From Herpetosiphonaceae bacterium (GTDB lineage Bacteria; Chloroflexota; Chloroflexia; Chloroflexales; Herpetosiphonaceae): DNA of 64,000 nucleotides. Below are positions 1 to 64,000 of the stretch, one piece after another. The stretch spans positions 1-64,000 of the forward strand of contig JABXJS010000037.1 of NCBI GenBank assembly GCA_013538855.1. Direction: 5' to 3'. The position numbers and the translations under genes were made by a program. Under the pieces are notes generated by a model that was given only the letters and a program-made list of their open reading frames with translations, was not told the DNA's origin and searched no databases. Numbering within the stretch: the first letter of the stretch is position 1; the number at the start of each line of letters is the position of its first letter.

Positions 1-189
1 CGGCGGACAGCGCCGCCAACCACGCCCTGCGCCAGCAACGCGCGAGCGACCACCTGCGCTCGCCCACGCCGCGCCAGCCTGCACCCAACCACGGCGCTGC
101 ACTTCACCATGCCCTGCGCGCTGACAGCTCAGCCAGCGCACGTGATCTGTGCACGTGGCAAGCCGGAGTAGGCGCAAGCCACCTGAGCG
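1..189. other. Gene-free GC-rich edge sequence
   Basis: No coding frame with a ribosome binding site is visible here. The sequence is rich in short repeated words around CAACCACGGCG and GCGCCAGC, which also occur in the repeat-bearing gaps near 35.1, 40.4 and 51.6 kb. It may be another member of that intergenic repeat group, but the copy is too diverged to delimit. Confidence 0.35.
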
Positions 190-1026
190 CTAGCCAGCCG
201 CGGCCTGTGGCTCAGCGACCGTTTCCAGCAGCCACTCGTGAATCAGCGCGACCAACTCTTGGCTGTTGGCGTCCATCATCAGATTGTGGCCAGCGCCGGG
301 AACAGCGTGGAAGCGTGCGTCGTAGTGCGCGGCGGAGCGGCGCTCCTCAGCGACCGAGAGCAGCGTGTCGGCTTCACCGGCCAGCCAGAGCAGCGGAGTG
401 CGCAATTTTTTTGCTGGCCGCCAGAGCGGCGGATTGTGCTGAAAAAGAATCAGACCCGACTCTGACCCAAGCCGCGCCTTCAGCTCGGCTCCCGACCAGG
501 TGGCCTGCGGGCTGAGCAGCCAGTGGGCGGCGCGCTCGGCAGTGCGCAGCGTAACCGTTGGATTCAGCGTAAGCAGTGAGAGCAGCGATCCCCACGGATC
601 AGTGCGCATCACCCGTAGCTGGGGCATAAGCATATGGTTATGCAGCCACGGCGCGACCAGCACAGCGGCGGGCAGGTCATCGTGGCGCTTGAGGTACCAC
701 TGGGTGAGCGCGCCACCCATGCTGTGGCCGATGAGCACCGGACGCTGCGGCAGCGACTGAATCGCGGTGGTCAAAAAGCGCAGATAGTAGGAGAGCGTGC
801 ACCAGCGCAGCGGGCGCTGAACTGGTGACTGGCCGTGGCCGGGCAGGCTGATGGCGTAGCTGGTCCATCCGTGCTCAGCGAGAGCAGCCTGCCAGTCGGC
901 CCAGCACCAGGCCGCATGCCACATGCCGTGCTGAAACAAGAGCGGCGGGGCGGAGCGGGGCTGCTCGGGCAAGTAGGCCACGCGCTCGATACCATCGACG
1001 AGCGAGTGCTCGATGCGGTAGGACAT
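190..1026 (-). CDS. Alpha/beta hydrolase family protein
   Basis: A 278-residue cytoplasmic alpha/beta-fold hydrolase. An oxyanion-hole HGMW segment lies near residue 33. The nucleophile elbow GHSMGG places Ser at residue 102, and Asp 220 (GEAD) and His 247 (AGHN) complete a plausible triad. The start at 1026 is chosen because AAGGAG lies just upstream; an open extension to 1131 has no ribosome binding site. It follows the sugar transporter genes on the same strand but sits behind a strong terminator, so it may be read separately or by read-through. The family includes lipases, esterases and lysophospholipases; the substrate cannot be told from sequence. Confidence 0.85.
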   Translation of the reverse strand: MSYRIEHSLVDGIERVAYLPEQPRSAPPLLFQHGMWHAAWCWADWQAALAEHGWTSYAISLPGHGQSPVQRPLRWCTLSYYLRFLTTAIQSLPQRPVLIGHSMGGALTQWYLKRHDDLPAAVLVAPWLHNHMLMPQLRVMRTDPWGSLLSLLTLNPTVTLRTAERAAHWLLSPQATWSGAELKARLGSESGLILFQHNPPLWRPAKKLRTPLLWLAGEADTLLSVAEERRSAAHYDARFHAVPGAGHNLMMDANSQELVALIHEWLLETVAEPQAAAG

Positions 1027-1099
1027 AGCGGCTCCTTCTAGTTTGTGTAGCGAGTACATGGAGCGAGTGTACACAAGGATGAAGCTGTGAGCAAGCAAT

Positions 1100-1136
1100 A
1101 AAAAACGCCGACAGCTGCAGCGAGCAGCCATCGGCG
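1100..1136 (-). terminator. Rho-independent terminator after the permease gene
   Basis: On the minus strand, arms CGCCGA and TCGGCG close a long GC-rich hairpin with internal GCTGC/GCAGC pairing, followed by six T. It lies 17 bases beyond the permease stop at 1153 and should end the ROK-transporter transcript. Confidence 0.8.
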
Positions 1137-1152
1137 CAGTGCGGAGCGTGGG

Positions 1153-2286
1153 CTAGCCTTTGACGCCGCCGAGCGTCAGGCCGCCGACGATATACTTTTG
1201 GAGCATCAGATAGACGACCGAGACCGGGATGGAGATCATCATCGACATCGCCGAGAACTTTGACCAGGGCACCGTGGCGTACTGGCCGGTCATCGTGCGC
1301 AGGGCCATGGCGAGCGTATAGTTCTCGGGCACATTGATAAACTGGAACGAGAGCGCGAACTCTGTCCAGCCCGACATAAAGCCGAGGAACGCCGTCACAG
1401 CGAGAGCTGGGGTGGCCAGGGGCAGCACGATGCGGAAGAAGATCTGGTTGGGCGATGCGCCGTCGATGATCGCGGCCTCCTCAAGCTCCTTGGGGATTGT
1501 ATCGAGATAGCCCTTGAGGTTCCAGATCGCGAAGGGCAGCGCGCCGGAGATCATGGCGAAGCCGACGCCGTAGAGCGAGGTGCGCAGATTGAACTGGCCC
1601 TTGGCGTCAGGATCGACCGAGATACCGCCGTAGATCAGCAGCGCGCCAACCGCCAGGCCCAGGGCGATCAGGCTGCCAGAGCGCAGCGTGATCTCGCCCT
1701 CGCGCAGCCGATTGACGGCGATCAGCAGCGTGCCGATAAGCATGACGCCGCCGACGCCAAAGTAGATCAGCTTATAGATCGTCCAGCTGGCCTGGATGCG
1801 CGAGAGCATGGCGAACAGCGGCGCGAGGGTGGCGATCGAGGGCATGAGCAGAATAAAGCCGATGCTCAAGAACAGCCACTTGCGCCCGGTGAACTCGAAG
1901 CGCGAGAAGGCATAGGCCGCCGAGACGCCGATGAGCACCGAGAAGAACGACACGCCAGCGGCGAGGTAGAAGCTATTCAGCGCCAAGCGCCAGAAGCTCA
2001 CTGGCGACGACGCCGAGGTTGGCTGCTCGATCACCGCCTGATAGGCGTCGAATGTGATCTTCGAGGGCAGCACCTGGAGCGTCGAGGGGCGCTGATAGTC
2101 GCGGCCCTCCAGCGACATGCTGACGATCCACATGATCGGAAAGAGCACGGAGATCGCGACGATCAGGCAGAACGCCTGCAGCATCAGCTGCTGCCATGGC
2201 GAGATCTGACGACCGCTGCCACGGCCGCGGGCGAACAGCCCCTTGCGCGGGGCGGTGGAGACTTCGTTGGTAGCAGTATCAAGCAT
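1153..2286 (-). CDS. ABC sugar transporter permease (MalG type) with internal insertion
   Basis: Inner-membrane permease of the carbohydrate uptake family CUT1, 377 residues. The cytoplasmic EAA loop is clear (EEAAIIDGASPNQ, then PLATPAL), which docks the ATPase. MalG relatives are normally about 280-300 residues. The extra length here is an insertion of about 60-70 residues with two added hydrophobic segments, placed before the IWNLKGYLDTIP segment. The start at 2286 follows GGAG and overlaps the upstream permease gene by 8 bases, indicating translational coupling. No ATPase gene is nearby; CUT1 systems often share one encoded elsewhere (family knowledge). The transported sugar is unknown. 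Confidence 0.9.
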   Translation of the reverse strand: MLDTATNEVSTAPRKGLFARGRGSGRQISPWQQLMLQAFCLIVAISVLFPIMWIVSMSLEGRDYQRPSTLQVLPSKITFDAYQAVIEQPTSASSPVSFWRLALNSFYLAAGVSFFSVLIGVSAAYAFSRFEFTGRKWLFLSIGFILLMPSIATLAPLFAMLSRIQASWTIYKLIYFGVGGVMLIGTLLIAVNRLREGEITLRSGSLIALGLAVGALLIYGGISVDPDAKGQFNLRTSLYGVGFAMISGALPFAIWNLKGYLDTIPKELEEAAIIDGASPNQIFFRIVLPLATPALAVTAFLGFMSGWTEFALSFQFINVPENYTLAMALRTMTGQYATVPWSKFSAMSMMISIPVSVVYLMLQKYIVGGLTLGGVKG

Positions 2287-3331
2287 CGTAGGACTCCGCA
2301 ACACGTGAGATCTTCGCCGTAATCGCCGAGATTGCACCTAAGATAACAAACATATACACACTAAATGCGGCCCCAATTCCGTAGAGCGAGTTGCCCTGGA
2401 TGAGCTTATACGCCTGGGTCACCAAGATCTCGGTGCGGCCAAGCGGGCCACCTTCGCTGATGAAGTAGATGATATAGAACAGGTTGAAGGTGGTGATGAT
2501 GCCCAAGATCGTCGCCGGAACCATGGCCGGGCGCAGCAGCGGCAGGGTAATTTTCCAGAACTGCTGGATGCCGGTAGCGCCGTCGATCGAAGCGGCCTCA
2601 TACAGCTCTTTGGGGATGCTCTGCAGCGCGCCGGTGGCCACAATCGTCATAAACGGCCAGCCGAGCCAGATATTGGCGATGAGCATCGCAAAGTACGAGA
2701 GCGGCAGCGGAATGCCGGGGATGGGGTCCTCGATCTGCTGGAGCCAGCGAATATGAAACGAGTCGGGGTTTGCGTTGAAGAGGCGGCCCACGGCGGCAAG
2801 CCCCAGATTGACCGCGCCGGACTGGGCATCGAACATATTGCGCCAGACCGTAGCGATGACCAGCTGGGGCAGCACCATCGGTAAGATATAGATCGCTCTA
2901 TAGATGCGCTTAAACCATAAGCCCTCGATATTGAGCACCACCGCGATGATGATACCGAGGCCGACGTGAAAGATCACGTTCGAGAACGTCCACCACAGGT
3001 TAAAGCCCAGGATGCGCCAAAAGTTAAAGGTGTTGAGGTCGGCGTCGATCTTTTTAATATCATTGTTGAGAATTTTCGTGTAGTTATCGAAGCCAACATA
3101 CTTGGGGGCGACATAGGTTTTGGCATAGGGGTTGACGCTACGCGCACCGAAGTCGGTCAACGACATCCAGAACTGATAGCCAATGGGATAAAACGTGATG
3201 ATCGCCATCACGAAGAAGGCGGGCACCAAATACAAATAGGCCGTGCGGGTACGCTTCGTGCGCTGCCAGAATGACAGCTCGCCGCCGCCCTCCTGGTTCG
3301 AACGCTCGATACTGCGATCTACGGATGCCAT
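2279..3331 (-). CDS. ABC sugar transporter permease (MalF type)
   Basis: A 350-residue inner-membrane CUT1 permease with about six transmembrane segments. The EAA loop reads YEAASIDGATGIQQF and ends in ITLPLLRP. An AAGGAG site precedes the ATG. Its stop overlaps the start of the MalG-type gene, so the two permeases form the usual heterodimer. A 14-bp hairpin separates it from the substrate-binding protein gene, which would let the binding protein be made in excess. The N-terminal 40 residues are polar and cytoplasmic, as is common in this family. Confidence 0.9.
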   Translation of the reverse strand: MASVDRSIERSNQEGGGELSFWQRTKRTRTAYLYLVPAFFVMAIITFYPIGYQFWMSLTDFGARSVNPYAKTYVAPKYVGFDNYTKILNNDIKKIDADLNTFNFWRILGFNLWWTFSNVIFHVGLGIIIAVVLNIEGLWFKRIYRAIYILPMVLPQLVIATVWRNMFDAQSGAVNLGLAAVGRLFNANPDSFHIRWLQQIEDPIPGIPLPLSYFAMLIANIWLGWPFMTIVATGALQSIPKELYEAASIDGATGIQQFWKITLPLLRPAMVPATILGIITTFNLFYIIYFISEGGPLGRTEILVTQAYKLIQGNSLYGIGAAFSVYMFVILGAISAITAKISRVAESYDA

Positions 3332-3506
3332 CGCTTGCTCCTTACAGTGGTTCCAAGGCCATGATCGCCGCTGGTGCTGCTGTCAGAAAATTAAAAGATG
3401 TTTGGGGTATGTGTATGATGAACCGTAGGCGATGGTTTGTCAAGTACGCTCGCACAGCGATCAGTCTAGGCTAACTAGGGTTTTGATGGTTCAGAGAGTG
3501 GTGGCG

Positions 3507-3539
3507 TTGGGCAGCGGGAGGAGTGCTCCCGCTGCCCAA
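3507..3539 (-). terminator. Intercistronic hairpin between binding protein and permease genes
   Basis: A perfect 14-bp inverted repeat (3507-3520 with 3526-3539, loop GAGTG) lies 12 bases after the stop of the binding-protein gene on the minus strand. There is no U-tract. Such hairpins typically cause partial termination or protect the upstream mRNA, raising binding protein over permease; that role is inferred. Confidence 0.75.
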
Positions 3540-3551
3540 GGGGGACAGAGC

Positions 3552-4883
3552 CTACTTATTGTTGGCCGTGTCCATGGTCTGGCAAGCCTCGGTGATGACG
3601 GCGGTGGCATCCTCGCCGCCCTCGACGGCCTTGGTGACCGCATCGCCGAATGGCGTCCAGAAGTTGTCCAGCTCAGCCGACTGCGGGCGCGGCACGCCGG
3701 TCGAGGCGGCCTCGGCGAAGCCAGCGACGTTCGGGTCCGACGAGGTGACAGTGGTGTTGGTGGGCACGTGGCCAGCCTTGTCGGTGAACATCTGCTGCGA
3801 CTGCTCGTTGGTCAGGTACAGGGCCAGGGCCACAGCACCCTCGGGGTTCTGGCTGTTGGCGTTGACATAGAAGCCATCGACGCCGGTCAGCGGGCCAGCC
3901 GGGCCACCGGGGCCAGCGGGCATCGGGGCGACGCCCAGCTTATCGCCGAGGGCGGCCTCGAAGTCGGCCAGCACCCATGGGCCGTTGATGATCATGTCGG
4001 CCTTGCCCTCGCGGAAGAGCGCATCGCCCTGGCCGCCATCGGTGACGAAGGTCGCGCCCGCGGCCTTGAGGTCCTGGAGGTACTTGATCATCTCAGGGCC
4101 GCCGGTGGTGGCAGCGCACTTGTTGTCGGCGTCGAACAGTTTGCCGCCGAAGGCCTGCAGGAAGCCATAGTTGTGATAGATGTTCTGGTTGATCACCAGC
4201 GTCTTGCCATCTTTGACGGCCTGCAGCAGCTCGTCGGTGGTGGTGGGAACTTTATCGACGGTGCTCTTGTTGTAGTACAGCGCGACAGCCTTGTAGGACT
4301 CGGGCACGCCGTAGAGCACGCCATCGACCTTCATGCCGTTGACGGCGGTCTCGCCGATGTTGTCCAGCTTGCCGGCCAGCAGGTCGTCGAGCGGCATCAG
4401 CAGGCCTTTGCGGGCCTGATTGCCCAGGCTATCGTTGGGGGCCAGCAGCAGGTCAGGGCCGCCGCCAGCGGAGACTTCGTTCTCGAACTTGCTGAAGATG
4501 TCGCTGAAGGGCACCTGCAGCACGTTGATGGTGGCGTCAGGGTTATCCTTCTTGGCCTGCTCGATGAGCGCGGTCAGCGCGGCATCCTCACCGCCGCCGG
4601 TGCTGTAGGCGTGCCACAGGGTGATATCGCCAGTTGCGCCGCCGGTGGTCGCGCCGGTCGTCGGCTCCTCGGTGGCGGCCGCAGGCTCCTCGGTGGCGGC
4701 CGCAGGCTCCTCGGTGGCGGCCGCAGGCTCCTCGGTGGCCGCAGCCGGAGCCTCGGTAGCAGTCGTGTTGCTGCTGGTGTTATCTGTAGAAGCAGGGGTG
4801 CTGGTGGCGCTTTCACCACCACAAGCGGCGAGCAAACCCAAAAGCATCGTAGCAATGAGCAGGAAGCTGAAATAACGCTTCAT
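3552..4883 (-). CDS. Sugar ABC transporter substrate-binding lipoprotein (MalE type)
   Basis: A 443-residue extracellular family 1 binding protein. Signal peptide residues 1-20 end in lipobox LAAC with lipidated Cys 21. A Thr/Ala/Glu/Pro linker with 7-residue repeats of the type EEPAAAT follows, then the binding domain beginning DITLWHAYS. The start at 4883 has AAGGAGT upstream. Sequence such as GVPESYKAVALYYNKS resembles maltose or multi-sugar binding proteins, but the ligand cannot be assigned. It sits directly after the ROK regulator and ahead of both permeases, fitting one regulated uptake operon. Confidence 0.9.
   Translation of the reverse strand: MKRYFSFLLIATMLLGLLAACGGESATSTPASTDNTSSNTTATEAPAAATEEPAAATEEPAAATEEPAAATEEPTTGATTGGATGDITLWHAYSTGGGEDAALTALIEQAKKDNPDATINVLQVPFSDIFSKFENEVSAGGGPDLLLAPNDSLGNQARKGLLMPLDDLLAGKLDNIGETAVNGMKVDGVLYGVPESYKAVALYYNKSTVDKVPTTTDELLQAVKDGKTLVINQNIYHNYGFLQAFGGKLFDADNKCAATTGGPEMIKYLQDLKAAGATFVTDGGQGDALFREGKADMIINGPWVLADFEAALGDKLGVAPMPAGPGGPAGPLTGVDGFYVNANSQNPEGAVALALYLTNEQSQQMFTDKAGHVPTNTTVTSSDPNVAGFAEAASTGVPRPQSAELDNFWTPFGDAVTKAVEGGEDATAVITEACQTMDTANNK
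4663..4736. repeat. 21-bp in-frame coding repeat in the lipoprotein linker
   Basis: Three almost identical 21-bp units (4663-4683, 4684-4704, 4705-4725) plus a partial fourth encode the EEPAAAT linker repeats. Such DNA can change copy number by slippage without breaking the frame. Confidence 0.85.
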
Positions 4884-4978
4884 TGCAAGGTACTCCTTAT
4901 GTGAGAAAGGGTTGAAACCGACAAGTCGAACAAGCCAATAATCGATCCGCGAGGCAGCAACCACCTCCTTCGCGGGCA

Positions 4979-6229
4979 CTACATCGCGACCGGGGTTGAG
5001 AGGGCCGCAGTGCGAATGCCCAACGTTGCTGGTCGCTCCAGAACAGGCGGTGCAAAGAGGCGTTCGGTGGCGAGCGCCGCTGCTCCCAACGAAACCACAT
5101 GCTGCCCGAGGGCACCAGCAACGATTGAAGCTCGCTGGACGGCGATGGAGAGACCTCGCTGCCCAACGGTGTTACGAATAGTATCTAAAAATAGCGCTGA
5201 AGTCTCCGGTATGCGCCCGCCAATCACCACCCGATCTGGATTGAGAATATTGATGATGCCAGCAACCGCTACGCCGATGTAGTGTGCTGTCTGCTCGAGC
5301 AGCTGGCGCACAGCTGCATGGTGGCTAATGCTGGCCAGCAGATCGTCGATGGTGTCGTGTGGGCCGATCAGCCCCTGCTCGCGCGCCATGCGCACCAGCG
5401 AAGGCTGCGAGGCCAGCGTCTCCAGCGAGCCAGCATTGCTGGGGCTTAGGCCTGGCCCGTCGGCGGCGATGTTCAGCGTGACATGGCCAATCTCGCCGGC
5501 GCTGCCGATGGTGCCGCGGAACAGGTGGCTGTCGATGATCAGCCCTGCCCCAATGCCCGAGGAGCTCATATACACATAGATCATGTTCTGCGCGCCCTGG
5601 CCTGCGCCCCAGCGAAACTCGGCTAGGCTGGCCAGGTTGGCGTCGTTATCGACCGACACCGGCAGGCCAAACTCTTGAATCAGCTCCTCGCGAATCGGCA
5701 CGTTGTCCCAGCCTGGCATCACCGGTGGCGCAATTGTGCGACCAGTGCGATAATTTAGGGGTGCCGGAATGCCAACACCAATCGCGCTGATCTTGCCCCG
5801 ACCTACCGGCGACTCAGCGAGCATCATGTTGATCAGCGCTTTGATCTGCGGCATGCCATCCTTCGGCCCCTTGATGATGTCGAAGGGCATCTGACGCCGA
5901 TGACAAATCCGCGCATTCAGGTCGGTGATTACGGCATCGATCGCCGTCTGACCAACTTCAATGCCAATAATGTAGCTCGCTTGGTAGTTAAACTCGAGAA
6001 TAATGGGCCGCCGCCCGCCTTTGGAGGTGCCGATGCCAGTCTCGGTGACTAACCGCTCTTCAATCAGATCGGTGATAATGCTCGAAACAGTGGAGCGGCT
6101 AAGCCGAGTTTGCTTGGCGATATCGGCCCGCGAAATACGCCCTTCGCGCCGCACAAGCTGGAGAACTAAGGCGCGATTTAGCTCACGCATTAGGCTTAAA
6201 TCAGCAGTCAGTCCGCCTGTGCGATTCAT
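4979..6229 (-). CDS. ROK family transcriptional repressor, zinc site lost
   Basis: A 416-residue NagC/XylR-type regulator. A winged helix-turn-helix lies near residues 18-75 (ISRADIAKQTRLSRSTVSS), then a ROK sugar-sensing domain with a DND segment and an EIGH motif. The usual ROK zinc motif CxCGxxGC just after EIGH is absent: the aligned stretch reads GLSPSNAGSLE, so all its cysteines are replaced. The start at 6229 follows AAGGAGG. It is the first gene of the transporter operon. Its own promoter overlaps a perfect palindrome, so autorepression and sugar-induced release are likely (inference). Confidence 0.9.
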   Translation of the reverse strand: MNRTGGLTADLSLMRELNRALVLQLVRREGRISRADIAKQTRLSRSTVSSIITDLIEERLVTETGIGTSKGGRRPIILEFNYQASYIIGIEVGQTAIDAVITDLNARICHRRQMPFDIIKGPKDGMPQIKALINMMLAESPVGRGKISAIGVGIPAPLNYRTGRTIAPPVMPGWDNVPIREELIQEFGLPVSVDNDANLASLAEFRWGAGQGAQNMIYVYMSSSGIGAGLIIDSHLFRGTIGSAGEIGHVTLNIAADGPGLSPSNAGSLETLASQPSLVRMAREQGLIGPHDTIDDLLASISHHAAVRQLLEQTAHYIGVAVAGIINILNPDRVVIGGRIPETSALFLDTIRNTVGQRGLSIAVQRASIVAGALGQHVVSLGAAALATERLFAPPVLERPATLGIRTAALSTPVAM

Positions 6230-6255
6230 GGGGCCTCCTTCTGTGTAGTGGCCGT

Positions 6256-6293
6256 ATTCTAGCAAGCAGTCGTCACTTTGTCAAATAGACAAA
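6256..6293 (-). promoter_or_regulatory. ROK gene promoter with overlapping palindromic operator
   Basis: On minus, -35 TTGACA (6279-6284) and -10 TAGAAT (6256-6261) are 17 bases apart. The perfect inverted repeat TTTGTC-AAATA-GACAAA (6277-6293) covers the -35 box. It lies between the divergent ROK and GlpC-like genes and is the natural candidate for the ROK binding site. Confidence 0.7.
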
Positions 6294-6350
6294 CAAACAT
6301 TTTAGACGGCTAGCTTTGTGTGTTATTGTCTAGATTGAGGAGTACTCACT

Positions 6351-7613
6351 ATGGCTGATCGGATTGCGCTGGTGCTAGAGCAGGGGCTAGATCACTGCAT
6401 TAAATGCAACATCTGCACCACAGCCTGCCCAGTGTCAGCAGTCACGGATCGCTTTCCTGGCCCCAAGTATGTTGGCCCGCAAGCACAGCGCTTTCGCAAC
6501 CCCACCGCCGCAGTCTCGCCGGATCACTCGGTCGACTACTGCTCGGGCTGCCGCGCCTGCAACGAAGTCTGTCCCACGGGCGTGCCGATCGCCGAGCTGA
6601 ACGCCCGCGCCCGCGCCCAGATTGTCCGTGACCGCGGTATGCCGCTGCGCAATCGCCTGCTCGGCCGCTCTGAGCTGCTCGGTCGCCTCGGCACACCCTT
6701 TGCGCCGCTCGCCAACTGGACGCTCAGCAGCCCGCCTGTGCGCTGGCTAATCGAGCGCATGTTCAAGATCGATCGCCGTGCGCCGCTGCCGCGCTGGGCC
6801 GGCTGGACCTTCCGCGGCTGGTTTCGGCGTGAGCACGGCAAGCTGGCCATGCCCAAAGGTCGCTATATCTCTTCCAGCACCATCAGCCGCAAGGTTGTCT
6901 ACTTCCACGGCTGCTCTACTAACTACTATGAGCCGCATGTGGGCCAGGCCGCGCTCGAGGTGCTGCAGCGCAACGGCTGCGAGGTGGTGATTGCGCCGCA
7001 GCGCTGCTGTGGCCTGCCGATGCTCTCCAATGGCGAGTTCAACGCCGCGCGCCGCTACCACCGCGCCAATGTGCGCAGCCTCGGCCAGTGGATTCGCCGC
7101 GGCTATGTCGTTGTTGGCACCTCAACCAGCTGTACGCTTACATTAAAGGATGAGGCCCCCGAACTGCTCGGCTGGCATAGCCCCGAGGTCGAGCTGCTGG
7201 CCCAGAACACCTACGATATTTTCGAGTACCTGCGCCTGCTCGATCAAGCAGGCTTGTTCAACCGCCAGCTCGGGCCAGTCGATGCCCAGCTGCCCTATCA
7301 TCCGCCGTGTCAGCTGAAGGCCCATCGCATCGGCCTGCCCGCTCGCGATATCCTGCGCTACATTCCTGGGCTTAAAATCGACACCAGCGCGGCCACCTGC
7401 TGCGGCGTGGCCGGCACCTACGGCCTCAAAACCGAGAAGTACCAGATCGCTATGGATGTTGGCGCGCCGCTCTTTCGCTGGATCGACCAGCATCCGAGCG
7501 ATACCGCTATCTGCGACAGCGAAACATGTCGCTGGCAGATTACCCACGCCACTGGTGCCGCCACCCGCCACCCGATCGAGCTGCTGCGCGACGCCTATCT
7601 CGCCGCGCAGTAA
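6351..7613 (+). CDS. glpC: GlpC-like 4Fe-4S / cysteine-rich (CCG) domain protein
   Basis: A 420-residue protein like the anchor and electron-transfer subunit of anaerobic glycerol-3-phosphate dehydrogenase. Two 4Fe-4S cluster motifs are seen (Cys 16, 19, 22, 26 and Cys 64, 67, 70, 74, each ending CP). Two cysteine-rich CCG domains follow, with CC pairs at 219-220 and 350-351. GAGGAG precedes the ATG. GlpA and GlpB partners are not in the window, so it may serve another flavin dehydrogenase, as in the related GlcF and heterodisulfide reductase families. It diverges from the ROK repressor and may respond to the same operator. Confidence 0.8.
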   Translation: MADRIALVLEQGLDHCIKCNICTTACPVSAVTDRFPGPKYVGPQAQRFRNPTAAVSPDHSVDYCSGCRACNEVCPTGVPIAELNARARAQIVRDRGMPLRNRLLGRSELLGRLGTPFAPLANWTLSSPPVRWLIERMFKIDRRAPLPRWAGWTFRGWFRREHGKLAMPKGRYISSSTISRKVVYFHGCSTNYYEPHVGQAALEVLQRNGCEVVIAPQRCCGLPMLSNGEFNAARRYHRANVRSLGQWIRRGYVVVGTSTSCTLTLKDEAPELLGWHSPEVELLAQNTYDIFEYLRLLDQAGLFNRQLGPVDAQLPYHPPCQLKAHRIGLPARDILRYIPGLKIDTSAATCCGVAGTYGLKTEKYQIAMDVGAPLFRWIDQHPSDTAICDSETCRWQITHATGAATRHPIELLRDAYLAAQ

Positions 7614-7621
7614 GCCGCCCG

Positions 7622-7660
7622 GGCGAGCTGATCGGCGTGTCAGCTGCCGATCAGCTCGCC
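7622..7660 (+). terminator. Hairpin after the GlpC-like gene
   Basis: A perfect 15-bp stem (7622-7636 with 7646-7660, 9-base loop) starts 9 bases after the stop codon. No T-run follows, so it may act as an mRNA 3' end or weak terminator. Confidence 0.65.
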
Positions 7661-7800
7661 TGTAAGCCCGCCCTCACCAGCCCACCAGCCACCTGTCACC
7701 TCTCGCACGGAACGCCCCCTGTATCAGCAGCGTTGATCTTCTACACAAGCATTTGCTGGCATTTACCAGCCCATTCTGTTGCTAGAAGGAGTCTTCAACC

Positions 7801-9078
7801 ATGCGTTTTTTACAGCGATTCTACATGAGCATTGCGCTGCTGGCGCTCCTCGCCGCCTGTGGCTCGGCCAGCGAGCAGTCGGCGGCTGGCGGCACGCTCG
7901 GCACCCGCACGCCGCGCGCCACCGTTCAGCCCGGCAGCGCAAGCGATCCAACCCAAGTCGCCGCCGCCCCCACACCGTTTGGCGCTGAGCCGACAGCGGT
8001 GGTAGATCGCCCAGCGCCGATCTTGGGCTTTACACCGCAGAGCGGTGCGCCAGGCACCCAGGTCGAGGTCTTCGGCTCTGGCTACCTGCCTGGCCAGCCG
8101 ATTGTGCTGCGCATCGGCCTGCCCCAGCCAGTCGGCGAGGCGCTGACCAGCGTCATCCCCGATGAGCAGGGCAGCTGGAGCACAACCGTTGTGATGCCTG
8201 ATCGCCTGCCCTCTGGCGAGCGCATCACCGCCACGCAGGTCTACCTTGTGGTGATGGACGACAGCAACCAGGCGCTGGCCAGCGCGCCCTTCACCTTCAC
8301 GCCTAGCCAGCCGCTGGAGGAGGCCCATGCGGCGGCACAGGCGCTGGTCGAGCAGGTGATGCAGCACTACACCAGCGATATGGCCGCCGTTGATGCGCTG
8401 CTCACCAGTGATCGGCGCGCGCAGGTCGCCAGCGGACGCCCGCTCAACGATGTGCTCGGCCTGCTACAGATGCCGGTCAATGACTATATCGTGCATCCAG
8501 CGCTTGATCGCCCAGCCGACGCCGTGTTCATCCCCGTCGATGTGCAGTACAACGACGGCTCAACTGGCCAGACGCTCATCAGCGTAGCGCTGGAAAATCA
8601 GCAGTGGCGCGTTGCTGGGGCCGAGGCTGTGCCTGGCGACAGCAGCAACGACTGGCCGGGAGCCGAGTGGCACACGCTCACCAGCGGCGACTTCAATGGC
8701 GATGGCGCAAACGATGTGGTGTTCTACACCGCAACTAGCGTGCAGCCCAGCGCCAGCTTCAACGACGATTTTCTACAGGCCAACGCTCAGGCCATCGAGT
8801 CGCTGATGATCGTTGATGGCTATGGCCCGCTCGCCAAGAACTGGTTGAGTATCGCGCCGCAGGGCATCATCGCCGCCGACACACCGCTGATCTCCTTCAG
8901 CGGCGATGGCAACTTGCCCGGACCAACCGCCTTCCTCGTCGCGCTTGATCCTGGCAGCTCCAGCCTGATCAATCTGCTGCCGCTCGCTGGCGACGGCACA
9001 GCCCACGGCGAGGTGCTGCGCTTCAACTGGAGCGCTGACGCAGGCGGCTATCGCTTGATTCCTATTCCTGCGCGCTAA
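7801..9078 (+). CDS. Secreted lipoprotein with IPT-like and FG-GAP-like segments
   Basis: A 425-residue predicted lipoprotein: signal peptide ending LLAAC with Cys 20, a low-complexity Thr/Ala/Pro linker to about residue 75, then a beta-rich region (PILGFTPQSGAPGTQVEVFGSG) typical of IPT/TIG or Ig-like folds. A central region has no clear match. Near residue 300 SGDFNGDGANDVVFY matches a calcium-binding FG-GAP or VCBS loop. GAAGGAG precedes the ATG. A strong hairpin ends the transcript, so it is probably monocistronic. The function is unknown; envelope or extracellular sensing is possible. Confidence 0.8.
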   Translation: MRFLQRFYMSIALLALLAACGSASEQSAAGGTLGTRTPRATVQPGSASDPTQVAAAPTPFGAEPTAVVDRPAPILGFTPQSGAPGTQVEVFGSGYLPGQPIVLRIGLPQPVGEALTSVIPDEQGSWSTTVVMPDRLPSGERITATQVYLVVMDDSNQALASAPFTFTPSQPLEEAHAAAQALVEQVMQHYTSDMAAVDALLTSDRRAQVASGRPLNDVLGLLQMPVNDYIVHPALDRPADAVFIPVDVQYNDGSTGQTLISVALENQQWRVAGAEAVPGDSSNDWPGAEWHTLTSGDFNGDGANDVVFYTATSVQPSASFNDDFLQANAQAIESLMIVDGYGPLAKNWLSIAPQGIIAADTPLISFSGDGNLPGPTAFLVALDPGSSSLINLLPLAGDGTAHGEVLRFNWSADAGGYRLIPIPAR

Positions 9079-9126
9079 AATCAAGCCGCAACCGGATATA
9101 TTCCCCGCACCATTTGCTGCGATAAT

Positions 9127-9168
9127 AACGTGTATGGCCTGGATGTTGTACGCCAGGCCATACACGTT
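9127..9168. terminator. Strong 16-bp stem hairpin terminator
   Basis: AACGTGTATGGCCTGG (9127-9142) pairs perfectly with 9153-9168 across a 10-base loop, 48 bases after the lipoprotein stop. The T-rich GTTCAATTT follows. It separates the lipoprotein gene from the protoglobin gene. Confidence 0.8.
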
Positions 9169-9194
9169 GTTCAATTTAGTATCGAGGAGACTCA

Positions 9195-9773
9195 ATGGAA
9201 CACATTGACGAACAGCGGCTTGAGCAAGATGTCGCCTATCGCTTCCAGTATCTCAGCGCTTTTATGCAGCTTAGCGCCGACGAGGTTGAGGCCATTCACA
9301 GCGCCGCGAGCTGGCTAGCACCACTGGTGCCAGCGCTGGTCGACGCCGTCTACACCAAGCTCTCGCAGTACGATTGCACCTGGCGCCACTTTCTCCAGCC
9401 GCAGTCTGGCTTTCAAGGCGCGCAGCCGCAGTCGCTCGCTGAACTCACCCTTGAGCATCCCCAGATTCAGTTTCGTAAGCAGCATCTCGGGCGCTACCTT
9501 GAGCGCCTTGTTACCGCACCCTACGACAGCAAAATGGTTGCGTATCTCGATATGGTTGGAAAAATCCACACCCCCGAGGCGGGCAGCAAGAGCATTAGCA
9601 TCCCGCTGGTGCAGCTCAACGCGCTGCTTGGCTATGTCAACGACGCGCTGATCATCACGATCTATGCGCAGAAGCTGCCATCAGCCGCTGAACAGCTCAC
9701 CGTGCGCGCGTTCACGAAGCTGCTCTGGCTCCAAAATGACCTGATCAATCGCCACTACACCACCGCCGCCTAG
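9195..9773 (+). CDS. Protoglobin-family heme protein
   Basis: A 192-residue single-domain protein matching the protoglobin family. The segment FRKQHLGRYLERLV places the candidate proximal heme ligand at His 97. The KIHTPEAGSKSISIPLVQLNALLGYVND region is the conserved distal half. GAGGAG precedes the ATG. Family members bind O2, CO or NO and are often the N-terminal sensor of larger proteins; here no output domain is attached. Hairpins on both sides make it monocistronic. Gas binding or NO and oxygen protection is likely, but the role is not known. Confidence 0.85.
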   Translation: MEHIDEQRLEQDVAYRFQYLSAFMQLSADEVEAIHSAASWLAPLVPALVDAVYTKLSQYDCTWRHFLQPQSGFQGAQPQSLAELTLEHPQIQFRKQHLGRYLERLVTAPYDSKMVAYLDMVGKIHTPEAGSKSISIPLVQLNALLGYVNDALIITIYAQKLPSAAEQLTVRAFTKLLWLQNDLINRHYTTAA

Positions 9774-9791
9774 TAGCCAGTAAGTCACATA

Positions 9792-9827
9792 CGCAGCCTT
9801 CAGCCAAGACCATGGCTGGAGGCTGCG
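9792..9827 (+). terminator. Terminator after the protoglobin gene
   Basis: A 15-bp stem with one G-U pair (9792-9806 with 9813-9827, 6-base loop) is followed by ATTTGGCTT. Confidence 0.75.
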
Positions 9828-9890
9828 ATTTGGCTTCCGCCACAACCCGTGGCATCATAGCACCTAGACTAATTCAGCAGGAGGATCGTC

Positions 9891-10358
9891 ATGGTTCGGG
9901 TACTTTTTGTGTGTTTGGGCAATATTTGCCGCTCGCCAATGGCTGAGGGTGTGTTTCGACACCTCGTCGCACAGCGCGAGCTAAGCGCGCACATCACCAC
10001 TGACTCCGCTGGTACTAGCCGCTATCACATCGGCGAGCCGCCCCACCACGGCACGCTGCAAATTCTGCACCAGAACGGCATTCAGCTGCAGCATGCTGCA
10101 CGCCAGTTCACCCGCGCCGATGCGGAGCGCTTCGACCTGCTCGTCGCTATGGACAGCGACAATATCTCCGATATGCAGCATGTGTTTCCTCATGGCCAAG
10201 CGCCAGAAATCCACTACCTGCTCGATTTTATCCCCGATGGTCCACGTGGGCGCGGCGTGCCCGACCCCTGGTACACTGGCGATTTCGATGCGGTGTATCA
10301 ACTGGTCGCTGCCGCCTGCCATGGCCTGCTAGAGCATATTGTGCACGAGCATCTATAG
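9891..10358 (+). CDS. Low-molecular-weight protein tyrosine phosphatase
   Basis: A 155-residue cytoplasmic phosphatase. The P-loop Cys-X5-Arg is CLGNICR (Cys 8 to Arg 14) right at the N-terminus. The general-acid loop VPDPWYTG carries the catalytic Asp. Length and both motifs match the family. AGGAGG precedes the ATG. Bacterial members reverse tyrosine phosphorylation, often of exopolysaccharide kinases, or act as arsenate reductases; the DPWY loop fits a true phosphatase. No tyrosine kinase or exopolysaccharide gene is adjacent. Confidence 0.92.
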   Translation: MVRVLFVCLGNICRSPMAEGVFRHLVAQRELSAHITTDSAGTSRYHIGEPPHHGTLQILHQNGIQLQHAARQFTRADAERFDLLVAMDSDNISDMQHVFPHGQAPEIHYLLDFIPDGPRGRGVPDPWYTGDFDAVYQLVAAACHGLLEHIVHEHL

Positions 10359-10427
10359 CGCCGACGATGCAGCCTGTCGGCAGCTCACCTGCGCATGCTA
10401 GGCTTGGCGCTGTGCGGCTGTAGACCG

Positions 10428-11384
10428 CTAGCCGGTGCGAATCCGCAGTTTGCGCATCGCGTCGATGATGCCGTGCTGGAGCGTGCTAAATGTTGTAATG
10501 CCGTGTAGGTCAATACCAAGGCTCACCAGGGTCTGAGCGATCTCGGGACGAATGCCGGTCAGCATGACATCGGCACCAAGCAGCTGCACAGCCTGCGCCG
10601 AGCGCAATAGCACAGCAGCCACCTGCGTGTCGATCACGGGCACGCCGGTGATATCCATAATGGCGATCTGCGCCCGCTGCGCACCAACGCCCTCAAGCAG
10701 CGTCTCCATCACCTTGTTCACGCGCCGTGAGTCGATCGAACCGATTAGCGGCATAACCACGATCTCATCGGTGATCGGAATGAGCGGCGTCGATAGCTCC
10801 TCAAGGATATTGGCCTGGAGACGAATCAGGTCCGCCTGCAAGCGCTCGCGCTCCGCCGCATCCAGCTGGCGCGCCCGCACCTCGGCGCGTAGGTTGATCT
10901 CGGTCATGACCAGCTCCGACAGCTCGCGTAAAATATCCAGCTCGTCATCGGTCCACTGGCGCGGCTTCGTGTCGATGACGCAGAACGAGCCAAGCTGAAG
11001 GTTGTCAGTGGTGGTCAGCGGCATGCCAGCGTAGCTAATCACGCCGAGGTCGGGGATGGCCAAGTTATCCCGCACCAAGGCCGTCTCTGGCGCATTGTCC
11101 ACCACCAGCGGCTGGCCCGATGTCACAACATGCTGACAAAACGAGTGCGAGAGCGGTGTCTCACGCCGCGAGGCCCAGGGTTCCTGCAGACCAACAAAGC
11201 TCTTAAAAAACTGGCGGTCTGACTCAACTAGTGAGACCAACGAGACCGGCGCATTTAAAATCTTCGATGCTAGACGTGTCAGACGATCAAGCGCTGGGTC
11301 GATCAAGTCGTTGACCAGCCCTAAATCGCGCAGCCGCTGTAGTCGCTGAGGGTCGTTGAGAATCGCATCGGGGGAGTTGGCCAT
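10428..11384 (-). CDS. GAF-STAS domain protein (RsbR-like)
   Basis: A 318-residue cytoplasmic protein. Residues about 25-170 form a GAF domain (LSHSFCQHVV, YAGMPL, GSFCVIDTKPRQW). A coiled linker near 165-195 leads to a STAS domain at about 200-310 (STPLIPITDEIVVMPLIG, IMDITGVPVIDT). The order matches RsbR-type stressosome scaffold proteins, whose STAS threonine is phosphorylated by RsbT. An AAGGA site precedes the ATG. It is terminator-bounded and probably single. A possible RsbT-like partner is coded in the chemosensory operon at 48249-48656; a link between them is inference only. Confidence 0.85.
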   Translation of the reverse strand: MANSPDAILNDPQRLQRLRDLGLVNDLIDPALDRLTRLASKILNAPVSLVSLVESDRQFFKSFVGLQEPWASRRETPLSHSFCQHVVTSGQPLVVDNAPETALVRDNLAIPDLGVISYAGMPLTTTDNLQLGSFCVIDTKPRQWTDDELDILRELSELVMTEINLRAEVRARQLDAAERERLQADLIRLQANILEELSTPLIPITDEIVVMPLIGSIDSRRVNKVMETLLEGVGAQRAQIAIMDITGVPVIDTQVAAVLLRSAQAVQLLGADVMLTGIRPEIAQTLVSLGIDLHGITTFSTLQHGIIDAMRKLRIRTG

Positions 11385-11405
11385 AGCGTTCTGTCCTTAA
11401 AGAAT

Positions 11406-11440
11406 AAAGAATACCCATCATAGTATAACGGGTATTCTTT
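11406..11440 (-). terminator. Terminator after the PHP gene
   Basis: On minus, AAAGAATACCC pairs perfectly with GGGTATTCTTT (11 bp, 13-base loop) and runs into the T-rich ATTCTTT. It ends the serS-antiporter-PHP transcript. Confidence 0.8.
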
Positions 11441-11467
11441 ACGAGATTCCTAACCAAACTTAAATTT

Positions 11468-12304
11468 TTAGATCTTCAGATCTACTGTTTGCAAAAACTC
11501 CTGGCACAGCTGCGCATCGACGCCGCGCAGGCCGTCACGTGGCCCGTGCGAGTCCGAGCCGGCGGTAATCAACAGCTGATGCTTGCCCGCCTGCTCACGG
11601 AAGAATGCCACCTGCTCTGGCGTGTGCGTTGGATAGTACACCTCTAGGCCGTGCAGGCCCGCCGCCGCCAGCGCCGCGATGTCAGCTGCATCCGCCGGAA
11701 TGGCATACACGCTCTTGCTGCGCCCTGGATGCGCCAAGATCGCCAGCCCGCCTAGCTCGTTGGCCACAGCGATCACCTCGGCCACCGAGAGCGGATTATA
11801 TGCTGCTGGCTGATGGCGCAGCAAGTAGGCCATCCCAGCCGCCTCATCCTCAACGCCCGCCTCACGTGGCCACACCTCCGCTTTGACCAGCGCATGGGCC
11901 ACATCGGCGAGATTGGGTGCGCGCTGAGCCTCCACCTCCTCCAGCCATGGCAGCCTGTGGCCTTGTGCGCGCATGCTCGCGGCTAGCGCCTGTGCGTCGG
12001 CACGGTTGCGCTCCACCACGGCGGTACATAGCGCCTGCACCGCTGGCGCAGCAGGATCAACGTTGTACAGATGCGTATGCCACAGTTTGCCTGCGAAGGC
12101 TGTGTCTAGCTCAACGCCGCTGATCACACGCACGCCAGCCGCCGCGCCCACCGCCTGCACTGCGGCCACGCTGGCGGTGGTGTTGTGATCAGATACTGCG
12201 ATGACAGCAATACCAGCCGTTTTTGCAGCTGCAACCAGCGCCTCTGGCTCCCAGAACGAGTGATGCGGCGTCGCGATTGTATGGATATGGAGATCAATCA
12301 GCAT
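11468..12304 (-). CDS. PHP domain metal-dependent phosphoesterase
   Basis: A 278-residue PHP-fold protein with the metal-ligand motifs HIHT near residue 7, SDHNT near 39, AILAHPG near 195 and GSDSHG near 251. Relatives include 3',5'-nucleoside bisphosphate phosphatase and predicted phosphoesterases. The ATG overlaps the stop of the antiporter gene by one base, so the two are translationally coupled. The substrate is probably a small phosphoester or short nucleotide; the exact one cannot be read from sequence. Confidence 0.85.
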   Translation of the reverse strand: MLIDLHIHTIATPHHSFWEPEALVAAAKTAGIAVIAVSDHNTTASVAAVQAVGAAAGVRVISGVELDTAFAGKLWHTHLYNVDPAAPAVQALCTAVVERNRADAQALAASMRAQGHRLPWLEEVEAQRAPNLADVAHALVKAEVWPREAGVEDEAAGMAYLLRHQPAAYNPLSVAEVIAVANELGGLAILAHPGRSKSVYAIPADAADIAALAAAGLHGLEVYYPTHTPEQVAFFREQAGKHQLLITAGSDSHGPRDGLRGVDAQLCQEFLQTVDLKI

Positions 12305-13881
12305 TATCCCTCCACCTGGAGCTGTAGCTCTTCTAGCGGCTCACCAATCAAGGCCGCGTCAACCTCAGATATTAGCTCGCCGTACACGGCCTCCGACAGC
12401 ATGCCATGGCTCAGCATCGAGGCCAGCATCGCCCGCTGAGCGCGCAGGCCCTCTTGTCGCGCATCGTTAAACTCTTCCTCGCGCAGCGTAGGCTGCGCCT
12501 GGAGCAGCAGGCGCTGCGCGGCAACCTGCTGCTCAATTGCCTGCTCGTAGGTTGGCGCAAGCTCCTCCCAGGTCGAGGCCGAGATCAGGCCGCTCTGGTA
12601 CATATTCTTCACTCGATCACGGGCGGCGCGCAGCGCCATCAGCCGCCCATGATTGCGCTCGTACTCCAGCTCCTCGTCGGCGCGGTGCACCAGGCCAAGC
12701 CGCGCCAGCAGCACCTGCATAGTCGTGCCCTGGATCAGCAGCGTAAACAGCACAACGCCAAAGGCCATCACCCGCAGCAGGTCGCGGTGTGGGAAGTCAA
12801 AGCGCAGGCTCAGCACCAGCGCAAGGCTGATCGCGCCGCGTAGCCCGCCCCAAAACACTACATGCTGATAGCGCAGCGGCACCCGTCGCCAGCGCCAGTT
12901 CGCTAAAGCTGTCAGGCCATAGACCGCCACAGCGCGGCTGGCCACCACGGCCAAAACCGCTACCACAATTGGCCCGATATTCGCCGCAAGCTGTGGAATA
13001 TTCACGTCCAGGCCAATCAGCAAAAACACGAGCGAATTGGCGATAAAGGCCAGATACTCCCAAAAGTTAAATAGCACGATGCGCGTTGTCGGCGACATGC
13101 CCTGCGGCCCAATATTGCCGCACATAATGCCAGCCGCCACCACTGCCAGCACTCCGCTGACATGCACCCGCTCACCAAGCAGAAACGAGCCAAACGCTAG
13201 CACCGTGGTGAGCGTCGTCTCGATCAGATAGTCGTCGATGCGCGCGATGAGCTTCGAGACAATCCACCCGAGCGCCATGCCGATGCCGATGCCGCCTGCC
13301 GACACGCGCACAAAGTCCACGATGCCGCCAAGCAGATCAAAGTGCTCGCCGCCTAGGCCGAACTGTGCCAGCGCTGCTGCGACCACCAGGTTAAAGGTCA
13401 CAATCGCTGTACCGTCGTTAAAGAGACTCTCGCCCTCAACGAGCACAGCGAGCTGCTTGGTCACGCCGAGCGAGCGGAACAGCGCCACCACCGCCACCGG
13501 ATCAGTTGCCGCGATCAGCGCGCCAAACACCAACGCCACCGAGAGCGGCAGATTAACACCAAAGGCGACGATGCCGCCAACGATAAAGGTGGTTAGCAGC
13601 ACACCAGGCACCGCCATCACCAAGATCGCCGGCAGCGACTCGCGCAGCCGCTTCCACTCAAGGTGAAACGCGGCCTCGAAGATCAGCGGTGGCACAAACA
13701 GCGCCAGGATCAGCTCCGGCGTTAGCTCAAGCGACACCGACTGCTGAAAGGTGATCAGCAGACCCACCACCACCAGCGCCACTGTATACGGTATCTTCAA
13801 GCGCCGCACGACGATCGCCACCAGCGACACGACGAGCAGCAGCTCGATCACCAGGGTTTCTGCTTGGGCAAATGCTTCCAC
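12304..13881 (-). CDS. CPA1 family Na+/H+ antiporter (NhaP type)
   Basis: A 525-residue membrane antiporter with about twelve transmembrane segments in the first 400 residues. The ion-binding core ATDPVAVVALF and the LVEGESLFNDGTA motif are present. A soluble C-terminal tail of about 120 charged residues follows. AAAGGA precedes the ATG. It exchanges protons for sodium or potassium across the inner membrane for pH and salt control. It sits between serS and the PHP gene on minus, with a hairpin before it and coupled translation after it. Confidence 0.92.
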   Translation of the reverse strand: MEAFAQAETLVIELLLVVSLVAIVVRRLKIPYTVALVVVGLLITFQQSVSLELTPELILALFVPPLIFEAAFHLEWKRLRESLPAILVMAVPGVLLTTFIVGGIVAFGVNLPLSVALVFGALIAATDPVAVVALFRSLGVTKQLAVLVEGESLFNDGTAIVTFNLVVAAALAQFGLGGEHFDLLGGIVDFVRVSAGGIGIGMALGWIVSKLIARIDDYLIETTLTTVLAFGSFLLGERVHVSGVLAVVAAGIMCGNIGPQGMSPTTRIVLFNFWEYLAFIANSLVFLLIGLDVNIPQLAANIGPIVVAVLAVVASRAVAVYGLTALANWRWRRVPLRYQHVVFWGGLRGAISLALVLSLRFDFPHRDLLRVMAFGVVLFTLLIQGTTMQVLLARLGLVHRADEELEYERNHGRLMALRAARDRVKNMYQSGLISASTWEELAPTYEQAIEQQVAAQRLLLQAQPTLREEEFNDARQEGLRAQRAMLASMLSHGMLSEAVYGELISEVDAALIGEPLEELQLQVEG

Positions 13882-13930
13882 GGCAATCCTTTCTCGAGCC
13901 TAGCACCTGCCTGGCGCTACGCTCGGGTCG

Positions 13931-13953
13931 GGAGAACCGTCGGCGGGTTCTCC
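13931..13953 (-). terminator. Intercistronic hairpin between serS and the antiporter gene
   Basis: An 8-bp stem GGAGAACC/GGTTCTCC with a 7-base loop lies 9 bases after the serS stop. No T-run follows, so partial read-through is expected. Confidence 0.5.
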
Positions 13954-13962
13954 GCATCGAAA

Positions 13963-15243
13963 TTAAGTTGTAGCCGCCGTAATCCGCTCGATGCCGCCCA
14001 TGTATGGGCGCAGCACCTCGGGCACCATGATCGAGCCATCGGCCTGCTGGTAGTTCTCCATGATCGCAATCATCACACGTGGCACGCCTAGGCCAGAGCC
14101 ATTGAGCGTGTGCACAAACTCCGGCTTTGCGCCCGCCTCTGGCCGATAGCGGATATTCGCCCGCCGGGCCTGATAGTCGCCAAAGTTGCCACACGACGAG
14201 ACCTCGAGCCACTCTTGAACGCCAGGCGACCACAGCTCAAGATCGAACTTGTTCATCGCAACGCCCAGATCGGCGGTGCACAGCTGAAGCAGTCGATATG
14301 GAATCTTCAAGCCTTTGCAGATATCCTCGGCATCGCTAATTAGCTGCTGTAGCTCATCGGCGCTGGTGTGCGGCTCCACAAACTTAACCATTTCAACCTT
14401 ATCGAACTGATAGAGCCGCTTGATCCCGCGCACATCGCGGCCTGCGCTCATCTGCTCGTTGCGAAAGCAGGGCGTGTAGGCCACATGGTACAGCGGCAGC
14501 GTGCCTGGCTCGATAATCTCATCGCGATAGAGGTTCGTCACCGGCACCTCGGCGGTTGGGATCAGCCACAGGTCAGTGTCCTCGATGTGAAACAGCGTAT
14601 CCTTAAACTTTGGCAGATTGCCGGTGCCAACCATCGCCGCCGTCTTGACCATGTAAGGCGGCATGATCTCTGTGTAGCCGTGGCGATCAAGGTGCATATC
14701 GAGCATCCACGTGATCAGCGCCCGCTGCATGCGCGCCCCCAGCCCCTTGAGCACATAGAAGCGCGACCCACTCATGCGGATGCCGCGCTCGAAGTCGAGA
14801 ATACCGAGGGCCTCACCAAGCTCCCAGTGCGGCTTTGGCTCAAAGTCAAACCGTGGCAACTCGCCCTCGGTGCGCACAACAACATTGTCGGCCTCGCTTG
14901 TGCCAACAGGAACGCTCGGATCGGGCAGGTTGGGCAGATCGAGCATTGCTGCCTCGAAGGCGGCCTCGGCTGCGGCCATCTGGCCGTCGAGCACGGCGAT
15001 ACGATCACTCAGCGCCTTCATCTCGGCGATTTTAGCGTCGCGCTCGGCCTTATCCTTCAGCTTCGCCACAACCTTTGAGCCAGCATTGCGCTCGGCCTTC
15101 AGCTGCTCGGTCTCGCTGATAATCTCGCGCCGCTGCTGGTCTAACTGCAACACTTGATCCACCAGATCAGGGTCGCGGCCGACTTTCTGCAAGCCTTCGC
15201 GCACCAGATCGGGCTGTTCACGCAGCAAACGAATATCAAGCAT
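13963..15243 (-). CDS. serS: Seryl-tRNA synthetase
   Basis: A 426-residue class II aminoacyl-tRNA synthetase that charges tRNA-Ser and the selenocysteine tRNA. Residues 1-110 form the antiparallel coiled-coil arm that grips the tRNA. The catalytic domain shows motif 2 ([14 protein letters not shown]) and motif 3 ([18 protein letters not shown]). Length is standard. AGGAGG precedes the ATG. It lies 20 bases after a membrane protein gene and appears to share its transcript; no T-box leader is seen directly ahead of it. Confidence 0.98.
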
Positions 15244-15263
15244 AGAGCCTCCTAAAAATACGC

Positions 15264-15815
15264 TTATTGATTGGGTAACGTTTCGATCGCCACAACGATA
15301 CCGGGCCGAATCACACCAAACACAACATAGAAGCGATAGGCTGTTTCAGCCTTTGGCAGCGGATACGTCGTATGTTCCTCCTTGAGCAAGAACATATACA
15401 GTGACTCGCGGTGCAGTGTTGCTGCAACAGCGTTGGCGCTTTGCGGCCGCACCTCTGTCAGTACGCCCTCGATGACCTCAACCTGAGCATGTTTGAGGCG
15501 CGAGCGTGCCAGCAGGCCGTTGATCGCCGTGCCCAGCGTAAATGCTGTTACCGCCATAGCCAGCCAAAACTGCCAGCTGCTTGGGCGCTGCGAGAGCGCA
15601 AACACCAGAAAGAACGTGCCAAACACCAGCCGCAGCCACGGCTCGAAAATCGATATTTTCAAGATCGCTGAATGCTGCGCCGTGGTAAGCCGACCTTGTC
15701 GATTGGCGGGCAGCGCTGCTGGATCGCCCCACACTTGTTCCCCTTGGCTCGCCTGCTGCGCTTTGATAACCGCCACTTGCTCAGATGATGGTCGACGAGT
15801 TCGCCGCTTGCTCAC
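15264..15815 (-). CDS. Two-helix membrane protein of unknown function
   Basis: A 183-residue protein with a basic, Arg/Lys-rich N-terminus, two adjacent transmembrane segments near residues 60-105, and a soluble C-terminal domain. The last 25 residues ([21 protein letters not shown]) closely resemble the end of the gene just upstream ([21 protein letters not shown]). The topology also matches, so the two are probably paralogues. It overlaps that gene by 4 bases and lies 20 bases before serS. I do not recognise the family. Confidence 0.75.
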
Positions 15816-16273
15816 ACGACCTCCATACCAACAATCACGCCCATGCGCGCCAAGCCCTCGACCACAAACACGCGATAGCGCGAGCCAGGCTGAAGCTCGG
15901 CAGCGCCAAGGCCGGACAAGAGCACAAACGACTGGCCGTCGATAATCAACTCGCCCTCGAACATGCGCAGCGGGCTAGGCCGGATGCGCTCCAGCAGGCC
16001 CACGAACGAGCGCACCGCGCCTTTTTTTAGCACCTGCCGCTGCTGATAGCGCCGCCAGCCGCTCAGCGCTAAGTAGGCACCCAAAGCGAGCACGATCCAG
16101 CCGATCACATCAGCGCGAATGCCGCCATAGATCATCAGCGCCACGCCAGCCAGCAGGCTTGGCACAACCGCCAGCTGAAACGGGCGCAATGCTTGTAGCT
16201 GCTCGGTCTGCGCTGCCGAAAGCATGCCAGCACGGTTTTCTTGAATATCCGCAGCTGCTCCGCGAACAATCAT
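15812..16273 (-). CDS. Two-helix membrane protein, paralogue of its neighbour
   Basis: A 153-residue protein with two transmembrane segments near residues 32-70 and a soluble beta-rich tail ending [21 protein letters not shown]. It shares layout and C-terminal motif with the next gene. The start at 16273 gives a 4-base ATGA overlap with the upstream gene; an internal Met at residue 17 is the alternative. The tail contains a self-describing fold of about 80 residues (FEGELIIDGQSFVLL). No family is recognised. Confidence 0.75.
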   Translation of the reverse strand: MIVRGAAADIQENRAGMLSAAQTEQLQALRPFQLAVVPSLLAGVALMIYGGIRADVIGWIVLALGAYLALSGWRRYQQRQVLKKGAVRSFVGLLERIRPSPLRMFEGELIIDGQSFVLLSGLGAAELQPGSRYRVFVVEGLARMGVIVGMEVV

Positions 16274-16785
16274 CTTGGTTCCTCTTCCAGCTTCAGCAAG
16301 GGCCGGATCTGGCTTTGCTGAGGCTCTGGTATGTCATTCAGCGCCGTATAGACGCGCCCATTGTACTCAATCTCGACAGTTGCGCCATGGCGAAACACGC
16401 TAAACGCAAGCTCGCCAGCGGTCGCTTGTCGCCAAACATCGCGCCGCACCCACAGCCGCAGCAGATCGCCACAATCAGGGCAAGGCTTCTGGCGCACCTG
16501 CTGCTGAGCCAGCTCTAGCGTTAGCGCGCTCATCTGCGCCGAAAGCCCGGCGAAGGGAGGGAGTGTGCGCATAAACGTGCACTGAGCGCAGCGCAGCACA
16601 AGGCTCTCACGATCTTCGAGGGGCACAAGTGGGCGTTGATCTGGAGCAGGCGCTGGTGCCTCAAGGGCTTGGTGTAAGATATCATACGGCTTCAAGGTTA
16701 CGCCACCGCCCCAAGCCACACGATTAAAAATCCAGAGCACAATCATCAGTGCGCTCACACTACCAACAATCAACAGCCAAATCAT
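16270..16785 (-). CDS. Membrane-anchored zinc-ribbon-like protein
   Basis: A 171-residue protein with one N-terminal transmembrane helix (residues 2-20) and a soluble domain. Two CxxC pairs (LRCAQC near residue 66 and KPCPDC near 99) could bind zinc. It is the first gene of the run leading to serS, 4 bases overlapping the next gene. GAGGTG precedes the ATG. I do not recognise it; the three genes together look like a small envelope complex of unknown job. Confidence 0.7.
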   Translation of the reverse strand: MIWLLIVGSVSALMIVLWIFNRVAWGGGVTLKPYDILHQALEAPAPAPDQRPLVPLEDRESLVLRCAQCTFMRTLPPFAGLSAQMSALTLELAQQQVRQKPCPDCGDLLRLWVRRDVWRQATAGELAFSVFRHGATVEIEYNGRVYTALNDIPEPQQSQIRPLLKLEEEPR

Positions 16786-16846
16786 GGTGACACCTCGATC
16801 ATGTGCACAACAAGCGGTACCCGGCTCCTAGTAGCAAAAATACAGC

Positions 16847-16875
16847 AAAAAACCCGCTCCCAGGGGGGATGCGGG
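16847..16875 (-). terminator. Intrinsic terminator in the leader of the serS operon
   Basis: On minus, CCCGC-A-TCCC pairs with GGGA-GCGGG (one bulge, CCCT loop), followed at once by TTTTTT. It lies between the TATAAT box at 16896-16901 and the first gene start at 16785. It would therefore stop a short leader transcript unless pairing is prevented. Confidence 0.75.
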
Positions 16876-16895
16876 ACCATTTTGGTGGTGAAATC

Positions 16896-16901
16896 ATTAT
16901 A
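16896..16901 (-). promoter_or_regulatory. Consensus -10 box upstream of the serS operon
   Basis: A perfect TATAAT on minus. Only a weak -35 (TTCAAT-like near 16919-16924) is found. Transcription would begin about 15-20 bases before the leader terminator. Confidence 0.5.
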
Positions 16902-16920
16902 GCACGTTAATCAAAAAGCA

Positions 16921-16949
16921 TTGAAACCAACCCAGGCCCGTAGTAGAAT
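16921..16949 (+). promoter_or_regulatory. Promoter of the small zinc-ribbon gene
   Basis: TTGAAA (16921-16926) and TAGAAT (16944-16949) with 17-base spacing, about 49 bases before the start codon. It overlaps the divergent serS-operon promoter region. Confidence 0.65.
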
Positions 16950-16997
16950 AAAGCATGCTCCACAGTGAGCTACACACCGTGACGAAAGGAGGCAATG

Positions 16998-17216
16998 ATG
17001 ATCGTTGCATATTCCTGCGAAATGTGTGGCTACAGCGGGTATACCAGCAACTGGCAGCCGTATGAGCGCGGCGAAGTCGGTTGCCCGCAGTGTGGAAATC
17101 ACCATTGGCACGTTGCCGAACCGGACGCTGTTGGTTACTTGGACGACGACCGCGAAGCGGTCCAGTCCACCTCATTCTCACTACACGATCACAGCTGGAG
17201 TAGCCCTACAGGATGA
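16998..17216 (+). CDS. Small zinc-ribbon protein
   Basis: A 72-residue protein with two CxxC knuckles (YSCEMCGYSG near residue 8 and VGCPQCGNHHWH near 30) and an acidic, Ser-rich tail. The AAAGGAGG site is only 2 bases from an ATG at 16995 but 5 from this ATG, so this start is preferred. It has its own promoter and a terminator behind it. The fold suggests nucleic-acid or protein binding; no function is assigned. Confidence 0.75.
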   Translation: MIVAYSCEMCGYSGYTSNWQPYERGEVGCPQCGNHHWHVAEPDAVGYLDDDREAVQSTSFSLHDHSWSSPTG

Positions 17217-17263
17217 GGATGTCTCAATGATCCAACAAGCTCACACACTTTTGGTGGAGCAAT

Positions 17264-17301
17264 GCACCAGCCTTCAGCCCAGATGGGGTGGAGGCTGGTG
17301 C
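17264..17301 (+). terminator. Terminator after the zinc-ribbon gene
   Basis: A 13-bp stem with one G-U pair (17264-17276 with 17289-17301, 12-base loop) is followed by GGTTTT. Confidence 0.75.
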
Positions 17302-17341
17302 GGTTTTAGCCGTTCGCAATCATGTTTGAAGGAGGCTCGTC

Positions 17342-17905
17342 GTGGAATGGACCATTAAAAGTCGCAACATGAAACTCCATGAGACGCAGCGTGAACAGAT
17401 CCAAGAAAAGCTGAGCAAGCTAGAACGCTTTATGGATGGAATCAACGACCTTAAAGTAGAGTGCCGCTTTGAAACGCTGCGCGGTCGGGGTGAGACATAC
17501 ACCGTACAAGTAACATTGATCGGAGACCACGGCGTGATCCTTCGTGCCGAAGAGCGTGACAAAGATCTGATGGCGGCCGTTGATCAGGTCAACGATAATC
17601 TCCAGCGCCAGATTCGCCGCTATAAAGAAAAGCACTACCGCCGCGGCAAGCTGCGCCGCTCTGGCGCTGGTCAAATCATCGCTGCACCGCTGCCCGAGCT
17701 TGAGCCAAGCGATGAGCCTAGCGAGGAGCGCCAGATCATACGCTCGAAGGAGCTAACCTTGCGCCCAATGTTCAGCGATGAGGCGATTGAGCAAATGGAG
17801 CTGCTCGGGCACTCCTTCTTTGTGTATCGCGATGCCGAGACCGAGAAAATTAGTGTGGTCTATCGCCGCCACGACGGCAACTATGGCCTACTTATGCCGC
17901 GCTAG
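17342..17905 (+). CDS. hpf: Long-form ribosome hibernation promoting factor
   Basis: A 187-residue HPF/RaiA-family protein. The N-terminal domain, residues 1-100, binds the decoding centre of the 30S subunit (MEWTIKSRNMKLHETQ, CRFETLRGRGETYTVQVTL). The C-terminal domain, about 130-187 (LRPMFSDEAIEQMELLGHSFFVYRD), mediates 100S ribosome dimer formation in long forms. The GTG start is chosen because AAGGAGG lies 6 bases upstream. It is followed by a strong terminator. Length and both domains match the long family form. Confidence 0.95.
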   Translation: MEWTIKSRNMKLHETQREQIQEKLSKLERFMDGINDLKVECRFETLRGRGETYTVQVTLIGDHGVILRAEERDKDLMAAVDQVNDNLQRQIRRYKEKHYRRGKLRRSGAGQIIAAPLPELEPSDEPSEERQIIRSKELTLRPMFSDEAIEQMELLGHSFFVYRDAETEKISVVYRRHDGNYGLLMPR

Positions 17906-17925
17906 TCGATATCGCTAGCACAGAC

Positions 17926-17955
17926 GACGACCTCCAGCTTGTTCTGGAGGTCGTC
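17926..17955. terminator. Bidirectional terminator between convergent genes
   Basis: GACGACCTCCAG pairs perfectly with CTGGAGGTCGTC across a CTTGTT loop, followed on plus by ATTTATT. It serves hpf on plus and the small membrane protein gene on minus. Confidence 0.8.
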
Positions 17956-17960
17956 ATTTA

Positions 17961-18251
17961 TTAATTGAACTTGCGTAGCCGTAGCCAAACCAGCGTGGCT
18001 GAACAGAGCCAGCCAAAGCCAGTAACTGGCAGCCACCATAGCCGCAGCGTATCCATTAAGCTTGGGTTGATCAAGCGCGCCAGGCCAAGAAATATGGCTA
18101 AGCTGCCGAAGCCAACCCCCAGCACAACAAGGCTGTACGCCAAACTTAGCCCCAATCGAACAAACGGAGTACGCCCGACACGCCAAGCTAAGGCTATGTT
18201 CACAGCTACGATTAGACCAACGATGGCCCAGTTCGTCCACCCAGAGACCAT
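17961..18251 (-). CDS. Small membrane protein, three predicted helices
   Basis: A 96-residue hydrophobic protein with transmembrane segments near residues 8-25, 35-57 and 70-90, and a basic C-terminus. GGAGG precedes the ATG. A longer open frame to 18294 lacks a binding site and runs in another frame. No family recognised. It is convergent with hpf and shares its terminator. Confidence 0.6.
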   Translation of the reverse strand: MVSGWTNWAIVGLIVAVNIALAWRVGRTPFVRLGLSLAYSLVVLGVGFGSLAIFLGLARLINPSLMDTLRLWWLPVTGFGWLCSATLVWLRLRKFN

Positions 18252-18332
18252 TGACCGCCTCCTGCTTCGTCGCTATTGTTAAAGATAACGGCAAGCCTGT
18301 GTCAACAGCCCCCAGTTTCAGCAGCGGTAGGA

Positions 18333-18494
18333 TTAGTGTACCTGAGCAGTTGTGGCAGCGTGAAATGCCGTGCGCAGTGGTGCAGGCCGCATCGTTGCAG
18401 TGATAGCGATAAGCGCAATCAAGACGGCAATCACAGCTACTGCTAAAGGTGAGGGATACCGTTGGTAGGTTTGCACTGGATTAAGTGTACGCAC
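18333..18494 (-). CDS. Putative 53-residue single-span membrane peptide
   Basis: A GTG start preceded by AAGGGGTGA opens a 53-residue frame to a TAA. Residues 17-35 form one hydrophobic helix (LAVAVIAVLIALIAITATM) flanked by polar ends. It lies in an otherwise gene-free gap upstream of the three-helix membrane protein gene on the same strand, 81 bases away. Support comes only from the binding site and the clean helix. Confidence 0.45.
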   Translation of the reverse strand: MRTLNPVQTYQRYPSPLAVAVIAVLIALIAITATMRPAPLRTAFHAATTAQVH

Positions 18495-18623
18495 TGTTCA
18501 CCCCTTGATCAAACATCAGCTCCATGCTCTATGTGCAGTGTAGCTCAGCGATGTGACAGGGAGTGTCATTGCCAGCGGTGAGGATGATTTAAGCGACCAA
18601 CCGAGGAAAGAAGAGGTGCTCCG

Positions 18624-18830
18624 ATGCTCGACATCTTAGAGCGACGTATGGTGATACTGCAGCGCTGGGTTGAGACAGTCCAAGCAGAGATCGAAACATT
18701 AAGCCACACCAGCGACGGTGTGCAGCTTGAGCAACTGCTTGCCACAATGGAGCGCTTGATCAACGCACTGGAGCACCTGGCGCTGCAGATCTACACGGCA
18801 AAGCGCCCAACAAAAAAGCCCCTGCACTAG
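18624..18830 (+). CDS. Small coiled-coil protein
   Basis: A 68-residue, largely helical protein with heptad-like Leu/Ile spacing (LERRMVILQRWVETVQAEIETL, EQLLATMERLINALEHLAL) and a basic tail. GAGGTG precedes the ATG. Its stop lies inside the hairpin that terminates the opposite-strand tRNA. Not recognised. Confidence 0.55.
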   Translation: MLDILERRMVILQRWVETVQAEIETLSHTSDGVQLEQLLATMERLINALEHLALQIYTAKRPTKKPLH

Positions 18831-18835
18831 GGGCT
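18812..18835 (-). terminator. Terminator of the tRNA-Arg gene
   Basis: On minus, AGCCCCT pairs with AGGGGCT (loop AGTGC) and is followed by TTTTTT, one base after the encoded CCA end. Confidence 0.85.
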
Positions 18836-18836
18836 G

Positions 18837-18912
18837 TGGCGCGGCTGGAGGGACTCGAACCCCCGACACTTGGTTCCGAAGACCAATGCTCTATCCACTG
18901 AGCTACAGCCGC
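18837..18912 (-). tRNA. tRNA-Arg (anticodon UCG)
   Basis: A complete cloverleaf on minus: acceptor GCGGCTG/CAGCCGC, D arm GCTC/GAGC, and anticodon stem TTGGT/ACCAA around loop CTTCGGA (anticodon TCG at positions 34-36). The T loop is TTCGAGT. Discriminator G and an encoded CCA end follow. It reads CGA codons. Confidence 0.97.
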
Positions 18913-18979
18913 GTATGCTGCAACCGATAGAATACACGAAACCGGCCTAACTCGCAAATCTATGCGGCAGGCCGATTTC

Positions 18980-19008
18980 TTGCGCTGCATACAGCCACAT
19001 GGTATACT
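18980..19008 (+). promoter_or_regulatory. Promoter of the orphan binding-protein gene
   Basis: TTGCGC (18980-18985) and TATACT (19003-19008) with 17-base spacing, 62 bases before the GTG start. Confidence 0.55.
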
Positions 19009-19070
19009 TGCCAGAGCCAAAAAGCAAGATTTATGCCTTTGCAAAGGGATAAATCAAATCAGAGGTACTT

Positions 19071-20300
19071 GTGAAACGTCGCGGGTTGACACTGCTGATC
19101 CTTCTGCTATGGCTCGCAGGGTGTGCCAGCACTGCCCGCGAGCCTACGCCTGCACCCACGACCACCCCGGCGCAGCCAGAGGGGCGCACCGTCATCACCT
19201 TCTGGCATGGCGAAAGCAACGCCATCGACCAACTCTTGCAGCAGCTCATCATCGACTACCAGCGCGACCATCCCAACATTGAGGTTCAGGTTGTGGGCCA
19301 TGGAGCCAGCCTGTTCGAGGACTACCGTCGCGCCGTTTTGGCTGGCGGTGCACCTGACCTCGTGCTGCTCACAGAAAACCGCTGGATCGGCGGGTTAGCT
19401 GATCAACGCCTACTCAGCGATCTCAGCAGCGATATTGATGCCAAGACACTGGCCGAGCTAGCGCCGGTTGCTGTCGACAGCGGGCGCTATGCCGGGCGGC
19501 TCTATGGCTTGCCACTGAGCCTCAATGTGCCCGTGCTCTACTATCGCGCAAATGTATTTCCGAGTGGTGCGCCGCCAAACACCACCGATGACCTGCTACA
19601 GGTTGCGCGGAGCCTCAGCGGTAGCGGGCAGGTCGGGTTAGCCTATAATCTTGCGCTGTACTTCACCGAGCCATATCTGGCGGCTTGGGGTGGCCAGTTC
19701 TACGATGCTGACAACAATCTTGTGCTAGCAACCAGCAGCTACACAGCCACTGCCAACTGGCTTGGCTGGCTGCGCGATCTCGCCTTTGACCCGGCACTGC
19801 TGGCGCGTAACGATCATCGCGCGGTGAGCCAAGCAGTCCAGAGCGGCAGCACAGTGATGACAATCGACTGGGCGCGCAACATCCCTGACTATCGCCAGCT
19901 CTGGGGCGATAACACAGGCATCCAGCCACTCCCACGCTTGAGTCAGACAGGGCAAGCGCCAGTGCCGCTGGTGCGCTCAAATATCTTGGCGCTTAACCCG
20001 CGCAGCCAGCCGGATCAGCACATGGTCGCGCTGGACCTGATGCGCTACCTTGTGAGCGCCACGTCACAAACAACCCTGCGCGAGGCTGGCCTACCAACGG
20101 TGCGGCGCGATCTACCCGCTGCCGACGATACGCTGCAAACCATAATCGACCAAGCGGTTGATCAAGGCCGCGCTTGGCCCACAAGCCCGCTGTTTAATAC
20201 AAGCTGGGATGATTTAGCCACAATGGTGCGAAGTGTGATCAACGGCCAACCAATTGATGATACAATTTTAAGCACCGAGCGCCGATTACGAACACGGTAG
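19071..20300 (+). CDS. Orphan extracellular solute-binding lipoprotein, family 1
   Basis: A 409-residue lipoprotein: signal peptide ending LAGC with Cys 18, a short Thr/Pro linker, then a sugar-type binding domain (TVITFWHGESNAIDQLLQQLI, LAGGAPDLVLL, YGLPLSLNVPVLYYR). AGAGGT precedes the GTG start. No permease or ATPase gene adjoins it, so it may feed a transporter encoded elsewhere or act as a sensor. The ligand is unknown. Confidence 0.85.
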   Translation: MKRRGLTLLILLLWLAGCASTAREPTPAPTTTPAQPEGRTVITFWHGESNAIDQLLQQLIIDYQRDHPNIEVQVVGHGASLFEDYRRAVLAGGAPDLVLLTENRWIGGLADQRLLSDLSSDIDAKTLAELAPVAVDSGRYAGRLYGLPLSLNVPVLYYRANVFPSGAPPNTTDDLLQVARSLSGSGQVGLAYNLALYFTEPYLAAWGGQFYDADNNLVLATSSYTATANWLGWLRDLAFDPALLARNDHRAVSQAVQSGSTVMTIDWARNIPDYRQLWGDNTGIQPLPRLSQTGQAPVPLVRSNILALNPRSQPDQHMVALDLMRYLVSATSQTTLREAGLPTVRRDLPAADDTLQTIIDQAVDQGRAWPTSPLFNTSWDDLATMVRSVINGQPIDDTILSTERRLRTR

Positions 20301-20386
20301 GTTGGTCCAAAAGCAATCATTCATCAATCCACACTTCGCACAAAACACCGACGGTGCTAAATATCCCTTTGCATTGCTATATGCAG

Positions 20387-20415
20387 TTGATATTTGGCTA
20401 AAGATGTAGTAGAAT
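20387..20415 (+). promoter_or_regulatory. Promoter of the roadblock-domain gene
   Basis: TTGATA (20387-20392) and TAGAAT (20410-20415), 17-base spacing. The 16 bases from 20405 match those at the histidine kinase promoter (26448-26463) at 15 positions. Confidence 0.65.
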
Positions 20416-20504
20416 GGCGCAGACGGCCAACCCGCTTGAAGGCTGCTCGTTCCAAGTCATCCATTATAGATTCCACGCCGGCCTACGGCCCAAGGAGGAG
20501 TTGC

Positions 20505-20873
20505 ATGGCAACCAGAACCGAAGAGATGGTGCGGCATCTCAAGGCACTGCAGATGAATACGCCTGACATCGAAGCCTCGGCCGTCGTCAGCGTCGACGGA
20601 TTGATCATGGCGTCGAACCTTCCCAACGATGTGGAAGAGGATCGCGTATCTGCAATGAGCGCCGCAATGCTGTCGCTGGGCGAGCGAATCGCTGGCGAAT
20701 TGCGACGTGGAGCCTTGAGCCTTGTGTTTGTCCAGGGCGAAGAGGGCTATGTTATTCTCATTTCTATCGGTGAAGATGCCGTGCTAACCGCACTAGCACA
20801 AAGCCGCGCAAAACTTGGCTTGATCTTCCTGGATATGAAACGCACCGCAAACGAGCTAGCCCACCTCGTCTAG
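20505..20873 (+). CDS. Roadblock/LC7 domain protein
   Basis: A 122-residue single-domain protein of the roadblock/LC7 (MglB-like) family. The core SAVVSVDGLIMASNLP, SAAMLSLGERIA and VILISIGEDAVL strands are evident. AAGGAGGAG lies 4 bases before this ATG; an upstream open extension has no such site. Family members regulate small Ras-like GTPases such as MglA in polarity and motility. No GTPase gene is adjacent, so its partner is unknown. A clear terminator follows. Confidence 0.85.
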   Translation: MATRTEEMVRHLKALQMNTPDIEASAVVSVDGLIMASNLPNDVEEDRVSAMSAAMLSLGERIAGELRRGALSLVFVQGEEGYVILISIGEDAVLTALAQSRAKLGLIFLDMKRTANELAHLV

Positions 20874-20894
20874 GCACTCTTTCAGAGTTACAGT

Positions 20895-20931
20895 GGGCCA
20901 GATAATGGGTTTTGTTCTGGCCCTTTGTTTT
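20895..20931 (+). terminator. Terminator after the roadblock gene
   Basis: GGGCCAGA pairs with TCTGGCCC across a 13-base loop, followed by TTTGTTTT. Confidence 0.85.
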
Positions 20932-20956
20932 CTCTGAATTTATGCATTGATGCCTG

Positions 20957-21511
20957 ATGTATTTGCTAGCTCTCAAAGGTTTGCCTGGCACAGGCAAAAC
21001 AACGCTGGCCCGCTCTCTTTCACGCAATCTACGCTGGCCTTTAGTCGACAAAGACGATATTAAAGATGTGCTCCATGGACACTGTGACTCCGGGCCACTG
21101 TCCTACGAAGCAATGTTTGCGGTTGCACATCGCCAACTCTCCCTCGGTCTTGATGTTATCTGCGACAGCCCATTGGCCTATCTTGAATCATACGCCAATG
21201 CCTGCGCCCTTGCTCAAGCAACGGGGGCGATGTTGTTGGTGCTAGAAACCACCCTCACTGACTATTCTCTTTGGGAACAGCGGATTGAGCAGCGCAAGTC
21301 CGATCCGGCCCAGCTAGCCGCTGGCCATCGGGTTGTGGACTGGGCGACGTTTCGCGAGCGCTGCCCGCGCTTTCGTGCCCAGCACCTCGTGCAGTACCCA
21401 ATCACTACACCCCTGCTGACTGTCGATACATCCACCACGCTACCACAGGTGTTGAGCAGCATCTACGCTTGGCTTGCCGAACACGGAGTGGCCCTAGCAG
21501 GGGCGCGCTAG
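20957..21511 (+). CDS. P-loop kinase-like ATPase
   Basis: A 184-residue protein with Walker A GLPGTGKTT at residues 8-16, KDDIKDVLHG near 33, and a hydrophobic DVICDSPL strand near 68. This is the layout of small nucleotide, gluconate or zeta-toxin-like kinases. No strong ribosome binding site is seen; the start is the first in-frame ATG without an intervening stop. The stop overlaps the GTG of the next gene by one base. The substrate is unknown. Confidence 0.75.
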   Translation: MYLLALKGLPGTGKTTLARSLSRNLRWPLVDKDDIKDVLHGHCDSGPLSYEAMFAVAHRQLSLGLDVICDSPLAYLESYANACALAQATGAMLLVLETTLTDYSLWEQRIEQRKSDPAQLAAGHRVVDWATFRERCPRFRAQHLVQYPITTPLLTVDTSTTLPQVLSSIYAWLAEHGVALAGAR

Positions 21512-22959
21512 TGCTACGCCAGGGCCGGAGCGACAGCGACAACCGGGCTGCGCTGCTCATCGGCGGCGGAGTGCTGGCGGCTGTCGGCGTTGGCAGTGCT
21601 GCTGCACTGGCTCCGCCGCTGGTGGTGGCCGCTGGCCTGCTCGGCTGCCTGCTTGTACTGTGGCTGGCCCGCTCGATCAACGGGCTGGTACTGGCGGTCG
21701 TGGGCGCAGCAACCTTGCTACCGTTTGGCACCCTGCCGTTTAAAGTCGGTATTACGCCCACGCTGCTTGAGCTAGCGCTGCTCGGCCTCTATGGCATGCT
21801 GATTATCCGCGGGCTAGTACAGGCCGACCAGCCGCTGCGCTGGAGCTTTATGACACCGAGCGTGCTGCTGCTGGTAGCACTCTCGGTATTTTCGTTTTTA
21901 ATTGGCTCAGCTGGGCACCCTGATAGCCTAACCGCGCACAACTACTTTAAGTTTTTGCTTAGCGTGGGTCTTATGTGGGGCATCATCAACGCCATCCACA
22001 CCGAGGAGCAGGCGCGCTGGCTGCTGCGCGTGCTGATCAGCGCCGGCGCAGTGGCAGCGCTCATCGGCATTGCGCTGTGGGTGGCCCCCGATTCGCTGGC
22101 GCTGCGCATGCTCGTAAGCCTCGCACCGATTGGCTATCCAAACAGCGGCCGCGTGCTGCGCTATGTAGAGGACAACCCCTTTGGCGTGGAGCGGGCGATC
22201 GGCACGTCGGTGGACCCGAACGCGTTTGGCGGGCTGGTGGCGCTGCTCGGCGCGCTGGCGCTGGCACAAGCACTAGCAGCACGGCCAGTGCTGCCGCGCA
22301 AGTGGGCCTGGGCGGCGACCGGGCTGATGGCGCTCGCCGTATTCTTGACGCAGTCACGGGCAGCGCTGGGTGGCTTTGTGCTCGCGACGCTCTTTCTGGC
22401 GATTGTGCGCTACCGGCGACTATGGCGTGTGCTGATCGGCGTTGGCGTGCTGGGCCTGATCGCGATTGTTGTGCTGGGCAAGGGCGGTGCCTTCATCGAG
22501 CGCGTAGTCGAGGGCGTGCAGTTCCGTGATCAAGCCAACCAGATGCGACTGGCCGAGTTTCGCAACGCACTGGCGATCATTCGGGAGTACCCGTGGTTTG
22601 GTGTGGGCTTTGGCTCGGCTCCGTCGATTGACCTGACAACCGGGGTGAGCAGCATCTATCTGACGATTGCCTCGCGGATGGGGCTCAGTGGACTGGCCGT
22701 GTTTGTGCTCTGCTGCGCGGCATTCTTTGGTCTCACGACGGCGGCAATCCGCCGTGGCTCGCGGGATCAGAGCGATGCGCTGCTGGCGATTCAGGCAGCG
22801 ATTATCGCCGCGCTGGCGATTGGGCTGCTCGATCACTACTTCTTCAATATTGAGTTCGCGCATATGGTGGCGCTGTTTTGGCTGACGATTGGGCTGGGCA
22901 TGGTGTTTTACCGTGTCGCAGGCCAGCACAGCCGCTCCCCTCAGCCGCCTGCGGCATAG
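21511..22959 (+). CDS. O-antigen ligase-like polysaccharide membrane protein
   Basis: A 482-residue protein with about eleven transmembrane segments and the Wzy/WaaL-type signature region NAFGGLVALLGALAL, LTQSRAALGGF and the periplasmic loop with REYPWFGVGFGSA. The GTG at 21511 overlaps the kinase stop (TAGTG) and has AGGGG upstream; the frame stays open to 21469. Members ligate or polymerise surface glycans in the inner membrane. No glycosyltransferase cluster adjoins. Confidence 0.8.
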   Translation: MLRQGRSDSDNRAALLIGGGVLAAVGVGSAAALAPPLVVAAGLLGCLLVLWLARSINGLVLAVVGAATLLPFGTLPFKVGITPTLLELALLGLYGMLIIRGLVQADQPLRWSFMTPSVLLLVALSVFSFLIGSAGHPDSLTAHNYFKFLLSVGLMWGIINAIHTEEQARWLLRVLISAGAVAALIGIALWVAPDSLALRMLVSLAPIGYPNSGRVLRYVEDNPFGVERAIGTSVDPNAFGGLVALLGALALAQALAARPVLPRKWAWAATGLMALAVFLTQSRAALGGFVLATLFLAIVRYRRLWRVLIGVGVLGLIAIVVLGKGGAFIERVVEGVQFRDQANQMRLAEFRNALAIIREYPWFGVGFGSAPSIDLTTGVSSIYLTIASRMGLSGLAVFVLCCAAFFGLTTAAIRRGSRDQSDALLAIQAAIIAALAIGLLDHYFFNIEFAHMVALFWLTIGLGMVFYRVAGQHSRSPQPPAA

Positions 22960-23012
22960 CCGCTGCGCTTTCCACTCCACCTCTTGCTATTTTGTCTATA
23001 GAGTGCACAAAG

Positions 23013-23122
23013 TTGCGCCAGGGCCATGCTGGAGCCGCCAACAGCTGCTAGGCTAGCAGCTTAACGCGCTGCTCACGCCATCGCACGGCGGCGCTGGGCG
23101 GCGCAGCATGGCCCTGGCGCAA
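23013..23122. repeat. 110-bp inverted-repeat element with inner hairpin
   Basis: TTGCGCCAGGGCCATGCTG (23013-23031) is repeated in perfect inverse at 23104-23122. Inside, AGCTGCTAG-G-CTAGCAGCT makes another perfect hairpin, and CCGCC/GGCGG words add pairing. It lies in the 363-base gene-free gap 22960-23322. The gap otherwise holds GC-rich repeat-like sequence up to about 23190 and an AT-rich promoter-like stretch after it. It could be a miniature transposable element or a structured intergenic repeat. Confidence 0.7.
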
Positions 23123-23322
23123 ATAACGAGCGGGCCAGCAACGACGCAGGCGCTCTGCACGCAGGCTGGCGGGCTAGCCACAGCGTGATCATCAACACCA
23201 TGAACCTAACATTTAAACGCCATTTCATTGATTAATAAATATAAAAATAGGACTTTAGTACGCTTGAGAGACAAAGTAAAAGCCAGTATTCTAATTAAAA
23301 ATTAGTTAATGTGAGGCTGGTT

Positions 23323-25035
23323 ATGGATATTTCACGTCGAGCGTTTCTAGGTGGCAGCGCCGCGGTGCTGGCAGGCAGCGTGCTGGACATCGATCAGCCG
23401 CCGCTCGTGGAAGCGACAGGCGCAGCACAGCATGCGCAAGCGCATGTATTGAACAGCGCGCCTGCGACCATGCCGACAGCGGAAGTCATCGCGTTGAATC
23501 GCATTGCCTACGGGCCACGCCCAGGCGACATCGAGCGGGTACAAACCATGGGGCTAGCAGCGTATGTAGACGAGCAGCTTAACCCCAACGACAGCGATGA
23601 CGCTGACTGTCTAGCGCGCATTGCGACGGCGACGCTACATATCCAATACGCAGCCGGCACAGACTATCCAGCAGTGGACGAAGACCGCCCGCTGGAGACG
23701 CTTGATCAGACGCTCGACGTGCTTTGGCAGCGCTCAAAGCATGGCTCATTCACCGAGCGCTACCGACCGGTGGATGAAGTGCGCGCCGCGACATGGCTAC
23801 GGGCAATCTACAGCAAGTGGCAGCTACGCGAAGTGCTGATGGAGTTCTGGCTCAACCACTTCAACGTGAACACGCGCGCGGACTCGCGGATCGCCGCGAC
23901 ATGGCCGCTGTATGTGTATGGCGCAATCAAGCCCCACTGCTTTGGCAAATTCCGCGACCTGCTCGAAGCGGTCGCACAGAGCATCGCGATGCAGTACTAC
24001 CTTGACAATGCGACCAGTCGCGACGGGCCGGCCAACGAGAACTACGCGCGCGAGCTATTTGAGCTGCACACGCTTGGCTCGGACAACTACTTTAATGACC
24101 TGTATGATCGCTGGCAGGATGTGCCAGGCGCGCAGGAGGGCAGCCCAGCGGGCTACATTGACGTCGATGTCTACGAGGCAGCGCGGGCCTTCACAGGCTG
24201 GACCATCGCCGACGGCAAGTATGTGGGCAGCGGCAGCTACCTGCCGGACACTGGCGAGTTCATGTACTATGACGGCTGGCACGACAACGCCCAGAAGCGC
24301 GTGCTCGCGACCGAATTTTTGCATAACGCGCCGCCGCTGCAGGATGGGCATGATGTGCTGGACCTGGTGGCGCGGCACCCAGGCACAGCGCGGCACATCT
24401 GCAAAAAGTTATGTCAACGGCTTGTTGCCGATCAACCAGCGGAGAGCTTGGTGCAGCAAGCGGTAGCGGTATGGCTTGCGAACGTTGATGACGCCGCGCA
24501 GATCCAAAAAACGCTGCGCACGATTATTCTCTCGGCGGAGTTTAGCGCAACGTGGGGCAAAAAAGTCAAGCGCCCATTTGAGCTGCAAGTTGCATTTTTA
24601 CGGGCGATTGGCGCAGAGGTCACGCCAAACAGCAGCCTCTTCTACCGGCTAGGGCAGACCGGCTACGCGATGTTCGACTGGCCGACACCAACAGGCATGC
24701 CGGATATCGCGGCAGCGTGGCTCAGCACCAACACGATTATGCAAAACTGGAACACCCTGTATGCGCTCTACTCGAGCAGCTTTGGCGCAGCAACGTTTGA
24801 TCTGCGGGCGCAGATCCCAGCGACGGCGACCACCAGCCGTCAAATCGTTGACTACTGGGTGAGTCGCATGCTTGGCTACAGCGTCGACGCGAGCACCTAC
24901 GAGCAGCTGCTTAGCTTTATGGCGCAGGGCGAGCCAGTGGATCAAGCGCCTGTCGGCAGCGACACCGATCTGACCAACCGGATCAACAACCTTGTGATGC
25001 TGATCGCCATGACGCCAGATTTTCAGTGGCGCTAG
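23323..25035 (+). CDS. DUF1800 family secreted protein (Tat signal)
   Basis: A 570-residue protein with a twin-arginine signal at the N-terminus (MDISRRAFLGGSAAVLAGS). Conserved DUF1800 segments follow: LNRIAYGPRPGDIERV, LMEFWLNHFNVN, NENYARELFELHTLG, ARAFTGW and PTPTGMPD. The ATG at 23323 is preferred over a GTG at 23311, whose sequence supplies the GAGG site. DUF1800 and DUF1501 genes usually stand together and code for exported proteins of unknown role; the pair is present here, 16 bases apart. Confidence 0.88.
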   Translation: MDISRRAFLGGSAAVLAGSVLDIDQPPLVEATGAAQHAQAHVLNSAPATMPTAEVIALNRIAYGPRPGDIERVQTMGLAAYVDEQLNPNDSDDADCLARIATATLHIQYAAGTDYPAVDEDRPLETLDQTLDVLWQRSKHGSFTERYRPVDEVRAATWLRAIYSKWQLREVLMEFWLNHFNVNTRADSRIAATWPLYVYGAIKPHCFGKFRDLLEAVAQSIAMQYYLDNATSRDGPANENYARELFELHTLGSDNYFNDLYDRWQDVPGAQEGSPAGYIDVDVYEAARAFTGWTIADGKYVGSGSYLPDTGEFMYYDGWHDNAQKRVLATEFLHNAPPLQDGHDVLDLVARHPGTARHICKKLCQRLVADQPAESLVQQAVAVWLANVDDAAQIQKTLRTIILSAEFSATWGKKVKRPFELQVAFLRAIGAEVTPNSSLFYRLGQTGYAMFDWPTPTGMPDIAAAWLSTNTIMQNWNTLYALYSSSFGAATFDLRAQIPATATTSRQIVDYWVSRMLGYSVDASTYEQLLSFMAQGEPVDQAPVGSDTDLTNRINNLVMLIAMTPDFQWR

Positions 25036-25051
25036 CTGTGGGAGCGAGTCA

Positions 25052-26364
25052 ATGGGCATAACGCGACGAGATTTTCTAATCGGCTGTAGCGTAGCTCGGC
25101 GATTGCCGCGATGGCTGGTGGACGCATTGGCGGGCTGGTCTTTGCGGCACCGCATCAGCCAACAACGCGGGACACGCTGGTGGTGCTCTTTCTGCGCGGC
25201 GGCTGCGACGGACTGACGCTGGTTGCACCGACCGATGATGCTGACTACGTGGCAGCGCGCGGCGCACTGCGGGTCGAGAACACAGGCACGAACGCCGGTC
25301 TGCTGCTGAGCAATCCGCTGGCCAACATCGACTTTCGGCTGCACCCGAAGGCCAGCGCACTGAAAGAGCTATATGACAGCCAAGCGCTCGCGATCGTGCA
25401 TGCGTGTGGGCTGACCAACGGCACGCGCTCGCACTTCGACGCCATGGACTACATGGAGCGCGGCACGCCGGAGGACAAAAACACCAGCACCGGCTGGCTG
25501 ACACGGCACCTGCGGGCGATCAACCCCGACGCAGTGCTGCCAGCGATGGCGGCATCGGCGAGCATGCCAGCCTCGCTGCTCGGCAGCGTCGATGCGGTAG
25601 CGACAACGTCCGTGCCAGGGTTCAAGCTGAACGGGCACTACAAGTATGGCCCGCTGCAGCAAGACGCGCTGCGGGTGATGTACAACGGCAACAGCATACT
25701 GCACCGTGCAGGCAAGAGCACGCTGGACACCATCGCGGCAGTGCAGGCGCAAAACCCGGCCAACCCCTACGTGCCCGATGTTGAATACCCGACCGACAGC
25801 TACGTGCGTGGGCTGGTGGACTCGCTTAAAGCGATCGCGCAGATGATCAAGCTTGATCTAGGGCTAGAGATCGCGACGGTTGACTTTGGCGGCTGGGACA
25901 CGCACGAGTCGCAGAACGGTGTCATCAGCAACATGATCGACGGGCTTTCGCGGGCGCTGGGGGCGTTCTACAACGACCTGGCGGCGTATCACAGTCGGCT
26001 GACAGTGGTAGTGATGAGCGAGTTTGGGCGGCGGCTGAAGGCCAACCGCTCCGACGGCACCGATCATGGGCATGGGAATGTGGCGCTGGTGCTTGGCGGC
26101 AACGTCAACGGCGGGCGCATGTACGGCACGTGGCCAGGGCTAGCAAACGAACAGTTGGACAACCGGGTGGATCTAGCGGTGACGACCGACTATCGCACAA
26201 TCTTGAGCGAGATCTTAGTGCGGCGACTGCAGAACCCGAAGCTAGGCTATGTTTTTCCTCAAATAGCGAGCTACAACCCTCTCGGCATCGTTCAGGGCAA
26301 TGATCTGCCGATTGACTATAGCGCCGGGTTGTACTCAACCTACCTCCCGCATCTCCAAAAATAA
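25052..26364 (+). pseudogene. DUF1501 family secreted protein, frameshifted in the Tat signal
   Basis: The body (from about 25093) is an intact DUF1501 protein (TLVVLFLRGGCDGL, HACGLTNGTRSHFDAMDYME, DFGGWDTHE, VMSEFGRR, DHGHGNVALVLGG). A good ATG at 25052 opens a twin-arginine signal, MGITRRDFLIGCS, in a different frame. A tandem duplication GTAGC-GTAGC at 25086-25095 adds 5 bases. Removing one copy joins the two frames into a normal Tat signal and mature protein. As written, the only in-frame start is an ATG at 25111, which would make a protein without a signal. Either a real mutation, a slippage switch, or an assembly error. Confidence 0.85.
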
Positions 26365-26447
26365 CCCCGCCCTTCCTCTCAAACAATGGCCCAGGTCGAA
26401 GGTAGCCCCTTTGGCCTGGAGCCAGCCTGCGCCAGAGTATAAGCGCG

Positions 26448-26463
26448 TGTAGTATAATGGCGC
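26448..26463 (+). promoter_or_regulatory. Extended -10 promoter of the histidine kinase gene
   Basis: TGTAGTATAATGGCGC contains a perfect TATAAT (26453-26458), 33 bases before the ATG. No good -35 is seen. It matches the roadblock promoter element at 20405-20420 in 15 of 16 bases. Confidence 0.6.
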
Positions 26464-26490
26464 TACAGCCAACCACGAGGAACTGCTATT

Positions 26491-29163
26491 ATGTCTTCTT
26501 CTTCGCGCTTTGCCACATTAATTGCCCGAGTACCACCGTTGGTTCGCGCTGCCAGCCTGCTATGTCTTGGCCTTGCGGCCTACACACCACTGCTCAGAGT
26601 TGAGGCGTGGCGGATCTGGATCAGCGCGGGTCTGCTGGTCGTGCTTGCAGGCTTGCTGCCATGGCTGCTGGATCGGAAGCGTCAAGACGACTGGATGGCT
26701 GCGCTGCTAATTGCGGTCAGCTGTCTAGCGGTTGTGCTGCTGAGCGAGGCCAGCTCGGCGCTGTGGCTGCTGCTGATCGTGGCCGCGCTGAGTGTGGCGA
26801 CAGTGCTGAGCGGCTGGCGCATCTGGGCTGTGCTCGCGGCGGTGTGGGCCATCTGGGCGGCGGTGGCGCTGAACACGCCGACGGTAAGCATGCGCACGCT
26901 GCTGCCGGACCTGGTGCTGCGCGGCGCGATGCTGGCGCTGGTGGCCTACTGGGCGCGAACAGCCATCCGCGTGCCGCCGGTGAGCGTGGCTAAGACGAGC
27001 AGTGCAGGCAGCGCGACGCCGACGATTCAGCGACTCACGCGGGCGTGTGATCGGCTGCGTACGACCACGCGACGGCGCGATATCTTCGAAGAGCTGGTGA
27101 GTGCAGCGAAGGCGGTGGGGCCGTTCGAGTACGCAGCGATCGCGAACGTCGATTGGCGCGCCGGTCTGGTCACGCTCGAGGTAGTGCTGGGGGCCAGCGG
27201 GCAGACGCTAGGAGCCTCGGAGGGCATCGATCTCACGTGGAGCGAGATCGCACCGCTGTGGCGCGAAGACCAGCGGGTTGGCGACCGCGCCTTCCTTGTG
27301 GACCAGCTGCCGTTTCGAGCGCTGGAGAGCGAGCGCTACGTGCTGCTGCCGCTGCACAACAATGCCAACGAGATCATTGGGCTGCTGGCGATTGGAGCCG
27401 AGGAGCCGAATGCCAAGGAGCGGCTGAGCGAGGCCGTGCCGCTGCTAGAGCTGCTGGCGGCCCAAGGGGCCACCGCGCTTGAAACGACCAGCATGCAGTC
27501 GCGGCTGGCCCAGCGGCTAGAGCAGACCGCCGCCGAAATGAGCAGCGCCAACGAGGATGCGCAGCGGGCGCGCTGGCAGGCCGAGAATCTGTACCACATC
27601 GTGCGGGCGCTTAGTACAACGCTTGATCCACAGCAGCTGCTTGATCAAGCGTTGATTTTAATTGCGCAGGCCACCCAGGCCGAGCGTGGCGGCATTATGC
27701 TGGCCGAGCAGCGCAGCGGACGGCTGATGTTCGGCACGAACATGGACCGCCACCTGACCAAGTCGGAGGCGGCGGCGCTCGAGCGCGGGCAAGGGCTGGC
27801 CGGCTGGGTGATGGAGCACAAGAGCATCGCGATTATCCCCAACACAGCCGAGGATGAGCGCTGGCTTGTGCGCAGCGAGCACGATGCCATGGGCCGCTCG
27901 GCGCTGGCGGTGCCGCTGGACCATGATGGCACCGCCATCGGCGTAATCATCCTGATCAACAATGGCGTGGGACACTTCACCAGCGAGCATGCGCAGTTTG
28001 TGCAGGTGATCGGCGACCAAGTCGCGACAATGCTGATCAACGCCCGCCAGCACCAGGAGCTGCAAGACAAAGCGAATCGGCTTGGGCAGCTGCTGGAGCA
28101 GCGCGAGGAGGAGGCGAGCAAAAGCCTGGCCATCCTGCGCTCCATCGGCGATGGCGTTGTGGTTGGCGACCGGCTTGGGCGCATTCGGCTGGTCAACCCA
28201 GCGGCGGAGCGACTGCTGAACATCGAGTCGCAGAAATACCTTGGGCAGTCGCTGATTGCGCTGCCAGGGCCGATCGATATTGATCACAACCCGCCGAGCG
28301 ACGAGGACTTCCAAGAGTTCGAGGTCAACGGCCGCATCATCAGGGCGTTTAACACACCGGTGGTCACGAACGATGACGAGTGGCTGGGCAGCGTGCTGGT
28401 ATACCACGATGTCTCGGCAACGCAGCTAGCCGACCGGCTCAAGACCGAGTTTGTGGCGACGGCCTCGCACGAGCTGCGCACGCCGCTGACCTCGATTGGC
28501 GGCTACATCGACCTGCTGCTGCTGAACACGCTGGGGCCAATCAACGAGCAGCAGCGCCAGTTCCTAAGCGTGGTTAAGCTCAACATCGAGCGCCTGACAG
28601 CCATCTTGAACGACCTGCTCGATATGTCGCGGATCGAGGCGGGCAACGTTCGGCTGCAGCGGCGGCCGATCAACCTTGAGGAGATCCTACATCCGCTGGT
28701 GCTGGAGCTGCATCAGAAGTGGAGCACAAAGAACATCTCGCTGGCGCTGGACATGCCCGGCGACCTGCCACAGGTGATCGCCGATACGGATCGCGTGCGG
28801 CAGATTTTGTACAACCTGCTCTCCAACGCCTACAAATACACCTATGAGCATGGACGGATCGACCTGATTGTGCGCAATGGCGGCCAAAAAATCACCATCA
28901 CCGTGCGCGACACGGGCGTTGGCATCGCCGAGCGCGACAAGGAGCACATCTTCACGCGGTTTTACCGCACCGAAAATCCGCTCAAAGAGCAAGCAGGGGG
29001 CACGGGCCTAGGCCTAACGATTACGAAATCGCTGGTGGAGCTGCATGGCGGACGAATTTGGTTTGAAAGCGCGGAAGGCAAAGGCTCAACCTTTGTCGTG
29101 GAATTACCAGTTGGCGGCGATGCGGATTGGACACCCGCCGCATGGCTAGAAGGTGTAGAGTAA
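26491..29163 (+). CDS. Membrane sensor histidine kinase, GAF-GAF-PAS-HisKA-HATPase
   Basis: An 890-residue kinase. Residues about 20-160 hold five or six transmembrane segments. GAF-like domains follow (about 185-335 and 370-520) with a coiled coil between them. A PAS region is near 540-640 (LRSIGDGVVVGDRLGRIRLVNPAAERLL). HisKA carries the phospho-accepting His 659 in ASHELRTPLTSIGG. The ATPase domain shows N box NLLSNAYKY, G1 DTGVGI and G2 GTGLGL. AGGA precedes the ATG. No response regulator adjoins; the next gene, one base on, is a small HTH protein. Confidence 0.93.
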   Translation: MSSSSRFATLIARVPPLVRAASLLCLGLAAYTPLLRVEAWRIWISAGLLVVLAGLLPWLLDRKRQDDWMAALLIAVSCLAVVLLSEASSALWLLLIVAALSVATVLSGWRIWAVLAAVWAIWAAVALNTPTVSMRTLLPDLVLRGAMLALVAYWARTAIRVPPVSVAKTSSAGSATPTIQRLTRACDRLRTTTRRRDIFEELVSAAKAVGPFEYAAIANVDWRAGLVTLEVVLGASGQTLGASEGIDLTWSEIAPLWREDQRVGDRAFLVDQLPFRALESERYVLLPLHNNANEIIGLLAIGAEEPNAKERLSEAVPLLELLAAQGATALETTSMQSRLAQRLEQTAAEMSSANEDAQRARWQAENLYHIVRALSTTLDPQQLLDQALILIAQATQAERGGIMLAEQRSGRLMFGTNMDRHLTKSEAAALERGQGLAGWVMEHKSIAIIPNTAEDERWLVRSEHDAMGRSALAVPLDHDGTAIGVIILINNGVGHFTSEHAQFVQVIGDQVATMLINARQHQELQDKANRLGQLLEQREEEASKSLAILRSIGDGVVVGDRLGRIRLVNPAAERLLNIESQKYLGQSLIALPGPIDIDHNPPSDEDFQEFEVNGRIIRAFNTPVVTNDDEWLGSVLVYHDVSATQLADRLKTEFVATASHELRTPLTSIGGYIDLLLLNTLGPINEQQRQFLSVVKLNIERLTAILNDLLDMSRIEAGNVRLQRRPINLEEILHPLVLELHQKWSTKNISLALDMPGDLPQVIADTDRVRQILYNLLSNAYKYTYEHGRIDLIVRNGGQKITITVRDTGVGIAERDKEHIFTRFYRTENPLKEQAGGTGLGLTITKSLVELHGGRIWFESAEGKGSTFVVELPVGGDADWTPAAWLEGVE

Positions 29164-29164
29164 C

Positions 29165-29383
29165 ATGCGCAGACGACGTCCCCTTGGAACTACCGATGAT
29201 CTCCCGGCGATCTTGCTAGCACTTGCCCGACGAGGATGGACGATCAGTGATCTGGCCAACGCAACCCAGACCGATGTGACGACACTGCATCGCTGGCTCC
29301 GCGGCCAAGGCACCATTTCACAAACAACGCGCGCTGCTGTTGAGGCAGTGCTGCGGTCGCCTGAGTATCCTAAGCAGGTGTAA
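29165..29383 (+). CDS. Small helix-turn-helix protein
   Basis: A 72-residue basic protein with a lambda-repressor-like HTH (GWTISDLANATQTDVTTLHRWLRGQG). Its ATG lies one base after the kinase stop, with GAAGGTG inside the kinase end, so it is translated with the kinase. A non-phosphorylated DNA-binding partner of the kinase, or an independent regulator, are both possible. Confidence 0.7.
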   Translation: MRRRRPLGTTDDLPAILLALARRGWTISDLANATQTDVTTLHRWLRGQGTISQTTRAAVEAVLRSPEYPKQV

Positions 29384-29387
29384 GCCA

Positions 29388-29954
29388 ATGACGTTTTATC
29401 CGGCCCCAGAACAGCCGCTCTGGCACAATGAGCACATCTACTTTGCGGCCATCGAGGCCGCCGATGAGCAGCGGCTAGCGAACTGGTTCAGCGACCGTGC
29501 GGTCATGGAGCACAACGTGCCCATGGTGCTGGCCCCGATGAGCACAACCGAGGCCGCACAGCGCCTCGTCAAGCGGCAGATGCTGGCGAATCAGTGGACG
29601 TGGATTGTGGTCGAGCGCGAGAGCCATGAGCGCATCGGCCAGGTCAGCCTGCAAATCCTCAGCAACGAGGCGCGCGTGGCGCGCGTGAGCATCTTGATCG
29701 GCTCGGCGGCCTACCGCGGGCGCGGCTACGGGCGTGCAGCGCTTGGGCTGATGCTGAAGTTTGGATTTCGCGAACTCGATCTCCAGCGGATCGAGCTGAA
29801 TGTCATGGCGACAAACACGGCGGCGATCCGCACCTACACGGGCCTCGGATTTCGCGATGAAGGCCGCCTGCGCCAAGCGATCTACCGCAACGGCGAGCGG
29901 GTGGACTGGCGGCAGATGGGTCTGCTGCGCAGCGAGTGGGAGGCACAGGGGTGA
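29388..29954 (+). CDS. GNAT family N-acetyltransferase (RimJ-like)
   Basis: A 188-residue acetyltransferase. The acetyl-CoA pyrophosphate loop is AYRGRGYGRAAL near residue 109, and the C-terminal LNVMATNTAAIRTYTGLGF motif is typical of RimJ/RimL and ribosomal or antibiotic acetyltransferases. AGGTG lies before the ATG, which is 4 bases after the HTH gene stop. The substrate is unknown. Confidence 0.85.
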   Translation: MTFYPAPEQPLWHNEHIYFAAIEAADEQRLANWFSDRAVMEHNVPMVLAPMSTTEAAQRLVKRQMLANQWTWIVVERESHERIGQVSLQILSNEARVARVSILIGSAAYRGRGYGRAALGLMLKFGFRELDLQRIELNVMATNTAAIRTYTGLGFRDEGRLRQAIYRNGERVDWRQMGLLRSEWEAQG

Positions 29955-30475
29955 TCACATTAGAGCCGTGGACACCAGAGGATGAGGATTGGACCATCGA
30001 GCTGTGGCAGAATCGCGAGTGCCGCTACGAGTGGGGCTTCGATCTGCCCTTGCGGCCAACCGAGCAGCGCGAGTGGCTGAACGAAGTCTTGGCCTACCCG
30101 CAGAGCGCACCAGTATTTCTGGTTGTCGCAAGCGAGCCGGGTATTCGGCTGGGCATCGCGATGCTCGATACGATCGACTGGCACAATCGCAGCGGCCGCG
30201 TGCGGGTGACGCTGGTGCCAACCACCTTAGAGCGGATTGATCGGCTGGTTGGCTCGCTGCAGCACGTGGTGCGCGAGGCGTTCGAGACGCTGAACCTCTA
30301 TCGGCTCTGGGCGGTAACGAGCGATGATCAGCCGGACCACCACGATGCGCTGATGGCAGTGGGCTTCCAGCAAGAGGCGCGGCGGCGGCGCGCGCACTAC
30401 CTCAACGGCTCCTACCACGATGAGCTAAGCTGGAGCCTGCTGCGCCCAGAGTGGCCACCAGCCCAAGACGACTAG
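29951..30475 (+). CDS. GNAT family N-acetyltransferase, degenerate cofactor loop
   Basis: A 174-residue protein of GNAT fold (ITLEPWTPEDEDWTIELW, LGIAMLDTIDWHNRSGRVRVTLVP, LNLYRLWAVTSDDQPDHHDALMAVGF). The usual RGxGxG acetyl-CoA loop is replaced by a TTLERIDRLV segment, so cofactor use may differ. The GTG start overlaps the previous stop by 4 bases (GTGA) with GGGAGG upstream. It follows the other GNAT and may work with it. Confidence 0.75.
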   Translation: MITLEPWTPEDEDWTIELWQNRECRYEWGFDLPLRPTEQREWLNEVLAYPQSAPVFLVVASEPGIRLGIAMLDTIDWHNRSGRVRVTLVPTTLERIDRLVGSLQHVVREAFETLNLYRLWAVTSDDQPDHHDALMAVGFQQEARRRRAHYLNGSYHDELSWSLLRPEWPPAQDD

Positions 30476-30503
30476 CCAGGGCGGCGCAAAAACCACCCTG
30501 GCT
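30474..30503. terminator. Terminator between convergent genes
   Basis: AGCCAGGG (30474-30481) pairs with CCCTGGCT (30496-30503), with further partial pairing inside the loop. It lies between the GNAT gene and the convergent DUF1499 gene. Confidence 0.65.
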
Positions 30504-30514
30504 CCCGCCTACCC

Positions 30515-30976
30515 CTAGCGCTGCTCCGCCTGGAACAGCTGACGGATGCGCTCCATGCGCTGTCGATTAACGTCAAAGTCGCGGCGGCCTAGGCGCGCCG
30601 CCGACCGCACGTGAATTAGCGGCTCCTCGGGATCGAAGAGAAAATCCAGATCATCAACAAAGCCAAACACCTTTGAGCGCGCCACCGCCGAAATGTAGCC
30701 TGGCCGCTCAACAACGATGCGGCTGCGCTCGACGTTGCTTAGCGCCCGCTTGAGCGCAGCCTGGGCTTGCTCAGCGGGGCCACTGTAGGCAAACGGCTCG
30801 ATGGCGTGCTCGGCATCGCTGGCCTGACTTGAGACACAGTTGGGATACTTCGAGCAAACGGGCAGGTTTTCACCTGGACCGGGACGATTGGAGCGGCGCG
30901 GGGCCTTGCCAATCAGCGCCCGCAAGCCAACCCAGCCAAATAGTGCCGTCAAGCCTTTCTTGATCACTTGTGCCAT
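30515..30976 (-). CDS. DUF1499 family protein
   Basis: A 153-residue protein with the DUF1499 core: CSKYPNCVSSQAS, KVFGFVDDLDFLFDP and IHVRSAARLGRRDFDVNRQRMERI. The start at 30976 follows AAGGAAGGG; the frame is open further upstream without a site. The N-terminus has a weak hydrophobic stretch (GLTALFGWVGLRALIG) that may be a membrane anchor. The family function is unknown. Confidence 0.85.
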   Translation of the reverse strand: MAQVIKKGLTALFGWVGLRALIGKAPRRSNRPGPGENLPVCSKYPNCVSSQASDAEHAIEPFAYSGPAEQAQAALKRALSNVERSRIVVERPGYISAVARSKVFGFVDDLDFLFDPEEPLIHVRSAARLGRRDFDVNRQRMERIRQLFQAEQR

Positions 30977-31044
30977 ACCCTTCCTTTGTATTGCTATGGT
31001 ATCACTGCGGCCATTATACTGCCTTGCGCAGTGTGCGTAGGCAG

Positions 31045-32181
31045 CTACGGACGCCACAGGAACGGCAGGAAGCTGCGCTCAGGCAGCACAGGCGGCGTAG
31101 CGGTAGCGGTTGGCGTGGCGGTTGGGCTAGGTGTTGGCGTGGCGGTTGGGCTAGGCGTCGGCGTGGCGGTTGGGCTAGAGCCACCCACACTCAGGGCTGG
31201 GTCGATCCAGATGTCATAGTCGACGGCTGACTGCTGATGGCCCCAGACGAGCACCACGGTGTTGGAAATGACACCGTGGATCGGGTGCGGCTCAACATCG
31301 GCGTGGGTTGGATCGTTGGTGATCGGCGTTGGATCGCTCCAGCCGAGCGCATCGGAGCTTGTGCGCAGCTGCAGATCGAAGGCGCTGGTGCCGGCTTGGC
31401 GGGTGTAGAACGCAGCGAAGGTGCCATCATCAAGCACGATCGGCATGCCATCGTGGCTGTTCTCGCTGGTTGAAAATGGCACGGCGGTGGCAGCGCTCCA
31501 GTCCAGCGGATCGAGGCTGGTCTTGGTGTACATGTCTAGGTCAGCGTTGCCAGGATCGACCTGGTAGATGGCGAGGAAGCGCGCATCGCTGGCACGCTGG
31601 GCGATGCGCGGGAGCCGACCGTCAGCGGCAAGCACCACACGGCTGGTGTCCCAGGTAACGCCAGCGTCGGTGGAGCGCGAGATGTAGGCTCCGCCGCTGA
31701 CACGCTGATAGGTCATCACAAGCGCACCGTCGGCGGCCTTGATCACGGTTGGATTGATCTCGCTCGCGCTGGGCCAGCCGAGATCGAGCGTCTGCGGATC
31801 GCTCCAGTTCAGACCGTCGCTGGAGGTGGAGCGCACAATCCGATAGCTGTTGCCTGTGCCGCGCAAAAAGAACAGCGTAAGCGTGGTCGGGCTGGTCTGC
31901 ACAAGTGCTGGATGGCGCTCGTTGGCCGTCGAGGTGAAGATCGCCGTGGGCGGTAACCATGTCTGACCAGCATCGGCTGAGCGGGTGACATAGAGATCGC
32001 CGCTTAGGCCATTGCCAATATCCAGCCGCTCGAAGACGACCAGCAAATCGCCGCTTGGATCCACGCGCATAATTGCTGGCTGATAGTCGATCTCGGGGCC
32101 ATCGTAGACCGGGCCAGGCCCGCCGAACAGCACAACCAACAGCGCACCAACACCAGCAAGCGCAAGAATCCAACGTAGCAT
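31045..32181 (-). CDS. Secreted BNR/Asp-box repeat protein with C-terminal Phe-Leu-Pro tail
   Basis: A 378-residue exported protein. The N-terminal hydrophobic segment (residues 3-20) is a signal or anchor. The body has Asp-box-like turns typical of sialidase-type beta-propellers (SADAGQTWLPP, SSDGLNWSDP, STDAGVTWDT, SSDALGWSDP). A Thr/Pro linker coded by a 24-bp DNA repeat follows, ending in SFLPFLWRP. GGAGGTG precedes the ATG. No catalytic residues are visible, so it may bind glycans rather than cleave them. The short aromatic-Leu-Pro tail recalls ends of many Chloroflexia secreted proteins. Confidence 0.8.
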   Translation of the reverse strand: MLRWILALAGVGALLVVLFGGPGPVYDGPEIDYQPAIMRVDPSGDLLVVFERLDIGNGLSGDLYVTRSADAGQTWLPPTAIFTSTANERHPALVQTSPTTLTLFFLRGTGNSYRIVRSTSSDGLNWSDPQTLDLGWPSASEINPTVIKAADGALVMTYQRVSGGAYISRSTDAGVTWDTSRVVLAADGRLPRIAQRASDARFLAIYQVDPGNADLDMYTKTSLDPLDWSAATAVPFSTSENSHDGMPIVLDDGTFAAFYTRQAGTSAFDLQLRTSSDALGWSDPTPITNDPTHADVEPHPIHGVISNTVVLVWGHQQSAVDYDIWIDPALSVGGSSPTATPTPSPTATPTPSPTATPTATATPPVLPERSFLPFLWRP

Positions 32182-32197
32182 GCACACCTCCAAACAC

Positions 32198-32227
32198 AAA
32201 AAGCCGCCCATGCGGTTATGGGCGGCT
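32198..32227 (-). terminator. Terminator of the surface protein gene
   Basis: On minus, AGCCGCCCAT pairs with ATGGGCGGCT (10 bp, 6-base loop) and is followed by a T-run, 24 bases after the stop at 32251. Confidence 0.85.
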
Positions 32228-32250
32228 CATAGGACTGATTGACGCAGGCG

Positions 32251-33531
32251 CTACTTGGCGAGCGCCTGGACCTGCAGCTCGTAGCGAGCTGCACCATGCC
32301 AACCAGAGACTAGTAGCTCAAATGGTGATGTCTGGCCGGGGGCAAGCTCGTCAAGCTCGGCAAATGTGAAGTCAGTCTGAACCACCACACCATCGTTATT
32401 ATATAGTGTAGCAATAATCTCGACATATTGCACGGTCTTGCCAGTGTCGTTACGCACCTGCCCAGTGATGTAGCGCCAATCGTCGATACTCGCCGGGCGA
32501 TCACTGATGCTCGACAGCGTAAACGTGTGGAGCGGCTGCCGATTGGTGGTGTCCCAGGTAACTTGGAGGCTGTAGTGATCGATGCCAGCAGGAGGATCGA
32601 GCAGCAGAATATCGAATGGTGAGCGCTGGCCAGGCGTGAGAATATCAATGGCGCTATAGCCGGAGTCGGTGGCGATCAGGTTATTGCTGGCGTCATAGTA
32701 GCTGGCGACAACCTTAGCATACTGCACATTGCTGGCGGTGTCGTTGCGCACCTCACCAACAATCCAGTAGGAGCCGGTGCTCGATGTGTACGAGCTGTGG
32801 CTGAGCAGCGTGACCGTATTCGCTGGGGCAGGAGCAGGTGTCGGTGTCGGGGCGGGTGGCGGCGCGACAGGCGGCGGGCTGGCGGAAGCAACCTCGCGGC
32901 CAAGCAGGCCCAGCAGCACTTTGAACTCGTCTGGCTCGTTGGGGTGCCACTCGAAGCGCGCGCGCTCAAACCACTGCGTCAGCACCGTGTCACCAGCAGC
33001 GTTGGTCTCCATCTGTGGTGCGGTCAGCGGCAAGCCAAACAGCTGCAGCGAACGAGCGTAGCTATCAAGGCCGTCGATTTGGAGACCGTGGCTCTGCCAA
33101 TAGCTCTTGAAGCCCAAGCTGCCCTGTTGATTACAGACGTTATGGCCAGTCTGCTCGAACCACAGACAGCCATCTTTGGGGCCTGACTCACGTGGATCGT
33201 TAGCGCGACCAAGCTGGGCCAGCCGGTCTGCGCCAAGGCGACCGAGCAGAATCGCGTAGGGCGTGCCAGCATTCTCGGGGTGCACCTCAAAGCGATTGCG
33301 CTCGGCCCACTGCGTGAGATAGGTTTGGCCAGTGTCACGGTTGGTCTCGTTGGCGGCGGCGGTAATCGGATAGCCAAAGACAGCAAGGCCGCCGTTCGCC
33401 TGCCAGTAGGCCTCGAAGGGCGTATCGTAGCAGAAGGGCGTCTTATCGGCGGGGAAACAGGTCTGCGCGGCCACAGCACGCGGCCAAATCACGAGGCTTA
33501 GCAGTGCGAGCACAACAAATCGACGAAGCAT
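32251..33531 (-). CDS. Secreted protein with duplicated N-terminal and C-terminal modules
   Basis: A 426-residue exported protein. Signal peptide residues 1-22 end AVAAQ. Two copies of a roughly 90-residue module follow, each with a Phe-Gly-Tyr or Phe-Gly-Leu-Pro step and a Leu-Thr-Gln-Trp-x-Glu-Arg-x-Arg-Phe-Glu-x-His-Pro motif. A Pro-rich linker leads to two copies of an Ig-like module (WIVGEVRNDTASNVQYAKVV and YITGQVRNDTGKTVQYVEII), like the FxLYD domain. AGGAGA precedes the ATG. Likely a surface-associated protein; function unknown. Confidence 0.8.
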   Translation of the reverse strand: MLRRFVVLALLSLVIWPRAVAAQTCFPADKTPFCYDTPFEAYWQANGGLAVFGYPITAAANETNRDTGQTYLTQWAERNRFEVHPENAGTPYAILLGRLGADRLAQLGRANDPRESGPKDGCLWFEQTGHNVCNQQGSLGFKSYWQSHGLQIDGLDSYARSLQLFGLPLTAPQMETNAAGDTVLTQWFERARFEWHPNEPDEFKVLLGLLGREVASASPPPVAPPPAPTPTPAPAPANTVTLLSHSSYTSSTGSYWIVGEVRNDTASNVQYAKVVASYYDASNNLIATDSGYSAIDILTPGQRSPFDILLLDPPAGIDHYSLQVTWDTTNRQPLHTFTLSSISDRPASIDDWRYITGQVRNDTGKTVQYVEIIATLYNNDGVVVQTDFTFAELDELAPGQTSPFELLVSGWHGAARYELQVQALAK

Positions 33532-33942
33532 GGTGGCGTTTCTCCTGTAACAGATCATCAAGGAGTCCATTATACAATACCACCATGGCACAAATGTGCA
33601 TCTTTGAACGTTAGGGGTGATACTTCGTAAATCAGTCGTCAGCGTATTGATTGATCGCCGTATCAGCGTACCTAAAATAGCTATTTGTTTGCTGTATCGC
33701 TTGAGGTTATATTCATACAAAGCCGTCATAGAAGATAGAGCACTAGCGAGGGTGTTGAACTATGTCTGATATATACCTCTCAATACAGTATAGCCAGCAG
33801 TGATCAACTGCTGTATCACTTTAGCGCATCTATCCAGTAAATTACCGTCAGGAAGAAATCCTGACGGGAGCGTTCGGCTACAACCACACCGGCCTGGCTA
33901 TGTGGCGTAGTCAGCGCGCGTTAGTACTAGCAAGCGCCACCG
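33532..33942. other. Gene-free gap, AT-richer
   Basis: No supported gene in these 411 bases. Besides the hairpin at 33845-33867, I see only AT-rich sequence likely to hold the promoter of the surface protein gene. Confidence 0.6.
33845..33867 (-). terminator. Hairpin after cbiX
   Basis: CCGTCAGGA pairs perfectly with TCCTGACGG around AGAAA, 76 bases after the cbiX stop on minus. It probably ends that transcript. Confidence 0.6.
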
Positions 33943-34677
33943 CTATCTGATCGCAGCCACGCGGTCGGCGATGACGGTGGCGAGCGCGGCGTCATAGCCC
34001 AGATGGCTGGCAAGCGTGATCGAGGCCAGCGGGTAGCGCGCCCGACCGGCGGCAATGGCCGCTGGCAGATCCTCCTGCACGTGGCCGCCAAGCTGCAAAA
34101 AGTAGGGCACAGCGACTATGGTGCTCAGGCCAGCGGCGACCGTCTGGTCGATCGCGCTGCTGATCGAGGGTGCGTTCAAATCCATAAAACAAACGCTGAC
34201 GCGGGCGAATACCTGCTGCTGGCGAATGCGCTCGGCAACTGCATAGACTGGCGCGTTGGACTCGGGGCGCGGGCTGCCGTGGACCAGGATCAGCAGGGCC
34301 TGCGCGGCCGCGTCGGCAACGACTTCCTGTGCGCGCCGAACGACAAGCTCGGCCATGCTCGGATGGTCGCCGAATGGCTCGGCGAGCGTCAGCGACAGCT
34401 GCGGGTGCTGGCTCTGCGCCTCGGCGACCATGCGCGCAAGATCGACGCGCACAAATTTGCCTGGCACCAGAAAGTAGGGGGCGACAGTGACACTCGTTGC
34501 ACCTTTGGCGATCAGGCGCTGCAGCGCGCGGTCAAAGCGCGGCTGGCTGTAGTTGAGAAACCCGGCACCTGTCAGCGGCGCAACGCCGCGCTCGCGCAGC
34601 CGAGCCGCAACCCGAATCATGGCTGCGCCCGAGCCTGGGTGCAGGCTGCCATGGCCGATAAGTAGAACTGCGTGCAT
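33943..34677 (-). CDS. cbiX: Sirohydrochlorin chelatase (CbiX type)
   Basis: A 244-residue cytoplasmic chelatase with two CbiX half-domains. The first opens with LLIGHGSLHPGS and has VAPYFLVPGKFVRVDL; the second opens LLILVHGSPRPESN and has VAVPYFLQLGGHVQEDLP. Metal and substrate histidines are those in GHGS, LGGH and VHGS. AAAGGAG precedes the ATG. The enzyme inserts cobalt for B12 or iron for siroheme. The nearby cobA, precorrin-2 dehydrogenase and sulfite reductase favour siroheme formation here. Confidence 0.9.
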   Translation of the reverse strand: MHAVLLIGHGSLHPGSGAAMIRVAARLRERGVAPLTGAGFLNYSQPRFDRALQRLIAKGATSVTVAPYFLVPGKFVRVDLARMVAEAQSQHPQLSLTLAEPFGDHPSMAELVVRRAQEVVADAAAQALLILVHGSPRPESNAPVYAVAERIRQQQVFARVSVCFMDLNAPSISSAIDQTVAAGLSTIVAVPYFLQLGGHVQEDLPAAIAAGRARYPLASITLASHLGYDAALATVIADRVAAIR

Positions 34678-34780
34678 AGTGCTCCTTTGCTGTCTGTCTA
34701 GGTTTGCTCCCATAGTTGTGCGCCACCACACCGTCCGCGCACATTCCGCAAGTAAGCAGCGCCGCTGGTGCCGCTTGTCG

Positions 34781-35089
34781 AACCTGCCCGAGGGCCTTTC
34801 GAGCGCGGCGGGGATGCACAAGGCCGGGCGCAGCGCGAAGTATATCTTTGGCGTGTGGGGCGCAATCGCTGGTGCCTCGGGGCTGGCGGCGCTGCTGGGC
34901 TACACCGTGTTTCAGGTCTTCGAGCCAGGCGTCATCGCCGGCACCACCGCCATCGCCGCCGGGGCGATCTTGTCAATGCTGGTGGATACGATGATCCCCG
35001 AGGCGTTCGAGCAGGCGCACAGCCTGGCCGGGCTGATCACGGTGGCCGGATTTCTGGTGGCCTTTCTGCTGAGCAAAATGGGCGCATAG
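34781..35089 (+). pseudogene. C-terminal remnant of a ZIP family metal transporter
   Basis: The frame from about residue NLPEGLSSAAGMHKAGRS to the stop matches the second half of ZIP-family zinc/iron permeases, starting at the transmembrane helix with the conserved Asn-x-Pro-Glu-Gly motif and containing three to four further helices. The first half, about 120 residues, is missing: upstream in-frame sequence is antisense to cbiX and shows no ZIP similarity. No good start or ribosome binding site exists. Most likely a truncated pseudogene left by a rearrangement at about 34780. Confidence 0.7.
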
Positions 35090-35120
35090 CACGCCAGCCC
35101 GCGCTGGGGCAATCCCCAAG

Positions 35121-35276
35121 CAACGTGCGGGCTGGCGCAGCCTGGCCCTGCTGACCGCAGACGGCGCGTCAACCACCGCGCAGCGGTTCAACCAACGGCA
35201 ACGTGCGGGCTGGCGCAGCCTGGCCCTGCTGACCGCAGACGGCGCGTCAACCACCGCGCAGCGGTTCAATCAACGG
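35121..35276. repeat. Tandem duplication, 78-bp unit
   Basis: Two direct copies (35121-35198 and 35199-35276) differ at one base. They begin CAACGTGCGGGCTGGCGCAG and end near CAACGG. They lie between the ZIP remnant and the lipocalin-like gene, 3 bases before the stop of the latter. Confidence 0.95.
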
Positions 35277-35278
35277 CG

Positions 35279-36475
35279 CTAGCGCAGCCCCTGGGCCGCA
35301 GCATCGCCGTAGCCGGTTAGCTCGACATAGCCGGTGCCGCCGGGCGCGCCCTGCAGCTCCACCGCGCCCTCCCAGTAGCGCACCGTCGTGAGGCGCAGCT
35401 CTTGATCGGCGAGCAGCGGGACGGCGGTGGTGTCGATGTTGTAGGCGGGCAGCTGAATGTGCCAGCGCGCTGGGTAGACGACGGCGGTGTGCGGGCTGCG
35501 CCAGGTGTCCAGCGGCGTGAGCGTAACGTCAGCGGGCGCAAGCGGCGTGACGCTGAGCGCGCCATCTGGCGCAGCGCTCACCAGCGAGCCAAAGGCGTAG
35601 GAGATCGAGCCGTCGCTGCGGCGCAGCTGGGCCAGCATCAGCTGGCGACCGTCGTCGAGATGCAGGCCGAACCAGTCCCAGCCGACCTGGCTCGCGTCGA
35701 GCACGCTGGTGCTCCACTCGTGGTCAAACCAGGTGGTGCCGCTGACCGCGAAGGGCTGGCCAGCGACAGTGATCGTGCCAGCCGAGGCCATGTTGGTGAA
35801 CGAGTAGTAGTACGAGGCGTTGCCGGGCGTATTGGACTTTTGGCTCAGGCCGCGATTGCCGTGGAGCACCGGCGGCTGGCTCGCCTGCAAGCTGAGCGTC
35901 AGCGAGATCGGCCCGGCGGCGGCGCGCAGATCGACGCGTGCGCCGGAGCCAGCCGCCGACCAGTCGCCAATAAAGACGTTGAACGGATCGGCAACGGCAC
36001 CGGCGGCGTTCACAGCCCCGCCGCGCCCAAGCTTCTCGAAGGCGTAGAACTGGTCGCCGCCAACGTCAGTGAGCGCGAAGTGGGCCAGATACACGGCGTT
36101 GGTGGCCCAGGGCGTCGTGCGCGCGGCGGTCGGCGGCGCGAGGGCCTGGCGGAAGAAGGTGAGCTGATAGCCCCAGCGGCGGCCATCGGCGCTGGCGAGA
36201 TTGCCAGTGTAGTACCACCACTCGGTTTTGTACTCGGGATGCGGGCCGTGATCGGCGGGAAACTGGAGGTCGCGCGGCTCCAGCGCGCGCGCAAAGCCAG
36301 CCGTCGTCGCCTCCGATGAGCGCAGGCCGCTGAGGCCAACCGTCTGCTGCGACTGAGTCGGCGCCGGCCGCGCCACCAGCAGCGCCAGCCAGATCAGGCC
36401 CGCCAGCACCAGCGCGGCCACGCCGCCGAGCAGCCAGCGGCGCAGGTTGAGCGAAGAGGATTGCTGTATGGTCAT
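35279..36475 (-). CDS. AttH/CrtC-like lipocalin-fold secreted protein
   Basis: A 398-residue exported protein of the predicted secreted hydrolase group related to hydroxyneurosporene synthase (CrtC) and AttH. A single N-terminal transmembrane segment (residues 13-36) anchors or exports it. Signatures are HPEYKTEWWYYTGNL, the GYQLTFFRQAL strand, AVSGTTWFDHEWSTS and VGWDWFGLHLDDGRQLML. The start at 36475 has GGGAG 11 bases upstream. CrtC hydrates carotenoids, but general family members are poorly known, so the reaction is not assigned. Confidence 0.82.
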   Translation of the reverse strand: MTIQQSSSLNLRRWLLGGVAALVLAGLIWLALLVARPAPTQSQQTVGLSGLRSSEATTAGFARALEPRDLQFPADHGPHPEYKTEWWYYTGNLASADGRRWGYQLTFFRQALAPPTAARTTPWATNAVYLAHFALTDVGGDQFYAFEKLGRGGAVNAAGAVADPFNVFIGDWSAAGSGARVDLRAAAGPISLTLSLQASQPPVLHGNRGLSQKSNTPGNASYYYSFTNMASAGTITVAGQPFAVSGTTWFDHEWSTSVLDASQVGWDWFGLHLDDGRQLMLAQLRRSDGSISYAFGSLVSAAPDGALSVTPLAPADVTLTPLDTWRSPHTAVVYPARWHIQLPAYNIDTTAVPLLADQELRLTTVRYWEGAVELQGAPGGTGYVELTGYGDAAAQGLR

Positions 36476-36615
36476 AGGGACACAAACTCCCGTCAAAGAT
36501 GAGGTGTCGTGCGCTGCACAACAGTGCAGCGTGCTGACTGAATAGTAGCGCAAATCGCGCCAGCAGGTTCAGCGGATTCTACGGGAGCGGCGGCGCAGCG
36601 GTTTGGCCGCAGATG

Positions 36616-36649
36616 CAGCAGCGCCGCGACGAGTGCCGCGGCGCTGCTG
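36616..36649 (-). terminator. Terminator-type hairpin after cobA
   Basis: A perfect 13-bp stem CAGCAGCGCCGCG (36616-36628) with 36637-36649 lies 20 bases after the cobA stop, at the end of the sulfur operon. Confidence 0.7.
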
Positions 36650-36668
36650 TGCAAGGAGCCAAAGATAG

Positions 36669-37472
36669 CTACAAGGATGTGACCGGGACGGCGCGAGCGC
36701 TCGCCCAGGCCAGCACGGCGCTTGGCTCGGCGTTGAACCAGCGCAGCTCGTCGTGAAGCCGGGCGACCGCGCCAACAACCAAGGTCGCCGGCGCAGACAG
36801 GCCAGCGGTGGCGGCGCGCTCGGCGATGGTGGCCAGCGTGCCGGCCACGGTGGCCTGCTCGCTGGTGGTGGCGCTGCGCACGATCACCGCCGGTGTATCG
36901 GCGGGGCGACCGTGGGCGATCAGCTGCGCGGCAATGTGCTCCAGGCGACCGACGGCCATGAGAAAGACCAGCGTGTCGATGCCCTGCGCCAGCGCTGCCC
37001 AGTTGACGCGCGACTCAGCGCGGCCGGGCTTTTCGTGGCCGGTGATGAACGCGACCGACGATGCCGCATCGCGGTGGGTTATCGGCACACCGGCGTAGGC
37101 TGGCGCGGCGATGGCCGACGAGACGCCGGGCACCACCTCCCAGGGCACCCCGGCGGCGGTAAGCGCCTCGGCCTCCTCGCCGCCGCGGCCAAACACAAAC
37201 GGATCGCCGCCCTTGAGGCGCACCACGAACTTGCCGGCCTTGGCGTGCTCGATCAGCGTGGCGTTGATCCACTCCTGGCGCGCCGAGGGCTTGCCGCCGC
37301 GCTTGCCAGCGGCGATCAGCTCGGCCGCTGGCCGCGCCAGCGCCAGCGTGTCGGGGTGCACGAGGGCGTCGTAGACCACCACATCGGCGCTGCTGAGGCG
37401 GCGCAGGCCCTTGACCGTAATCAGCTCAGGATCGCCGGGGCCAGCGCCCACGAGCGCAACAAAACCGCCCAT
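36669..37472 (-). CDS. cobA: Uroporphyrinogen-III C-methyltransferase
   Basis: A 267-residue SAM-dependent methyltransferase making precorrin-2 from uroporphyrinogen III. The N-terminal VGAGPGDPELITVKGLR loop, the DALVH segment, GGDPFVFGRGGEE and VPGVSSAIAAPAYAGVP motifs are all standard. A GGAAAG site precedes the ATG. It is the last gene of the sulfate-assimilation run and supplies precorrin-2 to the neighbouring dehydrogenase. No fused HemD domain is present. Confidence 0.95.
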   Translation of the reverse strand: MGGFVALVGAGPGDPELITVKGLRRLSSADVVVYDALVHPDTLALARPAAELIAAGKRGGKPSARQEWINATLIEHAKAGKFVVRLKGGDPFVFGRGGEEAEALTAAGVPWEVVPGVSSAIAAPAYAGVPITHRDAASSVAFITGHEKPGRAESRVNWAALAQGIDTLVFLMAVGRLEHIAAQLIAHGRPADTPAVIVRSATTSEQATVAGTLATIAERAATAGLSAPATLVVGAVARLHDELRWFNAEPSAVLAWASARAVPVTSL

Positions 37473-37479
37473 AGTCCAC

Positions 37480-38130
37480 TCACTTTCCTGCGGCCAGCAG
37501 CGGCGCGGCTGGCGACAGATCATATTGGGCGAGCACGCTGACCACCAGGGCGTCGGCGCTCGCATCAGGGTCATCAAGCAGCACCTGGCGCAGCTGCCGC
37601 CAGAAGCGGCGGCGATCGGCCTGACGCAGCCGCCGGTTGATCAGCTTGCGCCAGCGCTGAAAGACCTGCACCACGCGCACATACTCGGGGCCGTACTGCT
37701 GAGCCAGCTCGCTGCGAATCTGCGCCGACAGCGTGGGACTCTGCCCGTTGGTCGAGACTGTCAGCAGCAGGTCGCCACGGCGCACGCTGGCCACAGTGTG
37801 AAAGCTGCCCAGCGTCGGGGCGTCGGCCACATTGACCAGGCAGCCAGGCGGCGCAGAGCGGGCGAGCGTGGCGTTGACAACTGGATTGTCGGTCGCCAGC
37901 AGGGCCAGAGCTGCGCCCTCCAGATCGCCCAGCTGCGCCTCGCGCTGGACATGCTCGATCTGGCCCAGGGCGACCCAGGCGGCCAGCTGCGGCGTGAGCA
38001 GCGGGCTGATCACGACCGGGCGCGCGCCGCCTGCGAGCAGGTCGGCCACCTTGCGCTCGGCGACGGAGCCGCCGCCGACGACCACGCAGCGCAGGCGCTG
38101 GAGGTTGGTCAGCACCAGCGGGTAGCTCAT
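37480..38130 (-). CDS. Precorrin-2 dehydrogenase (SirC/CysG N-terminal type)
   Basis: A 216-residue bifunctional-type siroheme enzyme. The NAD-binding Rossmann loop is CVVVGGGSVAERKVADLL, then the conserved ALLATDNPVVNATLAR and VNVADAPTLGSFHTVA segments. It oxidises precorrin-2 to sirohydrochlorin and in some forms also adds iron. Its ATG overlaps the sulfite reductase stop by 4 bases (ATGA). With cobA it makes siroheme for sulfite reductase. Confidence 0.92.
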   Translation of the reverse strand: MSYPLVLTNLQRLRCVVVGGGSVAERKVADLLAGGARPVVISPLLTPQLAAWVALGQIEHVQREAQLGDLEGAALALLATDNPVVNATLARSAPPGCLVNVADAPTLGSFHTVASVRRGDLLLTVSTNGQSPTLSAQIRSELAQQYGPEYVRVVQVFQRWRKLINRRLRQADRRRFWRQLRQVLLDDPDASADALVVSVLAQYDLSPAAPLLAAGK

Positions 38131-39800
38131 TCGGCCACCGTCTGCGCCGGGCGGCTGCGATTCCACGAGCCATCCTCGGTCCACACGCCCTCCTGGCCGT
38201 CGGGCAGGCCAAAGCCCAGGAAGGTGCGCAGCTGATCATCGTCGTGCTGGCTGATCCAGCTGTGGAACTGCTGCTCGGGGCCAGAGCGAGTGCTGAGATA
38301 GGCGCGCAGCAGGCCGGTCAGGCGGTCGGGCAGCTCGTCCCAGTTGACCTTGGTCGCCACCCGGCGGGCGATGGCCGCCTCGTCGCCGAGCGCGCCGCCG
38401 AGCAGAATGTCGGCGGCTGGCAGCTTGCCCGCGCCGGACGGGTTGCGGATCAGGCCGCCCTGCAGGCCGATGTCGGCCACGCTGTGCTGGCTGCACGAGT
38501 GCGGGCAGGCCGACATATGCAGGCGCACCGGCACATCGAGCTTCACGCGCTCGTCGAGCAGCTGGGCCAGGTTCCAGGCCGGCAGCTTGGTCTCGATGGT
38601 CGCAAAGACACAGTAGGGCAGGCCGGTGCAGGCCACCGCATGGCGCTGCAGGATCGGCGCGTAGGGCTGAAGCTCCTGCAGCAGCGGCTCGGCCAGCAGC
38701 GCTGCCAGCCGCGCATCGGGCACGTGCGGGATCAGCAGGTTCTGGTTTTGCGTCAGGCGAATCTCGCCGGTGCCGTAGGCCCGCGCCAGCCGCACGGCCT
38801 CCTTGAGCTGCGCGGCGCTGATGCGCCCGGTCGGCACCAGCAGGCCAACCCAGTTCAAGCCCGGCTGCTTCTGCTTGTGCACGCCGACGACATCGCCGGT
38901 GTAGACCGACGTTGGAACATCGGTGGCGGCGCGCCGCAGCGGGCGGCCGACATAGCGCTCGACCTCGGCGCGGAAGCGCTCTGCGCCCCAGTCGGCGATC
39001 AGGTACTTGAGACGGGCGTGGTTGCGCTTCTCGCGGTAGCCGTGGTCGCGGAAGATCAGCGTCACGGCGCGGGCGATATCGACAACCTCGGCCTCGTCGG
39101 CGGGCACAAACACATCAATCGGCACCGACAGGTGCGGCTGGTGCGAGAGGCCGCCGCCGACCCACACATTGAAGCCGAGCACGCTCGCGCCGTCGATCTG
39201 GACGCGGGCCGGCGTGAAGGCCAGGTCATTGATCGGCGCTTGGGTGGCGTCGGTGCCGCTGCCGGCCACCGTCACCTTGTACTTGCGCGGCAGGTTCGAG
39301 TACTCGCGGTTGAAGGCGAAGTGCTCGTTGAGCGCGTGATAGAACGGGCGCGGGTCGATCCACTCGTCAGGCGCGATGCCGGCCACCGGGCTGCTCACAA
39401 CGTTGCGCGGGATATCGCCGCACGCGCCCACCGAGGTCAGGCCCACGCGCTGTAGCTCGTCGAAGGCCGCCGGAATGTCGGCGAGCTTGATCGTGTGCAG
39501 CTGAAACGTCTGGCGCGTGGTGATCTCCAGGCGACCCGGCGCGATGGTCAGGGCCATATCGGCGATCGCCTCGGCCTGCTCGGCGGTGAGGATGCCGCCG
39601 GGGAGCCGCACGCGCAGCATAAAGTGGCCGTCGTTGGGCCGGTCGTGGTAGAGGCCGTACCACTTGAAGCGGTTCATATCGTCCTTGGTGACGGCGTCCA
39701 CATCGCCGCCCTCGGCGTAGCGATAGATATCGGCCAGCACATCAAGGCCGTCTTTCTCCAGCTTTTCAAGCTCGACGTTGCTGAGTTTTTGCTCGGTCAT
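38127..39800 (-). CDS. Ferredoxin-type sulfite reductase (siroheme and 4Fe-4S)
   Basis: A 557-residue hemoprotein of the sulfite/nitrite reductase family. Both half-domains are present: the substrate-side ITTRQTFQLHTI and RLTQNQNLLIPHV strands. The cluster and siroheme ligands are Cys 391 and 397 (CTGLPYC) and Cys 432 and 436 (CPHSC). GAGGAGGT precedes the ATG. It reduces sulfite to sulfide in the cytoplasm, with ferredoxin as likely donor. Nitrite reductase is the alternative, but cysH and cysC neighbours and the SAM riboswitch favour sulfite. Confidence 0.93.
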   Translation of the reverse strand: MTEQKLSNVELEKLEKDGLDVLADIYRYAEGGDVDAVTKDDMNRFKWYGLYHDRPNDGHFMLRVRLPGGILTAEQAEAIADMALTIAPGRLEITTRQTFQLHTIKLADIPAAFDELQRVGLTSVGACGDIPRNVVSSPVAGIAPDEWIDPRPFYHALNEHFAFNREYSNLPRKYKVTVAGSGTDATQAPINDLAFTPARVQIDGASVLGFNVWVGGGLSHQPHLSVPIDVFVPADEAEVVDIARAVTLIFRDHGYREKRNHARLKYLIADWGAERFRAEVERYVGRPLRRAATDVPTSVYTGDVVGVHKQKQPGLNWVGLLVPTGRISAAQLKEAVRLARAYGTGEIRLTQNQNLLIPHVPDARLAALLAEPLLQELQPYAPILQRHAVACTGLPYCVFATIETKLPAWNLAQLLDERVKLDVPVRLHMSACPHSCSQHSVADIGLQGGLIRNPSGAGKLPAADILLGGALGDEAAIARRVATKVNWDELPDRLTGLLRAYLSTRSGPEQQFHSWISQHDDDQLRTFLGFGLPDGQEGVWTEDGSWNRSRPAQTVAE

Positions 39801-39811
39801 GAGTACCTCCT

Positions 39812-40369
39812 CTAGGCCAGGGCGGCCACAGCTTCGCGGGCGGCGGGCAGGTAGCCGCGCGCCTCAAGCGCCGCGACAATCCGCGCCACGCTGGTTGCCA
39901 GGGTTTCGGTGGCCGTGTTGACCACGATGTCGGGGTTCAGCGGCGGCTCATACGGGTCCGAGACGCCGGTAAACTGCTTGATCTCACCGCTGAGCGCCTT
40001 GGCGTACAGGCCCTTGACATCGCGGTCGATGCATACGTCCAGCGGGCAGTCCACAAACACCTCGAAAAAGTTCTGGGTGCTGGCGCGCACCTGGTCGCGC
40101 ACTGCGCGGTAGGGCGAGATCGCCGCCGCAATCGCCACGCCGCCGTGGCGCGCCACCAGGTCGCAGACCCAGCCGATGCGCAAAATGTTGGTGTCGCGGT
40201 CCTCTTTCGAGAAGCCGAGGCCCTTGGAGAGGTGCGTGCGCACCACGTCGCCATCAAGCACCTCGACGCGCTGGCCGCGCTCGCTGAGCACCTGCGTCAA
40301 CTCGGTCGCAATTGTTGACTTGCCAGCCCCCGACAGTCCAGTCAGCCAAATCGTGTATCCCGTCGCCAT
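39812..40369 (-). CDS. cysC: Adenylylsulfate kinase
   Basis: A 185-residue APS kinase. Walker A is GLSGAGKS (residues 11-18). [25 protein letters not shown] and the catalytic loop with [24 protein letters not shown] complete the family pattern. The start at 40369 follows GGAGG; the frame stays open upstream through the GC-rich repeats, which is not coding. It makes PAPS. The adjoining reductase looks APS-type, so PAPS may serve sulfation or a backup route. Confidence 0.93.
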
Positions 40370-40414
40370 CGATCTATATCCTCCACAAACAGTCGTTTCA
40401 AATGTGATGGTCGC

Positions 40415-40680
40415 GGCCCGGCGCAAGGTTGTTGTTGACATGCTGCGCCGTGGTTGCCCGGCCGCTGTGCTGCTGCATGCGCCTGGCCGTGCCAGCCCGC
40501 CCGTGCAGCGCGATTGCCCTGCGCCGTGGTTGCACCGCCGAGCAGCGTTTGGCGGCCCGGCGCAGGGTTGTTGTTGAAATGCTGCGCCGTGGTTAGGCGG
40601 CCGCTGTGCTGCTGCATGCGCCTGGCCCTGCCGGCCCGCCCGTGCGCCGCGATTGCCCTGCGCCGTGGTTGCGCCGCCTA
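40415..40680. repeat. Tandem duplication, 139-bp unit
   Basis: Two direct copies start at 40415 and 40554. Each opens GGCCCGGCGCA and ends near TTGCCCTGCGCCGTGGTTG. They fill the gap between cysH and cysC. The second copy reaches the cysH stop. The copies differ at a small number of sites. Confidence 0.92.
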
Positions 40681-41376
40681 CAGATGCAGGCCGCACTCGG
40701 TCTTAGCGAAGCCGGTCCAGCGGCCGCTGCGCGGATCATCGCTGAGCGGCAGGCTGGTGCAGGTGTGGCAGCCGAGGCTGGTATAGCCCTGGTCGAGCAG
40801 TTGGTTGTAGGGCAGCTTGTGGGCGTGGATGTAGCGCCACACATCGCGCTCGCTCCAGGTGGCCAGCGGGCAGACCTTGACCAGGGCGTGCTTGGCGTTC
40901 CAGGCGACCACAGGCGTGTTGGCGCGCGTGCTGCTCTGATCGCGGCGCAGGGCGGTGAGCCAGGCGGCGTAGGGCGTGAGCGCGGCGGCCAGCGGCTCGA
41001 CCTTGCGCATGCGGCAGCACTGATCTGGCTCGCGGCTGAACAGCTCGGGGCCGTAGCGGGCGTCTTGCTCGGCCACGCTGAGGCTAGGGCGCACGCGCTG
41101 CACGCTGATGTTGTAGCGGCGCTCGACGGCGTCGACAACCGCATACGTGTCGCCGAACAGCAGCCCGGTGTCGATGACGAGCACCGGCACGCTGCGGTCA
41201 ACCTGCATCACAAGATCGAGCAGAACCATCCCCGAGGGACCACCGAACGAACACGTGAGGGCAAGCTGCGGAGCATAGGTTTCGACGGCCCAGCGCACGA
41301 TCGCGTCGGCGGGCAGAGTCTCGAGAGTCGCGTTCTGATTGAGTAGGTCCGTGGTCTCGGTGCCATAGATGGTCAT
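40678..41376 (-). CDS. cysH: Phosphoadenosine/adenosine phosphosulfate reductase, APS type
   Basis: A 232-residue reductase that makes sulfite with thioredoxin. Four cluster cysteines are present (Cys 120, 121 and Cys 203, 206), the pattern of 4Fe-4S APS reductases rather than cluster-free PAPS enzymes. The catalytic Cys 228 sits in the C-terminal ECGLHL. The [10 protein letters not shown] loop binds the nucleotide. It opens the operon, right behind a SAM riboswitch whose terminator reaches within 3 bases of the start codon. Confidence 0.94.
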
Positions 41377-41378
41377 AC

Positions 41379-41409
41379 AAAAAACCCTCATCTGCTGCAA
41401 AGATGAGGG
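41379..41409 (-). terminator. Riboswitch expression-platform terminator
   Basis: On minus, AGATGAGGG-type arms CCCTCATCT and AGATGAGGG form a perfect 9-bp stem followed by TTTTTT, ending 3 bases before the cysH ATG. The second arm contains the GAGGG that would be the ribosome binding site, so the hairpin can block both transcription and translation. Confidence 0.9.
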
Positions 41410-41438
41410 CTAAAGCCATGCCGAAGGCACGACTTAGC

Positions 41439-41542
41439 CTCTCATCTTTCAGACATCGCTGTCGGAATTAGCACCTGGACGCATTCGGCGTCTGGTTGCT
41501 GGAGCTTCACAGGGCCGGTCCCTCGGCTCCTCTTGATGAAAG
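41439..41542 (-). promoter_or_regulatory. SAM-I (S-box) riboswitch aptamer
   Basis: On minus, P1 strands CTTTCATC and GATGAGAG enclose hallmark S-box words: AAGAGGAGCC, GAGGGACCGGCCC, CCAGCAACC, GGTGCTAATTCC and GAAAGATGAGAG. The 3' P1 strand, AGATGAG-A-GGCT, can instead pair with AGCC-CTCATCT of the downstream terminator to form an antiterminator. High SAM should therefore turn off the sulfate-assimilation operon. Confidence 0.97.
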
Positions 41543-41569
41543 GATTGTTTATTTTTTCAACTGCATAAT

Positions 41570-41598
41570 TAAATAACATACTTACTCAAGAATGTCAA
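41570..41598 (-). promoter_or_regulatory. Promoter of the sulfate-assimilation operon
   Basis: On minus, TTGACA (41593-41598) and TATTTA (41570-41575) are 17 bases apart, just ahead of the riboswitch. Confidence 0.7.
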
Positions 41599-41643
41599 GA
41601 ATAGCATGAGTGGAATTTCACAAGGCAGCTAAAACCAACAAAC

Positions 41644-41664
41644 CCGCTCTAGGAGCGGTTTTTT
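41644..41664 (+). terminator. Intrinsic terminator with T-run
   Basis: CCGCTC-TAG-GAGCGG followed by six T on plus. No plus-strand gene lies within several kilobases upstream, so it may guard against antisense transcription into the gap or end an unseen transcript. Confidence 0.6.
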
Positions 41665-42674
41665 ATCGTCGTGCAGCCCAATCGATCAGCAGCGCGACAG
41701 GCACAAGCCGGCCCTCAAGCGCGCCGCTTTTCTAAACTTAAGCAACTTGCTCCACAAAGCCGCAGCAGCAGTCGGCACACAAAAAACGCCGCGCTGGCCA
41801 TCACGGCGGGCTGGCGCAACCACGGGCGGCCTTGGCGCTGGTGGGGCACGGCTGCGACTATGCAGGCATAGCTAGCCACAACCACGGTGCAGACTTCTTA
41901 ACCCTCCTTGAGCGAGAGCACGCCGGGTCGCCTGGGCTGAACAGCGCGCAGCGCTCGCTAGCAGCGGTATGGGCGCACGCCGACGCGCCAGAACCCAGCG
42001 ACAGCGCACAACTACGGCTACGCAGCCAAGTGCGCTAAAAAAACAGCGGCGTTGTACTCCGTTATGGCCTGGATGTGCTTCAGGTGCGCACATAGTGATC
42101 GGTAACACCGCTTGGTGCTGAGCACAGATGTATGCACAAAGCGGCTAGCTCGCTACAGAATCATTCGGCAGTATCTATGCTTTCGCGCGTACAGGTAGCG
42201 CAACAGCTATGCTACCAAAGCTTCGATATTATCATACATATCGCTATACGATACCAAGGAATGATTAATTAGGGCAAGAAATCCCAATATGCTTGATAGA
42301 AAGACTTTTATAGATATGCATTTTTCAGCCTATGCAGTTAGTAGGTCAATGTTTTAATATATCAACCTTGTACAAAATAATCATTTGCAACAAAAAAACA
42401 GTAAACGTTATTACGAAATCCAATATTCAGCCAAAATTTTATTAAAGCCAAATTCCTAACACAGCTCCATGAACAATAGTACCGTAACCATGTAGTACGC
42501 ATCTGTTCGCACAGGTAATCCAATATCCTATATCTTCAGTAGTTCAGCAGGGTATTAAATGGTTTAGTGCTCAAAGCTCCAAAAAAAACCTCTGTAGCGA
42601 CATTAACACCGAAAATTTGCACGCTGCATGCTATTGTAGGCGCAGAAAACCGCATATCGGAAGGATGCAGGCCC
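41665..42674. other. Gene-free 1-kb gap
   Basis: No intact gene is supported. The first half to about 42170 is GC-rich and repeat-like, including the dispersed repeat at 41975-42035. The second half to about 42560 is strongly AT-rich with many stops in every frame. The end carries the leader of the receiver remnant. Confidence 0.7.
41975..42035. repeat. Dispersed intergenic repeat, copy A
   Basis: About 60 bases beginning GCACGCCGACGCGCCAGAA closely match 51665-51723 in the same orientation, with a few substitutions and small gaps. Confidence 0.85.
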
Positions 42675-42863
42675 ATGATCAGCCCAACATGTTTGCACGG
42701 CTGGAGCATTCTCATCGTTGAAGACACGCGCGATATTCAAACCCTGCGCAGCCGGATTGTGCGCCAAGCTGGAGCAACTGCGGCGGTAGCAGACACGCGG
42801 GAGGCAGCGCTGCAGATCGTAGCCACCCAGCGGATCGACTGTATTCTGCTGGACATCCTCTGA
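42675..42863 (+). pseudogene. Truncated response-regulator receiver domain
   Basis: A 62-residue frame with the first half of a receiver: acidic pocket in SILIVEDTRD and the phospho-acceptor Asp in CILLDIL, then a stop. The second half of the fold, with the Thr and Lys residues and helices 3-5, is missing and is not found in other frames downstream. AAGGATG lies upstream. It sits 146 bases before the chemosensory operon and may be a decayed CheY-like gene. Confidence 0.7.
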
Positions 42864-43008
42864 GCAATCAATATCAGCTATTCGCTGCTAGCGCCACGAC
42901 TATTCCAAGGCCCTGAGTGGTCTTGGATGTGGCTATGCCACACAGCACGTGTGCAACCACAGACACGTGCTCGGCAGTTGCCGCGCAGGTGAGCAAGGAA
43001 CGCGAACC

Positions 43009-44862
43009 ATGAACGTACTCAACAACCTCACGATTCGGACGAAGCTGATCGGCCAAGCGATCGTCGTACTGGCGCTGATCATCACCATGGCTGCCGTTGT
43101 ATACAACAGCGTCCTCGATACCCAAGAGCACGAGCGCTGGGTCACGCACACCTACCAAGTGATCGGCAACGGCGACACAATGCTGGCGCAAGTTTTGAGC
43201 ATGCAGACGGGCTATCGTGGCTTTTTGATCGTTGGTGATGAGAGCTATCTGAGCCACTACAACAACGGGCTGCGCAACTATCAACAGCTGCTCGCCGACA
43301 CCAAGCAGCTCGTTAGCGACAACCCAGCGCAGCTAGCCCGGCTTGAGCAGATCGACCGAGAGCTGACGACGCTACGCAGCGAGGTGTTTGATCAAGGCAT
43401 CGAGCTACGCCGCCAAGTTGCCGCTGGCACCACCGACTTAACCGATCTCGTGCGGCTAGAGCCACAGAGCAAGACCGGCATCGACAGTGTGCGCGAGCAA
43501 CTCGACGCGTTCACCTCGGCTGAGGAGCAGCTGCTGGCCACGCGCACCGCTGAGGCAACCCAGGCCGCAGCCACGCTCAAGGCCACGATCTTTGGCATGA
43601 CCGCAGCGACGATCATCCTGATGCTGGGCCTTGTGCTTTTGATCGCCACCAGCATCAGCCGCCGCGTTGGCATGGTGGCCAGCGCCGCGACCGGCATCGC
43701 CGCCGGGCGCTTGAACGACAGCTATGCGCTGCCAAGCGGGCGCGATGAGATTGGCACGCTGGCCGACGCCTTCGCGCACATGGCCGACACCATCCGCGAC
43801 CACATCAACGAGCAGCAGCGCGCCAACGAGGAGCTGCGCGCCGCCAGCGAAACCAAAGTGGCCAAAGAGTACCTCGAAGAGGTCGTGCGCACCTACAGCA
43901 CCTTTGCCGCCGATGTCGCCGCCGGCAACCTCTCGACGCGCCTCAACATCAACGGCAGCAACGACGAGCTGAGCATGCTTGGCCGCAACCTCAACCATAT
44001 GGTCGAGAGCCTGCACACGATCACGCTGCAGGTCAAAGAGACCAACACCGCCATCGCCGCCGCCGCCGCCGAAATTTTAGCGGCGACAACGCAGCAGGCC
44101 GCCGCCGCCAACGAGCAGTCAGCGGCGATCTCGCAGACCTCGACCACGATTGAAGAGATCAAGGTCATCGCCACCCAGACCGCGCACCAAGCCGACCAGG
44201 TGGCCCGCGACAGCCAGAACGCGCTGGTGGCCGCCCGCCAAGGCACGCAGGCCGTTGAGGACACCGTGCACGGCATGGGCCAGATCCGCCAGCGCGTCGA
44301 GAGCATCGCGCAAACGATCCTGGGCCTAGCCGAGCAGACCCAGACCATCGGCGATATCATCACCGCCGTCAACCAGCTCTCCGATCAGAGCAACCTGCTG
44401 GCGCTCAACGCCGCCATCGAGGCCGCCCGCGCCGGCGAGCAGGGCAAGAGCTTCGCCGTGGTGGCCCAGCACGTCCGCGATCTCGCCGAGCGCTCCAAGG
44501 CCGCCACGGCGCAGGTCCGCGAAATCCTCGGCGAAATTCAGCGCTCAACCAACAACGCCGTGCTGGTGACCGACGAGGGCACCAAGGGCGTCGAGGTTGG
44601 CGCGAACCTGGCCCAGCAGGCCGGGCAGGTGATTCACCGTATCGCAGCGGAGGTGGAGCAGGGTGCCCAGGCCAACATCCAGATGGCCGCAGCGGCCCAG
44701 CAGCAGACCGCTGGCATGGAGCAGATCGGCCAGGCCATGAACTCTATTCATCAGGCGACCACGCAGACGCTGGCCAGCACGCGCCAGGCCGAGCAAGCCG
44801 CCCAGGACCTGCACAAGCTCGCCAACGCCCTGCAGCAGACCGTCGCCATCTACCGCCTGTAG
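43009..44862 (+). CDS. Methyl-accepting chemotaxis protein with CHASE3-like sensor
   Basis: A 617-residue transducer. Transmembrane helices near 12-33 and 200-222 flank a periplasmic CHASE3-type domain ([21 protein letters not shown]). One HAMP region follows the second helix and a second HAMP-like stretch ([14 protein letters not shown]) precedes the long helical signalling domain. The hairpin tip is [52 protein letters not shown] precedes the ATG. The signal sensed is unknown. It heads the chemosensory operon. Confidence 0.94.
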
Positions 44863-44914
44863 CCGCCGCAGCACCCGCCAGTGGCTGAGCATAGATACCA
44901 GGGAGGGCTAGCCC

Positions 44915-45445
44915 ATGACAACGCCAGCGTACACCGAAGGCGAGCAGCGCATTCTGCGCGAGCGCGCCCAACTGCTGGCCCAGCAGCCAGCGCAGACCAC
45001 GCTTATGCAAGGCGAGGAGCTGGTTGTTTTTCGCCTCGGCGCAAGCAGCTACGCCGTCGCCGCCCGCTGGGTGCGCGAGGTCTACCCGCTGCAGGCGTGG
45101 GTGCGCCTGCCAGGCACGCCAAGCTTCATCGCCGGGCTGGCCAACGTGCGCAGCCAGCTGCTCAGCGTGATTGATATTCGCCCGCTGCTGGATCAGCCCG
45201 CCGCGCCGCCGAGCACGACGGCGGTGGGACTAGTGCTGCGCAGCGCTGGCCGTGAGATCGTGCTGCTGGCCGACAGCGTCGAGGACGTGCGCCGCAGCGA
45301 CAGCGAGCTGATGGGGCTTGTCTCGCAGCAAAATGGCCGAGCCGTAGCCTGGGTGCGTGGGCTAGACCAGCGCATGACCATGATTTTAGATGCGCGCCAG
45401 CTCATGGACGACCAGCGCCTGATTGTTGATGCCGATGCGCTCTAA
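44915..45445 (+). CDS. cheW: CheW-like coupling protein 1
   Basis: A 176-residue CheW: residues about 30-165 form the SH3-like fold (LVVFRLGASSYAVAARWVREVYPL, PSFIAGLANVRSQLLSVIDIRPLLD, IVLLADSVEDVRRSD). An N-terminal helix of about 30 residues is extra. GGAGGG precedes the ATG. It couples the receptor to CheA. A second CheW lies downstream. Confidence 0.93.
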   Translation: MTTPAYTEGEQRILRERAQLLAQQPAQTTLMQGEELVVFRLGASSYAVAARWVREVYPLQAWVRLPGTPSFIAGLANVRSQLLSVIDIRPLLDQPAAPPSTTAVGLVLRSAGREIVLLADSVEDVRRSDSELMGLVSQQNGRAVAWVRGLDQRMTMILDARQLMDDQRLIVDADAL

Positions 45446-45496
45446 GCCGCAGCCTGCGTCACCGTCGCGCCTACGGCTCAGAAGAACGAGTATACG

Positions 45497-47857
45497 ATGC
45501 TGACAGATGCGCAAATTATGGCTGCTGTGCTAGCAGCGTTTCAAGACGAGCAGGCCGAGCACTGCCAAACAATCACCCAGCTGCTGCTTGATCTCGAGCA
45601 GCACCCGGCGGCGGAGCACAAAGAGCTGCTCGATCAGCTCTTCCGCGAGGCCCACAGCCTCAAGGGTGGCGCACGTGCCGCTGGGCAGCCCGAGGTCGAG
45701 CAGATCGCCCATGCGATGGAGGACTTATTCAGCGCCGTGCGCCAGGGCCGCCTAGCGCTGACGCCAGACACCTGCGACCCGATCTATGCGGCACTGCACG
45801 AGATCGGGGCGGTGATGGCCCAGGTTGGCGCAAAAGCGCCCATCGACAGCGCCGCCGCCGCAGCCGTCGTCGCCAGACTAGAGGCTGTGGTGAGTGCTCA
45901 GGCCGACGCGCTGCCAGTCGTAGCGAGCAGCCCAGCGCCAGCCGCCGCGCCCGCCAGCACAGCGCCGCCAGAGCACAGCGACAGCGCCGCGCCCGCCCCC
46001 AAGGCCGATAGCCTCTCGGTGCGCGTCTCCATCGCCACACTCGACACCTTGCTCAACGAGACCGGCGAGCTGCTGGCCTATACCGTGCGGGCGCAGCAGC
46101 GCAAGCAGCAGGTGCAGGAGTTCGGCGCGCTGCCGATGCGCTGGCGGCGCACCGCGCATCAAGTGCGGCCAATTATTGGCAAGCTCCAGTCGCTGGTGGA
46201 GACCGTCCAGCCGACCGTGCACTACCTTGAGGGCCGCCAGGGCTTCGGCTCCAACAGCAGCCATAGTCCGCTGGGCAGCCGCCTGAGCGAGCACGACCTC
46301 CAGGCGCTTGTCGAGGCATTTGTGCAGGCCGACACGCTGATCAGCGAGCTTGAGCGGCGGCTGAAGGCGCACCTGCTGGAGACCAGCGAGGATCATGCGC
46401 GCCTCGCGGCCGTGACTGATCGGCTACACGACCAGATTCGGCGGACGCGGATGCTGCCGCTGGCGACAATTCTCAACCCCCTGCGCCTCCAAGTGCGCGA
46501 CATGGTCCGCTCGGCCGACAAGCAGGCGTACATCATCATCGACGATGGCGGTGCCGAGGCCGACCGCCAGGTGCTCGACGCGCTGCGCGATGTGCTGCTG
46601 CACATGGTGCGCAACGCCGTTGACCATGGCATCGAGCCGCCCGCTGAGCGCACGGCGCAGGGCAAGCCAGCCGAGGGGCAGATCAAGGTGCTCAGCCGCG
46701 TCAACAATGACCGGCTCAACCTGGTGATCGAAGATGATGGCGCTGGCATCGATACGGCGGCGATCCGGCACAAAGCCCAGGCGCTCGGGCTACACTCCGA
46801 GGCCGAGCTACACGCGCTGAGCACCAGCGAGGTGCTGGACTTGATTTTTCTGCCGGGCCTGAGCACCAGCGCAGTAGTCAACAACTTATCGGGGCGTGGC
46901 GTGGGGCTAGACATTGTGCGCACGCAGCTCCAGCGTATCCAGGGCCACATCAGCATCCATAGCGTTGCCGGCCAGGGCACGCGCTTCGAGCTCAGCGTGC
47001 CGCTCTCGCTCACCAGCGCCCAGAGCCTGCTGCTGCAGGTAGGCGCAGAGCAGTATGTGGTGCCGCTTGACGCCGTGCAGCGGATCATCGCCGTTGAGCC
47101 AGAGCAGATGTGCGTCATCGAAGGCCAGCCAAGCATCATCTACCAAGGTCGGCCGACGCTGCTTGTGCAGCTTGCAGCTGTGCTTAACGCAGGGACGACG
47201 CCCACACCAAGCAAGCTGCGCGTCGGGCAAGCAGCGCTCGTGGTGGTGCTCGGCACCCATGAGCGGCAAGTCGCCTGCCAGGTCGACGCCGTGCTCGGCC
47301 AGCACGAGCTGGTCATCCATCGGCTGCCAGAGCCGCTGCGCCGCGTGCGCTATATCTCCAGCGCCACGATCATGGCCGATGGAGCCGTCGTGCCGATCCT
47401 CGATGTCGTCGATGTCATCCGCGGCGCGCTGGGCCTGAGCCACACATTCGTGGCCGAGGTCGAGCCAGCGCCGAGTCAGCGGCGCTGCCGCGTGCTGGTC
47501 GTTGACGATTCGCTGACCACGCGCACGCTGCAGAAGAACATTCTTGAGGCAGCGGGCTACAGCGTGGCCCAGGCCGTCGATGGCCAGGAGGCGCTAGAGA
47601 TGCTGCGCACGCTACTCGCCGACGGTGGCTGCGACGTGGTGCTGAGCGATATCGACATGCCGCGCCTCAACGGCTTTGAGCTGACCAGCCAGATTCGCGC
47701 CGACGAGCGCATGGAGCACCTGCCAATTATCTTGGTTACATCGCTTGACACTGCAGCGGATCGCGAGCGCGGCATCGCTGCTGGAGCAGACGCGTACATT
47801 GTCAAGCGCAACTTTGATCAGCGCGTGCTGCTTGACACCATCAAGCAGCTCACATAG
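45497..47857 (+). CDS. cheA: Hybrid chemotaxis kinase CheA with C-terminal receiver
   Basis: A 786-residue kinase. The HPt domain carries His 53 (FREAHSLKGGARAAG). A Pro/Ala linker replaces a clear CheY-binding P2 domain. P3 dimerisation near 170-320 and the ATPase domain with N box HMVRNAVDHGIEPP, G1 DDGAGID and G2 GRGVGLDIVRTQL follow. A CheW-like domain (about 500-640) precedes a receiver (about 660-786) with phospho-acceptor Asp in VVLSDIDMP. The hybrid form is usual in Frz- and Pil-type systems rather than flagellar ones. Confidence 0.95.
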   Translation: MLTDAQIMAAVLAAFQDEQAEHCQTITQLLLDLEQHPAAEHKELLDQLFREAHSLKGGARAAGQPEVEQIAHAMEDLFSAVRQGRLALTPDTCDPIYAALHEIGAVMAQVGAKAPIDSAAAAAVVARLEAVVSAQADALPVVASSPAPAAAPASTAPPEHSDSAAPAPKADSLSVRVSIATLDTLLNETGELLAYTVRAQQRKQQVQEFGALPMRWRRTAHQVRPIIGKLQSLVETVQPTVHYLEGRQGFGSNSSHSPLGSRLSEHDLQALVEAFVQADTLISELERRLKAHLLETSEDHARLAAVTDRLHDQIRRTRMLPLATILNPLRLQVRDMVRSADKQAYIIIDDGGAEADRQVLDALRDVLLHMVRNAVDHGIEPPAERTAQGKPAEGQIKVLSRVNNDRLNLVIEDDGAGIDTAAIRHKAQALGLHSEAELHALSTSEVLDLIFLPGLSTSAVVNNLSGRGVGLDIVRTQLQRIQGHISIHSVAGQGTRFELSVPLSLTSAQSLLLQVGAEQYVVPLDAVQRIIAVEPEQMCVIEGQPSIIYQGRPTLLVQLAAVLNAGTTPTPSKLRVGQAALVVVLGTHERQVACQVDAVLGQHELVIHRLPEPLRRVRYISSATIMADGAVVPILDVVDVIRGALGLSHTFVAEVEPAPSQRRCRVLVVDDSLTTRTLQKNILEAAGYSVAQAVDGQEALEMLRTLLADGGCDVVLSDIDMPRLNGFELTSQIRADERMEHLPIILVTSLDTAADRERGIAAGADAYIVKRNFDQRVLLDTIKQLT

Positions 47858-47869
47858 AAGGAGACCAGC

Positions 47870-48241
47870 ATGGTCAAGCACATCCTTATCGTTGAAGACA
47901 GCCGCACGCAGGCGATCCGCCTCAAGCTGGAGCTAGAGCGCTACGATGTAGAGGTGAACATCGCCACCACCGGCACGGCCGGGCTACGCGCTGCGCGCAC
48001 CCAAATACCCGACGCAATCGTCCTCGATGTTGAGCTGCCAGAGATGAACGGCTTCTCCGTGTGCCAGGCGGTCAAGGCCGATCCACGCACAGCTCACGTT
48101 CCCGTTGTGATGCTCACCCGCCGTGATCTCGCCGCCGACGCGCTCGAAGGTCTCGAGGTGGGAGCGGACGACTACATCCCCAAGGATACGTTTGCCGAGC
48201 AGAATCTGATCGAGGCGCTGCGGCATCTGGGACTGCTGTGA
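47870..48241 (+). CDS. CheY-like single-domain response regulator
   Basis: A 123-residue receiver. Acidic pocket EDS near residue 10, phospho-acceptor Asp in AIVLDVELPEMNG, Thr in VVMLTRRD and Lys in YIPKDTF. GAAGGAG precedes the ATG, 12 bases after cheA. It has no output domain and is a likely diffusible output of the pathway, for instance to a motility motor or pilus. Confidence 0.93.
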   Translation: MVKHILIVEDSRTQAIRLKLELERYDVEVNIATTGTAGLRAARTQIPDAIVLDVELPEMNGFSVCQAVKADPRTAHVPVVMLTRRDLAADALEGLEVGADDYIPKDTFAEQNLIEALRHLGLL

Positions 48242-48248
48242 GGTTGTG

Positions 48249-48656
48249 ATGAATGTAGACACCGCTTTCGACCAAAAAGAGTTTCGGGTAGACAACGAGT
48301 ACGACGTCATTGTGCTGCGGCAGGCGCTTCGCACGCTTGGCCGCATCCACGGCCTCGGCTTGGTGCAGCAGGCGCGCATCACCTCGGCGATCAGCGATAT
48401 CGCACGCAATATCTTGCGCTACCACTGGAGCATCGCCGTTGCGATCTATGTGAACATCAGCGCCGACCAGCGCTCGCTCGATGTGGTGTGCCATCCAGTC
48501 AGCGACCACCTCCACCCATCCTATGCTGAGTTCGACCGCCTCATCGGCATGGATGCCGTCCAGAAGCTCGTTGATGAGACCAGCCTCACCAACAGCGATG
48601 GGCGCTTTCTGCTGCTGATGCGCGTCTGGATGGAAAGCGAGCAGAAGCATGGATAG
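48249..48656 (+). CDS. RsbT-like serine kinase-type protein, degenerate ATP lid
   Basis: A 135-residue protein resembling RsbT/anti-sigma-type ATPases: YDVIVLRQALRTLGRIHGLGLVQQARITSAISDIARNILRY matches the N-box helix. The usual glycine-rich lid is replaced by RLIGMDAVQKLVDETSL, although the DGRFLLLMRVWM end strand is kept. ATP binding is therefore uncertain. GAGGT precedes the ATG; a GTG one codon earlier is possible. It overlaps the next CheW by 8 bases, so it belongs to the operon. Confidence 0.7.
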   Translation: MNVDTAFDQKEFRVDNEYDVIVLRQALRTLGRIHGLGLVQQARITSAISDIARNILRYHWSIAVAIYVNISADQRSLDVVCHPVSDHLHPSYAEFDRLIGMDAVQKLVDETSLTNSDGRFLLLMRVWMESEQKHG

Positions 48657-49122
48657 CGCTCAAGCGCAGCCGCAGCCCGCCAGCCTGCCGCTGTCCACTG
48701 TCGTCTTCGAGCTAGCGACGCAGCGCTACGGGCTGCCAGTCACCCTGGTGCGCGAGATTGTGCTGGTGCCCGCGCTGCTGGAGCTAGCCGGGGCCAGCCT
48801 GCTGATCTGCGGCCTGCTCAACTACCGTGGTGCCTATGTGCCAGTGATCGATGGGCGCGCTATGGTCGGCGCGGCCAGCCTGCCTAGCATCGACAACCAG
48901 ATCATCCTCGTCGGTGCGGACCAGCCAGAGCTAGGTCTGCTGGTCGATCACGTGGTGGGCGTGTACGATCTTGATGCACGCCAGTCCACAGCGCTTGATG
49001 CGCAGGCGGCCGCCGCGTTTCTCGCCGCCATCGCCACCACTGCCGATGGACCAGTGCTGCTGCTGGACTATCCCGCCCTCCAGGCGCTGGCTCCGGCGCT
49101 GAGCCAAGCGAGCCAGCGATGA
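48649..49122 (+). CDS. CheW-like coupling protein 2
   Basis: A 157-residue CheW domain protein (STVVFELATQRYGLPVTLVREIVLVP, LLICGLLNYRGAYVPVIDGRAMVG, LGLLVDHVVGVYDLD). It overlaps the gene before by 8 bases and the cheB after by 4. In two-CheW operons one often serves the receptor array and one the modification enzymes; which is which cannot be told here. Confidence 0.9.
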   Translation: MDSAQAQPQPASLPLSTVVFELATQRYGLPVTLVREIVLVPALLELAGASLLICGLLNYRGAYVPVIDGRAMVGAASLPSIDNQIILVGADQPELGLLVDHVVGVYDLDARQSTALDAQAAAAFLAAIATTADGPVLLLDYPALQALAPALSQASQR

Positions 49123-50153
49123 GACGCACGGATCAGAGCGCGCCTGTGCGCGTCCTGCTGGTTGAGGCCCGCCGCGATCAGCAACAAGTGCTTGGCGCAC
49201 TCATCGCAGGCGCGCGGCTGGAGCTTGTTGGCACGGTGGGCACAGCCACCGAGGCGCTTGCGGCAGTTGCACGCCTCCGCCCCGAGGTTGTGGCGATCAA
49301 CGTGCAGCTGTACGGCGGCGATGGCTTAGCGCTCACCCGCCAGATCATGCAGCGCTGTCCAACGCCGATTGTGCTGTATGACGCAGGCCTGCGCAGCTGC
49401 ACGCCCGACGAGGCCACAGCAGCTGGTGCGCTGGCCCTGGTGCAGCACCCCACCAGCCGCGCCGCCGCTGACACGAGCAGCCAGCGCGACATGTTTGTGA
49501 AGACCCTGGCGGTGATGGCCGGGGTGCCGGTGGTCACGCGCTTTGCCACACGCACAGCGCCAGCGCCGCAACTGCGCAGCGCTGGCTATCAACTGCTGGC
49601 CATCGCCGCCTCAACCGGCGGACCCAGCGCTGTTCAGCGCATCGTGTGCCAGCTCGGGCCGCGCTTTCCGCTGCCGATCATCATCGTGCAGCATATCGCC
49701 GACACCTTTGTGCAGTCGCTCGCCGAGTGGCTGATCAGCGTTACGGCCATGCCTGTCAATGTTGTGCAGCAAGAGCTAGCGCTTCAGCCAGGCCAGCTCT
49801 ACCTGGCTGAGTCGCGGCACCACCTGATGGTCCCGCGCCGCGGCTGGGTGACCGTGCGCCCAGGCGACCAGATCACCGATGCCTACTGCCCCAGCGCCGA
49901 CCGCATGTTCCACTCGGTGGCGCAGATCTACGGCCAGCACGCGATCGGCCTCATCCTCTCGGGCATGGGCGATGATGGCGCACGCGGCCTGGCCGCGCTG
50001 CATCAGGCTGGCGGCCTGACCCTGGCGCAAAACGAGGCGAGCTGTGTTGTGTACGGGATGCCGCAGGCCGCCGTGCGGGCCAACGCCGTCGACTACAGCG
50101 ACGATTTAGACCAGCTCGCCGCGCTCATTGAGCGCCACACTGCCGTGAGGTGA
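49119..50153 (+). CDS. cheB: CheB methylesterase with degenerate receiver
   Basis: A 344-residue protein. The receiver (about 10-125) lacks its phospho-acceptor Asp, which is Asn 61 (VAINVQLYGGDG), and the acidic pocket is Glu-Ala-Arg-Arg-Asp rather than Asp-Asp. The C-terminal methylesterase keeps its triad: Ser 165 (IAASTGGPS), His 192 (IVQHIADTF) and Asp near 285 (SGMGDDGARG). It should demethylate receptor glutamates but probably is not activated by CheA phosphorylation. The 4-base overlap couples it to cheW 2. Confidence 0.93.
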   Translation: MRRTDQSAPVRVLLVEARRDQQQVLGALIAGARLELVGTVGTATEALAAVARLRPEVVAINVQLYGGDGLALTRQIMQRCPTPIVLYDAGLRSCTPDEATAAGALALVQHPTSRAAADTSSQRDMFVKTLAVMAGVPVVTRFATRTAPAPQLRSAGYQLLAIAASTGGPSAVQRIVCQLGPRFPLPIIIVQHIADTFVQSLAEWLISVTAMPVNVVQQELALQPGQLYLAESRHHLMVPRRGWVTVRPGDQITDAYCPSADRMFHSVAQIYGQHAIGLILSGMGDDGARGLAALHQAGGLTLAQNEASCVVYGMPQAAVRANAVDYSDDLDQLAALIERHTAVR

Positions 50154-50157
50154 CGCA

Positions 50158-51609
50158 ATGCAAGAGCTTCAACTCGATGAACAGCAGTATCAGCGCCTGC
50201 GCGCGCTTGTGCAGCTGCGCAGCGGCCTGTTCTACGCCGACCACAAGCGCGCTGACTTGCTCCAGGGGCTGCAGCGCACCAGCCGCGAGTGTGGCATTAG
50301 CGACCCCGACCAGCTCTACGCTGGCCTCAGCTCCAACGGCCTGCTGTGGGACACGCTGATCCTGCACCTGACGATTGGCGAGACCTACTTTTTTCGCAAT
50401 CGGCCACAGTTCGCCGCCCTGCGCAGCACAATCCTGCCGGAGCTGATGGAGCGCCGCGCCATGAGCCAGCATATGCGCATCTGGAGCGCTGGCTGTGCCA
50501 CCGGCGAGGAGCCGTACTCGATTGCGATGGAGCTACGTGAGCTGTTCCAGCACAGCCCTGGCTGGCTGGCAAGCATTCTGGCCACCGATATCAACCCCGC
50601 CTTTCTCGCTCGCGCCCAGGCCGGGCTGTACGGCGCATGGTCGTTCCGCGATACCCCCGATGCAGTGCGCGACCGCTACTTTGTGCCCCAGCAAAATCGC
50701 TGGCGCATCAAGCCAGAGATCAGCCAGATGGTACGCTTCATGCGGCTCAATCTCGCCGAGCCAAGCTATCCCAGCCTTGTCAGCGGCACGTGTGCCATGG
50801 ACCTGATTGTCTGCCGCAATGTGACGATCTACTTCGATGCGGCCACAACGCGGGCGGTGGTCGAGCGGCTGTACCACGCGCTCACGCCTGGCGGCTGGCT
50901 CATCGTGGGCCACGCCGAGCCGCAGGCCAGCATCTACCACGCCTTTGAGGTGCAGAACTTTCCGGACACGGTCGTGTATCGCAAGCCGCTGAGTGCGCCG
51001 ATGATCTTTACCGACCAGCCGCTGGAGCTACCACCGCCGCCAAGCAGTCTCGCAAGCCCCGGCGCGCCCCCACCACAGCCTATGCCCAGCGCGGCCAATC
51101 CGCGCACCACGCCCCCAAAGCCCGCCGCGCCACAGCCCCGGCATGTTCCAGCACCAGGCCCCGCGCCAGCGCAGTCAGCAGCACCACAGCCCGCCCAGAT
51201 CGGCGTGGCGCAGCTGCTGGCCCAGGCCCAGCAGGCTGCCGATCAAGGCAACTGGCAGGCGGCCGCCGCGCTGTGCCTACAAATCTTGGAGCGCGAGCCG
51301 CTGCTGGTGGCCGCGCACTATCTCCAGGCCCAGCTGTTCGAGCAGCAGGATGACCTCGATCAAGCCCTGGCCGCCTACCGCAAGACCACCTACTTAGATC
51401 GCTCGTTTGTGCTGGGGATGCTCGGCATGGGCCACATCTGGCGCAAAAAAGGCCGCAGCGCCGAGGCGCGTCGCTGCTATCGCAACGCCTTGAATCAGCT
51501 CCAGCAGCTGCCGCCGCAGCAAACCGTCGCCGGCAGCGCTGCCCTGACTGCCGCCGAGCTTGTCGCGGCCGTGCGCCACCTGCTGCACACGCTCGCCGAT
51601 AAGCCTTGA
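50158..51609 (+). CDS. cheR: CheR methyltransferase with C-terminal TPR domain
   Basis: A 483-residue protein. Residues 1-275 form a CheR MCP methyltransferase with SAM loop IWSAGCATGEEPYSIAM and the LIVCRNVTIYF motif. A Pro-rich linker near 285-345 leads to TPR repeats (about 350-450, LLAQAQQAADQGNWQAAAALC, LFEQQDDLDQALAAYRKTTYLDRS). TPR-fused CheR proteins are frequent in non-flagellar chemosensory systems. GAGGTGA precedes the ATG. It closes the operon. Confidence 0.93.
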   Translation: MQELQLDEQQYQRLRALVQLRSGLFYADHKRADLLQGLQRTSRECGISDPDQLYAGLSSNGLLWDTLILHLTIGETYFFRNRPQFAALRSTILPELMERRAMSQHMRIWSAGCATGEEPYSIAMELRELFQHSPGWLASILATDINPAFLARAQAGLYGAWSFRDTPDAVRDRYFVPQQNRWRIKPEISQMVRFMRLNLAEPSYPSLVSGTCAMDLIVCRNVTIYFDAATTRAVVERLYHALTPGGWLIVGHAEPQASIYHAFEVQNFPDTVVYRKPLSAPMIFTDQPLELPPPPSSLASPGAPPPQPMPSAANPRTTPPKPAAPQPRHVPAPGPAPAQSAAPQPAQIGVAQLLAQAQQAADQGNWQAAAALCLQILEREPLLVAAHYLQAQLFEQQDDLDQALAAYRKTTYLDRSFVLGMLGMGHIWRKKGRSAEARRCYRNALNQLQQLPPQQTVAGSAALTAAELVAAVRHLLHTLADKP

Positions 51610-51664
51610 GCCTGCGCCAGCGCCCGCCAGCGCAACGTGCGGCGCTCGTCATCACGGCCCGCTG

Positions 51665-51723
51665 GCACGCCGACGCGCCAGAAACCGACGACAGCGCACG
51701 ACTGCGGCTACGCACGGCTGCGC
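51665..51723. repeat. Dispersed intergenic repeat, copy B
   Basis: Matches 41975-42035 in the same orientation. It lies between the convergent cheR and SIS-domain genes and also includes the CAACGTGCGG word of the 78-bp repeat just before it. Confidence 0.85.
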
Positions 51724-51748
51724 GTCGTTCAGCAAACAGTCCACTATT

Positions 51749-52792
<1,044 letters not shown>

Positions 52793-52847
52793 CGCTGTCT
52801 CCATTCTGTCAAGTTCGCCAGCTCAGCACCGAGCTGCTCGATGTGAT

Positions 52848-53106
52848 TGCTGAAGCGTGCGCGCTGCTCAATCCACGGCCCGGCTGCGGCTGTGCCTGCT
52901 CGTGCGGTGCGTCGGGCCGCCTGCGCCCGTGCCGCGCCCGCGCCCTGATCACCAGCGCCGCGTGTGCAGTTCGTCAGCCGCCGGTGCTGCGTATGCTGAA
53001 GCGTGCGCGCTGCGCAATCCACGGCCTGGCTGCGGCTGTGCCTGCTCGTGCGGTGCGTCGGGCCGCCTGCGCCCGTGCCGCGCCCGCGCCCTGATCACCA
53101 GCGCCG
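52848..53106. repeat. Tandem duplication, 146-bp unit
   Basis: Two direct copies start at 52848 and 52994, each opening TGCTGAAGCGTGCGCGCTGC. About 113 bases are nearly identical, and the first copy carries a further unique end. They fill the gap between the NagA and SIS genes. Confidence 0.92.
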
Positions 53107-53115
53107 GTTATTCAT

Positions 53116-54270
53116 TTAGTCCGCCGCCAGCTCGCCGTGGACGATGCGGCCACCAACCCAGGTAGCGACAACCTGGCCCATCTCGGTGAGCAGCACGAGG
53201 TCGGCGCGCGCACCTGGCCGCAGGCGGCCATAGTCGGACAGGCCGAGCAGGCGGGCGGGCGTGGCGCTGACCGTGGGCATCGCCTGAGCCAGCGAGCAGC
53301 CAGCAAAGCGGCAGAGGTTGCGCAGCGCCGCATCGAGCGACAGCACGCTGCCGGCCAGCCGCCCATCGGCCAGCCGCGCCGATGACGCATCGACCGTCAC
53401 CGTTGAGTCGCCGAGCTGATACGTGCCCGGCGGCATGCCCAGCGCGGCCATCGCATCCGTGACCAGCGCCAGCCGCTCGGCCCCGAGCAGCCGCCAGACC
53501 AGCCGCACCAGCAGCCGATCAACGTGCAGGCCGTCGGGGATCAGGCCGACGCAGATGCGCTCATCGGCCAGCGCCGCGCCTGCCAGCCCTGGATCGCGAT
53601 GCAGCAGCGCGGGCATCGCGTTGAACAGATGCGTGGCCGCGCGAATGCCAGTGCCAAAGCCCGCCTGCGCCTGCTCCGCCGTCGCCAGCGAGTGCCCGGC
53701 GCTCACCACCACGCCACGCTCGACCAGCGCCGCGATAACCGCGTCTGCGCCCGCCAGCTCGGGGGCCAGGGTGACGAGGCGCACGCCGGAATCTGGCGAC
53801 CAATCGGCGACCGCCGCCAGCGTCGGCGCACGCAGGTGCTGCGGCGGATGCGCGCCGGGCTTGTGCGGGCTAAGGAACGGCCCCTCCAGATGCAGGCCCA
53901 GCGGCTGCGCACCAACAAAGCCCGGCGGCGGCCCGGCGGCCAGCACCGCCTGTGCAGCGGCGACAGTCTCCAGCGGCGACGTGATGATGGTGGGCAGGAA
54001 GGCGGTCACGCCGTAGCGCGGCAGCTGCTCCGCCACCGACCAGATTGAGGCCGGGTCGGCGGTGAAGTCGTGGCCGAACGCGCCGTTGAGCTGAAGATCG
54101 ATCCAGCCTGGCGCAAGCACCAGGCCATTGACATCAAGCACCGCATCGGCCTGGTCCAGCAGCTCGCTGGTGCGCCCAACGGCAACGATGCGCTCGCCGT
54201 CGATGAGCACCGCCGCGTCGCTCTGCTGCTGGTCGGGCGTAAGCACCGTCGCACGAATAATCAGCAGCAT
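53116..54270 (-). CDS. nagA: N-acetylglucosamine-6-phosphate deacetylase
   Basis: A 384-residue amidohydrolase. Family marks are [16 protein letters not shown], the metal-site [43 protein letters not shown] and the catalytic Asp in [16 protein letters not shown] precedes the ATG, which overlaps the GNAT stop by one base. It removes acetate from GlcNAc-6-P, giving glucosamine-6-P for the SIS protein next along. Confidence 0.95.
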
Positions 54271-54725
54271 CAGCGCGCTCCTGCCTGCGGCGCAGGGATC
54301 GCCCACGCGCCGACTGTGCGGGCGTAGAAATCGACCGGCCCGGCGTCGCCGATGACCGCGTAGACGTAGCCCAGGCTATGCATGGCGTGCAGCGTGGCCA
54401 GCAGCAGCGCCGTGCCGACGCCCTGGCCGCGCATGCGCGCATCCACGCCGGTGGGGCCGAAAAAGTTTGGGTGCGTCGCCTCATAGCAGGCGAAGCCGAC
54501 CAGCTCGGCGTCGCGCTCGGCGATCCAGCAGGCGATTGGCTGGCGCGCAAAGGCGACGGCGCACTCGCTGGCCCAGCCCGGCTCAAAGGTTGCCTGCACC
54601 CAGTCGAGAACGCGGTGATACTCATAGGCGTGGGCGCGGCGAATCGTCGTGCCGTGCGCACGCTGCTCGGCGAGCGCTGGCTCCAGGGCTGGCAGTGTTT
54701 GCAAATTAACCAGCAGATCGGGCAT
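54270..54725 (-). CDS. GNAT family acetyltransferase in the chitin operon
   Basis: A 151-residue GNAT with acetyl-CoA loop [12 protein letters not shown] near residue 98 and a C-terminal strand ending [10 protein letters not shown]. It lies between GH20 and NagA genes with 1- and 3-base junctions, so it is part of the operon. An acetyltransferase next to a deacetylase is unusual; it may act on glucosamine, chitosan products or another amine. No substrate can be assigned. Confidence 0.82.
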
Positions 54726-54728
54726 GGT

Positions 54729-56573
54729 CTACACCTCGTAGTCGTGCAGGAGCGTGTGCAGGCGCGCGGCGCTGTCGCGTAGCCCGCCCGGCCGATTGCG
54801 CGCCAGCCAGATGCGCTCGTGCTCCGCGATCAGCTCAGTGATCTCAGAGCGCAGAGCGGGCAGCAGCGCCGCATCATCGGACAGAATCCACGTGCCGCGG
54901 CGGCAGGCATGCTGCAGCATCCGCCCGGCCCAGGTCAGCTCGGCAGAGATCAGGGCGGCATCGGCGCGCTGTGGGCGGGCATGCGGCAGGCGCTCCAGCA
55001 CAGCTTGCAGATAGTCGTCGGCAGCGCGCAGCCGCTCCAGCGACAGCGCGGGAAAGCTACGCACGAGCGCTGGCGCGCTTTGCAGCGTGCGAAAGAGCCA
55101 GGTGGCGTTGTGCTGTGGCGCGCCGAAGATCTGATCGACTGCACCAAGATCGTACAGCGCCGCGCCGAGCACGCTGGTGCTGTCCCGCAGGACAACCGTG
55201 TTGAGCAGATCGCGCACGTCGAGGCCATCCGCCGCGCCGCGCCAGGCCCACACTGCGCCCCAGGCCAGGCCCAGGTAGCTGACGGGCCAGGGCTGCCAGT
55301 GGCCGTTGTCGCCCCAGTCGGTGATCAGCACACCGCGTGCGCCGTGGCGCAGGCCGTTTGCTGCCGCGTTGGCCAGGTTAGCCAGCGCATTGTGGGTGCG
55401 TCCGGCCACGCTGTTCCAGCTCGACGTGCCGGGACAGACATAGAACGGCACGCCAGCGGCGGCGAAGGCCGCACCGTGCTGCGCAAACGGATGCTCGGCC
55501 TCATAGCCCCACTCCAGCGCGAGCACATCGCGCGGCAGATCGCCGACCAGCTCGGGATGCTCCATAATGATGTCGCCCCAGAACTGCATCGAGCGTCCGC
55601 GGCGCTTCAGATCGCGGTAGATCGCCAGCAGAAAGTCGAGGTACACGCGCCCGCGTCCGCGCTCGGCCACTGCGGCGCGGCTGTAGCCCAGGCCCAGCTC
55701 GATGGTCTCATCGCAGCCAACGTTGACGCGCCGCGCGGTGAAGTGCGGCAGCAGCTCATCGAACATGCTCTGCACGAGCTGGAGGCTGGCCGGGTTGGTC
55801 GGCGCAAGCGAGAACGGCTCCTCGAACACGCCCCAGACCGGATCGCCGGTGTCGCAGCCGTCCGGACACTCGGCCAGCTGGCGGTAGCGCGGGTGGATGA
55901 GCCAGCGCCGCAGGTGACCGAAGGTATTCTGGTTGGGCACCAGCTCGATAAAGCGCGCGCGGCAGAAGGCGTCGAGCGCCAGCACATCGGCTCCGGTCAG
56001 CGGTGAGGCGTCGGCCCACACCTCTGGGTGCTGGCGATAGGCGAAGGTGTGCTCGGTGTAGAGCTGCACCTGATTGAACTTCCAGCGCGCCAGCTCGTCG
56101 ATAATCAGCTCCAGCGTTGCCAGCGTGGGCACCTTATCGCGGCTCACATCGAGCATCACGCCGCGGTCGGGGAAGGCCGGCCAGTCCTCGATCTCCAGGC
56201 CCGGCAGCGTTGCGCCGCACTGCTCGATGAGCTGCATCAGAGTCTGGCAGCCATAGAAGGCCCCGGCTGGCGTGGCGGCCAGCAGGCGAATCGCGGCGGC
56301 GTCGATCTCCAGGCGGTAGCCCTGCTGATTGGCCAGCGTGCCCGGCCGCACCGTGATGCGCAGGCCGTGCGGCTGTGGCTCTAGCCCGCCGGCGACCAGC
56401 GCCCAGTCGACGCCAGCGGCGGCGTGCAGCGTAGCCTGGAGGCGCTCGATCACCGGCAGCAGCAGGCTAGGCTGATCGCACTCCAGCTCAATCCAGCCGG
56501 GCGCAAGCGTCAGCTGCTGCTCTGTGGCGACGAGCACCTGCGGCGGTGGCAGCAGCACCAGCGACTCACGCAT
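54729..56573 (-). CDS. GH20 beta-N-acetylhexosaminidase
   Basis: A 614-residue glycoside hydrolase. An N-terminal non-catalytic domain (about 1-130) leads into a TIM barrel with RGVMLDVSRDKVPTL and the catalytic pair Asp 288-Glu 289 in VGCDETIELG. A C-terminal extension of about 150 residues follows. No signal peptide is seen, so it works in the cytoplasm on imported chitobiose or similar sugars. It lies 4 bases after the permease gene. Confidence 0.93.
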   Translation of the reverse strand: MRESLVLLPPPQVLVATEQQLTLAPGWIELECDQPSLLLPVIERLQATLHAAAGVDWALVAGGLEPQPHGLRITVRPGTLANQQGYRLEIDAAAIRLLAATPAGAFYGCQTLMQLIEQCGATLPGLEIEDWPAFPDRGVMLDVSRDKVPTLATLELIIDELARWKFNQVQLYTEHTFAYRQHPEVWADASPLTGADVLALDAFCRARFIELVPNQNTFGHLRRWLIHPRYRQLAECPDGCDTGDPVWGVFEEPFSLAPTNPASLQLVQSMFDELLPHFTARRVNVGCDETIELGLGYSRAAVAERGRGRVYLDFLLAIYRDLKRRGRSMQFWGDIIMEHPELVGDLPRDVLALEWGYEAEHPFAQHGAAFAAAGVPFYVCPGTSSWNSVAGRTHNALANLANAAANGLRHGARGVLITDWGDNGHWQPWPVSYLGLAWGAVWAWRGAADGLDVRDLLNTVVLRDSTSVLGAALYDLGAVDQIFGAPQHNATWLFRTLQSAPALVRSFPALSLERLRAADDYLQAVLERLPHARPQRADAALISAELTWAGRMLQHACRRGTWILSDDAALLPALRSEITELIAEHERIWLARNRPGGLRDSAARLHTLLHDYEV

Positions 56574-56577
56574 AGCG

Positions 56578-57441
56578 CTATCCTTTCACCGAGCCGGCCA
56601 GCAGGCCGCGCACAAAGTAGCGCTGGAGCGAGAAGAACACCACCAGCGGCACCAGCATCGACACAAACGCGCCCGCCGTGAGCAAGTGCCAGGCCTGCCC
56701 CTTGGAGCCAACCAGCTTGGAGAGCGCCGAGGTCAGCACCGCCACATCCTTGCTCGTGCCCAGAAAGACCAGCGAGATCAGCAGGTCGTTCCAGACCCAC
56801 AGAAACTGAAAGATAGCAAACGAGGCGATCGCTGGCAGCGACAGCGGCACCACCAGCCGCGTGAAGGCCGTAAAGTGCGACGCGCCGTCGATAAATGCCG
56901 ACTCAAGCAGATCGCGCGGCAGCTGCGAGATATAGCTATAGAGCAGATAGGTCGCCATCGGCAGGCCAAAGCCGGTGTGCGCCAGCCAGATGCCCAGAAA
57001 CGAGCCGTTCAGCCCCAGACGCGTGTACAGCCGCAGCACCGGGATCAGCGCCATCTGCAGCGGCACCACCATCAGGCCCACCACCAGCGCAAAGGCCGTG
57101 TCGCGCAGCGGAAAGCGCATCCAGGCGAAGGCGTAGGCCGCAAACGCCGCCACCGTGATCGGAATCACCGTCGCCGGGATCGTCACCACCAGCGTGTTCA
57201 CAAACGCCGAGCCGATGCCGTTGGAGGTGATCACATCGGCGTAGTTGCGCGTCGTCCACTGGGTAAAGTTGAACGGATGCGCCAGCGTCGTCCACCAGCC
57301 CGACGAGCGCATATCGTTGGGCGCGCGGAACGAACTGATCAGCACGCCGATCGTCGGCAGTGTCCACAGAAAGCAGATGATGATCACCGCTGAGTGAACA
57401 AACGACCGGTTTAGCCAGCGCTTCATAACAAAGTTGGACAT
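56578..57441 (-). CDS. ABC sugar transporter permease (MalG type), chitin locus
   Basis: A 287-residue CUT1 permease of normal length with six predicted helices and EAA loop LLESAFIDGASHFTAFTRLVVPLSLP. AAGGAG precedes the ATG, which is 2 bases after the MalF-type gene stop. It has none of the insertion seen in the MalG-type protein of the first transporter. Confidence 0.93.
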   Translation of the reverse strand: MSNFVMKRWLNRSFVHSAVIIICFLWTLPTIGVLISSFRAPNDMRSSGWWTTLAHPFNFTQWTTRNYADVITSNGIGSAFVNTLVVTIPATVIPITVAAFAAYAFAWMRFPLRDTAFALVVGLMVVPLQMALIPVLRLYTRLGLNGSFLGIWLAHTGFGLPMATYLLYSYISQLPRDLLESAFIDGASHFTAFTRLVVPLSLPAIASFAIFQFLWVWNDLLISLVFLGTSKDVAVLTSALSKLVGSKGQAWHLLTAGAFVSMLVPLVVFFSLQRYFVRGLLAGSVKG

Positions 57442-57443
57442 AG

Positions 57444-58589
57444 CTAGCTCCTTCGCTGGCGCAAGCTGCGCACATTGGCGATCATCACCGGCACCACAGC
57501 CAGCAGCAGAATCACCGCCAGCGCGCTACCGCGACCGTAGTGTTTGTACTTGAACATCTCGGCATACATGCGGTTGGCCACCACCTCGGTGTCGTACTGG
57601 CCGTTGGTCATCACATACACGATGTCGAAGACCTTGAGCACCGCGATCAGCACCGCCGTGCCCACCGTGATCAGCGTGCCGCGCAGCGCTGGAATGATAA
57701 TCTGCAAGAACACTTGCGTTTCGCTCGCACCATCGATGCGCGCTGCATCCAGAATTTCTTTGGGAATCGCCTTGAGCGCCGCCGACAGGATCACCAGACA
57801 GAATCCCGTTTGCAGCCAGATCATAATCGCGATCAGCGCAAACGTATTGAACTGCCGCTCGATCAGCCAGCCAACCGGCTCGCCGCCGCCAGCAACCACC
57901 AGCGCGTTGAGCAGCCCGATCTGCGGGCGTCCGGCTGGCTGAAAGGCATACATAAACTTCCAGATCACGCTTGCGCCCACAAACGAGATCGCCATCGGCA
58001 GGAAGATCAGCGACTTGGCCGCCGCCTCGTAGCGCACACGGTCGACCAGCACCGCGATCAGCAGCCCCAGCGCCACGCTCACCCCTGTCACCACCACCAG
58101 CCAGACCAGGTTGTTCAAGAAGGCGGTCTGTAGCTCATCGTTGGTAAAGGCAAAGCGGTAGTTCTCTAGCCCGACAAAGTTCTCGGAGCGCGCATCGCGC
58201 AGGCTCATCCAGATCGTCACAATCGTTGGGTAGATCAGAAACACGCCTAGGAGCGCGAGCGCCGGGCCAACAAAGACGATTGGGCGCAGCCGGTCGCTCA
58301 GCCGCCCAAGCGGCAGCAGCGCGAGCAGTGTGTCAGTGCCCCAGTACAAGACCCACACGCCGACTACGCCAAGGCCGATCGCCACTGGCATCATCACTGC
58401 TGTGGGTGTGTCGGTGTCGCGCAGAAAGCTCAGGCTCCAGCGGAAGATCAGCAGCGTGGCCGTCACCGCCGCGAAGGCGAAGATCAGCCGTAGCTGCCGC
58501 GAGTCCCACAGCTGGCCCACGTAGCTGCCTGTGCGCCAGCGGCGCTGCACTGCGCCAACGCCACCTACTTCTGGCTTTGATTTGCCCAT
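57444..58589 (-). CDS. ABC sugar transporter permease (MalF type) with N-terminal extension
   Basis: A 381-residue permease. The C-terminal 280 residues are a standard CUT1 permease with EAA loop EILDAARIDGASETQVFLQIIIPALR. The N-terminal 95 residues add two transmembrane segments (near 35-55 and 66-90), a layout like Escherichia coli MalF. Only a GGGGG stretch precedes the ATG. It pairs with the MalG-type neighbour. Confidence 0.92.
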   Translation of the reverse strand: MGKSKPEVGGVGAVQRRWRTGSYVGQLWDSRQLRLIFAFAAVTATLLIFRWSLSFLRDTDTPTAVMMPVAIGLGVVGVWVLYWGTDTLLALLPLGRLSDRLRPIVFVGPALALLGVFLIYPTIVTIWMSLRDARSENFVGLENYRFAFTNDELQTAFLNNLVWLVVVTGVSVALGLLIAVLVDRVRYEAAAKSLIFLPMAISFVGASVIWKFMYAFQPAGRPQIGLLNALVVAGGGEPVGWLIERQFNTFALIAIMIWLQTGFCLVILSAALKAIPKEILDAARIDGASETQVFLQIIIPALRGTLITVGTAVLIAVLKVFDIVYVMTNGQYDTEVVANRMYAEMFKYKHYGRGSALAVILLLAVVPVMIANVRSLRQRRS

Positions 58590-58780
58590 AAGTTGGCCCC
58601 CATCGCCCTATGCCCTAAGGCCAAAACGTGATACAGTTAACCCCCACCAGAAACCAGAGGCTCCCCAGCCCTAAGGCTCCTGATGGGGGCCGTAGCCGGC
58701 TCCGCTCTCTTCTTCGTTTGCCCTACCCCCAACCGACAGGCTCCCCACACCATGAGGTCAGGATAGGCGCAGCAGATCAG

Positions 58781-58818
58781 GTGGGCAGCGCCGCGTCTTG
58801 CAGTGCGACGCTGCCCAC
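58781..58818 (-). terminator. Intercistronic hairpin between binding protein and permease genes
   Basis: GTGGGCAGCG (58781-58790) pairs with CGCTGCCCAC (58809-58818), 5 bases past the binding-protein stop, without a T-run. It takes the same place as the hairpin at 3507-3539 in the first transporter operon and shares the GGGCAGCG core. The rest of the gap to 58590 shows no gene. Confidence 0.65.
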
Positions 58819-58823
58819 GTGCG

Positions 58824-60302
58824 CTAGTTCTTGGTTGCAGGCCAGCTGGCCTCGATCGTGTCGAGCACCTTATCAAGGTCGTCACCGTTGACGTAGTCGA
58901 CCATGCCCTTCCAGAAGGTGCCCGTGCCAACCTCAGCCGGCATCAGGTCCGAGGCGTCGAAGCGGAAGGTCGTGGCGTTCTTGATGATCTCAGCCTGGCG
59001 GCGATCCACATCGTTGGCGTACCAGTCAAGCTCCACGTTCTTGTTCGGCGAGATAAAGCCGCCCTTCTCGATCCACACCTTGGCCGCATCTGGCGTCGCG
59101 AGGTACTCCAGCACTGCGCGCACCTCTGGGCGATCATTGAACATCGCGAACACATCGCCGCCGCCCAGCACGGGCTTGCCCAGCGCCGGATCAATCGGCG
59201 GCAGATAGAAGAAGTTGCTGTCTTTGCCAGCCTCTTTGCCTTCGGGGAAGAAAGCAGGGATCCAGCCAGCCTGGCGGTGCATCCAGCAGCCTGGCGTATC
59301 CTCAAACATCGGATTCTGCGTGTCGGCCACGGGGATGGTCAGAATGCCGGTGCGGCCGCCGTAGACATAGTCCTCGTTGAACCAGATCTTGCCCATGATC
59401 TCGGCGGCGTTCTTCACGCGCGGGTCGTTGAAGGGAATCTCGTGGTTGACCCACTGGTCGTACACTTCTGGCTCGACCGTGCGCAGCATGATGTCTTCCA
59501 TCCAGTCGGTGGCCACCCAGCCGGTCGCGCCAGCGTGCTCGATGCTGATGCACCAGGGCGTGTTGCCATCCTGCACCATCTGGTCGCTCAGCGCGATCAG
59601 CTCATCCCAGGTCTCGGGCACTTTGTAGCCAGCCTCTTCAAAGGCGGGCACGGGGTACCAGACCAGGCTCTTGGTGCTGGCGCGGTAGAACACGCCATAC
59701 AGATCGCCATCGACCGAGCCAAGGTCAACCCAGGATTGAATGTAGTCTTGCTTGAGCTGGTCAATGTTCATGAAGTCGGCCAGCTTGACCAGTTGGCCGC
59801 CGCGGGCGAAGCTGGCCATCAGGCCCGGCTGCGGGAAGTTGGCGATGTCGGGCGCGTTGCCGCCCTCGACGCGCACGGTGATCAGCGTCTCGAACTCCTT
59901 GGAGCCTTCGTAGTTGATTTTGATGCCGGTGCGCTCTTCAAATGGGGCCAGCGCCTCTTTGAAGCGCGTCTCGTCCTCATCAACCCAGACGCCGAAGATG
60001 CTTACTTCTTTGCCCTTGTATGCGCCAGCCTCGGCCTGTGCCAGCTCGGCATATGGCCCCTCGGCGGCGGGAGCCTCGGTGGCTGGCTCCTCTGTTGGCT
60101 GTGCCGCGGTGGTATCTGTTGGCTGCGGAGCCGTGGTTGCGGTTGGTTTGGCTGCGGTATCCGTGGTGTTTGCAGCGGTGTTGGAGCTAGCTGCGCCGCT
60201 CCCTGTGTCAGCCGGAGTGCTTGTCGCCTCTGCGCCGCCACACGCGGCCAAGATCGACAGAATGACCAACATCATTGTACTACGCCAAAAGAAGCTTTTC
60301 AT
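58824..60302 (-). CDS. Sugar ABC transporter substrate-binding lipoprotein, chitin locus
   Basis: A 492-residue family 1 binding protein. Signal peptide with lipobox LAAC, Cys 21, then a Thr/Ala/Pro/Glu linker to about residue 85, then VSIFGVWVDEDETRFKEAL and a large two-lobe domain. GAGGTT precedes the ATG. Its place between the ROK kinase and permeases, in a chitin locus, suggests N-acetylglucosamine oligomers as ligand (inference). The 208-base gap upstream carries TGAACC-N7-GGTTCA at 60315-60333, a possible operator. Confidence 0.92.
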   Translation of the reverse strand: MKSFFWRSTMMLVILSILAACGGAEATSTPADTGSGAASSNTAANTTDTAAKPTATTAPQPTDTTAAQPTEEPATEAPAAEGPYAELAQAEAGAYKGKEVSIFGVWVDEDETRFKEALAPFEERTGIKINYEGSKEFETLITVRVEGGNAPDIANFPQPGLMASFARGGQLVKLADFMNIDQLKQDYIQSWVDLGSVDGDLYGVFYRASTKSLVWYPVPAFEEAGYKVPETWDELIALSDQMVQDGNTPWCISIEHAGATGWVATDWMEDIMLRTVEPEVYDQWVNHEIPFNDPRVKNAAEIMGKIWFNEDYVYGGRTGILTIPVADTQNPMFEDTPGCWMHRQAGWIPAFFPEGKEAGKDSNFFYLPPIDPALGKPVLGGGDVFAMFNDRPEVRAVLEYLATPDAAKVWIEKGGFISPNKNVELDWYANDVDRRQAEIIKNATTFRFDASDLMPAEVGTGTFWKGMVDYVNGDDLDKVLDTIEASWPATKN

Positions 60303-60510
60303 TAGTAACCTCGCTGAACCAGTCGTGGGTTCATTTTCAAGTCATTCAATCAGCCCGACCTGGGGCGCTGAAGCCTTGCAGGCTGAACCATGCAGCATCA
60401 ATCGATCATCACCGACAGTTCCTATAACACAGCTAGTTGGCGTCCTCCTTGCACCCAGCGGCAACTGTGCCGTAGGGTATGCGCTACTGCCGCGCCGCGC
60501 GCGAGCAGGG

Positions 60511-61533
60511 CTACCGCACCTCCTCCTGCTGAGGCACAGTCTCCAGGGTCAGCGTTGCAGCCACACCAGCCTCAGCCACAGCAACCGCACCCCAGCATCC
60601 AGCAGCGTAGCCCGCAGGCACCAGCCGCACAGCACTTGGATCAATCAGCGATTCCACCAGCGGCGACTCGGCCGCCATCTGCGCTAGCTCGCGCCTGATT
60701 GGCCGCAGAAACTCATCCCGCGCCTGCGCTACGCCGCCGCCCAGCACGATATGCTCGATGTCACAGGTGAGGGCGATCTGGTGGATCGCCTGGGCGATGT
60801 AGCGTCCGGCTTGGGTGGTGATCTCGCAGGCAAGCGCATCGTTGGCGGCGGCGGCAGCGTACACATCTGCGGCGGTCAGCTGCTGGTGATCGAGCTGCTG
60901 CAGCAGCGAGGGCCGCCCTGCGGCAAGCGCGATCTGCGCTTGGCTGGCGATGGCCGGGCCAGCTGCCAGCGTCTCAAGACAGCCGCGCAGCCCACACGGA
61001 CAGCGCGGGCCGCTGCGCTCAAGGCTGATGTGCCCGATCTCTCCAGCCATGCCACGTGCGCCGCGGTGCAGGTGGCCCTCGAAAATAATGCCGGCCGAGA
61101 TGCCTGTGCCCACGCTGATGTAGGCGAAGGAGGCGACCGGCCGCTCCAGACAAAAGCGATATACGCCCAGCGCTGCCGCGCGCACATCGTTCTCCAAGAA
61201 GCACGGGACGCCCAGACGCTCGCTCACTGTTGCGCCTAGCGCTATCCCGTGCCAGTTCAAATTGACCGCCAGATCAACCTCGCCGCTCACGCTGTTCACA
61301 CGCCCAGGAACACCCATACCGACGGCGTGAAGCTGGTCGGGTCGCAGATTCGCTTGCGCCAGCGTTTGCTCGATCGCCGTGAGCACCCCGCTTAGCGTGG
61401 CCTCTGGGGATGTGCGATCGGTTGGTACCAGCAGGCTGGCTACAGGCGCGCCCGCGCCGTCCACCACTAGCGTGGCGACTTTCGTCCCACCAATATCAAC
61501 GCCGAGAATAAAAGAAGGCTGGCTGTCCCGCAT
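60511..61533 (-). CDS. ROK family sugar kinase (probable N-acetylglucosamine kinase)
   Basis: A 340-residue cytoplasmic kinase without a DNA-binding domain. ATP motif DIGGTK at residues 13-18, catalytic Asp 116 in the END motif, sugar-binding EIGH 165-168, and the zinc motif CPCGLRGC (Cys 178, 180, 185). AAAGGAG precedes the ATG. The context favours GlcNAc as substrate; glucokinase is the alternative. It sits between the repressor and the binding protein genes. Confidence 0.92.
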   Translation of the reverse strand: MRDSQPSFILGVDIGGTKVATLVVDGAGAPVASLLVPTDRTSPEATLSGVLTAIEQTLAQANLRPDQLHAVGMGVPGRVNSVSGEVDLAVNLNWHGIALGATVSERLGVPCFLENDVRAAALGVYRFCLERPVASFAYISVGTGISAGIIFEGHLHRGARGMAGEIGHISLERSGPRCPCGLRGCLETLAAGPAIASQAQIALAAGRPSLLQQLDHQQLTAADVYAAAAANDALACEITTQAGRYIAQAIHQIALTCDIEHIVLGGGVAQARDEFLRPIRRELAQMAAESPLVESLIDPSAVRLVPAGYAAGCWGAVAVAEAGVAATLTLETVPQQEEVR

Positions 61534-61547
61534 GCGTGGTTGCTCCT

Positions 61548-62744
61548 TTAGTTCAGGCCCAGCTCATGGGCGAGCAGCAGCGCTGCCGCCCCCAGGATGA
61601 CAATATCCTGGCCCAACGTTGAACGTTCGATCTGGGTTTGTTCCACCAGCGTGCGCAGGGCGCGCCGGTCTAGCTGTGCTCTAAGCGGTTCAAGCAGGGC
61701 TTGGTCGAACGCAGCGACCGTTCCGGTAATAATGATGTGGCGGATGTTCAGCGCACCTACAATGTAGGCCAGGGCGATGCCCAGTGAGCGGCCTGCATTG
61801 CTGACGATTGGTGCAATTGTCGGATCGCCAGCGCGCCACGCCGCGATCACATGCTCTAGCTCCAGATCATCGAGGCTCACCTCTGTTTGATTGAGCGATG
61901 AGCGCGCCTCGTAGCGTGCGCTCATGCGCGCTTGGTCAACAATCGCACGGCTGCTGGCGATGGTCTCGAGACATCCAAAGTTGCCGCAGCGGCACAGCGT
62001 CCCGTTGTCAACAACCACAATATGCCCGATCTCGCCTGCGCCGCCGCCATCGCCATAGAACAGCTGCCCGTTCAGCACGATGCCCATGCCGATGCCGCGC
62101 CCAACTTTAACCACCGCCAAGTTTGGAGCTTGCTTGTGCTGGCCAAAGGTGTACTCGGCGATGGCCGCCACATGGCTGTCGTTGGCAACGTATACCGGCA
62201 GGCGATAGCGCTTGGCAAGCCGCTCGCGCAGCGGCACGTCGTACCAGTCCAGGTTGACGGCCTGCCGCACCGTGCCCTGTGCTGCGTCGATGATCCCCGG
62301 TGCGCCAATCCCAATCCCCAGCAGCGGCTGGTTCGTCTTGGCCACCAGGCTTTCGATCAGTTGATCAACCAGCTCCAGCGCTGCGCTGCCCTGCCGCCCA
62401 GCCAGCGGAACGCTGACTTGATGCCGCACAACGCCGCGTAGATTAACCAGCGCGCCGCGCAGCTGGCTGCTCGATAGATCTAGACCAATCACATGGCGTG
62501 CATCATCCACCAGACTCAGCAGTGTCGGCGGCTTGCCGCCAACCGATGTGCCGAACCCAACCTCTTGGACCAGTCCCTCGTCGATAAGCTCGCTGACATT
62601 GCTCGATACCGTCGTCCGCGTAAGACTCGTCTGCCGCGCAATGTCCACCCGACTAACCTCCCCTTGATCGTAGATCGTCTTGAAGATCAGTCGCTTGTTA
62701 TGCACTTTGGTGTGTTCGCGGGTGGCTTTTTCTGCTGCACTCAT
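61548..62744 (-). CDS. ROK family transcriptional repressor, chitin locus
   Basis: A 398-residue NagC/XylR-like regulator. A helix-turn-helix near residues 30-60 (VDIARQTSLTRTTVSSNVSEL) precedes a ROK domain with GEIGH and the intact zinc motif CRCGNFGC. GAGGG precedes the ATG. It is first in the minus-strand chitin operon and diverges from the chitinase gene. Operator-like repeats overlap its own start site, and one half-site recurs at the chitinase promoter, so it likely represses both until an amino sugar binds. Confidence 0.92.
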   Translation of the reverse strand: MSAAEKATREHTKVHNKRLIFKTIYDQGEVSRVDIARQTSLTRTTVSSNVSELIDEGLVQEVGFGTSVGGKPPTLLSLVDDARHVIGLDLSSSQLRGALVNLRGVVRHQVSVPLAGRQGSAALELVDQLIESLVAKTNQPLLGIGIGAPGIIDAAQGTVRQAVNLDWYDVPLRERLAKRYRLPVYVANDSHVAAIAEYTFGQHKQAPNLAVVKVGRGIGMGIVLNGQLFYGDGGGAGEIGHIVVVDNGTLCRCGNFGCLETIASSRAIVDQARMSARYEARSSLNQTEVSLDDLELEHVIAAWRAGDPTIAPIVSNAGRSLGIALAYIVGALNIRHIIITGTVAAFDQALLEPLRAQLDRRALRTLVEQTQIERSTLGQDIVILGAAALLLAHELGLN

Positions 62745-62758
62745 CGGCGGTGGCCCTC

Positions 62759-62829
62759 AACTGAACTTTGTTGCCCGTTCAGTTCATTGAACTTACAAAG
62801 TAGTATAGCGATTTTCCAAATCATGTCAA
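62759..62829 (-). promoter_or_regulatory. ROK gene promoter and operator repeats
   Basis: On minus, TTGACA (62824-62829) and TATACT (62802-62807) are 16 bases apart. Downstream lie GTTCA-T-TGAAC (62782-62792), AACTGAAC-N10-GTTCAGTT (62759-62784) and CTTTGT/ACAAAG (62766-62771, 62795-62800), all inverted repeats. The element 62782-62803 recurs at the chitinase promoter. Confidence 0.75.
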
Positions 62830-62986
62830 GTCCTTTCTGCTAGCGCAGCAATCTGCGCTCTATATCGGATCACGATCAGCCTCACCTTTGCAAAGGTCCG
62901 CCACGAATCTATACGTCTGTCTTCCCTCTAGGAGCGTGTGTATCCATTAATTCAGCAATCAAACGATGATTATGTCCGCTCACTGC

Positions 62987-63048
62987 TTGACAAAAGTAAA
63001 ATATTTCTTTATACTGCACGCCGTAGCAACTTTGTAAACTCAATGTAC
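62987..63048 (+). promoter_or_regulatory. Chitinase promoter with shared operator
   Basis: A near-perfect promoter, TTGACA (62987-62992) and TATACT (63010-63015), 17-base spacing. Twelve bases after the -10, 63027-63048 matches the reverse complement of 62782-62803 at 17 of 22 positions, including the blocks ACTTTGTAA and TCAATG. The rest of the 417-base gap (62745-63161) shows no gene. Confidence 0.8.
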
Positions 63049-63161
63049 ATTATTCACCCCCACAACAGAAAGGAGCTGCTCCCCCACACGCAACCTTACA
63101 GGAAACCCGCACGATATGTTCACAGACTGAACCTGAAGCTAGTAGCAATGGAGCGTTTATT

Positions 63162-64000
63162 ATGCGACGGTCTCACTTTATTCTGTCCTTAATCGTGTTA
63201 GCCTTGGTTGCACCCTGGGGTCTGTTTACCAACAACGCTGCCGCCGTAGCCCCAGCCTGGGATGGGAACTTTCACGCCTATGTCGTTGGCGATGTCGTAA
63301 GCTATCAAGGCGTCGAGTACGTCTGCCGCCAGAGCCATACGTCACAGCCCGGCTGGACGCCGCCGGTCGTCCCAGCCCTCTGGCTGCTGTCCAACGGCAC
63401 CCAGCCCACCAACACGCCTGTCCCAACCGCAACCACGCCACCACCACCAACCAGCACACCGCGCCCAACTGCAACCACACCGCCAGGCACACCTACGCCT
63501 ATTCCTACGAGCACGCCGCAGCCCACCAGCACCCCTGTTGTTACGCCTCCACCCGGCGGCAAGCGCATCGTCGGCTACTTCACCGAGTGGGGCATCTATG
63601 GCCGCAATTATCAAGTCAAAAATATTGTCACCAGCGGCTCGGCAAGCAAGCTCACCCATATCAACTATGCCTTCGGCAATGTGGTCAATAGCCGCTGCCA
63701 GCTCGGCGATACCTACGCCGACTACGATAAGTTCTACAGCGCCGCCGATAGCGTCGATGGCCAGGCCGACACCTGGGATAACGGCGCGCTGCGCGGTAAC
63801 TTCAACCAGCTGCGCAAGCTGAAGCAGATGTATCCCAACATTAAAGTGCTTATCTCGCTCGGCGGCTGGACATGGTCGAGCGGCTTCTCCGACGCCGCCC
63901 TGCCCGCCAATCGCTCGGCCTTCGTCAAGTCCTGCGTCGATCTGTTCATTAAAGACCCACGCTGGGCCGGCGTCTTCGATGGCATCGACATCGACTGGGA
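63162..64000 (+). CDS. Secreted GH18 chitinase with chitin-binding domain (cut by window end)
   Basis: The first 279 codons of a secreted chitinase. A signal peptide (about 1-27, RRSHFILSLIVLALVAPWGLF) precedes a type 3 chitin-binding domain (PAWDGNFHAYVVGDVVSYQG, HTSQPGWTPP, PALW). A Thr/Pro linker of about 50 residues leads to the GH18 barrel (KRIVGYFTEWGIYGRNY, HINYAFGNV, LISLGGWTWS, FDGIDIDW). The window stops two bases into the codon for the catalytic Glu that follows DGIDIDW. GGAG precedes the ATG; the ATG at 63148 is out of frame. It diverges from the ROK repressor. Confidence 0.95.
   Translation, partial: MRRSHFILSLIVLALVAPWGLFTNNAAAVAPAWDGNFHAYVVGDVVSYQGVEYVCRQSHTSQPGWTPPVVPALWLLSNGTQPTNTPVPTATTPPPPTSTPRPTATTPPGTPTPIPTSTPQPTSTPVVTPPPGGKRIVGYFTEWGIYGRNYQVKNIVTSGSASKLTHINYAFGNVVNSRCQLGDTYADYDKFYSAADSVDGQADTWDNGALRGNFNQLRKLKQMYPNIKVLISLGGWTWSSGFSDAALPANRSAFVKSCVDLFIKDPRWAGVFDGIDIDW

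Follow-up and report, generated by a model that had tools for sequence, protein, structure and literature searches.

Gene content of the chemosensory operon

The window, i.e., the whole stretch of 64,000 nucleotides analysed here, contains a compact chemosensory (Che) operon composed of the following features:

43009-51609, + strand: whole Che operon (MCP, CheW, CheA-REC, CheY, RsbT-like protein, CheW, CheB, CheR-TPR)
43009-44862, + strand: methyl-accepting chemotaxis protein (MCP), CHASE3-HAMP-MCPsignal (Pfam MCPsignal 3.9e-38, CHASE3 1.8e-32)
44915-45445, + strand: CheW1 (Pfam CheW 1.6e-21)
45497-47857, + strand: CheA hybrid kinase with Hpt, dimerisation, HATPase, CheW and C-terminal REC domains (Pfam)
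47870-48241, + strand: CheY, a single receiver domain (Pfam Response_reg 2.9e-23)
48249-48656, + strand: RsbT-like pseudo-GHKL protein of 135 aa, without G1 box, ATP lid and G2 box, with the RsbT residues of alpha1 and alpha2 present
48649-49122, + strand: CheW2 (Pfam CheW 1.9e-22)
49119-50153, + strand: CheB, REC and methylesterase (Pfam CheB_methylest 1.8e-56)
50158-51609, + strand: CheR methyltransferase with C-terminal TPR (Pfam CheR 5.5e-52, TPR)

The MCP gene likely starts at the ATG at position 43009, which is preceded by a ribosome-binding-like AAGGA, while the RsbT-like gene begins 8 bases past cheY and overlaps the start of cheW2 with its last 8 bases. All gene calls behind the content and order that an earlier note on this DNA had claimed for the operon hold in the Pfam comparison. 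The same is true for its description as non-flagellar in type: the operon combines CheA-REC, two CheW, CheB and CheR-TPR, as expected for ACF/Wsp/Frz-like systems, no flagellar genes are located near it, and a genome-wide search found no flagellin in the whole genome to which the window belongs. This genome also holds five T2SSE/PilT-type ATPase matches and two CheA genes. Just upstream of the MCP (42567-42863, + strand), a receiver-domain fragment runs into a stop codon immediately behind the phospho-acceptor motif CILLDIL and probably represents the remnant of a truncated receiver. Several related operons have intact CheY genes at the matching place, their orthology to this fragment not being clear.

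Identity and fold of the RsbT-like protein

Single-sequence searches with the 48249-48656 product gave no significant match in Pfam, NCBIfam or the PDB (TIGR-Tas, at 0.17, and further weak Pfam hits were dismissed as chance matches), and its profile, searched alone, retrieved no PDB sequence. Because these database searches were empty, homology was assessed from a match within the genome, from profile-profile alignment and from fold comparison. The protein matches the RsbT encoded in its own genome with an E value of 1.1e-7, and a profile of 13 relatives aligned by hhalign to a profile of 8 true RsbTs over 127 columns, with a probability of 99.4% and an E value of 3.1e-21. An AlphaFold2 model built on the alignment of the same 13 relatives reached a pLDDT of 87.4 and a pTM of 0.81, with elements in the order beta-alpha-alpha-beta-beta-alpha-beta-beta. 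Its closest PDB structures in Foldseek were RsbW (3.5e-7), UsfX and SpoIIAB, with E values from 3.5e-7 to 3e-4. Judged by sequence and by the predicted structure, the product is a true RsbT relative with the RsbT/RsbW fold, in agreement with the identity given in the earlier note; the structure prediction which that note had proposed as a check produced a confident RsbW/SpoIIAB-type model. In the tree, the relatives group together in a single clade distinct from true RsbTs (support 88/81; 89% of bootstrap trees), in which several branches are long.

Loss of the ATP site and retention of docking residues

Residues were compared between 18 relatives and 38 RsbTs, 30 of them from Bacillota, using RsbT numbering. 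The G1 box (DxGxG), the ATP lid and the G2 box (GxGxG) are absent from all 18 relatives, in which no room is left for them. None of the RsbT-invariant ATP-site residues Gly82, Gly99, Gly103 and Thr124 is kept in any relative, and Gly80 and Gly101 are each present in at most one. Asp78 was found in 0/18 in one alignment, whereas another alignment places an Asp near this column in most relatives, without the glycines, the alignment of the deleted part being uncertain. The N-box Asn49 is present in the window protein only (SDIARN) and missing in 17 of the 18. Consequently, the description of a kept N-box and a changed lid stands for the Asn of the window protein, but not for the family, where this Asn is lost and the G1 box, lid and G2 box are deleted. 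Where RsbT has Glu45, a possible catalytic base, 15 of the 18 relatives have Glu and the window protein has Asp.

In contrast to the ATP site, six residues are invariant among the 18 relatives (Arg19, Arg23, Gln36, Ala37, Ser44 and Arg48), and Arg38 is found in 17 of them; Arg19 and Arg23 correspond to R24 and R28 of the window protein. This set is specific for RsbT, since RsbW proteins of the same genomes have Arg19 and Ser44 and lack Arg23, Gln36 and Arg48. In B. subtilis RsbT, Arg19, Arg23 and Asn24 are implicated in RsbU binding and are part of the modelled RsbT-RsbU interface (PMC12143880). The kept Arg residues of the relatives could also serve the fold instead of docking.

Distribution, genomic context and selection

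In a profile search of 158 Chloroflexia genomes, the RsbT-like protein was found in 17, all with open frames and every one carrying it in at least one che operon, which confirms its membership in this operon. The holders include Chloroflexus and, presumably, Roseiflexus; the orthologue taken to be from Chloroflexus is encoded at G007:C1:1166037-1166399. The gene follows cheA or cheY and nearly always precedes cheW2, with neighbouring genes often overlapping or touching. CheW2 is encoded directly downstream in 15 of the 17 genomes; in one of the other two (G068) the contig ends before the position of cheW2, and in the most distant holder (G087) the gene is flanked by cheY and a gene for a hybrid histidine kinase. 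A second copy, outside any Che operon, was observed in one genome (G018:C279; L049:7428-7838, - strand), with an OmpR-type regulator, a PAS histidine kinase, a PAS protein and a PAS-GGDEF-EAL protein as neighbours.

The survey of gene order proposed in the earlier note thus shows the RsbT-like gene recurring in related Che operons, and it also revealed 11 sister operons (CheA approximately 50-56% identical) without the gene or any relic of it and with cheW2 present. When the corresponding slot was searched for divergent copies in 13 loci, cheW2 was found at every locus and the RsbT-like protein in the two positive controls, but in none of the 11 negative sister operons. As these operons hold the other Che genes, the RsbT-like gene can be regarded as an accessory, and the CheA tree within Chloroflexia requires four changes in its presence or absence. 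The slot between cheA and cheW2 in one genome (G040; L141:8530-8990) holds a repeated gtgggggccaggcccccaccccccc segment, with no detectable RsbT-like frame. Among close orthologues, dN/dS amounts to 0.07-0.21 for the RsbT-like gene, compared with 0.10-0.29 for CheW2 and 0.07-0.14 for CheA, a range indicating that the gene is maintained as a protein under purifying selection.

True RsbT and candidate partners

The genome of the window encodes a true RsbT (G000:C80) with intact N, G1 and G2 boxes, directly after RsbS. True RsbT is also encoded in all 17 holder genomes, which is weak evidence for a connection, because most of the order has it too. No RsbS or RsbR genes occur within the Che operon, and operons with the RsbT-like gene have no conserved STAS or phosphatase gene beside them. 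RsbU_N, the best-known RsbT-binding domain, had no match in the genome of the window, so that, as far as its sequence can tell, this domain is absent or unrecognisable there.

Several individual candidates were rejected. The window includes a GAF-STAS protein (10428-11384, - strand) that resembles the RsbR of stressosomes, with the motifs VIDTQVA and GIRPEIAQT. The earlier note had proposed a pull-down with this protein; a link to the operon finds no support, as the gene is separated from it by 32 kb, is on the opposite strand and has the features of a typical RsbR, for which the genome has a separate, normal RsbT. In Chloroflexus, the operon has a PAS-STAS gene upstream, which neither Roseiflexus nor the window conserves. 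The genome of the window also harbours a second Che operon (L148, G000:C148:8000-27000) with CheW, MCP, CheA, CheY, CheB and CheR. At its 3' side, genes for a SpoIIE-type phosphatase, a TPR protein, an RsbW-type HATPase with intact motifs and a STAS protein form a full partner-switch cassette; the phosphatase was dismissed as a partner, having no RsbU_N domain and a short N-terminus. We take the orthologues of this second operon, L150 (G007) and L151 (G043), to be from Chloroflexus and Herpetosiphon, respectively. With such cassettes, wiring between chemosensory and partner-switch systems emerges as a theme in Chloroflexia.

Possible roles of the RsbT-like protein

Classical RsbT is a kinase for STAS proteins. 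In addition, free RsbT activates RsbU by binding (PMC12143880), so that a model for how an RsbT could act without kinase activity is already at hand. The combination of a lost nucleotide site and a kept docking helix points to a function by binding, and we somewhat favour the explanation that the 48249-48656 product is a kinase-dead RsbT paralogue serving as a non-catalytic docking subunit in one class of chemosensory operons of Chloroflexales. Such a protein would retain only the binding half of RsbT's two roles, acting by protein docking alone with the alpha1 face through which RsbT contacts its partners. In this way, it would connect the signalling state of CheA/CheY with a partner that has an RsbT-type docking site, for which a STAS protein or a regulator with a helical linker would be candidates. 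The suggested link to STAS partners or sigma control is therefore possible through docking alone.

A considerable, though smaller, chance has to be given to the alternative in which the protein modulates phosphotransfer in the chemosensory array as an accessory bound to CheA, CheW2 or CheY, similarly to CheS and with no link to sigma or STAS proteins. The position right before cheW2 and after cheA or cheY fits well with such a role, as do the lack of any conserved partner-switch gene in the operon and the CheS precedent (PMC12654446). However, the kept residues are the RsbT-specific ones for partner docking, which a new surface for CheA or CheW would not need, and sister operons without the gene exist. 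It is rather doubtful, but worth considering, that the protein is a catalytically dead RsbT mimic which occupies RsbT docking sites under CheA/CheY control and thereby connects the chemosensory array with the stressosome or a different partner-switch module; if true, this would be a pseudokinase bridge joining two major bacterial sensing machines.

An active serine/threonine kinase switch of the RsbT type is very improbable. The RsbT fold, the N-box Asn of the window protein and the acidic residue at the Glu45 position would agree with it, but with the nucleotide-binding motifs missing in every relative and the Asn in nearly all, the notion of an RsbT-type switch phosphorylating STAS proteins is not supported. 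Hardly any room is left for a decaying, non-functional RsbT duplicate, since the lost catalytic motifs and the absence of the gene from some sister operons are outweighed by the low dN/dS, the open frames in 17 genomes, the confident fold and the invariant residues.

If the docking subunit is the correct reading, a lineage that keeps the docking residues without the ATP site represents a natural separation of the kinase and binding-activator roles of RsbT, and offers a testable pseudokinase.

Comparison with known systems

Wsp/Frz-like (ACF-type) operons are non-flagellar and, like the operon in the window, contain CheA-REC, two CheW, CheR-TPR and CheB; unlike in the window operon, we know of no RsbT-like member in them. 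With RsbT of stressosomes (Bacillus, Listeria and the RsbRST of Chloroflexales), the protein shares the fold, a similar length and R19, R23, Q36, A37, R38, S44 and R48, but it differs in lacking G1, lid, G2 and, outside the window, the N-box Asn, and in being encoded in a Che operon and not beside RsbS. The anti-sigma kinases RsbW, SpoIIAB and UsfX are its closest solved folds, yet RsbW has an intact ATP site and, in the same genomes, lacks R23, Q36 and R48, three residues which the protein has in common with RsbT.

Within chemosensory systems, the nearest parallel is CheS of rhizobia (Sinorhizobium/Agrobacterium), a STAS protein that binds CheA and alters its handling of CheY (PMC12654446). 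Both are proteins of partner-switch families recruited as small extra members of a Che operon, although CheS, as a STAS domain, belongs to the opposite side of the kinase-substrate pair and is found in flagellar Che operons. Che systems and partner-switch components also meet in one operon at the Shewanella che1 locus, with the proteins CrsR/CrsA (PMC9855816), and in early F7 clusters, with anti-sigma antagonists and a serine phosphatase (PMC7184735). These encode anti-sigma, STAS and phosphatase parts, and a lone RsbT without its ATP site was not found reported there. In the titles and abstract openings searched, a range largely outside the subscription literature, neither an RsbT in a Che operon nor an RsbT without an ATP site was described. 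Calling the arrangement not standard, as the earlier note did, is thus fair for RsbT, but not for partner-switch proteins in Che operons in general, where CheS, CrsR/CrsA and F7 are precedents. With the operon described here, an RsbT-type case from non-flagellated Chloroflexales joins the few chemosensory systems known to be connected with partner-switch proteins.
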